Below are positions 1 to 42,549 of a stretch of DNA of 42,549 nucleotides, piece by piece. The position numbers were made by a program, and so were the translations under genes. Under the pieces are notes generated by a model. It was given only the letters and a program-made list of their open reading frames with translations, was not told the DNA's origin and ran no database searches. Numbering within the stretch: position 1 is the first letter of the stretch; the number at the start of each line of letters is the position of its first letter. The stretch comes from Thermoplasma sp. (lineage in GTDB: Archaea > Thermoplasmatota > Thermoplasmata > Thermoplasmatales > Thermoplasmataceae), in NCBI RefSeq assembly GCF_008709555.1, contig NZ_VYIJ01000012.1, positions 1 through 42,549 of the forward strand, in the 5' to 3' direction.

Positions 1-78
1 CTAAATCGAGACGTATTGAAAAAACGCTGAATCATGGATTGAATATTATCCGCAGCTTATCTTTTTGTAAATGAAAAA

Positions 79-678
79 TCATTCTTCTATACTGTCTTCA
101 ATAAGGCCCAGGCTGACAAGTATATCCATAACCTCAGATTCGTTCAATCCTGTATTCTTGGCCGTTTCGCTGACGCTCAGCGTGTCAAGGTATACGGTGA
201 CGATCTCCCTGATGAGTTCGTCGTCATCATCGATACTTTCCTTTATGGCACTTATAAGTCCATCCTTCTCCCTTATGAGATCCGTCCGTCTCCTGGTGAG
301 ATCATCGATCTGCCTGTTGATCTCCCTGAGGCGTCTCATGGCATCTGACAGCCCATCGATTTTTGCCTCCGTATTCTCAATAGGTAACCTCCTTATATCG
401 AAGAAATTGCGGCCATAGTCGATGAAGACCGATGAGAAACCTGACGGCAGATAGACCTTCCGCTTGGCACCAAGATCACTAGGAACAAACCCTATACTGG
501 TCACAAGGTTAGCCTTCTCTAGAAGTTCAAGCTGCTTGAGAATGGCCTGTTGACTCAAACCGATGCTCTTGCTCAGCTCAAGAGCATAGGATCTCTCGAG
601 CTGGGTAAGCATCCTTATGATCTCTCGCCTGGTCGAATTTTCAATGGCAGATATAAAAAGATCTATGTCGTCCATCAT
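79..678 (-). CDS. HTH (ArsR/MarR-like) transcriptional regulator with coiled coil
   Basis: The 199-residue protein begins with a winged-helix DNA-binding domain (about residues 8-75). It contains the ArsR-type stretches 'STRREIIRMLTQ' and 'LSQQAILKQLELLEKANLV', where the second is the recognition helix. A charged helical segment (about 105-150, rich in Arg/Glu/Asp/Leu) should form a coiled coil for dimerisation, followed by a small C-terminal helical region. The start codon overlaps the stop of the small heat-shock gene by 4 bases (ATGA), so the two are translationally coupled in one operon. By analogy with archaeal heat-shock regulators such as Phr of Pyrococcus, it may repress its own operon through the inverted repeat at 1228-1248. 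That role is inferred; the fold assignment is firm. Confidence 0.85.
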   Translation of the reverse strand: MMDDIDLFISAIENSTRREIIRMLTQLERSYALELSKSIGLSQQAILKQLELLEKANLVTSIGFVPSDLGAKRKVYLPSGFSSVFIDYGRNFFDIRRLPIENTEAKIDGLSDAMRRLREINRQIDDLTRRRTDLIREKDGLISAIKESIDDDDELIREIVTVYLDTLSVSETAKNTGLNESEVMDILVSLGLIEDSIEE

Positions 679-1214
679 TCTATCGAAACTTTCCTGCCAC
701 TGCCTTCCTTGCTGGTCGCCTTCTCAACAGTAACGTCGAGCAGACCGTTGTTGAATTTCGCTGTGGCTGTCTCTGGCTTGAGCTTGTAATCGAAGTCTAT
801 GCTCTTGTAGTATTTCCTCTGGTCCTCGTCCACGTTGAGCGTTATGTTGTATTCAGATATCTTGAGATCTATGCTGTCTTTGCTGACGCCAGGAAGCTCG
901 AATGTCACGTAGACCTTCTTGTCATCGTCGTTAATGTCGGTTATCGGTTCCCTAACTCCGCGCTCTATAGGCCTCGCCCCCCTGGTTATACCAGGTACAT
1001 TACCGAATTCCTGGAATATAGGTTTTCCGTCGGAGCCAATTCTGTATGTAAATCCGTACACGTATGGTTCAGACATGGTCATGTTCGGATCGTTAAGTAT
1101 CCTGTTCCATATCCTCATGAGCCTGTTGTTCAGGGATTTTATGTCGATGCCGAAGTCCTTGAAGAACTCGTCAAACATGTCGTCCCAATCATCAAATTCA
1201 TCCTTCTTCGCCAT
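675..1214 (-). CDS. hsp20: Small heat-shock protein, Hsp20/alpha-crystallin family
   Basis: This 179-residue ATP-independent holdase chaperone keeps unfolding proteins soluble in the cytoplasm. The N-terminal arm (1-85) is acidic and aromatic-rich. The alpha-crystallin domain spans about 90-170, with the family stretches 'VYVTFELPGVSKDSIDL' and 'FNNGLLDVTVEK'. The C-terminus carries a V-S-I triplet, matching the I/V-x-I/V anchor used for oligomer assembly. The reading frame stays open to GTG codons at 1220 and 1223. The ATG at 1214 is preferred because GGTGGTGA lies just before it. It is the first gene of a two-gene operon with the HTH regulator, and an inverted repeat overlaps the expected transcription start. 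Confidence 0.93.
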   Translation of the reverse strand: MAKKDEFDDWDDMFDEFFKDFGIDIKSLNNRLMRIWNRILNDPNMTMSEPYVYGFTYRIGSDGKPIFQEFGNVPGITRGARPIERGVREPITDINDDDKKVYVTFELPGVSKDSIDLKISEYNITLNVDEDQRKYYKSIDFDYKLKPETATAKFNNGLLDVTVEKATSKEGSGRKVSIE

Positions 1215-1227
1215 ATTCACCACCCAC

Positions 1228-1248
1228 TTGTCAACCTTTGGTTGACAA
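1228..1248. promoter_or_regulatory. Perfect inverted repeat, probable operator of the hsp20 operon
   Basis: The arms TTGTCAACC (1228-1236) and GGTTGACAA (1240-1248) are perfect reverse complements around a TTT spacer. The repeat lies between the TATA-like element at 1267-1274 and the hsp20 start codon. It covers the expected transcription start near 1244, where a bound repressor would block RNA polymerase. The natural candidate ligand is the HTH protein encoded second in the operon. Confidence 0.75.
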
Positions 1249-1264
1249 CCTAATATTAAAAATT

Positions 1265-1275
1265 AGTATTTAAGC
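1265..1275 (-). promoter_or_regulatory. TATA box of the hsp20 operon
   Basis: The minus strand reads CTTAAATA at 1274-1267, about 26 bases before the inverted repeat centre. The element lies across the 3' end of the upstream MmpL gene, whose stop codon is at 1270-1272, so there is no separate intergenic promoter region. Confidence 0.6.
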
Positions 1276-4200
1276 TTTTCTGATCTTCGATGGCCACCAG
1301 TTCCACTTCTTCATCAGGAGCATAACTGCAGGTACAAAGAATGGCCAGCTCAGGAAGGTATCTATGAGAACGCCTATGGCAAGGCCTCCTCCGATCTCCT
1401 CTATCAGCTGAAGATCACTGAAGTAAAGCGAACCAAATGTGACGAAGAGCAGCGAACCGAGCGTCACTATTATTCCACCGTTCTCTCTGATGCTGGTGGT
1501 TATAGCCTCCTCATCAGTCATGCCCTTCATTACGCCCTCTCTGGCACGGGTTATCATGAATATATCATAATCCAGGCCCACGGCCAGCAGTGTCACGAAG
1601 GTGAACATGGGCATGAATATTATTATGGGCAGATGATATATATAATACACGATCCAGTATATGATCATAAGGCCAACGATGACCGAGGCAAGGACCATAA
1701 GTATCAGCCTGAGTGGCGTGAATACGGAGCTCAGCTGTATCGCCAGTATCACAAAGATCGAGGCTGCAAGTATCGGTATCATCTCCTCAAACGTTCTCAG
1801 TGTATGGCTGTAGGCCGCATCCAGACCCGCTGTGAGTCCGCCAACGTAGAACGTGATCGAGTTCCCCATATATGATGAGATCTTTGACGGCAATGAATTT
1901 ATGAAGGATGCTGCAGCGTTTGACCAGCTTATATTCGATAGCTCGAATTCAACCATGACGTAGTGCGGATCGCTGCCTATGTAGGTGTTTATCTGCGATC
2001 TGTACGTGGAAACATAGTTGGAAGGAAGTCTATCGATGTTGACGTACTGGCCGTATGGATACGTCGGCCCGTACACCTTGGCAACACCTCTCAGACCTGC
2101 CATCATGCTCTCCAACTTTGTGATCTGGTTCATCTCCGATACGTTGTAAGTGCCGTTAACGATCACTGGGCTGTTGAATTTCAGTATTACGAAGCTCTCA
2201 AAGAAAAGATCGCGATGGAAGCTCTGATTGACGACCACGGCAGACTGTATTCCGCTGCTTGGCGGTATCAGGCTGAACACGTTCATATTGGTCGGCGTTG
2301 ATGCATAAACATAAAGTGCACCGAACGCCACGACAATGAATATTACAACGATCTTCTTCTTGTTCCTGAGTACGGTGTTTGATATTTTCTCCATGGTGCC
2401 TTCCATTGGTATCTTCTTGTTCCTTGCCGGCCAGAACGTGCGGTAGCCGAGCCTCTTGAACAATGCTATGAGGAACGTGTTTGCAAGCATTATGGAGACC
2501 ACGACGCCGACAGCATTGGTTATACCAGCATCGCTGAATATTGGCACTTTGAAAAGGTAAAGCACTATGTATGAAAGTGCCACGGTTATACCGGAAGTGA
2601 ACACGGCATGCCCAGCCCATTTAGATGATTCCGGTATCGGATCGCCGCCGTTTCTGTAGAGCTCCCTCCTATATCTTGACATGATGTAGACGACGTAATC
2701 GCTGGTCAAGCCGAGGAGAAGTATCAACAACAGCGTTGGCGTGACAAATGATACGGTGGCATGCAAAGCATAGCGGTACAGGAGATCATTCAGTCCGAAT
2801 GATATTATGGATGACATGACGAAAAGACCGAATGGAAGGAACGCCGCAACCGGGGACCTGAAGAACAGCCCAACTATGAGTATGGAGAGGACGATGCCTA
2901 TTATCAGCGCTCGGACAAGGCCCGTCATCACTTCCTGCTCTATCTGCTGGCTGAGAACGTCAGTTCCGGCCGTGTAGTATATACCATTTACCGGTTTAAC
3001 AGCAACATACGAAGCTGCAATCTTGTTCACCGAATTCAGTGTCGATATGGTGTAATTTTTGTTGAGAGTAAAGGAAAATATCTCCGTTGTATTTCCGTAC
3101 CCAACAAGTGATCCCATAACGTACTGCGATGGAAGAACAGGATACTGCAGAAAAGTCTCATCATAGATGGTGCTGTTTACCGTGCTGTTAATATACGAAT
3201 CGCTCGTGTTTCCTGAATTAAGCAAATCGCTTAGATAAGGTTCAAGATATCTGAGGTTTAATGAAACAAGGGGATTTCCATTAAACTGGTATATGGTACC
3301 ATTATAGACCTCCGTTGATGTCAGATGGGGGATAGCGGCATAATTTCCTGCGAACGAAACATTGACTATTGCGGTTACAAATCTATTTATGGTTGTATTG
3401 AGCCCAGAGATTAGGGAAGAATAGCTGGAGAGGCCTGGAGCTATCGTATTTACCGTGAATTGCTCTGCAAAGGACGTATATTTTGACAGATTTGAGAAAT
3501 CCATTATGGTGAGATTGCTGTCTACAGCCAGTATCTCAGAGGAAAAAAGCTGATTGCTTGATGAGATGTATTTGGAAAGTGCAAGTGAAGTCTTATTGAC
3601 GGCTGAATTTGCTATCTCAAGAGCATCTTTTATGTTAGTATTATTCAAGGTCTTATTCATGTAGGCAGAAAAATCGGATAGATAAACGGGAGAAAGAACC
3701 CCATAAGGTGTGCTTGAGAATTCTCCCTCTAAGAAGCTAGCGCTTTGGTACCCGGCTTCCTCTGCCCTTGATAAATTATATTCGCTCACTTTAAATTCAT
3801 TACTGAAATTCTGGACATAGACCACTGCGGGCACAAACAGGAAACTCGCGGTTAGATACAGGCTCTGATTCAGCTTATTGCTCTCACCATAAAGATTGAC
3901 ATTGATCTTGTAGATACCGGAAAGCTCCTTTCCAAGGGATAGCGACACGGATCTGAGAGTATCATTCTCAATGGTGATTATGCTCGAGGCATTTGCACTG
4001 AAACCGTTTCTGTCGAGATATGATATTATTGCGCCTTGCATGCTCATCAATGCGTGTAGAGAGGTAAGAGTGTCAATGCTGGTATTGTTCGTAACGATGA
4101 CAAAGGACGAATCATTCGATGAATTGAAGTACTGCGATTGCAGGTTTGACGCGATATTGGCAGGCGAATTTGGCGGCACTATATCACTCGCTATATTGTA

Positions 4201-4329
4201 ACTGGTATCAGAAAACAATGCAGGCGCAAAGGGAGCAACAACGACGATAACTATGATCCAGGCAACAATGACCGCGGCGCTGTGCCTAGCTGAAAATGTA
4301 CCGATCCTCCGGAAAGTATTCTCAAACAC
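1270..4329 (-). CDS. MmpL/RND-superfamily membrane transporter
   Basis: The 1019-residue polytopic protein has the duplicated RND plan: TM1 (about 18-38), a large extracytoplasmic loop (about 40-465), a block of TMs (about 470-620), a further TM near 660, a second loop (about 685-840) and a final TM block to the C-terminus. Each TM block has an MmpL-like Asp-containing signature ('GLTSDYVVYIMSRYRRE' and 'GLDYDIFMITRARE'). Such proteins export lipids or hydrophobic compounds using ion gradients; the substrate here is unknown. The first loop is crowded with N-x-S/T sequons, as expected of a glycosylated archaeal surface domain. Translation starts at GTG 4329, and TCTTAATTAG about 26 bases upstream supports a leaderless mRNA. 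It is divergent from ahcY. Confidence 0.88.
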   Translation of the reverse strand: MFENTFRRIGTFSARHSAAVIVAWIIVIVVVAPFAPALFSDTSYNIASDIVPPNSPANIASNLQSQYFNSSNDSSFVIVTNNTSIDTLTSLHALMSMQGAIISYLDRNGFSANASSIITIENDTLRSVSLSLGKELSGIYKINVNLYGESNKLNQSLYLTASFLFVPAVVYVQNFSNEFKVSEYNLSRAEEAGYQSASFLEGEFSSTPYGVLSPVYLSDFSAYMNKTLNNTNIKDALEIANSAVNKTSLALSKYISSSNQLFSSEILAVDSNLTIMDFSNLSKYTSFAEQFTVNTIAPGLSSYSSLISGLNTTINRFVTAIVNVSFAGNYAAIPHLTSTEVYNGTIYQFNGNPLVSLNLRYLEPYLSDLLNSGNTSDSYINSTVNSTIYDETFLQYPVLPSQYVMGSLVGYGNTTEIFSFTLNKNYTISTLNSVNKIAASYVAVKPVNGIYYTAGTDVLSQQIEQEVMTGLVRALIIGIVLSILIVGLFFRSPVAAFLPFGLFVMSSIISFGLNDLLYRYALHATVSFVTPTLLLILLLGLTSDYVVYIMSRYRRELYRNGGDPIPESSKWAGHAVFTSGITVALSYIVLYLFKVPIFSDAGITNAVGVVVSIMLANTFLIALFKRLGYRTFWPARNKKIPMEGTMEKISNTVLRNKKKIVVIFIVVAFGALYVYASTPTNMNVFSLIPPSSGIQSAVVVNQSFHRDLFFESFVILKFNSPVIVNGTYNVSEMNQITKLESMMAGLRGVAKVYGPTYPYGQYVNIDRLPSNYVSTYRSQINTYIGSDPHYVMVEFELSNISWSNAAASFINSLPSKISSYMGNSITFYVGGLTAGLDAAYSHTLRTFEEMIPILAASIFVILAIQLSSVFTPLRLILMVLASVIVGLMIIYWIVYYIYHLPIIIFMPMFTFVTLLAVGLDYDIFMITRAREGVMKGMTDEEAITTSIRENGGIIVTLGSLLFVTFGSLYFSDLQLIEEIGGGLAIGVLIDTFLSWPFFVPAVMLLMKKWNWWPSKIRKA

Positions 4330-4380
4330 AACGCCTGAATTTCATTTAACTAATTAAGAATTTAGTCATAAAGATCAACC

Positions 4381-4388
4381 TTTATCAA
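4381..4388 (+). promoter_or_regulatory. TATA box for ahcY
   Basis: TTTATCAA is centred 26 bases before the ATG at 4410, placing the transcription start at or next to the start codon, so the mRNA should be leaderless. Confidence 0.55.
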
Positions 4389-4409
4389 CGTCAGCGTTAT
4401 ATTCGATGC

Positions 4410-5642
4410 ATGGCAGAGAGTAAGGGTTTTCTCAGACTGGCATGGGCAAGGGACCACATGCCAGTCATGGCGGAGATAAGGAAGAGATTTCAGGCTGAAA
4501 AACCGTTTAAGGGAATAAGGGTTGCAATGGCGCTTCATGTGGAAGCGAAGACGGGCATATTCGCGCTTCTGCTCAAGGAAGGCGGGGCCGAAGTCAAGAT
4601 GGCTTCCTGCAATCCCCTAAGTTCAGATGATTCTGTCGTCCAGAGCCTCAAGGAAGATTATGGGATGCCCGTGTTCGCAAGGAAGGGCGAAACCAACGAA
4701 GAGTACTATGAATACCTTTACCGCACGCTTGATGTTCAACCCGATATAATAATAGATGATGGAGGGGATCTTACTAAGATCGTGCACACCGAGAGAAAGG
4801 ATCTTGCGAAGAACATATTCGGCGGAAACGAAGAGACCACCACTGGCGTCCAGAGACTAAAGGCAATGGAGAGATCCGGTGTTCTGCTCTTCCCCATGTT
4901 CGATGTCAACGATGCAAACATGAAACATCTGTTCGATAACAGGTACGGAACCGGACAGAGCACGCTTGATGGCATAATGAATGCGACGAACCTTCTCATC
5001 GCTGGAAGAACCGTGGTTGTTGCTGGCTATGGCTATTGCGGCCGTGGCATAGCAATGAGGCTAAAGGGCATGGGGGCAAACGTGGTCGTCACCGAAATAG
5101 ATCCGATAAAGGCAAACGAGGCTATAATGGACGGTTTCCAGGTCAGAAAAATGAATAATGCCATAAGGGACGCAGACATGGTCATCACTGCGACAGGGAT
5201 GAAGGACGTCGTCAAATACGAGGATGCACTTGTTGCGAAGAAGAATGTGGTGCTCGCCAACGCCGGCCATTTCAACAACGAAGTCGCAGTTTCCGAAATA
5301 GAAAAGAGATCGCTGGAAAAGAAAGACGTTCGCGAATTCGTCAAGAGATACAGGCTTGAAAATGGGAATACCGTTGACGTTATAGCGGATGGCCGCCTGG
5401 TCAATTTGGCAGCTGGACAGGGCCATCCAGTGGAGATCATGGATCTCAGCTTCGCGCTTCAGGCCCTGACAGCCGAATACCTGGTGAAGAACCATGATAA
5501 ACTGGAGCGGAAGGTTTATCCTGTCCCTGCCGACATAGACAGGTATGTTGCCGAAATAAGGCTGAAGCAGTTCGGAGGCGAACTGGATCAGCTTAACGAA
5601 GATCAGATAAGATACCTGAACTCATGGGATGAGGGAACGTAA
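4410..5642 (+). CDS. ahcY: S-adenosyl-L-homocysteine hydrolase
   Basis: This enzyme hydrolyses S-adenosylhomocysteine to adenosine and homocysteine, relieving product inhibition of methyltransferases and recycling the methionine skeleton. The 410-residue length fits the shorter archaeal/Thermotoga-type enzymes, which lack the insertion of eukaryotic forms. Visible signatures are 'MALHVEAKTG' near the N-terminus, 'DDGGDLT' (about 116-122), 'NRYGTGQSTLDGI', the NAD+-binding loop 'GYGYCGRG' (about 206-213), 'NAGHFNNE' and 'LAAGQGHP'. The tightly bound NAD is used for transient 3'-oxidation. It ends 2 bases before the convergent serS stop. Confidence 0.97.
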   Translation: MAESKGFLRLAWARDHMPVMAEIRKRFQAEKPFKGIRVAMALHVEAKTGIFALLLKEGGAEVKMASCNPLSSDDSVVQSLKEDYGMPVFARKGETNEEYYEYLYRTLDVQPDIIIDDGGDLTKIVHTERKDLAKNIFGGNEETTTGVQRLKAMERSGVLLFPMFDVNDANMKHLFDNRYGTGQSTLDGIMNATNLLIAGRTVVVAGYGYCGRGIAMRLKGMGANVVVTEIDPIKANEAIMDGFQVRKMNNAIRDADMVITATGMKDVVKYEDALVAKKNVVLANAGHFNNEVAVSEIEKRSLEKKDVREFVKRYRLENGNTVDVIADGRLVNLAAGQGHPVEIMDLSFALQALTAEYLVKNHDKLERKVYPVPADIDRYVAEIRLKQFGGELDQLNEDQIRYLNSWDEGT

Positions 5643-5644
5643 CC

Positions 5645-6970
5645 TCATTCCCTCTCTATGTACTGGAATCCTGTGTACGGTACCAGAACATCGGGTATTC
5701 TTATCCTGTCTCCTTCCTGGAAATTCTCCATTATAGCTACCAATATCCTGGTCGTTGCAATTGCGGTGCTGTTCAGCGTGTGAACGAATTTGTTACCTTC
5801 GCTTGTTCTGTACTTTATGTTAAGTGATCTTGCCTGATAGTCTGTATCGTTTGATGCCGATACAATCTCCCTGAACTTACCCTGCGCCGGGAACCACGCC
5901 TCTATATCATACTTCTTTGCCGCAAGCCTCCCGAGCTCACCAGAACATACGTTGACGATCCTGTATGGGATCCCGAGACTCCTGTATATTGCCTCAGCGT
6001 TGCCTAATATTTCCTCAAGGAAATCCCACGAATCCTCTGGCCTGCAGAATACGAACTGCTCTATCTTGTTGAACTGATGCACCCTGAATATGCCCTTTGT
6101 GTCCTTTCCATGTGCACCGGCCTCTCTCCTGAAGCAGGCCGATATACCGGCTACCCTCACCGGCAGTTCCCTCTCCTCTAGGAACTGATTCGAGAGCATG
6201 GCCGCTATTGAATGCTCAGATGTCGCGATGAGATAGAGATCTTCACCCTCTATCTTGTACAGCGTATCCTTGAACGTTTCCAGATCCGTAGCGCCACGCA
6301 TGCTCTCCAGATTCAGCATGTACGGAGGTTCAACTATTGAGAATCCACGCTGCGATAGAAAATCAACAGCGTAGTTCTCCAGAGCCATCTCCAGCTTTAG
6401 CAATCTGTTCTTTATGAAGTAGAAGCGCGATCCTGATATACGCGCTGCGCTCTCAAGATCGATTATGTCCAGATCCTGACCGAGATCGACATGGCTCTTC
6501 GGCCTCTCATCCACTATTTCGTAATCATCGCTATTTCCTGAATTCTTCCTGAACTCCTCCAGGTCGTCTCTGAATACCTTCGCATGGCCGACGTACCTTA
6601 CCAGCCTGTTGTTTTCATCGCCAAAGCATATAGGAACGCTTTCATGCACGAGATTTGGTATGGTCCACAGTATCCGGTCGCGTTCCTCCTCTATCTTTCT
6701 CAGCCTGTTTTCCAGATCCGCGATCCTGACATTGATCTCTTCAACATTCTTCTTTTCAGCTGAAGCGTCATTATTGCCCTTTATAAGATCTGCTATCTTC
6801 TTGGTCTCCTTATTTTTCTGTGATCTAAGGGTGTTCAGTTCCCTGTTGATACTTCTCCATTCCTCGTCAAGCCTGAAGAACTCCTCTATGGGTGCCTTAT
6901 CTACACCCCTGTATTCACAGTTTTTTTCAAACAGTTCTCTATTGGACCTCAGGAGCTTTACGTCTATCAT
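5645..6970 (-). CDS. serS: Seryl-tRNA synthetase
   Basis: This class II aminoacyl-tRNA synthetase charges tRNA-Ser. The N-terminal helical hairpin (about 25-110, Glu/Lys/Arg-rich coiled coil) binds the long variable arm of tRNA-Ser. The catalytic domain follows, with motif 2 'FRREAGAHGKDTKGIFRVHQ' and motif 3 'LNSTAIATTRILVAIMEN'. At 441 residues it is the common bacterial-type SerRS, not the unusual methanogen type. TTATATATATAA at 6988-6999, about 26 bases upstream of the ATG at 6970, supports a leaderless transcript. Confidence 0.97.
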   Translation of the reverse strand: MIDVKLLRSNRELFEKNCEYRGVDKAPIEEFFRLDEEWRSINRELNTLRSQKNKETKKIADLIKGNNDASAEKKNVEEINVRIADLENRLRKIEEERDRILWTIPNLVHESVPICFGDENNRLVRYVGHAKVFRDDLEEFRKNSGNSDDYEIVDERPKSHVDLGQDLDIIDLESAARISGSRFYFIKNRLLKLEMALENYAVDFLSQRGFSIVEPPYMLNLESMRGATDLETFKDTLYKIEGEDLYLIATSEHSIAAMLSNQFLEERELPVRVAGISACFRREAGAHGKDTKGIFRVHQFNKIEQFVFCRPEDSWDFLEEILGNAEAIYRSLGIPYRIVNVCSGELGRLAAKKYDIEAWFPAQGKFREIVSASNDTDYQARSLNIKYRTSEGNKFVHTLNSTAIATTRILVAIMENFQEGDRIRIPDVLVPYTGFQYIERE

Positions 6971-6987
6971 TGCAAACTATATTTGAA

Positions 6988-6999
6988 TTATATATATAA
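6988..6999 (-). promoter_or_regulatory. TATA box for serS
   Basis: An uninterrupted alternating T/A element lies about 26 bases before the serS ATG on the minus strand, the standard archaeal spacing for a leaderless mRNA. Confidence 0.6.
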
Positions 7000-7058
7000 T
7001 GGAAATCGTCGGCCTCTCAATGAATAGTTCCGTCGGCTGCATCTTCAGTCCAAATATA

Positions 7059-8270
7059 TCAGTGCACGATCTTTTCCGTCGACTCCTTCGATCTTTCCGA
7101 AGATCTGAAATTCGATCTTGGTTTCCTGTAGCCGAACACCAGAAGCCAGACCACGGGGAACAGATCAATGACCAGGGCGCCGGGAACCCCATACCTGTAT
7201 ATGGAGAACTGCCAGTATGGTGCCGGAGCGACAACCACAGGTATGAACGAATGCCAGAATGAATACGACACGGCGTATAGGGGCGCACCTATGAACGTGA
7301 GACCTACAAATGTTATCAGCGCCTGAACGTTGCCGGATCCCATCCTCCATTCCATGCTGTATGTGCAGTTAAAGGAAAGTCCCATCCCAATACCGAATAT
7401 GAATCCACCGAGGATCTGATAGAGGACACTCTGATTCTGATCGAAGAAGAAGTTGGTGCGCATATGAAGTACGAGTATGGTAATCTGTGCGAGAATGGAC
7501 ACTGCGAGGAGTGATATGGCAATGGCTCTGATCATCTGCCTCTCCTTTGATACACCGATCGTTTCACGGAATGATGTCTGGAAACAAAGTGTTCCGAGAT
7601 ATCCGACAGATCCGATGATAAGGCCGAAGATGAGCCATATCCTGACCATCGCATCCTGAAAGAAGTAGATCAGTATCGCAACGACAATTATAACGCCGGA
7701 GAGAACGGCATATTGCGTCTTCCGAGATGGCCAGATGAAAGATGATGTTGGCTTCGCGGATATAAAGAATCCTGACGTGGGCCTGTATCTGGACAACTGA
7801 ATCACTAGGTATATCCCTGAAACCATGGACAGAAAGAATGGAAAAGCCCAGAAACTTCCGGTAGCGAATCCTGTGTAGAAGTCACCTATGTTGCAGCCAC
7901 CAGCCATCCTAGTTCCGTATCCTATGAGTATGCCACCCGCAAGGGCCTGTATGGCAAGATTGCGGTTCGGCACTTGCCTTATGGAGAACTCGCCCCTGGC
8001 AAGAGAAGCGGCGAAGGACCCAAGTATTATGCCAAAGACCAGAAACCATGTGAATGCACTTCCTATCTTCGGTATGGGATAAACATGGTAGTATGCCAGG
8101 TTGGAAACATGCAGGCCAAACAGGCTCCAGAATACCCCACCCATCTGGCTCTCTGCACCAGTGACACCCCACCATAGGGCCTGCCCGCTTACGATGTAAG
8201 AAATGACGGCAAGGGCGAAAGTCGCAACCGCCAGCGTGATCGCATAGAGGTATATCGTGTTGAATTTCAT
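7059..8270 (-). CDS. YeeE/YedE-family membrane transporter (sulfur compounds)
   Basis: This integral membrane protein of about 403 residues has roughly ten hydrophobic segments and two related halves. Each half carries a conserved Cys signature: 'GTRMAGGCNIGDFYTG' in the first and 'CTYSMEWRMGSGNVQ' in the second. In the YeeE/TsuA family such cysteines line the path for thiosulfate. A role in thiosulfate or other sulfur-compound uptake is plausible for a sulfur-respiring organism, but the substrate is inferred. The frame is open upstream to 8324, but a TATA-like CATATAAGG at about 8305-8313 lies inside that extension. The start is therefore set at ATG 8270. Confidence 0.85.
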   Translation of the reverse strand: MKFNTIYLYAITLAVATFALAVISYIVSGQALWWGVTGAESQMGGVFWSLFGLHVSNLAYYHVYPIPKIGSAFTWFLVFGIILGSFAASLARGEFSIRQVPNRNLAIQALAGGILIGYGTRMAGGCNIGDFYTGFATGSFWAFPFFLSMVSGIYLVIQLSRYRPTSGFFISAKPTSSFIWPSRKTQYAVLSGVIIVVAILIYFFQDAMVRIWLIFGLIIGSVGYLGTLCFQTSFRETIGVSKERQMIRAIAISLLAVSILAQITILVLHMRTNFFFDQNQSVLYQILGGFIFGIGMGLSFNCTYSMEWRMGSGNVQALITFVGLTFIGAPLYAVSYSFWHSFIPVVVAPAPYWQFSIYRYGVPGALVIDLFPVVWLLVFGYRKPRSNFRSSERSKESTEKIVH

Positions 8271-8633
8271 AAAGATAAATTCGAAACAAAGAGAACAATC
8301 TTTCCTTATATGCAAAAATTGCACAGATAATACTATTTTTATACGAAAATGATCACATCATACTGGACATATAGCGGAAATTCTCCCGATTATGATCTGA
8401 TAGACATGATCATGAAGTCGCTATTTCTCCAGATTATATGATATATAATATAAAGCTATCCATAGCGCAATCTGCTTGAGAGATGCAACCCTGAATTGTA
8501 AATATCTTTATACTAAAATATTATAAATGGATCATTGATTATGATTTATTTCAAAAATTTAACTAATATTTCCTTACGAATTTCGATCAATGATGGCAAA
8601 AGGTTTATATAAATTATAAATCTCCCCATTGAA
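8271..8633. other. Divergent intergenic region with two promoters and a direct repeat
   Basis: No gene is visible in this AT-rich gap. It holds the minus-strand promoter of the YeeE/YedE gene (CATATAAGG near 8309) and a small repeat TGCAA-AAA-TTGCA close to it. The plus-strand promoter of the PhoU-like gene is at 8604-8611. A 13-base direct repeat with one mismatch, TTCTCC(C/A)GATTAT, occurs at 8381-8393 and 8425-8437, 44 bases apart. It could be a paired regulator site. Confidence 0.5.
8604..8611 (+). promoter_or_regulatory. TATA box for the PhoU-like gene
   Basis: TTTATATA is centred 26-27 bases before the ATG at 8634 and preceded by a purine-rich stretch (AAAGG) resembling a BRE. The predicted transcript is leaderless. 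Confidence 0.65.
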
Positions 8634-9539
8634 ATGTCAACTAATCTCAGAAGAATTCAGAAGATAAAGGGAGGAAGCTACATAGTGTCTCTGCCTTCAG
8701 ACTGGGTAAGAGACAACGGCCTCGACGTTACCAGGGAGGTCGAGGTCTTTGAGTCTTCAGGGATAATAAAGATAAGGCCGAAGAAGGATTTCAATTCAGA
8801 GAGGATTATAGAATATACAGACGAGGAGACAGCTGAATATCTAATCTCCGTTTACTATATGCAGGGCATGACAAAGATATCGCTGCAGTCGAAGGATGTG
8901 ATCTCCAGAGATGTTAAGGACAGGATAAAGATGCTGCAGCTTGAGCTGCCCGGCCTGAACCTCAAGGAGGAAACCTTCAACTCTCTGATCTTCGAGGTGG
9001 ATGAAGACATACTGAAGGTTCAGGATTCATTCTTCGATTTTTCTAACAAGGCGCTTTCCATACTCAAGGACGTCACAAAGGTGATAGAAACACCAAGGGA
9101 GGACATGAAGCAGGATCTCACGTCAAGATGCCTCGCGCTGAACTCGGATTACTACAAACTGATCAGGAGCATAGCCCTGACTGTCCAGCGTGACGACAAG
9201 TACAAGCTGGATGTCCCGATAAAGGACATAATCCTCTATGCCGTGGCCTCCAGGGACCTCGGAAGGTTCATAACACACACCAGACTGCTCATCAACAACA
9301 TAAAGCAGGAAGATATGAAACTGAGGGATGAGATACTGCTGCTCATAAACACGATGGAAAACATCATAAGCATGTTCAAATCCGAGGACATCAACATGGC
9401 GCCGAGGATAAGAAGGAATGCACACGAGATCCTGCAGAACCTAAAGAGTTCATCAGAATCCAACAAGGAACTCGAGAGGATGACCGGCTACGCACTTGCT
9501 CTGATGGACGATGCAGTGCACAAGGCCGTCCATATATAA
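8634..9539 (+). CDS. PhoU-like phosphate-uptake regulator with N-terminal AbrB/SpoVT-type domain
   Basis: The 301-residue protein starts with a swapped-hairpin AbrB-like domain (about 1-50; 'GGSYIVSLPSDWVRDNGL', 'GIIKIRPKK'), typically DNA-binding. The rest is the helical PhoU-type bundle (about 90-300), rich in Leu, Asp and Arg with PhoU-like spacing ('YYKLIRSIALTVQRDDKY', 'RDLGRFITHTRLLINNI'). This architecture is common in archaea as a regulator of phosphate transport or signalling. No pst transporter genes are in this window, so the regulated target cannot be named. Confidence 0.85.
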   Translation: MSTNLRRIQKIKGGSYIVSLPSDWVRDNGLDVTREVEVFESSGIIKIRPKKDFNSERIIEYTDEETAEYLISVYYMQGMTKISLQSKDVISRDVKDRIKMLQLELPGLNLKEETFNSLIFEVDEDILKVQDSFFDFSNKALSILKDVTKVIETPREDMKQDLTSRCLALNSDYYKLIRSIALTVQRDDKYKLDVPIKDIILYAVASRDLGRFITHTRLLINNIKQEDMKLRDEILLLINTMENIISMFKSEDINMAPRIRRNAHEILQNLKSSSESNKELERMTGYALALMDDAVHKAVHI

Positions 9540-9556
9540 AAATATATATACTTTTT

Positions 9557-10117
9557 TTATTTTTTAACTTTCTCCTTTAGTAGCTTTATGAATGCCCTCA
9601 TCCATTCCGGGTGATCGGGCCATGCACGTGCTGAAACTAGATTTCCATCTATGACCGCAGCTCCATCCACGAAACGCCCACCGGCACCGATGACGTCCGG
9701 TTCCAGCGCAGGATATGCCGCCGTCGTTCTTCCCTTCAGCACACCAGCAGCTGCAAGCGCAAGCGGGGCGTGGCAGAGCTCCGCCACTGGGCTATTCTTC
9801 TCAAAGAAGTATCTGACTATGCGGATGAAATCCTTATTGTTCCTGATGTACTCCGGCGCTCTACCTCCGGGAATTATGAGTGCATCGTACTTCGATGGAT
9901 CGACATCCTTGAATGCCAGATCGGCCTGCAGCTTGTATCCCAGCTTCTCGGTATAGGTGTCGAAACCTTCTTCGAAGTCATGGACAACGAGCTGAATCTT
10001 CTTCTTCTCCGGCGCGGCAACATCCACTTCAAAACCCTCTTCCTTCATTCTCTGTAGGGGATACATGACCTCAAGCGATTCACCAGCATCTCCCGTAAGA
10101 ATTAGAACTCGAACCAT
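9557..10117 (-). CDS. DJ-1/PfpI-family protein (class I glutamine amidotransferase-like)
   Basis: The 186-residue protein has the DJ-1/PfpI fold: a 'VRVLILTGD' first strand with Glu13, the strand-loop 'DALIIPGG' (about 78-85), and the nucleophile elbow 'AELCHAP' with Cys115-His116. Members act as deglycases, chaperones or, for PfpI, proteases; the exact activity cannot be read from sequence. The frame is open to ATG 10135. ATG 10117 is preferred because the chain then begins directly at the first beta strand and GTGAT lies about 7 bases upstream. Its promoter sits inside an unusual inverted repeat (10135-10170). Confidence 0.9.
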   Translation of the reverse strand: MVRVLILTGDAGESLEVMYPLQRMKEEGFEVDVAAPEKKKIQLVVHDFEEGFDTYTEKLGYKLQADLAFKDVDPSKYDALIIPGGRAPEYIRNNKDFIRIVRYFFEKNSPVAELCHAPLALAAAGVLKGRTTAAYPALEPDVIGAGGRFVDGAAVIDGNLVSARAWPDHPEWMRAFIKLLKEKVKK

Positions 10118-10134
10118 TTCTATCACTAAAGACA

Positions 10135-10170
10135 TGGGACCACGTTATTTATAGATAGCGCTTGGTCCCA
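10135..10170 (-). promoter_or_regulatory. TATA box framed by an 8-bp inverted repeat upstream of the DJ-1/PfpI gene
   Basis: TGGGACCA (10135-10142) and TGGTCCCA (10163-10170) are perfect reverse complements 20 bases apart. They bracket the minus-strand element TATAAATA (10153-10146). The expected transcription start is near 10124, just downstream. A dimeric regulator bound to both arms would cover the TBP/TFB site. Confidence 0.6.
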
Positions 10171-10257
10171 ATCCATGTATCCAGTATGCTGACTATGGTG
10201 TAGAACAGAGGTGCGCTGACTAAAATACTAGCCATGGGAATGCTGATTGATTTATGA

Positions 10258-11223
10258 TCAGAATTCTACTCTTCTTTCCACAGAATTTCCCTGGGACAAA
10301 CCGTTGTTCTGCGCGAATATCTCGGTTGCGACGGTATTTGGATCCAGGTGTTCATCATAGTAGGAATCCATTTCCCCGCTCTCCAGAAGCTTTCCAAACT
10401 CCTTCCAGACATGCCTTTCAACGATCCTGGAGAGCGCAAGCCTGACCTCCTCCCTGTACCTTATTCTTCTCTTTCCACCATGTGCCACGGAAAAAGTGCG
10501 ATGATCATCGATGGCCCTTATGAGATCATCGTAACCCTCACCCTTAAGCGAGTTTGTTCCCACGACGCGTGGCATCCAGCCGTTCCTCTCGTAAACGTTG
10601 TCCATGATGTCCTTGAGCGCGAAAAATGAGTCCTCGCGATCCATCTTGTTTATAACGAAGATGTCGCCGATCTCCATCATCCCTGATTTTATGGCCTGGA
10701 TGCTGTCCCCGAGGCCAGGAGCCAAGGTCACTATGACTGTATCAGCTAGGTAAACGATATCTATGTCCGATTGCCCTGCACCCACTGTTTCGATTATTAT
10801 GAAATCGCTTCCAGCTGCATCAAGCACCTTCACTATGTTCCATGTCGATCGTGACAGGCCGCCGGTCATGCCACGGTTAGAAACGCTCCTCATGTATATG
10901 CCATATCTTGACAGCGTATCCTGCATCCTTATCCTGTTTCCAAGTATCGTACCTCCGCTGAAGGGACTGCTGGCATCCACCGCGAGTATTGATACCTTCT
11001 TTCCCATCTCCGTAAGCTTTCTGGAGAGCACCCCGATCATCGTGCTCTTTCCGACACCCGGTGGACCAGTTATACCTATTATATGTGCGTGGCCAGTCAT
11101 GCCGTATATCGATCTTATTATCTCGTAGGAGCGATCGTTGTCCTCCTCGATTATAGATATGGCTCTGGCCACTATCCGCTGATCGCCTGCAGTTATGCCC
11201 CTGACGATGGAAAGCGTGTCCAT
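10258..11223 (-). CDS. meaB: MeaB/ArgK-family GTPase, methylmalonyl-CoA mutase chaperone
   Basis: MeaB GTPases protect and repair B12-dependent methylmalonyl-CoA mutase, gating cofactor loading. The 321-residue protein shows the Walker A motif 'GPPGVGKST' (53-61), 'VDASSPFSGG', the switch region around 'IIETVGAGQSD', and the guanine-specificity motif 'NKMD'. These are diagnostic of the SIMIBI-class MeaB family formerly called ArgK. GGAG lies 7 bases before the ATG. The gene follows the B12-binding subunit without a gap and is last in the three-gene mutase operon. Confidence 0.95.
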   Translation of the reverse strand: MDTLSIVRGITAGDQRIVARAISIIEEDNDRSYEIIRSIYGMTGHAHIIGITGPPGVGKSTMIGVLSRKLTEMGKKVSILAVDASSPFSGGTILGNRIRMQDTLSRYGIYMRSVSNRGMTGGLSRSTWNIVKVLDAAGSDFIIIETVGAGQSDIDIVYLADTVIVTLAPGLGDSIQAIKSGMMEIGDIFVINKMDREDSFFALKDIMDNVYERNGWMPRVVGTNSLKGEGYDDLIRAIDDHRTFSVAHGGKRRIRYREEVRLALSRIVERHVWKEFGKLLESGEMDSYYDEHLDPNTVATEIFAQNNGLSQGNSVERRVEF

Positions 11224-11664
11224 TCACATCTCCTTCTTCTTTCTTGCTTCCTCTCCACGCTTGCGTATGTGTTCTATTATGGTGGATAGAGGGGTTCCAG
11301 GGCCATAGTTGCCCGTGACTCCTATGGCTTCCAGTTTCGGCTTGTCATCGTCTGGTATTATACCGCCGCCAACGACTGCGATATCCTCCACACCCCGCTC
11401 CTTGAGCAGATCAACAACCTTCTTGAAAGCGGTCATATGCGCACCGTTGAGAAGGCTGAGCCCTATGACATCCACGTCCTCGCTTATGGCTATATCCACA
11501 ACCTGCTCAGGCGTCGGGAGAAGACCAGCATAGATGACATCCATGCCAGCGTCCCTAAGCGCCCTCGCAAGCACGAAAATGCCCCTATCATGGCCATCTA
11601 TAGCTGGCTTGGCAAGAAGCACCTTTATGGGCCTAGACGATGACAGGTTCTTTCCAGCTTCCAA
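11224..11664 (-). CDS. mcmA2: Methylmalonyl-CoA mutase, cobalamin-binding subunit
   Basis: This 146-residue B12-binding domain carries the base-off/His-on motif DxHxxG as 'DGHDRG' (His25), plus '[12 protein letters not shown]' and '[12 protein letters not shown]', which form the nucleotide-loop pocket. Together with the separately encoded large subunit it makes the archaeal split mutase. It starts with TTG at 11664, preceded by a strong GGAGG site inside the end of the large-subunit gene. The two genes overlap by 32 bases, which implies tight translational coupling. Confidence 0.95.
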
Positions 11665-13330
11665 ATATCTCCCTCCCTACGTCTGATATCTCCTGAACAG
11701 TCGCGTATGATTCAACAGCCCTGATGTAGTAAGGCATCAGGTTCTCGTTATCGTCCAGCATCGCTCTCCTGAGATCCTCAAGCGCCTTCTTAACCTTTGC
11801 CTCGTCCCTTGTCCTCTTGATCTCCCTTAACCTGGCAATTTGAGCCTCCTCAGCCTTCTTGTCTATCTTCAGGTAATTGATTGGCTCCTCACCCTCCTCC
11901 ACGTACTTGTTCACGCCAACCATTATCTCATCGCCGCTTTCAAGGCGCTTCTGTCTCTTGTATGAAGTGTCAGCTATCTCCTTCTGTATGTATCCCTTCT
12001 TTATGGCCTCTAATATGCCACCCATACTCTCTATCCTGTCGAAGTACCTGTATGCCTCCTCTTCCATTTTGTCCGTCAACCATTCAACGTAATATGATCC
12101 TCCAAGGGGATCTATCACATCCGGTATACCGCTCTCCTCAGCTATGATCTGCTGCGTCCTCAGAGCGACCTTAACGGCTCCGTCAGACGGAAGAGCCCAT
12201 GCCTCGTCATACGAATTCGTGTGTAGGCTCTGCGTACCACCGAGGACTGCAGCCATGGCCTCTATGGTCGTGCGTATTATATTGTTGAGCGGTTGCTGCC
12301 AGGTGAGCGTGTAACCCGATGTCTGCGTGTGGAACCTGAGCATCATCGATCTCGGATTTTTTGCTCCGTATTTTTCCTTCATGACCGTGGCCCATATGCG
12401 CCTTGCGGCCCTCATCTTGGCGATCTCTTCGAAGAAGTTTATGGAAGAATTGAAGAAAAAGGACAGACGCGGCGCGAAGTCATCAACGTTGAGGCCGGCC
12501 TTGATACCCAGATCAACATAATAGAAGCCGTCTGCAAGCGTGAATGCCAGCTCCTGTACAGCGCTTGAACCAGCCTCCCTGATGTGATAACCGGATATAC
12601 TTATGTAGTTCCATTTTGGAACGTTTTTTGTGCAGTAAACCATCATATCCCTTATTATCCTGATGTGCGCCTCAGGGGGATACATCCACTCCTTCTGGGC
12701 TATGTACTCTTTGAGTATATCCGCCTGAACGGTACCTGAAACCTTGTCGAAAGGTACACCCTGTTTCTTGGCAATTGCAAGGTACATGGCAGTTAAAATG
12801 GCCGCTGGTGCATTGATGGTCATCGATGTTGAAACTTTGCTCAGGTCGATGCCCTTGAAGATGGTTTCCATGTCCCTCAAAGTTGAAACGTTGACCCCGC
12901 ATTTTCCTATTTCGCCCTCGGATCTGGGGTTGTCCGCGTCATAGCCGTAAAGGGTTGGCATATCAAAGGCTATACTGAGCCCGGTTTCTCCGTTTTCAAT
13001 GAGATAATGCAGACGCCTGTTGGTATCCTCCGGCGTGCCGAAACCCGAGAACATCCTCATCGTCCACAGTTTGCCCCGGTACATGTTGGGATATATGCCT
13101 CTGGTAAAGGGGTATTCACCAGGCATGCCCAGCTTTTTCTCCAGGTCTTGGACATCCTCTTTTGTGTATACCTCCTTGATCGTGATCTCTGATGAATTCT
13201 GATATTTTCTTTCCCTATAGCCTGTCTGCCTGTTCCATGGTGCAAGGGTGCTGGCAACCCATCTTTCATATTCTTCATTCTTTCTCTCTGTATTGAATCC
13301 TTCCAGCTTCTTCTTCCAGAAACTATCCAT
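11633..13330 (-). CDS. mcmA1: Methylmalonyl-CoA mutase, large (TIM-barrel) subunit
   Basis: This catalytic subunit interconverts (R)-methylmalonyl-CoA and succinyl-CoA with adenosylcobalamin, linking propionyl-CoA and branched-chain degradation to the TCA cycle. The 565-residue protein shows the substrate-channel region '[16 protein letters not shown]', '[19 protein letters not shown]', '[16 protein letters not shown]' and '[14 protein letters not shown]', all mutase-typical. A Tyr in the N-M-Y element favours methylmalonyl-CoA over isobutyryl-CoA. The frame also has an ATG at 13339, but the TATA-like TTTAATC near 13358 lies about 26 bases from ATG 13330. Confidence 0.96.
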
Positions 13331-13455
13331 ATGTAGCATAATAATACATAATAGATTAAAGTTATGTTATGATCCGTCGATTCATTTATTTAGCAGCTTC
13401 GAGGTAAAGGGTGCTGTTCGCGTACTTTATATCGAAGGCATGGCATGCGTGACAG

Positions 13456-13463
13456 TATTAATA
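13456..13463 (+). promoter_or_regulatory. TATA box for the GHMP-family gene
   Basis: TATTAATA is centred about 24-26 bases before the ATG at 13483, giving a leaderless mRNA. Confidence 0.5.
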
Positions 13464-13482
13464 AAGGATCGGATATTATATC

Positions 13483-14565
13483 ATGAAAGATGCCGAATCA
13501 CTCGATCTTGTTAAGAAAATTGGTATGGATCGAGTGCCTGGTGGGCACGCCGTTAGGCCAGTGTACAGAAGGATATCATTCGGTGCTGCCTATCCGGCCA
13601 CAGGCATAATAAAGTTTCTCGGCTATTATGACAGCACCTTCAACATAGCTAACATGCCATCCGTCTCAATGGTAACGGACTTTTCTGAAGCATATGCTGC
13701 ATTCGTTCTGACCGAGGAATCTGGAAACGATAGCGTTGTATTCAATGGCATTGAAGATGAAAGGCTGATGGCCAGATCAATGAGGGCCATACACCTGTTC
13801 AGGAGCATATATTCCATCAATGGGTCATTCCATCTATACGTTGAGATCAGGAAAAAATATCAGAGAGCAACAGGGCTGGGGGAATCTGCTGCCATCTCTG
13901 CTGCCGCAGCCAGGTCAGTTGCCAGATCGGTATTCGATGGATCTGCAAATGAAGATGCTCCGTTCCTCTCCAGGATAGCCAGATTGGCATCTGGATACGG
14001 CGCGGCCTCTGTCACTGGACCAATATCAGTATGGATTTCTGGACCTGGCTTGGTGCATGACACATCTTTTGCGGCTGGACTATCCGTGCCAGATACCGGC
14101 ATGGCGATATGTGCTGTCCCGATTGAGATGGATCTTGGATCTCTGGACATTCATGCCGCCGCAATGAGATCGCCTTTCTACAATATCTTCGCTTCATATC
14201 AGAGGCGCGCTGTCTCTGATTTTCTCAGCGCACAGATCGATGCGGACGCTCTGATCAGGGTAGCAACAAACAACACGCTACTGACCCATTCCGTTCTCAT
14301 GTCTTCATATATGTTGCTTTGGACAGAGGAAACCATAGAGATCGTGCGAAGGATCCTGGAAATGCGTTCCAAGGGTTATCCAGTGGGCATTTCTATTGAT
14401 GGCGGTCCGTCAGTGGTAGTCATGGCAAGAAACGCGGCTGAACTCGAGAAGATCGAGAAGTATATAAGCGGAAGATGCGTCCATGGCAAGATCGCTAGTG
14501 GAGAACCTGAGTTGCCTAGGGATTTCGCGAGAATAGCCGAAGAAAATCTTGGCCATTATCTCTGA
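13483..14565 (+). CDS. Mevalonate-decarboxylase-like GHMP-superfamily protein
   Basis: The 360-residue protein matches the diphosphomevalonate decarboxylase branch of the GHMP kinases. It has 'GIIKFLG' with Lys44 (compare IIKYWGK), the phosphate-binding loop 'GLGESAAISAAAA' (131-143), 'RLASGYGAASVTGPISVW' (167-184) and 'SIDGGPSVVV' with Asp306 (compare DAGPN). Lys44 and the catalytic-type Asp306 are kept. The Arg of the GSGSACRS element appears replaced (Val177 by eye). Thermoplasma uses a modified mevalonate pathway through mevalonate 3-phosphate and 3,5-bisphosphate, with several paralogues of this family. This is probably the paralogue Ta0461 (from memory), and its reaction is not assignable from sequence alone. 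ATG 13525 is an alternative start. Confidence 0.8.
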   Translation: MKDAESLDLVKKIGMDRVPGGHAVRPVYRRISFGAAYPATGIIKFLGYYDSTFNIANMPSVSMVTDFSEAYAAFVLTEESGNDSVVFNGIEDERLMARSMRAIHLFRSIYSINGSFHLYVEIRKKYQRATGLGESAAISAAAARSVARSVFDGSANEDAPFLSRIARLASGYGAASVTGPISVWISGPGLVHDTSFAAGLSVPDTGMAICAVPIEMDLGSLDIHAAAMRSPFYNIFASYQRRAVSDFLSAQIDADALIRVATNNTLLTHSVLMSSYMLLWTEETIEIVRRILEMRSKGYPVGISIDGGPSVVVMARNAAELEKIEKYISGRCVHGKIASGEPELPRDFARIAEENLGHYL

Positions 14566-14596
14566 CCATCGGACGTTCTGGATGCGTCAAGGAAGA

Positions 14597-15535
14597 TCAT
14601 ATATACGGTTCGATATCGTATTCGGTGACGATGCCGCCAGTTTCAACGTGCATGGTGCTCAGCTGATGGGCTAGTTTTAGAGGCCAGGGATAGCGATCAT
14701 CCCAGTTCCTGCTGACAAAGGTGGCTGCGCCCATCACATCTATGAAATTGCCGGGGCTGACTATGAGATTCTTCTTCAGCATAACGCCAACAGGCCTTTC
14801 TCTGACGTATATAATATCATCATGCCTTGTGGAACTGGTGAGGTGCTTTGCCACACCTATGGCAGCACGCTGGAGCACAACGCCAGCGTGCGTTGCCAGT
14901 CCAGCGTATCTCGGATGCAGAATGCCATTGCCGTCAACAAGGAGAAGATCAGCTCCCCTGAAAAGCTTCCTTATGAACCTGAATTCTCTGAACGCCAAAT
15001 ATCCAGGTATATAGGGAAAGTCTATACGATCGCTCAGAACATAGCCTTCAATATCCGATCCATCGAGCAGAATCATCGCGGCAAATGCCCTCCTATCTCC
15101 ATAAGAAACATCAAAGGCCGCAATGGTCCTGAAATCGTATGCACCTCTATCTACGTACTTTTCTGATATCTCCTGCTGGTACCTCTGCATCTTCTTCAGG
15201 GGCCTGTCTGTCCTGAAGTCTCTGAATCTGTAGCGCTCTAAATTCTCTATCTTACCGGAGACGACCGGTATTCCATCAGCAAGAATGCGCCTGACCTTTT
15301 CTTGTGGACCAAGCGGATGCGTGTAATTTCCTACGGTGCCGTCATGCATCACGACCCTATAGCACGGTATCCTGTCTGGGTCCTCATTTATGGAAAGCAT
15401 GTAGCCGACAGCCCTTGCTGCAACAGGATCTCCAAGGGCCTCGGCGAGATCACCGTATGTCGTCACATATCCGTCAGGTATCTGCCTGACAAGACCATAA
15501 AAGTAAGAATAGAGATCGAAGGTCTCCAGTTCCAT
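14597..15535 (-). CDS. O6-alkylguanine-DNA alkyltransferase / endonuclease V fusion protein
   Basis: The 312-residue protein joins two DNA-repair modules. Residues 1 to about 90 are the alkyltransferase DNA-binding/active-site domain, with '[14 protein letters not shown]', 'ARAVGYML' and the acceptor cysteine in 'IPCYRVV' (Cys58). The usual N-terminal Ogt domain is absent. Residues from about 125 on are endonuclease V, with '[12 protein letters not shown]' and '[20 protein letters not shown]' carrying metal-binding aspartates; it nicks 3' of deaminated bases such as inosine. A fusion of this design has been characterised from Ferroplasma. The frame opens with GTG at 15544. ATG 15535 is chosen because a TATA element lies about 26 bases upstream. 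Confidence 0.94.
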
Positions 15536-15556
15536 CCAAAGCACAATGTGTCAGAT

Positions 15557-15564
15557 GATAAATA
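15557..15564 (-). promoter_or_regulatory. TATA box for the alkyltransferase/EndoV gene
   Basis: The minus strand reads TATTTATC about 26 bases before the ATG at 15535, supporting that start and a leaderless mRNA. Confidence 0.5.
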
Positions 15565-15623
15565 GTTGATCACGTGGCATCACCACATGAAAAATATTTG
15601 TATGGAACTCGCATGGACACCGC

Positions 15624-16106
15624 ATGGATAAGGATGCCGCCAGGAAGATTATCGCGATCGTATCCGCTGACATGAAGCGGCCCGATTCTCTCACGGTTCA
15701 GGATTTCATAAATGTCGTGTCATTCAGAAGGAAGATGCTTCCACCTGATTCTGCGAGAAAGTTTGTTGATATGGCAACCGCTGAAGGCCTCCTTGTAAAG
15801 AAGGGAGACAGGTATTCACCCAACTTCAGCACCGGTGGCGTTGTCGTTCCTCTTGACTTCACGGTGGATGAGAAGACCCTCTTCTCAAGCAACGCCGATA
15901 AGCCCATAATTGACAGGATACTCGACGCGGCCGCAGCATCAGGGAGAATAACTAAGAAGGAGGCCATAACGAGGGCCAGATCCCTTATGGAGAATACCAA
16001 ATACCTATCCTTTCAGACAGTGCTGCTGAGCGTACTTGTAGATGAGAATATAGACGTATCCGATTTCATTAGAGAGATAGAGGAAAAGAAGGCCTACACA
16101 TCCTGA
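15624..16106 (+). CDS. Conserved archaeal protein, DUF2240-like
   Basis: The 160-residue soluble protein has no membrane segment or catalytic motif I recognise. Its overall organisation resembles the archaeal DUF2240 family: an N-terminal helical part, then a helix-turn-helix-like stretch 'SARKFVDMATAEGLLVKKGD' followed by an unfolded-looking segment and a second helical part 'GRITKKEAITRARSLMEN'. A nucleic-acid role is possible but unproven. AAAATATT at 15591-15598 lies about 29 bases before the ATG. It is divergent from the repair fusion gene and convergent with the TPR gene, ending 6 bases from its stop. Confidence 0.7.
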   Translation: MDKDAARKIIAIVSADMKRPDSLTVQDFINVVSFRRKMLPPDSARKFVDMATAEGLLVKKGDRYSPNFSTGGVVVPLDFTVDEKTLFSSNADKPIIDRILDAAAASGRITKKEAITRARSLMENTKYLSFQTVLLSVLVDENIDVSDFIREIEEKKAYTS

Positions 16107-16112
16107 AAATGA

Positions 16113-16844
16113 TCAGGACGTGATCCTCTGAAGCCTCTTCGCTATCTCCATGGCCTGGTCCACATCGCCTATGGACATCGCTATGTCTGAAGCGGTATCA
16201 TACAGATATGAAAATGAATCGGCAACGTCCTTTTTCTCCTTCTTGCTCTTTATACTGGCGATGTAGTTTTCCAGCTCCTCTATTGCCTTCATTATCATTT
16301 CAAATGCTCTTTGCTCGTCTTCCTCTCTCACCACGTTGACTATGCCCTGAACTGCGTCGAAGTAATCTTCTATATCCCCGATCTCTTGGCTCTTCTTCAT
16401 TACCTCCTGGTATAGCTTAAGTGCCTCTTCCCTGTTTTCTCCGGCTATCATGCTGGCCTTCGATGACATCGCTATGAGCTGTACCTCATCGTCGCCTATC
16501 TGCTTTGCCTTCTGAATGGCCTCATCCAATTTCTGCACAGCACCTATCTTATCGCCGGCATCCATGATTATTGATGCTATATTTATCAGATCAAGCACGA
16601 TAAGATCATCCTCACCAAGCTTCGTATGCAGATCCATGGACATCTGAGCGTACTTCAGCGCGTTCTGCGGATCATCCTTCTGTAGATAGTGATATATCTG
16701 CGATACCTTATAGCAGATCTCCGCCTTCATGTTCTCGTCATCAACCTTATCTAGAACTGCCAGGTAGCCCCGCAGAGAATCTATGTACTTCTCCTTCTCG
16801 AAATTTTTATCGGCACTCTTGATCAGATCTTCGACCTCGCCCAT
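16113..16844 (-). CDS. TPR-repeat protein
   Basis: The 243-residue, Lys/Glu-rich soluble protein is made almost entirely of helix pairs with TPR spacing, for example 'YIDSLRGYLAVLDKV', 'PQNALKYAQMSMDLHTKL', 'IGAVQKLDEAIQKAKQIGD', 'REEALKLYQEVMKKSQEIGD' and 'VDQAMEIAKRLQ'. TPR scaffolds mediate protein-protein contacts; no partner can be deduced. Unusually for this window, the start has a good ribosome site (GGTGA at 16849-16853, 4 bases before the ATG) and no TATA at leaderless distance. A long structured leader or a separate RNA gene lies directly upstream (16865-16982). Confidence 0.85.
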   Translation of the reverse strand: MGEVEDLIKSADKNFEKEKYIDSLRGYLAVLDKVDDENMKAEICYKVSQIYHYLQKDDPQNALKYAQMSMDLHTKLGEDDLIVLDLINIASIIMDAGDKIGAVQKLDEAIQKAKQIGDDEVQLIAMSSKASMIAGENREEALKLYQEVMKKSQEIGDIEDYFDAVQGIVNVVREEDEQRAFEMIMKAIEELENYIASIKSKKEKKDVADSFSYLYDTASDIAMSIGDVDQAMEIAKRLQRITS

Positions 16845-16864
16845 CTATTCACCACTGGAACATT

Positions 16865-16982
16865 GTTGGGTCTGACGGCAAAGGCCAACCCCATGGCCTT
16901 ACAGACAACCTGATACGTCTTCTTCAACCAAACGTATCTCCGTCCAATCCGGACATCGCCGGATCGTCCTGCGATTACGCAG
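16865..16982 (-). ncRNA. Candidate structured RNA or cis-regulatory 5' leader of the TPR gene
   Basis: Four consecutive hairpins fill 118 bases of non-coding DNA. (1) AAGGCC 16881-16886 pairs with GGCCTT 16895-16900, inside an outer stem GTTG/CAAC plus TCTG/CAGA (16865-16874 with 16902-16909) interrupted by a GG bulge. (2) GATACGT 16912-16918 pairs with ACGTATC 16932-16938. (3) ATCCGG 16947-16952 pairs with CCGGAT 16959-16964. (4) CTGCG 16969-16973 pairs with CGCAG 16978-16982. Minus strand is preferred: a TATA-like TTTAAGTA at 17045-17038 would start transcription near 17016, and the TPR gene's ribosome site follows at 16849-16853. It matches no RNA family I know. Confidence 0.45.
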
Positions 16983-17036
16983 CATACCCATATACCTATT
17001 ATGCCTTTAGTCTATCCGTTTGCACACAGGTTTTGT

Positions 17037-17060
17037 GTACTTAAACGTAATAGGGCAAAC
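17037..17060 (-). promoter_or_regulatory. Possible promoter of the structured leader / TPR gene
   Basis: The minus strand reads GTTTAAGTAC at 17046-17037. GTTTGC (17018-17023) and GCAAAC (17055-17060) form an inverted repeat around it, and ACACA/TGTGT (17024-17028, 17034-17038) a smaller one. Other AT-rich elements nearby could serve instead, so the start site is uncertain. Confidence 0.35.
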
Positions 17061-17154
17061 AGACTTAAAGATATTTCTCTTCCCCTGGACAAGCATAGGA
17101 CACGCCTCCAAATGCTATAGAAGCCTCAGGCACATGACATGCGCTCATACAGGA

Positions 17155-18048
17155 TCATTCACGGATCCGGTAATGGATCGTGTATTTCCTCTGGCCTGAT
17201 GCAGAGAACCCCATCTTTCTATAGAGATCCATAGCAGGGTTACTCTCTGAAACGATGAGTGATACCGATCTGTAGCCCAGATCCTGCAGCTTCCTCGCAG
17301 CCAGTGACATCATTGCCGATGCTATGCCCTTCCTGCGGTACTGAGGATCGACAAAAATATCTGAGAAGTATGGATCATCCGATCCCTCGTATTTCACAGA
17401 TATTAGACCGGATCTTATGCGATCTTCCATGAGCACCAGGCTTGCCTCCCTTATCAGGCTTGTCTCTGAACCCATGATCTCATCTGCCAGGTATTTTATC
17501 CGCATCTCCCTCGATTTAGGAAGGAGAACCTGATCCTCCGTTCCGGAGAAGGCCAGGAACTCAGCATCAGAGAATTCTGGGATCAACCTCTCTTCGAATT
17601 TGGAAAATGAAAGGTCGGAACGCTTTTCTGGGATCGATGCAAGATCGGCCTTCATGCGTATCCGCGACATGGTGGAATAGCCCCTGATCTTCAGTACGCT
17701 CTCTGCAACGCCTCCGCCGTTGAATATTTCGTCAAGGAAAACGCTCCTGCCGTCGCCGTTGATCTCGATCCATGAGATCAGGTTTGACAGCCTGGCCTCA
17801 TTGCAGTATTTTGGGTCAAGAAAACCGATGTTTCCGATGATCCTGTCACCATAAACAGAATCAACGTAGAAGGCATAGGCGACAACATCGTTGTCATGAA
17901 GGAGAACGCGGTTCTTTATTTCGTTGTTCGTCAATCTATCCACAAGGATCCTGAATTTGGACTCATTTGTTATGTCAGGATAGTTCTTTTCAACGAAATC
18001 TATATATGGCTTGAGTATCAGGTCCCACCTGAGCTTTACATTTTCCAT
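17155..18048 (-). CDS. GNAT-family N-acetyltransferase, two-domain
   Basis: The 297-residue protein has a complete C-terminal GNAT domain (about 150-297). It includes the acetyl-CoA pyrophosphate-binding loop 'QYRRKGIASAM' and the end-of-domain signature 'NPAMDLYRKMGF'. The N-terminal half (about 1-145) resembles a degenerate GNAT module, with strands such as 'VVAYAFYVDS' and 'IIGNIGFLDP' but no acyl-CoA loop. The acceptor substrate is unknown; relatives acetylate protein N-termini, amines or antibiotics. CTTAAAAGG about 26 bases before the ATG supports a leaderless transcript. It is divergent from malic enzyme. Confidence 0.85.
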   Translation of the reverse strand: MENVKLRWDLILKPYIDFVEKNYPDITNESKFRILVDRLTNNEIKNRVLLHDNDVVAYAFYVDSVYGDRIIGNIGFLDPKYCNEARLSNLISWIEINGDGRSVFLDEIFNGGGVAESVLKIRGYSTMSRIRMKADLASIPEKRSDLSFSKFEERLIPEFSDAEFLAFSGTEDQVLLPKSREMRIKYLADEIMGSETSLIREASLVLMEDRIRSGLISVKYEGSDDPYFSDIFVDPQYRRKGIASAMMSLAARKLQDLGYRSVSLIVSESNPAMDLYRKMGFSASGQRKYTIHYRIRE

Positions 18049-18132
18049 ATATATTCCCTATCATGATTTCCTTTTAAGATAAAACGATGATCTTCATTCG
18101 TCATTGCTATACGGTGTTTGTCGTAGAAAGCA

Positions 18133-18140
18133 TTTAATAA
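18133..18140 (+). promoter_or_regulatory. TATA box for malic enzyme
   Basis: TTTAATAA is centred about 25 bases before the ATG at 18161. This rules out the upstream in-frame codons, which lie before or inside the promoter. Confidence 0.55.
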
Positions 18141-18160
18141 TTGACGGTTATCTTTCTGCG

Positions 18161-19507
18161 ATGATAATGGAAGATCAGGAAAGAACCGAGCGATACAATG
18201 AAGACGCGCTCAGGTACTCTGAGTACTTCAAGGGAAAGATACAGACAATATCAAAGGTTCCTGTTCGAAGTCTGGATGATTTTTCAATATGGTACACGCC
18301 GGGTGTAGCTGCTGTTTCAAAGAAGATAGCTTCCGACCCGGATCTATCCTTTGAACTTACAGGCAGATGGAATTCTATCGCCATACTCACGGATGGTACA
18401 AGGGTCCTTGGCCTGGGAAACATAGGGCCAGAGGCTGCCATGCCCGTTATGGAGGGGAAGGCGCTCATATTCAACTATCTCGGAGGCGTTAACGCCATAC
18501 CGGTACCCATAAGGGTCAAATCAAGAGAGGAGTTTGTAGGTGTTGCCAAGGCGCTCGAGCCATCCTTTGGCGGAATAAACCTTGAGGATATAGAGAGCCC
18601 GAAATGCTTCTTCCTTCTCGAGACACTGCAGAAGGAGATGAACATACCTGTCTGGCATGACGATCAGCTTGGAACGGCGTCAATAACGCTGGCAGGCGTG
18701 ATAAATTCCCTTAGGATCGTTGGGAAGAAGATTGATCAGGTCAAGGTAGTCTTCAACGGCGCAGGTGCTGCTAACATTGCAGCGGCCTACCTGTTCAAGG
18801 CTGCCGGTTTCAAAATGAAGAACATGATCCTAGTGGATTCGAAGGGGATACTGCATCCAGAACGCGAAGACATAGACTCTCTTATGATAAACAACCCATG
18901 GAAGTACCAGCTGGCCATAGAGACAAACGGAGAGAGGGTAAAGGGAGACCTTTCAAACGCAATAGAGGGTGCTGACCTGCTTATATCGGCGGCAAAATCC
19001 GGACCAGATACCATAGACAGCAGGCTGGTGAAGCGTATGAACAGCGATGCCATAGTATTCGTTCTGGCAAATCCGATACCAGAGATGTGGCCTCAGGAAG
19101 CCAAGGAGAACGGGGCAAGGATAGTCGCCACCGGAAGAGGCGATTTTCCAAACCAGATAAACAACAGCCTTGTATTTCCTGGGGTTTTCCGTGGGGTTCT
19201 GGATGCCAGGGCTAAGGGTGTTAACTTCGATGTCATGGTGGCTGCTTCGTACGAGATAGCAAACTTCGTCGAGGATCCGACTGAAGAAAAGATAGTGCCG
19301 ACGATGGAGGAATGGGAGCTGTATCCCCGCCTTGCTTCCGCAGTTGCGTCCAAGACCGTAGAGCTTGGACTTGCCAGGAAAAACGACAGCAAGGAGGGTT
19401 TCTACAGGCGTGCTAGAGAGATTATTGAAAGCAACAGGAATATCTATTCGAAGCTTATGGATCTGGGTCTAATAAAGAGGATGCCAAATGGTGAACACAA
19501 AGATTAG
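18161..19507 (+). CDS. Malic enzyme (malate oxidoreductase, decarboxylating)
   Basis: This enzyme converts malate to pyruvate, CO2 and NAD(P)H, linking the TCA cycle to gluconeogenesis and acetyl-CoA supply. The 448-residue chain is the short prokaryotic form. It shows 'IWYTPGVAAVSKKI' with the catalytic-type Tyr45, 'MEGKALIFNYLGGVNAIP', the metal-binding 'VWHDDQLGTASI', the dinucleotide loop 'FNGAGAANIAAAY' and 'ALANPIPEM'-like 'VLANPIPEMWP'. The frame stays open to 18104, but the TATA box position fixes the start at 18161. The last 20 bases overlap the following acetyltransferase gene, so the two are co-transcribed. Confidence 0.95.
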   Translation: MIMEDQERTERYNEDALRYSEYFKGKIQTISKVPVRSLDDFSIWYTPGVAAVSKKIASDPDLSFELTGRWNSIAILTDGTRVLGLGNIGPEAAMPVMEGKALIFNYLGGVNAIPVPIRVKSREEFVGVAKALEPSFGGINLEDIESPKCFFLLETLQKEMNIPVWHDDQLGTASITLAGVINSLRIVGKKIDQVKVVFNGAGAANIAAAYLFKAAGFKMKNMILVDSKGILHPEREDIDSLMINNPWKYQLAIETNGERVKGDLSNAIEGADLLISAAKSGPDTIDSRLVKRMNSDAIVFVLANPIPEMWPQEAKENGARIVATGRGDFPNQINNSLVFPGVFRGVLDARAKGVNFDVMVAASYEIANFVEDPTEEKIVPTMEEWELYPRLASAVASKTVELGLARKNDSKEGFYRRAREIIESNRNIYSKLMDLGLIKRMPNGEHKD

Positions 19508-19976
19508 AAGGATGAAAAAGGAAGACCTCCCCGAGGTCATGGACGAACTGCTTAGGCTCAAGAGGTTGAATTCTGAGTTCGACTGCTCATTCACAGTATC
19601 AGAGGAAGCCCGGCCGGACATAGAGAATTACCTGATGAAGATACTGAACGACGAGTCGCATGTTCTGCTGGTGGCCGAATACTCATCCAAGGTTGTCGGG
19701 ATACTGATAGCAGACATTCTGTTCAGGATTTACTACACACCAAAATACGAAGCAAGAATAAGAGAGTTCTACGTCATGCCGGAATACAGGAGGAAGGGTA
19801 TAGGCCGGATGCTCATAGACGAACTCAGGAACACGCTGAAGGAGAAGGACATAATACTCATAACCGCTGAGTTTCCGTCGCTGAACCTAATAGCGCAGGA
19901 CTTCTACAAGAAGATGGGTTACCGTGAGATAGTATCCATATATGGTCAGACATCAACAAATGGGCCATGTCCCTGA
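19488..19976 (+). CDS. GNAT-family N-acetyltransferase (RimI-like)
   Basis: The 162-residue single-domain acetyltransferase has the core order of the family: 'IRRMKKEDLPEVMDELLRL' at the N-terminus, 'VLLVAEYSSKVVGILIAD' (central strands), the acetyl-CoA loop 'PEYRRKGIGRMLID' (about 102-115) and 'AQDFYKKMGYREI' near the end. The acceptor is unknown; protein N-terminal acetylation is common for archaeal RimI-like enzymes. It starts inside the end of the malic enzyme gene, so expression is coupled. Hairpins and a T-run follow its stop. Confidence 0.9.
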   Translation: MVNTKIRRMKKEDLPEVMDELLRLKRLNSEFDCSFTVSEEARPDIENYLMKILNDESHVLLVAEYSSKVVGILIADILFRIYYTPKYEARIREFYVMPEYRRKGIGRMLIDELRNTLKEKDIILITAEFPSLNLIAQDFYKKMGYREIVSIYGQTSTNGPCP

Positions 19977-19980
19977 TCTG

Positions 19981-20029
19981 GCAGGAATTACCTGCATAAT
20001 TTTGCCGAACATATGTTCGGCATATTTTT
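19981..20029 (+). terminator. Two hairpins plus T-run after the malic enzyme/GNAT operon
   Basis: GCAGG-AATTA-CCTGC (19981-19995) is followed by a perfect 20-base palindrome: TGCCGAACAT (20003-20012) joined to ATGTTCGGCA (20013-20022). A T-run follows at 20025-20029. The position just past the GNAT stop suits a terminator. The palindrome is also about 50 bases upstream of the next gene's expected start, so an operator role is the alternative. Confidence 0.6.
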
Positions 20030-20074
20030 CTTCAAATACATAAATTATTTAACTGGATATTTGATATTCAATGT

Positions 20075-20623
20075 ATGAAGCCAGCGTTGATAGTCGTCGA
20101 TATGGTCAACGAATTCGTTCATGGAAGGCTCGCGACGCCTGAAGCGGTCAGCACTGTTGATCCTGCAAGAACGGTCGTACAGTCGTTCAGGAAATTCCGT
20201 CTTCCTGTGATATACGTCAGCGATGGCCATTATCCCGATGATCCTGAGATTCGGATCTGGGGCCGGCACTCGATGAAGGGGGACGAAGGATCAGCCGTGA
20301 TAGATGACCTGAAGCCCTCTCCAGCTGACTACATCATTGAAAAACATGCCTACAGCGGCTTCTACGGAACAAATCTCGACATGGTGCTGAGATCGCATGG
20401 AATTGATACGGTTGTCCTGATCGGGCTAGATGCCGACATATGCGTGAGGCATACCGCGGCAGATGCACTCTACAGAAACTATGGCATAGTCGTCGTGGAG
20501 GACGCGGTGGCCGCCAGGATTGACAGGAACTGGCGGGACTATTTCACAAGGGTGTACGGCGCAACCATAGTAAGATCTGATGAAATAGAAGATATTCTAT
20601 CCCATGTTCATATAGAGACATAA
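20075..20623 (+). CDS. Isochorismatase-family hydrolase, probably N-carbamoylsarcosine amidase
   Basis: This 182-residue cysteine hydrolase has the full catalytic triad of the family: Asp9 in 'LIVVDMVNEF', Lys90 in 'IIEKHAYSGF' and Cys123 in 'LDADICVRHTA'. A D-x-H pair (Asp50, His52) and His65 lie where nicotinamidases bind metal. The family includes nicotinamidase, isochorismatase and N-carbamoylsarcosine amidase. I recall that the T. acidophilum protein (Ta0454) was structurally studied as an N-carbamoylsarcosine amidase, which releases sarcosine, CO2 and ammonia. TTATTTAA at 20045-20052 gives a leaderless mRNA. The 3' end overlaps the convergent glycerate kinase gene by 16 bases. Confidence 0.88.
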   Translation: MKPALIVVDMVNEFVHGRLATPEAVSTVDPARTVVQSFRKFRLPVIYVSDGHYPDDPEIRIWGRHSMKGDEGSAVIDDLKPSPADYIIEKHAYSGFYGTNLDMVLRSHGIDTVVLIGLDADICVRHTAADALYRNYGIVVVEDAVAARIDRNWRDYFTRVYGATIVRSDEIEDILSHVHIET

Positions 20624-21867
20624 GCAATGATGAGATCAGATACGTTGTTTCCTGTTCTTCCGGTCATGATCGCAGATCCATACTTCGACAGTAGAGTGTA
20701 GCTGTCGTTGTTGCTTAGGGCTTCTTCTATCTCTTCCTTGCTTATTTTTGTTCTCAACGTGGAATCCACTATACCTCCGGCGGCGGGACTGATCCCGTCT
20801 ATCCCGTCCGTTCCTATGCTTATGAAGAGGAAGTCTCTGAACGTGCATTTCTTCAGGAATAGCAGCGAGAGTTCAAGGTTCCTCCCACCTATGCCCTTAC
20901 CTCTCACATTGACCGTCGTCTCTCCGCCCATCACCATCCAGAATGATCTTCCCTTTATCTTAGATATCGAACCTGCCATTTCCAGTATGCTATCCGAGAC
21001 CTTCTCCACGTCTCCACTTATGCCCGATCCGATCGAGACGATGGGTTCTCCAACGTATGATTCTATCCTCCTTACGAAGTCCCTGTTTGAGAGAATGATC
21101 TTCATCTGAACCTTTCTGAAGTACTCATCCTCTATCTGTGTAGTCTTGAGGAAGCGTTTAATATCGATCCCTATGACGTCCTTGAACTTTTCGTACACAG
21201 CTCCAGGATCTATCTTGTTCTCAGATAGCGGCCCAGACGCTATTATGGAAACGTCATCACCTGGAACATCCGATATTATGTATGCAAAGACGCTGGCGGG
21301 GTATAGCAGTTTCGCAAGCTTTCCGCCCTTAACCGCGGACAGGCAGGATCTTATCGTATTCAGCTCATATATATCCGCAGAGGCCTGCATCATCTTCTTT
21401 GATATCTCTGATATCTGATCTATTGTTATTCCATCCTCAGGCACCTCAAAGAGCGATGATCCGCCTCCAGATATCAAAACGATGACCGCATCATTTGGCC
21501 CGGGTTTTATCCTTGAAAGCAGCGTACGCGATGAAGATACCGACAGGCTCGACGTGTATGGATGGGTACCACGCAGTATCTCAAGCTCAGGGAAACCACT
21601 GACATCCTGATCTGCAGGTATTATTATTCCCGCGTATGCCAGTCTGCTCTTCACATGATCGCGTACGCCCTCGTACATCTCGTATGAGGCTTTTCCGAAT
21701 CCCATGACGAAGATCCGTGAATACCTTGATATATCTAGATCCTCAACGGATCTGCCCATCACCTTTGCGGGATCCAGATCCTCGAACGTGCGCTTCAGTA
21801 TATCTAGTATGAACTGCCTCCTGTCGTTTGTGTAGATCTCCCTTGCATTCCTGAAGGTGAAGGCCAT
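20608..21867 (-). CDS. Glycerate 2-kinase (MOFRL/GK-II family)
   Basis: This enzyme phosphorylates D-glycerate to 2-phosphoglycerate, the late step of the non-phosphorylative Entner-Doudoroff pathway that Thermoplasma uses for glucose. The 419-residue chain has the N-terminal Rossmann-like domain with 'VMGFGKASYEMYEGV' and 'VLISGGGSSLFEVP' (about 131-144). The C-terminal MOFRL domain has 'GRSFWMVMGGETTVNVRG', 'GGRNLELSL' and 'ISIGTDGIDGISPAAGGIVD'. I recall the T. acidophilum enzyme being characterised as Ta0453m. TTATTTACG on the minus strand (21894-21886) about 26 bases upstream makes the ATG at 21867 a leaderless start. Confidence 0.94.
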   Translation of the reverse strand: MAFTFRNAREIYTNDRRQFILDILKRTFEDLDPAKVMGRSVEDLDISRYSRIFVMGFGKASYEMYEGVRDHVKSRLAYAGIIIPADQDVSGFPELEILRGTHPYTSSLSVSSSRTLLSRIKPGPNDAVIVLISGGGSSLFEVPEDGITIDQISEISKKMMQASADIYELNTIRSCLSAVKGGKLAKLLYPASVFAYIISDVPGDDVSIIASGPLSENKIDPGAVYEKFKDVIGIDIKRFLKTTQIEDEYFRKVQMKIILSNRDFVRRIESYVGEPIVSIGSGISGDVEKVSDSILEMAGSISKIKGRSFWMVMGGETTVNVRGKGIGGRNLELSLLFLKKCTFRDFLFISIGTDGIDGISPAAGGIVDSTLRTKISKEEIEEALSNNDSYTLLSKYGSAIMTGRTGNNVSDLIIAYVSI

Positions 21868-22068
21868 GATTCGTCAGTATTTCGCCGTAAATAATGATTC
21901 CCTTTTATGATGTGCGGGTCTATGCTATCTATTATACATTGACGGATTCTTAACGAGTTTCCATGACTTTCCAATTCTCCCACAGTATTGTCTGATGGAG
22001 TACGGCCAGACGATGGTTCGACTTGAATTTTGAAAAAGTATATCATTCGCTTAAGCATTAATGGTTTT

Positions 22069-23400
22069 ATGGTCGAATTCAAGAGCAGCCATCCTGCTTT
22101 TGACCAGATGAAGATAACGCCCACATTCGTCGAAATCACTATTTTGTCTTCCATGGGCGTCTTCATGGATGGCTTCAGCCTTTCCATCTTCTCGGCCGCG
22201 CTAACCTATCTCCAGTCATACATACTCGTAAGGGCAATATTCGTATCGCTGGCGGCCTCCGCCATATACATCGGAATGTTCCTCGGTAGCTTCACGATGG
22301 GGCATCTCTCAGACAGGATCGGGAGAAAGAGGATGTACACCTATGACCTGGCCATCACAAGCATTTTCCTGGTTTTGACTGCTTTATCGGCAAACTTCTA
22401 TGAGTTCTTCATATTCGAGTTGCTGGCGGGCATAGGCATAGGCGCGGATTATCCGCTCAGCTCTTCGATCGAGGCGGAATTTTCTCCAAGGAGATCCAGA
22501 GGGCGTTTCCTCGTCTTCAACATATTCATGTGGACCATCGGATCCATAGTGTTCTATGTCATATCGATACCACTCATCTACAGGTTTGGTTCCGACTCCT
22601 GGCGCTGGATGTACGGCGTGGGCGCCATAGTCCCGGTTATAGTGATACTTGCAAGGCGTGCCCTCCCCGAGAGCCCGTACTGGCTGGTGAAAGAGGGCAA
22701 GGATAGCGAAGCGAAGAAGATAGCGGACGACATGGGAAGGGAAGCCGGCTATACGGACGTCGATCTTCCAAAGGTTGAGAAGGGATCGAGCTCCTTCAGA
22801 TCAGTTTTCTCCGGGTCATATCTCCCGCTGATAATATTCGCAAGCATAGCATGGTTTTCGTACGATGTTTCAAGCTATGGCGTCTGGAATTACACTCCAT
22901 CGATATTCGTGTCCGTTGGCGTTTCAGCCGTTAACAGTATTCTTTCAACGTTGCTGGAGGATCTGCCTGTCATAGTCGGATTCATAATATGCCTCATACT
23001 CATAGAGCGTGTTGGACGCAAGATACTGCAGTCCGTTGGTTTCGGCCTGGCTGGCGTATCCCTGCTCTCCTTCGCGCTCTACGCCGACCACAGGACGCTG
23101 CCGTTCATAATGCTCTTCACCGCTTTCGCCATGATGCACCTTTTCCACAACATAGGCCCTACAAACCTAACTTACGTGTATCCAGTGGAGATATTCCCGA
23201 CAAGGATAAGGGGAACGGCCATGGGCATAGCCACAGCAGCATCCAGGATCGGTGCGATACTGGGCGTATTCGCGTTTCCGCTTATAACACAGAGCATGGG
23301 CATGTCAGCAAGCCTGATGTTCTTCGCAATCTTCGAGTTCGTGGGCTTCATCGTGACGGTTATGCTTGCTCCGGAAACTAAGGCGAAGCCGATAGCATAA
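22069..23400 (+). CDS. MFS transporter, sugar/metabolite:H+ symporter type
   Basis: The 443-residue protein has twelve predicted membrane helices in two halves. The MFS loop-2 signature 'GHLSDRIGRKRMY' is present, as is 'PESPYWLVKEGK' after TM6 and 'YPVEIFPTRIRGTAMG' in the second half. These are typical of the sugar porter / metabolite:H+ symporter group. Proton-driven uptake fits an acidophile; the substrate cannot be read. The frame is open to a TTG at 22030, but the TATA-like GTATATC near 22040 puts the transcript start at the ATG at 22069. It is divergent from glycerate kinase. Confidence 0.88.
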   Translation: MVEFKSSHPAFDQMKITPTFVEITILSSMGVFMDGFSLSIFSAALTYLQSYILVRAIFVSLAASAIYIGMFLGSFTMGHLSDRIGRKRMYTYDLAITSIFLVLTALSANFYEFFIFELLAGIGIGADYPLSSSIEAEFSPRRSRGRFLVFNIFMWTIGSIVFYVISIPLIYRFGSDSWRWMYGVGAIVPVIVILARRALPESPYWLVKEGKDSEAKKIADDMGREAGYTDVDLPKVEKGSSSFRSVFSGSYLPLIIFASIAWFSYDVSSYGVWNYTPSIFVSVGVSAVNSILSTLLEDLPVIVGFIICLILIERVGRKILQSVGFGLAGVSLLSFALYADHRTLPFIMLFTAFAMMHLFHNIGPTNLTYVYPVEIFPTRIRGTAMGIATAASRIGAILGVFAFPLITQSMGMSASLMFFAIFEFVGFIVTVMLAPETKAKPIA

Positions 23401-23430
23401 CCGATAAATATAATATCCTGATCTTGGCAC

Positions 23431-24531
23431 GTGGTGATACTGGTAAATCCGTCCATACTGGAGTCTTCCTTCATACCAGACAGACTCATAGCCAGGGACG
23501 GTGAGATAGACAGGATAATGGAGACCGTTATCAAGCCTACCAGGAATGGGATAACAACAAACCTCATTCTCTACGGTGATTCAGGTACGGGCAAGACGGT
23601 CACCATGCGGTACCTGGCCAGGGAGATCAGGGATCCTTACGTCATTTACGTGAACGCCATAGCATACAGGTACGTGAAGAACGTGCTCATAGATTTTCTT
23701 TCAAAATTTGGCATAATCGTTCCAGAGAGATCGTCATACGCGAGCCTGTTCACGAGGATCGAGAGCCTCATGAAGGATCAGGGGAAGAACGTGATCCTGG
23801 TAATAGACGAGGCAGCAAACATATTGAAGAGCGATTATGATGGCCTCTATTACCTCTTCAGATCCAAGGACTCGTTCGACGTTAATATATCCACGATATT
23901 CGTCGTCATGGAGGATCCAACCATACTCTTCGATGCCAAGATCAGGAAATCCTACGGCATGTTCGGTGAGATAAAGTTCAGGAGATACACGAAGGCAGAG
24001 ATATACCAGATAGTGATGAACCGTGCGGTGCAATCCCTCACGGATGGTGGATACGATGATGACGTGCTTGACTACATTGCAGAGGTATCGGCCGAATACG
24101 GAAGCGCACGTGTTGGCATCGATATACTTGCGAAGGCCGCTCATATCGCAGAATACAGGAGATCACCAAAGATAAGCTTCGACGATGTCCGGGCTGCGAG
24201 ATCCATGATAAGCCCATTCGTCACGGAGAGCAAGCTTGCATCCATGGACTATGAAGACCTGATTGTGCTACTCGCGGTATGCAGATGCCTCTCCACTGCA
24301 AGATTCACGGATGTGGAGTGTGTTTCCAGGAATCTTGGGGTTATATCGGAACAGTACGGAAAGAAAGACATAAATCTGTACGAGAGAATAAGGCGACTGG
24401 AAAACAACGGCATAATAAGTTCATCCATAGAGGGGCAGGGCCGTGGCGAGGGCGTGAAGAAGGTCATAAGTATCTACGACATTCCCATCAGCGTGCTCAC
24501 CGAGAAGATTGAAAATCTTCTAAACGCCTGA
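23431..24531 (+). CDS. cdc6: Orc1/Cdc6 replication initiator ATPase
   Basis: This AAA+ ATPase recognises replication origins and helps load MCM. The 366-residue protein shows Walker A 'GDSGTGKT' (49-56), Walker B 'VILVIDEAAN' (121-130), a Sensor-2 region near 'YGSARVGIDILAKA', and a C-terminal winged helix (about 275-366; 'LLAVCRCLSTARFTDVECV', 'YERIRRLENNGIISSSIEG'). It starts at GTG 23431 or 23434, with ATAAATAT about 26 bases upstream. No origin-like repeats fit in the 30-base gap upstream. Its last 35 bases overlap the convergent PolB2-like gene. Confidence 0.95.
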   Translation: MVILVNPSILESSFIPDRLIARDGEIDRIMETVIKPTRNGITTNLILYGDSGTGKTVTMRYLAREIRDPYVIYVNAIAYRYVKNVLIDFLSKFGIIVPERSSYASLFTRIESLMKDQGKNVILVIDEAANILKSDYDGLYYLFRSKDSFDVNISTIFVVMEDPTILFDAKIRKSYGMFGEIKFRRYTKAEIYQIVMNRAVQSLTDGGYDDDVLDYIAEVSAEYGSARVGIDILAKAAHIAEYRRSPKISFDDVRAARSMISPFVTESKLASMDYEDLIVLLAVCRCLSTARFTDVECVSRNLGVISEQYGKKDINLYERIRRLENNGIISSSIEGQGRGEGVKKVISIYDIPISVLTEKIENLLNA

Positions 24532-26347
24532 CCTTGCTGTCCTGTGGGAACAGGAAGTTGATCTCATCAAATGCGCGCTTCAGGCACCTTGTATAGTACC
24601 CGTAATCTATATCACTTTCTTCGTTTGTGTCCACGATCTTTCTCCTTTCATCAACGACGTAGTAGTTTATCATCTGGCCAGGCGCCGCTTCATCTCCGTT
24701 AAGAAGATCAAGCGCCGACCTTGTCAGGTTTCTTACATGGTATTCGTCTGGCCTCCTTGTTACCCTCCTGGAAACAAGGAAGTAGGAACGCGGGAAATGC
24801 CTGATGTTCCTCAGGTAACTGGATTCCAGATCCATTATCTCCCTGCGTTTCTCCACTATACAGTGTATATCCGTGCATTCGGACAAAATTTTCAGGGCAT
24901 CCATCTGAAAGACCTTGCACAGATCCGGCACATCTGAACGCCTGATCATGATCCCGCGTATCTTGTATCTCCCGGAAATATCGAGACCGAAGTATCTGGA
25001 TGGAGACCCAGTGCCGTCACGTTCTGGAAGAAATGCTATCCACCTGTAATGCCCGCTCAGGACTATGTCTATACGGGTGCGCCGCCTTATCTCTGAAAGG
25101 ACCCTATCTATGCTGCCAGATCCTCTTATCCAGAGGGAGTCCACTATGCCATGTATCATCTCAAAGCCATTTTCGTGCGCAACTGCTATGGCCTCGGCCA
25201 GGACCTTCCTTCCAAGTTCCGTTATCCTCTCATGCACCTCTATCTTTCCGAACTTTGCGTTCTTGTATCCTGTGTATCCAAACGACGTCAGGAGAAGCCA
25301 TTTCAGAGCAACGTTCCTACTGTGGTATACATCGCTGTCGCCGTCCATTCCCTTGTAGAAAAGTCTCCTGTTCAGCAGGCCTTCCAGGGCCTCCGGAAGG
25401 AAACTTATGTGACCTGGCGTCAGATCGTACCTGACTATTATGCTGGGATACATCGAGGAAAAATCGATCTCATAGACGTCATCATAAACGCCCGGAATCG
25501 GCTGGAATATCAGGCCACCCCTATCCTTCTCCATCATCTCATCCTTGGTCTTCGGGCTCTCATGATCGTCCTTCTTGAACGGGACAAGCATGCCCTTCCT
25601 GATTGCTTCCGCGAGCTCCATGGATGATACCGCTGTTCCAGGCGTCACTATTGACACGTACAGCGGCGGGAGGTATGATACCCTTGAAACCTCATATATA
25701 CCGCTTAGGCCGCTTTCCGCATAGAAGAATGACCTTGAGTTTATGGCTATCTTGTCCGCTATGTCCAGGTATGCATCCCGGTATGATATCTGACCATACG
25801 ATGTGTACGATCTTCCAGGGTAGTACCTCACACGAAAACCTAGGGCCATGATCTTCCTGTAGAATTCATCCGTACCATCGTAGACGATCACATGGGAATC
25901 CATCAATCGATCGTAGATCCTGCCATCGGCCATAGACTCCCCATCCACAGTACAGTGCCCATTTTTGCACTCAACTATCGCCACGTTCAGATCCGGATCA
26001 GGATCGTACAGGCTCTGCATATCAAAGAAAGAAAGCCCGCTGGAGGCCATGAACCTCAGCACGGGATCTATGTCCGCATTGTATACCCTGTACTTTCTGC
26101 CGTACCCTATGTAAGAGAATATTATCTCGCCTATACGCCTTGCACGTGATGGCCTGACCCATATCTTTATGCCATCCCTGTAACCGTATATATCCGGCAT
26201 CGTGCTGTACTCGTACTTCAGTCTGGTCGAATCAAGCTGTGAGTAAAGAGCCTCAACATCGTATTCATCCCCAGTTACGAATATCCATGATGTGTTCTGG
26301 AATACCTTCTTCCTCACATGAATGCCGTCGTACTCGTACAGCGTCAC
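24497..26347 (-). CDS. B-family DNA polymerase of PolB2 type with degraded catalytic motifs
   Basis: This 616-residue PolB homologue is shorter than replicative PolB (about 780). Motif A 'EIDFSSMYPSI' (293-303) is intact with Asp295. Motif B 'KWLLLTSFGYTGYKNAKFG' is recognisable from Lys349. Motif C is 'HGIVDSLWI' (399-407), so the first Asp of the usual Y-G-D-T-D-S is Ile401 and only Asp403 remains. The exonuclease domain is also altered: 'SFFDMQSLYDPDPDL' (106-120) stands where D-I-E is expected (Glu to Gln), and 'VIVYDGTDEF' stands for the Y-N-x-x-x-F-D motif. These are hallmarks of archaeal PolB2. Relatives have been linked to DNA-damage tolerance. It is translated 4 bases overlapping the small gene upstream. 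Confidence 0.88.
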   Translation of the reverse strand: MTLYEYDGIHVRKKVFQNTSWIFVTGDEYDVEALYSQLDSTRLKYEYSTMPDIYGYRDGIKIWVRPSRARRIGEIIFSYIGYGRKYRVYNADIDPVLRFMASSGLSFFDMQSLYDPDPDLNVAIVECKNGHCTVDGESMADGRIYDRLMDSHVIVYDGTDEFYRKIMALGFRVRYYPGRSYTSYGQISYRDAYLDIADKIAINSRSFFYAESGLSGIYEVSRVSYLPPLYVSIVTPGTAVSSMELAEAIRKGMLVPFKKDDHESPKTKDEMMEKDRGGLIFQPIPGVYDDVYEIDFSSMYPSIIVRYDLTPGHISFLPEALEGLLNRRLFYKGMDGDSDVYHSRNVALKWLLLTSFGYTGYKNAKFGKIEVHERITELGRKVLAEAIAVAHENGFEMIHGIVDSLWIRGSGSIDRVLSEIRRRTRIDIVLSGHYRWIAFLPERDGTGSPSRYFGLDISGRYKIRGIMIRRSDVPDLCKVFQMDALKILSECTDIHCIVEKRREIMDLESSYLRNIRHFPRSYFLVSRRVTRRPDEYHVRNLTRSALDLLNGDEAAPGQMINYYVVDERRKIVDTNEESDIDYGYYTRCLKRAFDEINFLFPQDSKVRRLEDFQSSR

Positions 26348-26583
26348 CCTGTCCGATCCCCTGGCATTGATGTACGTTTTACCACCTCTATAAGTACCGA
26401 TATCAGAAAACCAAGTTCCACATCAATGCCCGCATACGATATCTCTGCCGCATGCATCCTTCCGAGCTTTATCAGGTCCTGCAGGATCTCCGCGTCTCTG
26501 GTACGCATCACCTTCTTCATCTCCTCCATGCCGGAGATGAGGATGTCGAGAGACTGCCTAGTACTGGGCGTACTCCTCCCCAT
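26344..26583 (-). CDS. Small helical protein of the PolB2 cassette
   Basis: The predicted 79-residue protein is mostly helical, with 'SLDILISGMEEMKKVMRTRDAE' broken into 'SLDILISGMEEMKK' and 'RDAEILQDLIKLGRMHAAEI' segments and an aliphatic C-terminal helix 'LGFLISVLIEVVKR'. No known domain is recognised. The start at 26583 is supported by GGTGA five bases upstream. It overlaps the preceding gene by 26 bases and the polymerase start by 4 (ATGA), so the three genes form one tightly coupled operon. It may be a polymerase accessory or DNA-binding protein. Confidence 0.65.
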   Translation of the reverse strand: MGRSTPSTRQSLDILISGMEEMKKVMRTRDAEILQDLIKLGRMHAAEISYAGIDVELGFLISVLIEVVKRTSMPGDRTG

Positions 26584-26935
26584 ATAACTCACCATGCAGC
26601 ATGTTCCTGAAGACCATCCTACCGCCCACAACCATGAGGATTATATCTGAACCTGCGTAGAACGTCTTCATCCTCATCGTATCGTACAGGTTGTCAAGAT
26701 CCGGATAAGGCCAGGAATTTATCACGTCCGATCTGGCAATTATTATGTAAGGTGTGCCAGGCCCATCGACTATGGATCTTATGAGCTGATGAACGGTGAG
26801 TATGCGCTGTATCCTGACGCCATCAGGCAGATCGGTGAAATCCATCACTATACCATCAGTGATGAGCAGCGAATAATCTTCATAGGCCTCCAGGCTTTCT
26901 GAAACTATTGGATAGTCCAGATCCAGATTATCCAT
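26558..26935 (-). CDS. Uncharacterised protein of the PolB2 cassette, possibly a degenerate RecA-fold protein
   Basis: The 125-residue soluble protein has alternating strand/helix content ('EDYSLLITDGIVMDF', 'TPYIIIARSD', 'SDIILMVVGGRMVF') like the core of a RecA/RadA-type domain, but no Walker A loop. In other archaea PolB2 genes are accompanied by inactivated RadA-like proteins, so this assignment is attractive but unproven. The frame opens at 27040. The start at ATG 26935 is preferred because CTTAAAAA at 26966-26959 lies about 26 bases upstream (ATG 26956 is the alternative). It is the first gene of the cassette. Confidence 0.6.
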   Translation of the reverse strand: MDNLDLDYPIVSESLEAYEDYSLLITDGIVMDFTDLPDGVRIQRILTVHQLIRSIVDGPGTPYIIIARSDVINSWPYPDLDNLYDTMRMKTFYAGSDIILMVVGGRMVFRNMLHGELYGEEYAQY

Positions 26936-27105
26936 TATTATGAGGTTTCCTCTCATAATTTTTAAGATCCAGACATGAAAAAAACCATTTCTGATCAGAT
27001 CAAAAATGAAAAAATATCTGAAAAAACGCATTCTGTTCAAACAGAGATAAGTTATACAGCATAATGCATGGAAAGGATGATTAGATCAACAGGTATGACC
27101 CTCCC

Positions 27106-27897
27106 ATGGGAAGGTACAGAAGGATAATCTCCCTGAGCCCGGCAGTCACAGAGATACTTTATATGATAGGTGAGAGCGACAACATAGCCGGAACATCTGC
27201 ATTCTGCGTACATCCTGAAGATGCCCGAAAGAAGAGGAAGGTGGGCAGCTATGGCACCGTGAGCTGGGATCTTGTCTCCCAGATAGATCCTGACGCCGTC
27301 TTCACAATATCTGGATACCCGCATGCGATCTACGAAAAACTCTCTGAAAAATACCACGTGGTTGAATTCGATCTTCCATCAACCGTCGCTGGAGTCCTTG
27401 ATCTTGTGATGAAGGTGGGCTTCGAGGTAGATGAACCAGATGCTTCGAGATCCCTCTACCAGAAACTGCTGAGAAGCATACCCGATCCGGTGGACGGCGA
27501 GATGACAAGCTACATCGAGCTCGATCTGGGAGGGCCAGTATCCTTTGGGACGTACAGCTACATCACGGATGCGCTATCTCTGATGCGCATTCCCTCTATA
27601 TACAGAAAAGAAAGAAAGGAATGGCTTCAACCGGATTTCGATTATGTTGAATCCATGGACCCAGACATCATAATATTCGAACCGAAGATGTTTAGAAGCC
27701 TGTCTCCAGACGATGTCGTCAGGGAAAGGGGATGGACAGATCTCAGGGCCTATAGGAACGGCAACGTTTACGTGACGCCATCAAAATACGATTTCTTTGC
27801 ACATCATGGACCGTCGTTCATAACAGATGTTCTTCCGTGGATAAATAAAATTAAAGAAAATTCCATCAGAAATAAAAAAGATCACATCGATGCGTAA
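27106..27897 (+). CDS. BtuF-like periplasmic-binding-fold protein lacking a signal peptide
   Basis: The 263-residue protein belongs to the helical-backbone metal/cobalamin/siderophore-binding family. It shows 'RIISLSPAVTEILYMIGE' at the N-terminus, 'WDLVSQIDPDAVFTISGY', 'VESMDPDIIIFEP' and 'LRAYRNGNVYVTPS'. These proteins normally deliver B12 or iron complexes to ABC importers from outside the membrane. Here the chain begins directly with the first strand and no signal peptide, lipobox or transmembrane helix is visible, and no ABC transporter genes adjoin. A cytoplasmic binding role is possible. The 3' end overlaps the EF-2 gene by 16 bases (convergent). Confidence 0.8.
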   Translation: MGRYRRIISLSPAVTEILYMIGESDNIAGTSAFCVHPEDARKKRKVGSYGTVSWDLVSQIDPDAVFTISGYPHAIYEKLSEKYHVVEFDLPSTVAGVLDLVMKVGFEVDEPDASRSLYQKLLRSIPDPVDGEMTSYIELDLGGPVSFGTYSYITDALSLMRIPSIYRKERKEWLQPDFDYVESMDPDIIIFEPKMFRSLSPDDVVRERGWTDLRAYRNGNVYVTPSKYDFFAHHGPSFITDVLPWINKIKENSIRNKKDHIDA

Positions 27898-30080
27898 TAG
27901 TCCGCATCGTATGGCTCCGGTCTCAGGCCCTTCCTTTCCCTTATGGACCTGACGATCGAATCCTGCAGTTCTGGAGGTACCTTCTGGTATCCCGCGTTTT
28001 CAAAGCTCCAGAGAACCTTTCCTCCTGTGGCTCCTCTGATGGCGGATGCGAAGCCGAACATCCCGGCTACGGGCACCTTGGCGGTAAGCGAGATCTCCTC
28101 ACCCTCCTGCTTCATGTCCTCTATTATTCCGCGCCTCTGCTGTATCTCGTTTATTGCCGCACCCATCTCCTCCTGCGGTACGTTTATGAACACCCTCTGT
28201 ACAGGTTCAAGGAGTACGCGCTTTGCCTCGCACATTGCTCCGTATATGGCATTTCTTCCCGCAGGTATGACCTGGGCTGGGCCACGGTGTATGCTGTCTT
28301 CGTGCAGCTTTGCGTCCACCAGTCTAGCCTTGACTCCGAATACCTTCTCGTTGGCAAGTGGGCCTCTGTTCATGACCTCTACGAATGCCTCGATCAGAAG
28401 CTCCATGGTCTCGTCCAGGTACTGTATACCCCTGGTCACATCGAACATCATGTTGGTGCCCTCAACGCACACAAGGCCTTTTGCCTCGTCCCTGTCTATA
28501 CCCTTGCTGACCAGTAGCTCAACCAGTGATTTCTTGTCCTTGAACTTGGAACCCTGGGGTATGTCTCCATCCTCTATGGCCTGTATGACTTCAGGCTTCA
28601 GCGGTTCGACCTCGAAGTAGAAGCGGTTATGTTTGTTCGGGGATTTTCCTTCGAACGGACCTCCCTTCTTCTCTACTGTCTCCCTGTAAACCACGATCGG
28701 ATCCGATGTCTCGACCTCAACCTTGTAGTCGTTCTTTATCCTGTAAAGCGTGACATCAAGGTGGAGTTCTCCCATACCAGATATGAGATGTTCTCCCGTC
28801 TCCTGGTTTATGTCCACCTGGATCGAGGGATCTGCCTTTGATATGTCCCGCAGAACCTCTATGAGTCTCGGCAGATCAGCGGTGTGCTTGGCCTCTATTG
28901 CAAGAGTCACCACTGGCTCTGAATAGTGTATCATCGGTTCGAAAGGCACCATGTTCTCAAGGGATGACACCGTGGCACCGGCTATTGCACCCTTGAGCCC
29001 CACTATAGCGGCTATGTTTCCGGCGGTGACCTCTTCAACTGGTATCCTGTCAGGGCCGACCATCATGGCCAACGTCTGGACCTTACCTTTGCCAGCACCA
29101 GATATGTAGAGATCCGTACCTTTTTTGACTGTCCCGCTGAAAAGCCTTCCTATGGCGATCTCACCGGCATGTGGATCTATGATTATCTTTGTGACCATCA
29201 TAGCTACTGGGCCTTTGTAATCGCATGTCATCATGGCCTTGCCTACCTCGGAATCCAGATCTCCCTTCCATATCTGCTTTATCCTGTAGGACTGGGCTGT
29301 CTTTGGGTCAGGCAGATGCCTTATGACCATGTTCAGTATGATCTTGTGAAGCTGGTTCTTTTGTGCAAGCTCCTTCTGCTTTCCATTCTTCACGTATTCA
29401 ACTATATCCTTGAATGTTATCTTCGTCTCAGCCATGGCTGGTATTGATATTGCCCAGTTGTTGTAAGCGGAACCGAATGCGACACGGCCATCCTGAACCG
29501 AGACCTGCCAGTCCTTGGTGAACTGCTGCGGTGCATACTTCGCGATCAGCCTGTTGACATCCGTTATGATCTTGGTGAAGCGCTTCTGCATCTCATCGCT
29601 GTTCAGCCTGAGTTCGTTGATCAGCCTGTCTATCTTGTTTATGAACAGAACAGGCTTCACGTGTTCTCTGAGCGCCTGCCTTATCACGGTCTCCGTCTGT
29701 GGCATCACACCTTCAACGGAATCAACGACAACGATTACCCCGTCGACAGCCCTCATCGCTCTTGTAACGTCACCGCCGAAGTCAACATGTCCAGGCGTAT
29801 CGATGAGGTTGATGAGGTACTCCTTACCTTGAAAAGTGTGAACCATGGAGGCGACGGCTGCATTGATGGTTATGCCTCTCGCCTGCTCCTGCTCATCATA
29901 ATCGAGTACAAGCTGTTTGCCCGCAAGCTCTTCACTCATCATACCGGCGCCAGCGATCAGGTTATCGCTGAGCGTTGTCTTACCGTGATCAATATGGGCA
30001 ACAATACCTATATTCCTTACAAGTTCCGTATGCTCTACAATTTTAAGAGCCTTCTCAATATTATCTTCCTTTCTTCCCAT
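27882..30080 (-). CDS. fusA: Translation elongation factor EF-2
   Basis: This translocation GTPase of 732 residues has G1 'AHIDHGKT' (28-35), 'DTPGHVDFGGDV' (G3), 'NKIDR' (G4), and domain IV with the diphthamide loop 'KLHEDSIHRGPAQ', whose His598 is the modified residue ADP-ribosylated by diphtheria toxin. T. acidophilum EF-2 is a classical substrate for that reaction. A GGGTG ribosome site precedes the ATG. It follows uS10 by 39 bases on the same strand. An AT-rich stretch with T-runs lies between, so it may have its own promoter or read through from EF-1alpha. Confidence 0.98.
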   Translation of the reverse strand: MGRKEDNIEKALKIVEHTELVRNIGIVAHIDHGKTTLSDNLIAGAGMMSEELAGKQLVLDYDEQEQARGITINAAVASMVHTFQGKEYLINLIDTPGHVDFGGDVTRAMRAVDGVIVVVDSVEGVMPQTETVIRQALREHVKPVLFINKIDRLINELRLNSDEMQKRFTKIITDVNRLIAKYAPQQFTKDWQVSVQDGRVAFGSAYNNWAISIPAMAETKITFKDIVEYVKNGKQKELAQKNQLHKIILNMVIRHLPDPKTAQSYRIKQIWKGDLDSEVGKAMMTCDYKGPVAMMVTKIIIDPHAGEIAIGRLFSGTVKKGTDLYISGAGKGKVQTLAMMVGPDRIPVEEVTAGNIAAIVGLKGAIAGATVSSLENMVPFEPMIHYSEPVVTLAIEAKHTADLPRLIEVLRDISKADPSIQVDINQETGEHLISGMGELHLDVTLYRIKNDYKVEVETSDPIVVYRETVEKKGGPFEGKSPNKHNRFYFEVEPLKPEVIQAIEDGDIPQGSKFKDKKSLVELLVSKGIDRDEAKGLVCVEGTNMMFDVTRGIQYLDETMELLIEAFVEVMNRGPLANEKVFGVKARLVDAKLHEDSIHRGPAQVIPAGRNAIYGAMCEAKRVLLEPVQRVFINVPQEEMGAAINEIQQRRGIIEDMKQEGEEISLTAKVPVAGMFGFASAIRGATGGKVLWSFENAGYQKVPPELQDSIVRSIRERKGLRPEPYDADYYASM

Positions 30081-30119
30081 AAATAAACACCCGAATTCAA
30101 TTTATTGAAAATAAAAAAA

Positions 30120-30434
30120 TTAACTTTTGATCTGTATCTCAATCTGTACTCCATCAGGGATTGGGATCCTCATAAGCTGACGGAGCGTTCTCTCGTCAGC
30201 GTCAACATCGATCAATCTCTTGTGTATCCTCATTTCCCAGTGATCCCAAGTGTTGGTACCCTCACCGTCCGGGCTTTTCCTCACGGGTACCACCAGCCTC
30301 TTTGTTGGCAGCGGCATGGGACCGTGTATCTCAACGCCGGTCCTGCTGGCTATCTCCTTGATCTCATTGCATACTCTGTCAACCACTCTGTGTTCAGTGC
30401 CACTCAGTGAGATCCTTGCCTTGTAGGAGACCAT
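30120..30434 (-). CDS. rpsJ: Ribosomal protein uS10 (S10)
   Basis: This small-subunit protein of 104 residues is close to the usual archaeal length. It shows the family core '[18 protein letters not shown]', '[20 protein letters not shown]' and '[18 protein letters not shown]'. It binds the 3' domain of 16S rRNA in the 30S head. Four bases separate it from the EF-1alpha stop, the conserved archaeal tuf-rpsJ order. A GAGGT ribosome site precedes the ATG. Confidence 0.98.
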
Positions 30435-30438
30435 AAGA

Positions 30439-31713
30439 TTACCTCTTTTCGAGATCTATACACTGACCAGCGGCTACTGTTTGCCCCATATCACGGACGG
30501 CAAACCTGCCAAGCTGTGGAATTTCTGAAACTTTTTCGATTACGAGAGGCTTATCAGGTATGACTTTCACTATTGCAACGTCACCGTTCTTGATGAAGTC
30601 CGGCTTCTCCTTCAGGGTTGTTCCATCCTTGGGGTTAAGCGTCTTGACGATTTCATCAATCCTGCATGCGACCTGGGCTGTGTGGACATGGAATACTGGC
30701 TTGTAACCTGGCGCTATTACACTTGGGTGGTTCAACACTATTATCTGAGCTGTGAATGCCTTGACCACCGTGGGCGGCGTGTCCAGATGACCGCAGACAT
30801 CTCCCCTCTTTATATCGTTCTTGGCTATGCCTCTTACGTTGAATCCTATGTTGTCTCCGGGTTCAGCCTGCTGGAGTGGCTCATGGTGCATTTCTATTGA
30901 TTTGACATCACCCTGCTTGTCTGCAGGCAGGAATATGACCTTGTCTCCTGGCTTAAGTACACCTGTCTCAACCCTGCCGACCGGAACTGTTCCTATACCT
31001 GTTATGGAATACACATCCTCTACCGGTATCCTGAGTGGCTTATTTATCGGCTTCTCTGGAACCTTGAAGGCGTCAAGTGCCTGCAGGAGCGTGGGACCCT
31101 TGTACCATGGCATGTTCGGGCTAGGCTTTGTGACGTTATCACCTTTGTAACCGCTTATCGGCACAAAGGATATGTCCTTGAAGCCTATGGATCTCAGGAG
31201 TTTTTCAGCATCCGCCTTAACCTCATTGTATCTCTTCTCGCTGTATGGCGGGCTGGTTGCATCTATCTTGTTTATCGCAACAACCATCTGTGGCACACCG
31301 AGAGTCCTTGCGAGGAACGCGTGCTCTCTGGTCTGCTCCATCACACCCTCTCCTTCCCTTGCTGATATGACGAGAATTGCCGCATCTGCCTGGCTTGTAC
31401 CTGTTATCATGTTCTTGACGAAGTCCCTGTGACCTGGGGCATCTATCAACGTGAAGTAGTACTTATCCGTCTCGAACTTCCTATGGGCCAGGTCAATGGT
31501 AACTCCTCTTTCCCTCTCTTCCTTGAACCTGTCCATAACCCAGGCAAATTCGAAGGTTGCCTTACCCTTCTGCTCAGCTTCCTTTCTATACTCTTCTATA
31601 ATATGTGCCGGAATCTCGCCATGTTCGTACAGCAGCCGTCCTACCAATGTAGATTTTCCATGATCTACATGACCTATCGTTATCAGATTCAGGTGTGGTT
31701 TCTGACTTGCCAT
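30439..31713 (-). CDS. tuf: Translation elongation factor EF-1alpha
   Basis: This GTPase of 424 residues delivers aminoacyl-tRNA to the ribosome. It shows G1 'GHVDHGKS' (14-21), '[15 protein letters not shown]' (G3), 'NKID' (G4), and the two beta-barrel domains starting near 225 ('[19 protein letters not shown]'). The frame also includes a GTG at 31722. ATG 31713 is chosen because GGTGA (overlapping that GTG) sits at normal ribosome-site distance. It begins with the conserved '[15 protein letters not shown]'. It is the first gene of the EF-1alpha/uS10 operon. Confidence 0.98.
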
Positions 31714-31767
31714 TATTTTCACCTTTTTTCTATTAGTACTCGAGAATTATCAATATCTCGCAGTTTG

Positions 31768-31780
31768 AACCCTAATATAT
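31768..31780 (-). promoter_or_regulatory. Promoter of the EF-1alpha operon
   Basis: The minus strand reads CAATATATTAGG here, a TATA-like element that would start transcription near 31750. This leaves a leader of about 35 bases with a GGTGA ribosome site, unlike the leaderless genes around it. Confidence 0.45.
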
Positions 31781-31965
31781 TGATCCTTATTTAGCTTTTT
31801 CGTGGGCTTGATGCCTTAACGATCTGGACTGTCCTTTCGCTCAATAACTGGATCTAATCTCTACCATTATATAGGGGTATTGCTGACTTCCACTTGAGCA
31901 CCATCAAGGTTTGTCCAGAGAATAACAGGATAAGGTTATTAACCATCAATTACTGTATATTCTGA

Positions 31966-32937
31966 ATGCCACTCTTCGACAGATACGGAAGACCAGTACT
32001 CAGTCTTAGGATACAGCTCAATACAACATGCAATTTCAAATGCTTCTTCTGCCACATGGAGGGTACAGACATAAATGGAGAAGAGCTTACGCCAGAGGAG
32101 ATCGAAAAGGTAGTGAAGATAGCGCATGATTTCGGCGTCAACAAGGTCAAGATAACAGGAGGAGAACCAACACTCAGAGAGGACATCGTTGAGATAATCA
32201 GCAGGATAAGGAGGCATATAACAGGGAACATATCGATGACAACCAACGGTACGATGCTTCCCAAGATAGCAAAGGATCTTAAGATGGCCGGCCTTGACAG
32301 AGTCAACATATCGCTTCATTCTCCGGATGATGAAAGATTTCAATTCATAACCGGTACCAGGATGATAGGACGTGTTCTGGAGGCAGTGAGATCCGCCAAT
32401 CAGGCCGGTCTTACACCGGTTAAAATCAACTTCGTGGTGCTGAAGGATCTCAATGTGAATGATATCCCAAGGATGCTTGAGATGGCGGCCGAGAACAACG
32501 CAATACTGCAACTTATAGAGTATGAGACGGATCGCGAGGGTGAGAATTCAGAAGAATACAGGAAATACCATATCAGCCTCACGCCAATAGAGGACGATAT
32601 AAAGAGAAGATCCATCGGTGTGGAGTACAACGATCTGCATAACAGGCCAAGGTACCTTATGAAAAATGACCATGGGATTGTGAAGGTTGAATTCGTAAAA
32701 CCGCAGAGGAATCCAGATTTCTGCGCACACTGCACACGTCTCAGGATCACGTCACGCGGTGAATTCAAAACATGCTTAATGAGATCGGACACGAACATAC
32801 CGTTCAAGGGTGTATCGGATGAAGAAAAACTGAAGGAACTTTTCAAGATGGCCGTCTCTTTGCGTGAACCATACTGGAAACCGGGTGATGAACAGGCGGA
32901 AGAGACCTATGGAACCGCAGTGTTCGATTCAAAATGA
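31966..32937 (+). CDS. moaA: GTP 3',8-cyclase MoaA (molybdopterin biosynthesis)
   Basis: This radical-SAM enzyme converts GTP to 3',8-cyclo-GTP, the first step of molybdenum/tungsten cofactor synthesis. The 323-residue protein has the SAM-binding cluster motif 'CNFKCFFC' (Cys22, Cys26, Cys29), 'TGGEPTLR', and the second Fe-S cluster ligands 'CAHC' (253, 256) plus Cys270. This two-cluster arrangement is diagnostic of MoaA. GGTTATTAACC at 31933-31943 lies about 26 bases upstream and gives a leaderless mRNA. No other moa genes are in the window. Confidence 0.96.
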
Positions 32938-32980
32938 CTAAATTGGAATGATCATGTTCTTGTGGATGCGGGAAGGACAT

Positions 32981-33377
32981 TGTCAGCTACTCCTCGCTAA
33001 AGCTTCGGAGCTTGCTGCTGGTCTCCCCTCACCCGTAGGTGAGGCTTCATCGAACCGCAACGATTGGCTGGCTGACTTTCCCTTGCCAGGGGAAGGGGGC
33101 TATTCATTATCCCTTTCGGGCATCGCTCCACAGCCTGATTCCAGCAGAGGGCTTAAGGCGTATATCCCTTCTCCTTGCGGAGAACGTGCCACTGGAACCG
33201 ATGCTCATTATGCCCAACTTCAACCGTTTTACTCCCCGCAGGGCGGGAGTGCCTTACCATTTCAGGTGTGGGCACAGTATGAGATATCTTTCCTTCAATG
33301 TAAACCTTTCCATTGGGGGAAGCCCATGTATTTCATGTCCGAAGAGGAGTTTTACTGCTTCCCCCAAACCCCTAACA
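32981..33377 (-). mobile_element. Remnant of an IS605/IS1341-type (TnpB) element, copy A
   Basis: On the minus strand the element starts with GTTAGGGGTTTGGGGGAAG (from 33376) and ends with the structured right end: AGCTCCGAAGCTTTAGC (33005-32989), then GAGGAGTAGCTGACA. Both ends match copy B at 39930-40193 with a few mismatches. Before the right end the minus strand still reads C-G-S-M-K, and a stop codon lies inside the end hairpin, as in TnpB genes. Most of tnpB is deleted and no transposase is present. The right end of such elements normally produces the TnpB guide (omega) RNA. The plus-strand open frame across this region is spurious. Confidence 0.75.
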
Positions 33378-33473
33378 TTACTCATAATACATTATATCTC
33401 CCGCATTGCACATATACAATCGGTCAATCCTGACATAACATTCTAATATGGGATGAAAATCTCCCCATAAGTT

Positions 33474-33553
33474 GGGGGAGCTCCTGAAGGGGCTGAGAGG
33501 ATCCAAGTGGATCGACCCCTGGAACCTGATCCGGGTAATACCGGCGGAGGGAA
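33474..33553 (+). promoter_or_regulatory. TPP riboswitch (THI box)
   Basis: All conserved TPP-aptamer elements are present: AGGGGCTGAGAGG (33488-33500), a short P3 GATCC-AAGT-GGATC, GACCCCTGGAACCTGATC (33514-33531), and the P5 hairpin CCGG-GTAATA-CCGG, followed by CGGAGGGA. P2 is AGGGG paired with CCCCT. The ribosome site GGAGG (33546-33550) is in the 3' strand of P1 (CTCC at 33481-33484 pairs with GGAG). TPP binding should therefore hide it and block translation of the transporter at 33558. An upstream hairpin CTCCCC/GGGGAG (33461-33480) could offer an alternative fold if transcribed. Confidence 0.95.
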
Positions 33554-33557
33554 AAAA

Positions 33558-34781
33558 ATGGAAAAGGATATTCGCTTCTCAGACTATGGACAGGTAAGGA
33601 GTTTTCTGGATAGCGCAAGATGGAGCAAAACGCATACTGCGATGGCACTGACGATGATCTCTGGCTTCTTCGTCTGGGGCCTCCTACTTGTTACGGCACC
33701 GCTTGTAACAGAATGGCCGTTGGTTAAACCTTCCGAGGACATATACGTGCTGGTGTCATCTCCTGCCGGCCTTCTTACGGGCAACATGGTACTTGGTTAT
33801 CTATCGGATCGAATCGGCCGGAAGAAGCTCTTCATCACTACCATAACTGCTGGCATTACCGGCATAGTTGGGATAATTCTGTCCTTGAACTTCACTGAGA
33901 TACTTCTATCCATATTCGTGGCAGAGTTTGGATTTGGAGGAGAAGAGACAGTATCCCTTGCGTTTCTTGCGGAGCAATTTCCCATAAGGTACAGGGGAAA
34001 AGTTCTTGTACTGGTATCAAACAGCGCAAATATGGGTGTGGCGGCCATATCTGCTGTCTTTTTGGTCGCAGGATACAACGTGTTCATCGAAAAGGTCGTA
34101 TTCCTTGCCATGAGCCTTGCGGGTGTTGCCATAGCTATTATAACGCGCATGAAGTTGCCGGAGAGCCTTAGATGGTCATTCGTGTCCTCGCATTCAGATA
34201 CGCTTGCCGAACAGAGATTCGGTTCACCCATACCTATAATTGTGCTCATGCTATTTGCGATAACAATAGTGCTAACCTTTGCCCTGGTTGCCGATATACT
34301 TGGCCCTTTTGAATACCCAGGGTATACATCGGTGATACCATTCATCTACGGACTGGGCGAGGCCATATTCGGTTACATGATCCTCGCGTTCATAGACAGG
34401 ATAGGCCGCAGGGTCATGTCCGTCGTGGCTTATGCTGGTGGGACAATATCTATGGCGATATTCCTTCTCTATATATATTACAGGCTCCCCTTCCTCGTAT
34501 TCGTGATGCTGCTTATCATAAACGCCTTCTTTGGAGAACTGGGATGGGCTGTCAGAGAGATCCTTCAGCCGGAGCTCTTCGTTACAAGATATCGTGGCCT
34601 GGGCATAGCAACGGTCCGTGGGATCGCTTATTCTCTGTATATCTTGTCCATATTCGCTCTTTCCGGCATCTCGGTCTACAACTATATGGTATTTGCCACT
34701 GCGGCATGGGCTGTCGGCTTCCTTGGTTCTGTCGTATGGTATCTAAGAGGTAGAGAAACACTAAACGAAAGCATAACATAG
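33558..34781 (+). CDS. MFS transporter under TPP-riboswitch control, probable thiamine-related importer
   Basis: The 407-residue protein has twelve predicted membrane helices and the MFS loop-2 signature 'GYLSDRIGRKKLF'. The second half has 'AFIDRIGRRVMSV'. It resembles the sugar/metabolite:H+ symporter branch. The TPP riboswitch directly upstream implies thiamine, a precursor or another thiamine-pathway compound as substrate; direction and exact substrate are inferred. An open frame begins at 33507 within the riboswitch. Translation must start at ATG 33558, seven bases after GGAGG, and the 17 extra residues are riboswitch RNA. Confidence 0.9.
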   Translation: MEKDIRFSDYGQVRSFLDSARWSKTHTAMALTMISGFFVWGLLLVTAPLVTEWPLVKPSEDIYVLVSSPAGLLTGNMVLGYLSDRIGRKKLFITTITAGITGIVGIILSLNFTEILLSIFVAEFGFGGEETVSLAFLAEQFPIRYRGKVLVLVSNSANMGVAAISAVFLVAGYNVFIEKVVFLAMSLAGVAIAIITRMKLPESLRWSFVSSHSDTLAEQRFGSPIPIIVLMLFAITIVLTFALVADILGPFEYPGYTSVIPFIYGLGEAIFGYMILAFIDRIGRRVMSVVAYAGGTISMAIFLLYIYYRLPFLVFVMLLIINAFFGELGWAVREILQPELFVTRYRGLGIATVRGIAYSLYILSIFALSGISVYNYMVFATAAWAVGFLGSVVWYLRGRETLNESIT

Positions 34782-34975
34782 CATCATTATCGAGTAAGAA
34801 GGTCATATGAATTTTTATATCTTCATATCAACTTTTTTGGCTTTCATCCAAATCAAAAGAAAGCTGATCAAAGGCATGTCATCTATAGAATAAAAATCTT
34901 TACATAAGTAATCCTCTGAACTCATGACGACCTACAGCTATAAGATAAAATTCTAAAAAAATATTTTTAAGTATT

Positions 34976-35551
34976 CTATCTGAGAGGAAGCAGTAGCTTC
35001 TTGTATACAGTATTGACCACTGTAGCCGATGTCAGGTACCAGTTGTAGAAGCCCTGCAGGAATGACACCACACCAGCCACAAATTCAACAAGTAGATTCC
35101 CGTATCCCGCAGCAGCAAACAGAGCGAATGTTACAGCAAGCCAGTATAGGTTTATCTCAAACATCCTCCCTAGTGGATGCAGGAGAACCCCGGAAAGCAC
35201 GGAAATGAACATCCAGAATATCCAGAAGACCAGTAAATCCGTAGGTGTGGGCGGATAGAATAAACGCATCCCGTAACTGAAGAAGTACACGGACCAAAGT
35301 ATAAAACCGAAGAGGCTGTATGCAAGCACCACGAAACCCGTCTGAATCTGTCCGTTCCGAACTTCTACTATACCGGCAATGAAGTAGCCAATGCCGACTA
35401 TCCAGAACAGATTAAAGACAAGCATGCCAAGGGAATCGTTTAATGGGACTATACCGGTATATATGAACCCGTCCAGGAAGAGCATGAAGCCGAAGCCCAT
35501 ATTAGCCAGCGCAACAACCGAGGCAAACTGAGCATGACCACCTGTTTCCAT
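34976..35551 (-). CDS. GPR1/FUN34/YaaH (SatP)-like membrane protein, possible acetate transporter
   Basis: The 191-residue protein has six predicted membrane helices, length and spacing typical of the acetate uptake family: 'VVALANMGFGFMLFLDGF' (TM1), 'LFWIVGIGYFIAGIVE', 'FVVLAYSLFGFILW', 'TDLLVFWIFWMFISVL', 'LYWLAVTFALFAAAGY' and 'VEFVAGVVSFLQGFYNWYL'. The normally conserved N-P-A-P at TM1 is replaced by A-L-A-N-M, so substrate assignment is tentative. GGTGATG precedes the ATG, and TTATATAT at 35588-35595 gives a leader of about 15 bases. Confidence 0.65.
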   Translation of the reverse strand: METGGHAQFASVVALANMGFGFMLFLDGFIYTGIVPLNDSLGMLVFNLFWIVGIGYFIAGIVEVRNGQIQTGFVVLAYSLFGFILWSVYFFSYGMRLFYPPTPTDLLVFWIFWMFISVLSGVLLHPLGRMFEINLYWLAVTFALFAAAGYGNLLVEFVAGVVSFLQGFYNWYLTSATVVNTVYKKLLLPLR

Positions 35552-36037
35552 ACATCATCACCTTTGCCAGATCATAACAATGCATGGATATATAATTATT
35601 TTTGGGTCTTCATACTATCGTATGGGTAAAATGGATCATTATGAGTTTCTCAAATGAGTAAAATCCCAGAAATATGAGTAATCGACTTAATATGAAGCAG
35701 GTAAAAATACAACACCCTCAAGAAAGCATTGGAAGGATAGGGTTGAATGATCTTATTTTAGAATTCTACCCACATGAAAGTCGGATGACTATATTTTTTT
35801 CATATTGATTATATCATTATTTATATGTATTAATCTTACAATATATCATTAATTAGTCATATCAAAATATAAAAATTATTCGAATTATTTTCAATTTATT
35901 TTTGTTAAAGATTTCTGCTATATAAATTGAATTTGATGATCGAAGATCTCATATTATCCCCTATCGTTTTGTCGTAATTTATAACTAGCCAGCAAATATT
36001 AAATATATACAATATGTTAAGATTTATGATGGGATAG
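35552..36037. other. AT-rich intergenic region, no gene seen
   Basis: This divergent gap is strongly AT-rich and contains no credible coding frame or RNA structure. It carries the minus-strand promoter of the SatP-like gene (TTATATAT, 35588-35595) and a plus-strand TATA-like TTAAATATATAC (about 35999-36010) before the alcohol dehydrogenase. Three ATGAGT(A/T)-type repeats occur near 35640-35680; their meaning is unclear. Confidence 0.5.
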
Positions 36038-37105
36038 ATGGAAAGCGAATTCCATAATGCGGCTTATATGAAACAGTTTAAAGCACCTCTTGAGCTTGAC
36101 AAGGCGAAAACTCAGCATCCAGTCCGTGATCAGGTTCTTATAAGGGTGGCCGGGGCAGGCATATGCCACAGCGATGTACATGTATGGGAGGGGGTATGGC
36201 AGAGAGGTGGTGCACCTGAGAAACTCCCGCACATACTATCGCACGAGATCTCAGGTACGGTGGTAGAAAAGGGAGAAGATGTGCCTGAAACGATCAAGAT
36301 CGGCAGCAAGGTGTTAGTCTACGCATGGCAGTGGAAATTCGATGATCATTATACAGTTAGGGGATTGACAAACGTCGCGAATACACCATCGGTTCCGGGT
36401 ATAAACATCGATGGTGGCTTCCAAGAATATTTCCTCGTGAGCCATTACAAATACCTGATCGATGCCAATGGAATAGATGATTTGCCAGCGATAGCACCGC
36501 TATCATGCGGTGGCCTCACAACTTACAGAGCTGTGAAGAAAGCTGCATCATACATAGAACCAGACGATTTTGTGGCAGTTGTTGGTTTAGGAGGACTTGG
36601 TTCATACGCAGTTCAGTATATCAGACTCATTGCCCCATTTGCAAACATAATCGGCATTGATACAAGGGACGAGTCCATAGAGTTCGTCAGCAAGATATCC
36701 AGGATAGATCATTCCGTTAACGCCAAGAAAACCGATGTATCATCCGAAATAAAAAAGATAACTGGAAGGAGGGGGCTGAAGGCCGTCATAGATCTCGTGG
36801 GAAAAGGGACTTTGACAACCTACAGCGATCTAATGGGAAAGGAGAGCATATACGTAATAGTTGGTCTCATGGGCACAGATCGCGAACAGATTACCTCGCT
36901 AAACACAGTGCTCTTCGAAAAGACAGTCACCGGTTCATACGTGGGCACCATAGGCGAACAGATGGAGGTGATAAATCTAGCTAGGAAGGGTCTCATAGAT
37001 TACAGGAGTCCTGTGAGCCGTAGATTGAACCTATCAGAAGCCTCCGAGGGAATACTCAACCTTGAAAATCAGAAGGCATTGGGCAGGCAGGTAGTGATAC
37101 CATGA
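36038..37105 (+). CDS. Zinc-dependent alcohol dehydrogenase lacking the structural zinc site
   Basis: The 355-residue medium-chain dehydrogenase oxidises alcohols with NAD. Catalytic zinc ligands are visible as Cys43 ('GICHSD'), His69-Glu70 ('LSHEISG') and Cys157 ('LSCGGLTTYRAV'). The NAD loop 'GLGGLG' is at 183-188, followed by 'IGIDTRDE', whose Asp favours NAD. The lobe that normally carries four structural-zinc cysteines (about 90-120) contains none. It otherwise looks like Sulfolobus-type ADHs (shared 'HYKYL', 'TTYRAVKKA', 'NLENQKALGRQVVIP'). It ends 69 bases before the convergent acyl-CoA synthetase. Confidence 0.92.
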   Translation: MESEFHNAAYMKQFKAPLELDKAKTQHPVRDQVLIRVAGAGICHSDVHVWEGVWQRGGAPEKLPHILSHEISGTVVEKGEDVPETIKIGSKVLVYAWQWKFDDHYTVRGLTNVANTPSVPGINIDGGFQEYFLVSHYKYLIDANGIDDLPAIAPLSCGGLTTYRAVKKAASYIEPDDFVAVVGLGGLGSYAVQYIRLIAPFANIIGIDTRDESIEFVSKISRIDHSVNAKKTDVSSEIKKITGRRGLKAVIDLVGKGTLTTYSDLMGKESIYVIVGLMGTDREQITSLNTVLFEKTVTGSYVGTIGEQMEVINLARKGLIDYRSPVSRRLNLSEASEGILNLENQKALGRQVVIP

Positions 37106-37174
37106 TTGGAGGACCATCGTGACGTTTGGAAAAATTTCATTTATAAAACGATATTCAAAGTTGAAAAATAAGAA

Positions 37175-38776
37175 TCAGATCATCTTTCTTAGCTCTTTCT
37201 TATCTATCTTATTTGTGCTTGTCCTTGGCATGCTTTCAAGGAATATAACGTCATCCGGTATCCACCATTTCTGTATAAGTCCTGCCTCAACCTGGTTGTT
37301 CAGAAAATCAAGTACTTTTTCCTTGTTGAGTTTGACCTTCGGAACGATGAAGGCCACTGGCCTTTCGCCCCATTTTGGATCCGGCTTGCCAACAACTGCC
37401 ACCTCACCAACTTGTGGTAAATTTGATATGAGGTTCTCAAGCAGGAGTGATGGTATGAATTCTCCTCCACTCTTGATCGCATCCTTCTCCCTGTCAACGA
37501 TGTGGATATATCCCAGGTGATCAACTACGGCAAGGTCCCCCGTGTGAAGCCATCCGCCTTTCCACAGTTCCTCCGTCTTCTGCGGATCCTTGTAATATCT
37601 CTTAGTTAGCCATGGGGCTCTCACAACTATTTCACCGACCGATGTTCCATCCCTTGGAACATCCTTCCAGTTGCTGTCAACAACCCTGAGATTCACAAAC
37701 GGAATCGGTATTCCGGTGCTTATCCTGTAATAACGTCGCTCATCTTCGTTTCTCATAGCCTTAACCCTTGAATTGAACACAGCCGTTGTCAGCACAGGGC
37801 AGGTCTCTGAAAGGCCATAACCACCTATCGCTGTTATACCAAAGCTTTCTGCAAGCTTTGCCAGTCCTTCAGGCAGCGCGGATCCGCCAACGGAAACTTT
37901 CCATCCTTTCAAGTATTCACGGTATTTATCTACCTCCGAGTATGTAAGGAGCATGTAAAGTATGGCCGGAACCATAAATGAATAAGTTACATGCTCATTC
38001 TTGATCAGTTCAAGTATATTCTTTGGATCATAACGGCCTGGTAGCACATACTTATTTCCTGTTATAACTATAAAGTATGGCATGGTCCATGAATGAACGT
38101 GAAACATCGGTACGAGGCTCATGTAGACGTCATCTTCGTTTAGATGGAATGGCGCCTTATTACCAACAAGGGCGTTCGAAGTCGCCTGCAGGAACAGTTG
38201 CCTATGGGTGAAAGTGACGCCTTTTGGAAGCCCCGTCGTTCCTGATGTGTAGAACAAAGTCGCGGTCGCGTTCTCATCGATGTCTGGAAAATCGTAACCA
38301 CCAGATTTAGCAACTATATCCTCGAAGGAATATGATCTAGGAAGACTCGTTTCAACTTTTTCACCATTGTCTGCATGAACAATCCACCCCTTGATGAAAT
38401 CAAATGTCTTGGCATACTTTTCTATTATTGGAACAAACTCCTTGTTGATGATGGCGTACTTATCACCGGCATGCTGCATCGTATAGAACACGAGATCAGG
38501 AGGATATCTGACATTTACGGTATGTAGAATAGCTCCCATCATGGGTATGGCGAAATAACTCATCATATACCGATCCGTATCCCAGTCAAGTACTGCAACG
38601 ACATCACCCTTCTTCACACCGAGATCGCTAAGAGCTCCAGCAAGCTTTGATATCCTCTCATAGAATGATTCCAGGGTATATCTGTTCTTCTTATAAACTA
38701 TCTCTTGATCTGGATGTCCCCAGAGCGCCGACGGGAAAAGATTTTTTAGATTTAATTGATATTCATATGCCTCCAT
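37175..38776 (-). CDS. Acyl-CoA synthetase (AMP-forming; fatty-acid--CoA ligase)
   Basis: This adenylate-forming enzyme activates a carboxylic acid with ATP and CoA. The 533-residue protein shows the P-loop 'LFYTSGTTGLPKGV', 'YGLSETCPV' (A5), 'HTGDLAVVD' (A7), 'DREKDAIKSGGEFI' (A8) and the C-terminal catalytic Lys in 'TSTNKIDKKEL' (A10). Its organisation resembles AlkK-type medium-chain enzymes. The frame opens at 38797. ATTTAAAT on the minus strand, about 26-28 bases before ATG 38776, favours the shorter start. With the nearby dehydrogenases it suggests acyl-CoA degradation. Confidence 0.94.
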   Translation of the reverse strand: MEAYEYQLNLKNLFPSALWGHPDQEIVYKKNRYTLESFYERISKLAGALSDLGVKKGDVVAVLDWDTDRYMMSYFAIPMMGAILHTVNVRYPPDLVFYTMQHAGDKYAIINKEFVPIIEKYAKTFDFIKGWIVHADNGEKVETSLPRSYSFEDIVAKSGGYDFPDIDENATATLFYTSGTTGLPKGVTFTHRQLFLQATSNALVGNKAPFHLNEDDVYMSLVPMFHVHSWTMPYFIVITGNKYVLPGRYDPKNILELIKNEHVTYSFMVPAILYMLLTYSEVDKYREYLKGWKVSVGGSALPEGLAKLAESFGITAIGGYGLSETCPVLTTAVFNSRVKAMRNEDERRYYRISTGIPIPFVNLRVVDSNWKDVPRDGTSVGEIVVRAPWLTKRYYKDPQKTEELWKGGWLHTGDLAVVDHLGYIHIVDREKDAIKSGGEFIPSLLLENLISNLPQVGEVAVVGKPDPKWGERPVAFIVPKVKLNKEKVLDFLNNQVEAGLIQKWWIPDDVIFLESMPRTSTNKIDKKELRKMI

Positions 38777-38976
38777 ATATGTAATAATCCATATCATTAT
38801 TTAAATCTTTTTTACAATATCTTAGTATGGCTTGACCGATAATTTCATTTTATCTGACATCTATCTGAATGATCGTTAATGGCATTGAAGCTCATAAAGG
38901 AAAATGATGCGATCGGATCATAATCTATATAGATAAACTATTAAGCACATAAACGTTAATAATGAAGGTGATACGA

Positions 38977-39753
38977 ATGCCCGGAGTTTTGGATGGCAAG
39001 ATCAGTGTAGTTACTGGATCTGGAAACGGCATAGGGAAGGAGATAGCGTTGCTTTTTTCAAAAAACGGTTCAAAAGTTATCTTAGCTGAATACGATGAGT
39101 CTTCTGGCAGATCCGTGGAAACAGAGATTAGGAAGAGCGGAGGGATTGCTGAATTTATTAAGACCGATGTCTCCAATGAGGATAGCTGTAGGAATACCGT
39201 AGATCAAGTGATCAGGAAATACGGGGGAATAGACGTACTGGTAAATAATGCAGGAGTTGATGGCAAGAATCCGCGGCTACTTGCAGATCTGACACAGGCT
39301 GATTTTGATAGTGTTTACAATGTTAACTTCAAAGGATCTTGGTTCATGGCAAAATACGTGATACCGCACATGATCGAGAAAGGTAGCGGAAACATAGTGA
39401 ATATAGCGTCGCTTGGGGGAATAATGCCAATAGCAACTGGAATGCCCTATTCTGTTTCAAAGGCTTCCCTCATAATGCTGACAAAGATGATCGCTCTGGA
39501 ATACGGAAAGAAAGGGATAAGGTCAAATGCCATTGCCCCGGGATGGATAGAAACTAGCATGCCGAGGAGATTCACAGATCTCAGTGGTATAAGATTCGAG
39601 GATTTTGTTCGATCAATAAGCGAAAGGGCGCCTCTCTCTAGGCTCGGAAAACCCGAGGAGATAGCGGAAATGGCTCTTTACCTAGCATCTGATGATTCTT
39701 CTTATGTCACAGGACAGACATTTATCATTGACGGCGGACTCTCAATAACCTGA
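38977..39753 (+). CDS. Short-chain dehydrogenase/reductase (3-hydroxyacyl or 3-oxoacyl type)
   Basis: The 258-residue classical SDR has 'TGSGNGIG' (cofactor loop), 'NNAG', and the catalytic Ser, Tyr and Lys in 'NIASLGG' and 'YSVSK'. 'AIAPGWIETSMPRR' and 'GQTFIIDGGLS' close the domain. An acidic residue after the second strand ('LAEYDE') favours NAD over NADP, consistent with an oxidative 3-hydroxyacyl-CoA role, but the substrate is not proven. An upstream ATG at 38962 exists. The start at 38977 is preferred because GGTGAT (38967-38972) lies four bases before it and a TATA at about 38924-38932 fits a short leader. Confidence 0.9.
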   Translation: MPGVLDGKISVVTGSGNGIGKEIALLFSKNGSKVILAEYDESSGRSVETEIRKSGGIAEFIKTDVSNEDSCRNTVDQVIRKYGGIDVLVNNAGVDGKNPRLLADLTQADFDSVYNVNFKGSWFMAKYVIPHMIEKGSGNIVNIASLGGIMPIATGMPYSVSKASLIMLTKMIALEYGKKGIRSNAIAPGWIETSMPRRFTDLSGIRFEDFVRSISERAPLSRLGKPEEIAEMALYLASDDSSYVTGQTFIIDGGLSIT

Positions 39754-39929
39754 AAATGTTTCTACAGAGGAATAATGGGAGCAGATCACGGTAAGCTCCA
39801 ACTATTTATTCACCGTAAGCCTGGCATGCGAATTTACTCCTAATTCAACGATTTTTTTTTCTAGACATATACCCACCGGTTATCGTAATTTATGTTTTAC
39901 CGACTTGAAGAAATACTATTTATAGAAAA

Positions 39930-40193
39930 GTTAGAGGTTTGGGGGAAGTAGTAAAACTCTCCTCGGACATGAGATACACGGACTTCCTCCAATGGAAAGA
40001 TCTTTAAAGTATGTATTTATATTTTCTTTGTATCCTCCAGGATAGCCAAGTGGTGTGATGCACAAGTAGGGCTGGTGCGTTCCGAATTCTGGCCTGTGGA
40101 GATCGTATATACGGTGTACAGCATATACCCGTACAGGCAGATGTCTCTTCGTTGAAAGGAAGCTCCGAAGCTTCAGCTGAGGAGTAGCTCACA
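39930..40193 (+). mobile_element. Remnant of an IS605/IS1341-type (TnpB) element, copy B
   Basis: The left end GTTAGAGGTTTGGGGGAAG (39930-39948) and the following stretch to 40000 match copy A (32981-33377) closely. The right end GAAGCTCCGAAGCTTCAGC (40160-40178), then TGAGGAGTAGCTCACA, likewise matches it. Between them only the last part of tnpB survives. The copy lies in the opposite orientation to copy A and is shorter (264 versus 397 bases). The right-end hairpin overlaps the tnpB stop codon, as in intact elements where it becomes the guide-RNA scaffold. Confidence 0.78.
40059..40187 (+). pseudogene. C-terminal fragment of tnpB
   Basis: One frame reads 42 codons to a TAG at 40185, with 'AFRILACGD' and 'VSSLKGSSEASAEE'. 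This matches the typical TnpB tail, where A-C-G-D follows the zinc-ribbon region and S-S-(M/L)-K precedes the end. A stop codon interrupts the frame immediately upstream, and the RuvC domain and zinc ribbon are missing, so it is not functional. It lies within element copy B. Confidence 0.6.
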
Positions 40194-40299
40194 AATATAT
40201 TCCCCGGGGAAAATTGCTGCATCTGATACCTAAAGCAATTGACTTCTAAAGCTTCCCGGGCCATTTACCTTTCTATAAAAGTTATTCCGTATTTCGTGT

Positions 40300-41346
40300 T
40301 TATATTCTCTTCACCGTCTCTCCGAATATCAGATCTGAAAGCCGTTCCATATCTCTCATATGATCCCCGCTGATATTCTTGAGAAACATGGCATCGCGGT
40401 AAAATCTCTCTACCCCGAAATCCACAAAGTAACCATATCCTCCATGGATTTGTATCGCTGATCTGGAGATGGATATGGCAAGATCGAGGGCCTTTGCCTT
40501 TATGAAGTTTTCATGGAACGCGTCCTTTGGACCTGAAGCCAAGGACATGAGATACTCATTGGTTATATCGAGATCCATATAATGACTGGCAAGCGTGAAT
40601 GCTACTGGCTGGAATTCTCTGAGGTAATGTCCGAAAGCCTTCCTCTCTCCGGAATAGCTGATAGCCCTGTTCAGAGCGCCATATGAGATACCTATAGCTA
40701 TGGCCGCTATGCCTATCGCTGAATCTTCTAAGAGATCTTTGGCCCTATGCTCCACATGTATAGAAGATGCGACATCAAAATCATAGGACACGCTTGAGAA
40801 TTTCATGCCTCTAAAACCGAGCTGCTCAAGAAATGAGGACACCTTGTATCCACCATCGACCACGTAAAAGCTGTCAGGGGATATACAGACAACATGTATT
40901 CGAGCACTTGGGTTTAGAATACCGTAGATCGTGCCAGATATTCTTCCGGCTTTCGCTTCCAGAGATCCCATACCTGCGATACCAAGCATCGTTGGAATAG
41001 TTACAGTACCAGTCTCTGATCCTGCTGCAATTTTCTTTATTATATCATTACCAGATTCTGCTTTTTCCAGGACACGCATGACATAAGAATTTTCCATCAA
41101 GATAAGAAAGGCCAGCGAAGGCGATTCCATGGCGATCTGTTTTAAAAGGATCACGTATCCGAGCCTATCAAGATCAGATCCGCCAAGATCCTGCGGTACC
41201 GTTGCACCTATGAGACCCTGCCTGGCCATCTTCGATAGCAGCTCCTGCGGTATTCCTTGAGTCTCTATCGCCTTTGAAACTGGAGAGACTTCCCTCTGCA
41301 CGAAATCAGATACCATACTTTCTAGTATCTTATGCTCCTCGTCCAT
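40300..41346 (-). CDS. Acyl-CoA dehydrogenase-family protein lacking the catalytic glutamate
   Basis: The 348-residue member of the acyl-CoA dehydrogenase fold has the C-terminal FAD/dimer signature 'AIQIHGGYGYFVDFGVERFYRDA'. The catalytic base loop that follows is 'FLKNISGD', so Ser (326) stands where the E of E-G-T/S would be. The central beta domain also lacks the usual T-E-P-x-A-G-S-D loop ('TVTIPTMLGIAGMGS' instead). It is therefore probably a non-catalytic partner of the adjacent full-length enzyme. GGTGAT four bases before ATG 41346 sets the start, and the 17-base overlap with the upstream gene implies equal expression. Confidence 0.88.
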   Translation of the reverse strand: MDEEHKILESMVSDFVQREVSPVSKAIETQGIPQELLSKMARQGLIGATVPQDLGGSDLDRLGYVILLKQIAMESPSLAFLILMENSYVMRVLEKAESGNDIIKKIAAGSETGTVTIPTMLGIAGMGSLEAKAGRISGTIYGILNPSARIHVVCISPDSFYVVDGGYKVSSFLEQLGFRGMKFSSVSYDFDVASSIHVEHRAKDLLEDSAIGIAAIAIGISYGALNRAISYSGERKAFGHYLREFQPVAFTLASHYMDLDITNEYLMSLASGPKDAFHENFIKAKALDLAISISRSAIQIHGGYGYFVDFGVERFYRDAMFLKNISGDHMRDMERLSDLIFGETVKRI

Positions 41347-42463
41347 CTTTATCACCGATTTTCTTCATCATGGTCCTGTAGATCACAAGCTTTTCAACCT
41401 CGCTTGAACCCTCCCATATCTCCATTATCTTCGCGTCCCTGTACAATCTCTCAAGCGATGTAACGGATGCGGGAAGCCCCAAAAATCGGAGGGCAACGTC
41501 CGTCGCGTATACGGCCGTATCAGCAGAGTAATACTTCGCCATGCTCGTGTATACCGGATCCGGCTTGAAATCAAACAGCAGCGAAGCTGCCCTGTATGTC
41601 AACAACCTGGCTGCATCCACTCTTGTGGAAAGCTCCGCAACTGCAAACTGGATGCTCTCGCTAGAAGCAATGTCTGGATCAGCCGATGCCCTGTTTATGA
41701 GCGAGTCCAGCGCGCCCTGCGCTATGCCAACCGACTGAGCTGATATATAAACTCTAGATATATCAAAGAATGTCATGACATAGTAGAAGCCTTTACCTGG
41801 TTCTCCGACAACATTCTCATCTGGTATATGGATATCATCAAAGTTAAGCTGTGCAGTATCCGTGGCGCGCACTCCTAACTTGCCATACATCTTTACCCTA
41901 GAGAACCCTGGCATTGTAGGCTCTACAATCGAAAGTGTCATATTCTGGTGTGATTTCTTCGACAGTGGTGGATCGTTCTTTGCAAGGATGAGAAAGAAGT
42001 CCGCCACCATACCGTTCGTAATGAATATCTTTGAGCCGTTCAGTATCCATCCTCCTTTGGGATTCTTGCTCAACCTGGACGCTATCCCCGCAACATCGCT
42101 CCCTGCAACTGGCTCAGTCACTCCAAGCCCCATGATCTTTTCCCCCCTAAGAACAGGATCAAGGTATTTCTTCTTCTGAAAATCTGAACCGTACATCTTA
42201 AGGATCTCGGATCCGAAGGAATAGGATATTATTGAGTTGCCCATACCTGGATCAACTCGAAACAGCTCCTCAATAGCAACCATGAGTTTCCATGGATCGT
42301 CGAAATCGACAAGCTTAAGACTCAGCGCCTTTTTCATCTCTTCCATCGGGAATTTCTCATGCTCATCGTAGTACCTTCTCCTTTCATCCGTGAACTCTAA
42401 GACCGCAAATTCCCTTATCTTTTTCCTGTAGTCCTCTATATATTTTGGAAGCTCAAAATCCAT
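41330..42463 (-). CDS. Acyl-CoA dehydrogenase
   Basis: This flavoprotein catalyses alpha,beta-dehydrogenation of acyl-CoA, passing electrons to ETF. The 377-residue protein shows 'GLGVTEPVAGSDVAG' (substrate/FAD loop, 112-126), 'WILNGSKIFITNG', 'GVRATDTAQLNFDD', and the catalytic glutamate in 'IWEGSSEVEK' (Glu351). The family arginine near 'TYRAASL' and 'LERLYRDAKI' are present. GAGGTGAT lies just before the ATG, inside the gap after the thiolase stop. It is second in a thiolase/ACAD/ACAD operon. Electron-transfer flavoprotein genes are not in this window. Confidence 0.95.
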   Translation of the reverse strand: MDFELPKYIEDYRKKIREFAVLEFTDERRRYYDEHEKFPMEEMKKALSLKLVDFDDPWKLMVAIEELFRVDPGMGNSIISYSFGSEILKMYGSDFQKKKYLDPVLRGEKIMGLGVTEPVAGSDVAGIASRLSKNPKGGWILNGSKIFITNGMVADFFLILAKNDPPLSKKSHQNMTLSIVEPTMPGFSRVKMYGKLGVRATDTAQLNFDDIHIPDENVVGEPGKGFYYVMTFFDISRVYISAQSVGIAQGALDSLINRASADPDIASSESIQFAVAELSTRVDAARLLTYRAASLLFDFKPDPVYTSMAKYYSADTAVYATDVALRFLGLPASVTSLERLYRDAKIMEIWEGSSEVEKLVIYRTMMKKIGDKDGRGA

Positions 42464-42472
42464 ATCATCACC

Positions 42473-42549
42473 TCAAACATTTTCAAGTATGGTGGTGTAT
42501 CCCTGTCCTCCACCAACACACAGTGTTGCGGCACCATATCTTCCATGTT
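42473..42549 (-). CDS. Thiolase (acetyl-CoA acyltransferase), C-terminal end only
   Basis: The last 24 or so codons of a gene running off the right edge read 'GRYGAATLCVGGGQG' and end in a TGA at 42475-42473. C-V-G-G-G-Q-G is the thiolase C-terminal loop with the second catalytic cysteine. Nine bases separate it from the acyl-CoA dehydrogenase start, so it heads the same operon. It completes the beta-oxidation set: acyl-CoA dehydrogenation and thiolytic cleavage. Confidence 0.85.
   Translation of the reverse strand, partial: HGRYGAATLCVGGGQGYTTILENV

Follow-up and report, generated by a model that had tools for sequence, protein, structure and literature searches.

The PolB2 operon, with RadA-like and small helical partners and an Orc1/Cdc6 neighbour, was described by Makarova (2014; PMC4104785), and PolB2, PPB2 and iRadA were later modelled as a heteropentamer containing a PPB2 trimer (Timinskas, 2025; PMC11791011). 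Translesion activity and damage induction have been shown in Sulfolobus islandicus (PMC7390963, PMC8764526). Its Dpo2 carries Ile at the motif-C position and is an active extender and translesion polymerase, so that a PolB2 can be active without the first motif-C Asp (PMC8764526), and it is solely responsible for targeted mutagenesis (PMC7390963). A parallel between the PolB2 mutasome and Escherichia coli Pol V (UmuC-UmuD'2-RecA) has also been drawn (Timinskas, 2025; PMC11791011). Both combine a low-fidelity polymerase, a small oligomeric subunit and a RecA-fold subunit. In Pol V, however, the polymerase is of the Y family, RecA is active and the small subunit is unrelated, which makes the resemblance one of analogy and not of membership.

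Here, we describe an operon of this kind in a 42,549-nucleotide stretch of DNA from a Thermoplasma species (the window). Three adjacent genes on the minus strand encode iRadA, then PPB2, then PolB2, and a convergent gene lies beyond them. The main features are as follows.

24497-26956, minus strand: iRadA-PPB2-PolB2 operon of a Thermoplasma species
26558..26956, minus strand: iRadA, degenerate RadA/Rad51-fold subunit of 132 aa lacking Walker A (conserved start, hhalign, AlphaFold/Foldseek)
26344..26583, minus strand: PPB2 (arCOG07300-like), small helical subunit of 79 aa with N-terminus MGRSTPSTRQ (ORF, profile, N-terminal signature)
24497..26347, minus strand: polB2, B-family (PolB2) DNA polymerase, 616 aa when counted from GTG 26347, or perhaps 626 aa with ACG 26377 as start (NF004416, AlphaFold/Foldseek, alignment)
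25463..25465, minus strand: motif A catalytic Asp295 (DFSSMYPS), invariant in 51/51 sequences
25136..25153, minus strand: motif C HGIVDS, residues 399-404, with His399 and Asp403 invariant in 51/51
23431..24531, plus strand: Orc1/Cdc6-family AAA+ protein, divergent in sequence, convergent with polB2 and overlapping it at the 3' ends (TIGR02928, PF22703)
26957..27032, minus strand: conserved upstream block (TTTTTTCATTTT ... GGTTTTTT ... GGATCTT), candidate promoter/operator (alignment of three Thermoplasma lineages)

Because this system was already described by Makarova (2014; PMC4104785) and Timinskas (2025; PMC11791011), the operon is the published PolB2-PPB2-iRadA mutasome in a new genome and not a new unit. 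It shares with that mutasome, of which the S. islandicus Dpo2 operon is an example, the three genes in a published order (iRadA-PPB2-PolB2), the MGR[TS] arm of PPB2, a RadA-fold partner whose ATPase is dead, an Orc1/Cdc6 neighbour, and a motif C of the form HxxxD in which Ile stands at the first Asp of the standard YxDTD and the distal Asp is kept. It differs in its short iRadA (132 aa) devoid of a P-loop, in the size of PolB2 (616-626 aa versus 555 aa in S. islandicus) and in a PolB2 start codon that may be non-canonical. Three details stand out: the minimal iRadA, the unusual start of PolB2 and the apparent lack of any Y-family polymerase.

An earlier note, made from the sequence alone, had proposed a mutasome-like unit of PolB2 with small helical and RecA-fold subunits, and this fits the conserved gene order, the predicted fold and the published mutasome. 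Its description of the two small genes as uncharacterised does not hold, as they belong to the known PPB2 and iRadA families. Its comparison with bacterial ImuA-ImuB-DnaE2 holds only as general logic, in that a polymerase is paired with an accessory protein related to RecA. DnaE2 is a C-family polymerase and ImuB is derived from the Y family. Membership in that system fails since the polymerase here is of family B, and the closest published analogue is Pol V.

The genes are tightly packed. iRadA runs 26 nt into PPB2 (ATGGGGAGGAGTACGCCCAGTACTAG), the length given before, and the PPB2 stop overlaps the PolB2 GTG by 4 nt, where the sequence reads GTGA and not the ATGA previously reported. At the iRadA start lies an inverted repeat (ATTATGAG-N7-CTCATAAT, about 26937-26959), which was dismissed as chance because relatives lack it. 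A regulon search of the organism's own genome with the conserved upstream block found no site besides 26957..27032.

The arrangement is widespread in the order. PolB2 scored over the NF004416 cut-off in 73 of 117 genomes of Thermoplasmatales, and among named relatives a Thermoplasma MAG (L036) is nearest, with 78% identity. Throughout loci L036-L095, iterative profiles placed iRadA, PPB2 and PolB2 in the same order and orientation wherever the contig was long enough, so the gene neighbourhood proposed as a check is indeed conserved in nearly all loci. Relatives from Methanomassiliicoccales, Diapherotrites and Nitrospira have PPB2 and PolB2 as well, and their iRadA, located upstream of PPB2, is longer. 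Within Thermoplasma, dN/dS was about 0.06 for PolB2 (with synonymous sites near saturation), 0.11-0.13 for iRadA and 0.17-0.20 for PPB2, and the three-gene operon is under purifying selection. Recurrence across the order and dN/dS values of about 0.06-0.20 thus argue that the operon is the product of neither chance nor decay. One PolB2-like match was also seen on viral contigs (L115, residues 171-562, E 5e-59).

Could the small genes be unrelated passengers, with only PolB2 mattering? Neither has a Pfam or NCBIfam match, and the short iRadA finds no direct match in the PDB, as such a view would expect. Against it, nearly all loci keep the gene order, iRadA and PPB2 are naturally fused in L024/L056 (about 219 aa), both small genes have dN/dS of about 0.11-0.20, and their linkage to PolB2 extends even to bacteria. 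We consider the passenger explanation extremely improbable.

The polymerase lies far above the threshold of its family model. The 616-codon frame previously read as a B-family polymerase scored 833.7 bits against NCBIfam NF004416, 'type B DNA-directed DNA polymerase' (cut-off 516), while Pfam gave only DNA_pol_B fragments. Its AlphaFold model (mean pLDDT 88.4) matched archaeal family B polymerases in Foldseek (5mdn, E 4.5e-29). Residue conservation was read from a 51-sequence alignment of archaea and bacteria. The intact motif A with Asp295 and the HGIVDS motif with Ile401, both noted before, were confirmed, and Asp275, Asp295, Lys349, His399, Val402, Asp403 and Ser404 are invariant (51/51). 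Position 401 is Ile in 47/51 and Val in 4/51, giving a family motif C of H-[GA]-[IV]-V-D-S. Ile401 in place of the first motif-C Asp is therefore the PolB2 family norm as judged from the alignment. The protein keeps the palm catalytic residues Asp295, Asp403 and Lys349 and carries His where motif C normally has Tyr.

The proofreading motifs have been lost. FFDMQS, beginning at residue 107, is present as the earlier note had it, but the Glu-to-Gln change read there is not diagnostic, since the aligned position is variable (E, D, K, A and G among others). Positions 109-111 are not conserved and hold no Exo I acidic pair, and the 51 sequences share no intact Exo I motif.

These losses, of the first Asp of YxDTD and of the exonuclease motif, are in line with the original proposal of an 'inactivated polymerase' (Rogozin, 2008; Makarova, 2014). 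PolB2 would then be a catalytically dead structural protein that regulates, with iRadA and PPB2, replication initiation or fork processing alongside Orc1/Cdc6, whose conservation next to polB2 agrees with such a role. Full invariance (51/51) of the motif A Asp, the distal motif-C Asp, Lys349 and His399 would be odd for a scaffold, and S. islandicus Dpo2, which also has Ile at that position, retains activity, and targeted mutagenesis depends on it (PMC8764526, PMC7390963). The catalytic motif is thus degraded in the sense that its first Asp is gone, but this loss should not be taken as inactivity because Dpo2 works with the same Ile. A dead PolB2 is in our view unlikely.

Two further regions of PolB2 concern its partners. 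Asp275 (51/51) is followed by Arg or Lys at 276 in 37/51 sequences, so that the conserved D(K/R) motif, which would contact the PPB2 arm, is present. Ahead of it, TPGTAVSS (residues 235-242) is strongly conserved. In published models the region before D(K/R) docks iRadA like a RadA oligomerisation motif (PMC11791011), and by analogy the same region of Thermoplasma PolB2 would dock iRadA. PPB2 homologues, collected with an iterative profile, adjoin PolB2 in almost all fetched loci, including those of Nitrospira and Methanomassiliicoccales. The published signature of PPB2 is MGRT (PMC11791011). In other genera the protein begins with MGRT or MGRN, and in the window with MGRS.

The iRadA gene most likely starts at ATG 26956, encoding 132 aa instead of the 125 previously assigned, because the N-terminus from this codon (MRGNLIIMDN...) is conserved in relatives. 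A start at 26935, giving 125 aa, would delete a large part of the fold's predicted first strand. No Walker A motif or P-loop is present in the 132-aa sequence. Its family profile found no significant direct match among PDB sequences, and a direct hhalign comparison with the canonical RadA profile remained below significance (E 0.18). For this reason its placement needed the longer iRadA as an intermediate, together with structure prediction. The short family profile aligned with the longer iRadA at E 6.5e-5 and 64% probability. The longer iRadA matched Rad51 (PF08423) in 11/11 members, DMC1 chains at E about 1e-12 and the RadA of Thermoplasmatales at 97.8% probability. For the short protein, AlphaFold predicts an alternating alpha/beta fold (pLDDT 85.5, pTM 0.81), whose Foldseek matches are mostly RecA, RadA, RAD51 paralogues and Shu complex, among them RecA (1mo6, E 5.7e-4), RadA (2zud, 8.3e-4) and Psy3/Csm2 of the Shu complex (5xyn, 1.7e-3). 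Four BcsE chains (E about 1e-4) rank above RecA proper. The RecA fold suspected earlier is thus borne out at the level of prediction, and the probable RadA ancestry of the short iRadA is argued from the longer iRadA, from its place in the operon and from its predicted fold.

Where PolB2 translation begins is less straightforward, and three further features bear on it.

26342..26388, minus strand: conserved N-terminal extension in the PolB2 frame, TYINARGSDR, upstream of GTG (comparison of Thermoplasma loci)
26377-26375, minus strand: candidate PolB2 start ACG, kept in all five Thermoplasma loci compared
26388-26383, minus strand: Shine-Dalgarno-like GAGGTG, about 5 nt upstream of ACG (sequence)

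GTG 26347 is not conserved, as locus L005 has no counterpart at the same codon, and the conserved protein reaches about 10 codons further upstream. In other genera the PolB2 start, usually ATG, lies some 12 codons ahead of the position of GTG 26347, and the N-terminus resembles M..IINATGSD. The Thermoplasma frame keeps the homologous TYINARGSD, with no ATG, GTG or TTG there. Between the window and L005, three differences in this stretch (GCC/GCA, AGG/AGA, TCG/TCA) leave the PolB2 protein unchanged and alter that of PPB2, and two flanking codons differ in both frames; the comparison draws on few independent lineages, and the PPB2 frame constrains the same bases. A search for the 16S 3' end with one exact pattern gave no match, so the Shine-Dalgarno-like label for GAGGTG is sequence-based. 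Judged from these comparisons, initiation at ACG 26377 (626 aa, 34-nt overlap with PPB2) is the simplest reading, with ATC 26371 as an alternative. A frameshift from PPB2 into PolB2 would also supply the N-terminus but is less likely because the window's AAAA run is not conserved. It is conceivable, with the balance tilting slightly against it, that throughout the genus PolB2 initiates at ACG 26377 behind the Shine-Dalgarno-like sequence that lies within PPB2. Such a start might hold back a mutagenic polymerase that would be the cells' sole dedicated translesion polymerase.

The convergent Orc1/Cdc6 gene encodes the weaker of the genome's two paralogues (152 versus 439 bits), reaching 152.7 bits with TIGR02928, under the cut-off of 181.3, and 6.3e-18 with Cdc6_lid (PF22703). 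Such a gene lies downstream of polB2 in most Thermoplasmatales loci, except in a subset among L078-L094. Orc1/Cdc6 genes are enriched beside polB2, and an Orc1/Cdc6 protein acts in the archaeal damage response (PMC11791011).

We therefore read the operon, with a probability of about 0.9, as the Thermoplasma PolB2 mutasome, in which a proofreading-deficient B-family polymerase, PPB2 and an iRadA lacking an ATP site would extend past lesions. What the analysis establishes is membership by sequence, the order and conservation of the genes, the predicted fold and the action of purifying selection. The literature examined reports no activity, complex or induction for a Thermoplasma protein; these functions would be expected from the S. 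islandicus work and the published models. By homology, PolB2, PPB2 and iRadA would form one complex, with iRadA docking on PolB2 in the manner of a RadA protomer and the N-terminal arm of PPB2 (MGRS) sitting in the cleft near DNA. Such a complex would extend primers past lesions with no proofreading, and bypass would raise both survival and targeted mutation after damage. The operon may be damage-induced, possibly via its Orc1/Cdc6 neighbour.

The genome to which the window belongs, 99.8% complete, gave no match to a Y-family polymerase (PF00817), and a family X polymerase match was just at the cut-off. PolB2 thus appears to be its only obvious specialised translesion polymerase. In a hand count of 51 high-quality genomes of the order, PolB2 was over the cut-off in 36 and a Y-family polymerase in 12: 28 had PolB2 only, 8 both, 4 the Y-family enzyme only and 11 neither. 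Unlike in Sulfolobus, which also has Dpo4, the PolB2 system may carry damage bypass alone in Thermoplasma, which would make this genus a cleaner setting for asking about the mutasome's role. In addition, the 132-residue iRadA is a minimal version of this subunit, and could reveal the portion of the RadA fold required by the complex.

In Thermoplasma, constraint on the PolB2 reading frame continues upstream of the GTG, and the gene may use a non-canonical start codon, a conserved ACG. Upstream of iRadA, the RadA-fold subunit gene, lies a conserved block of approximately 75 bp, followed by a divergent neighbour. The features concerned are as follows.

26371-26388, (-) strand: candidate PolB2 start, GAGGTG (26388-26383) and then the conserved ACG (26377)
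26957-27032, (-) strand: conserved block with two TTTTTTC elements
27106-27897, (+) strand: periplasmic-binding-protein family gene (PF01497)

The block is strongly conserved among the three Thermoplasma lineages compared and occurs once in the genome, and it is a candidate promoter or damage-response operator. The same intergenic region also holds the promoter of the PF01497 gene.

A PolB2-like protein is also encoded by a contig classed as viral (IMG/VR contig IMGVR_UViG_3300044904_000224, L115), with a match over residues 171-562 (29% identity, E 5e-59). Within the Thermoplasmatales, a group of genomes without PolB2 over the family-model cut-off (G006, G009, G011 and G021) carries a second PolB-like ORF of approximately 590-612 aa, which may be a divergent PolB2.

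Across the order, most genomes with PolB2 lack a Y-family polymerase, and a few genomes, from two genera, carry Y-family alone. Together, these distributions suggest that the two translesion systems, PolB2 and Y-family, have partly been exchanged for one another.
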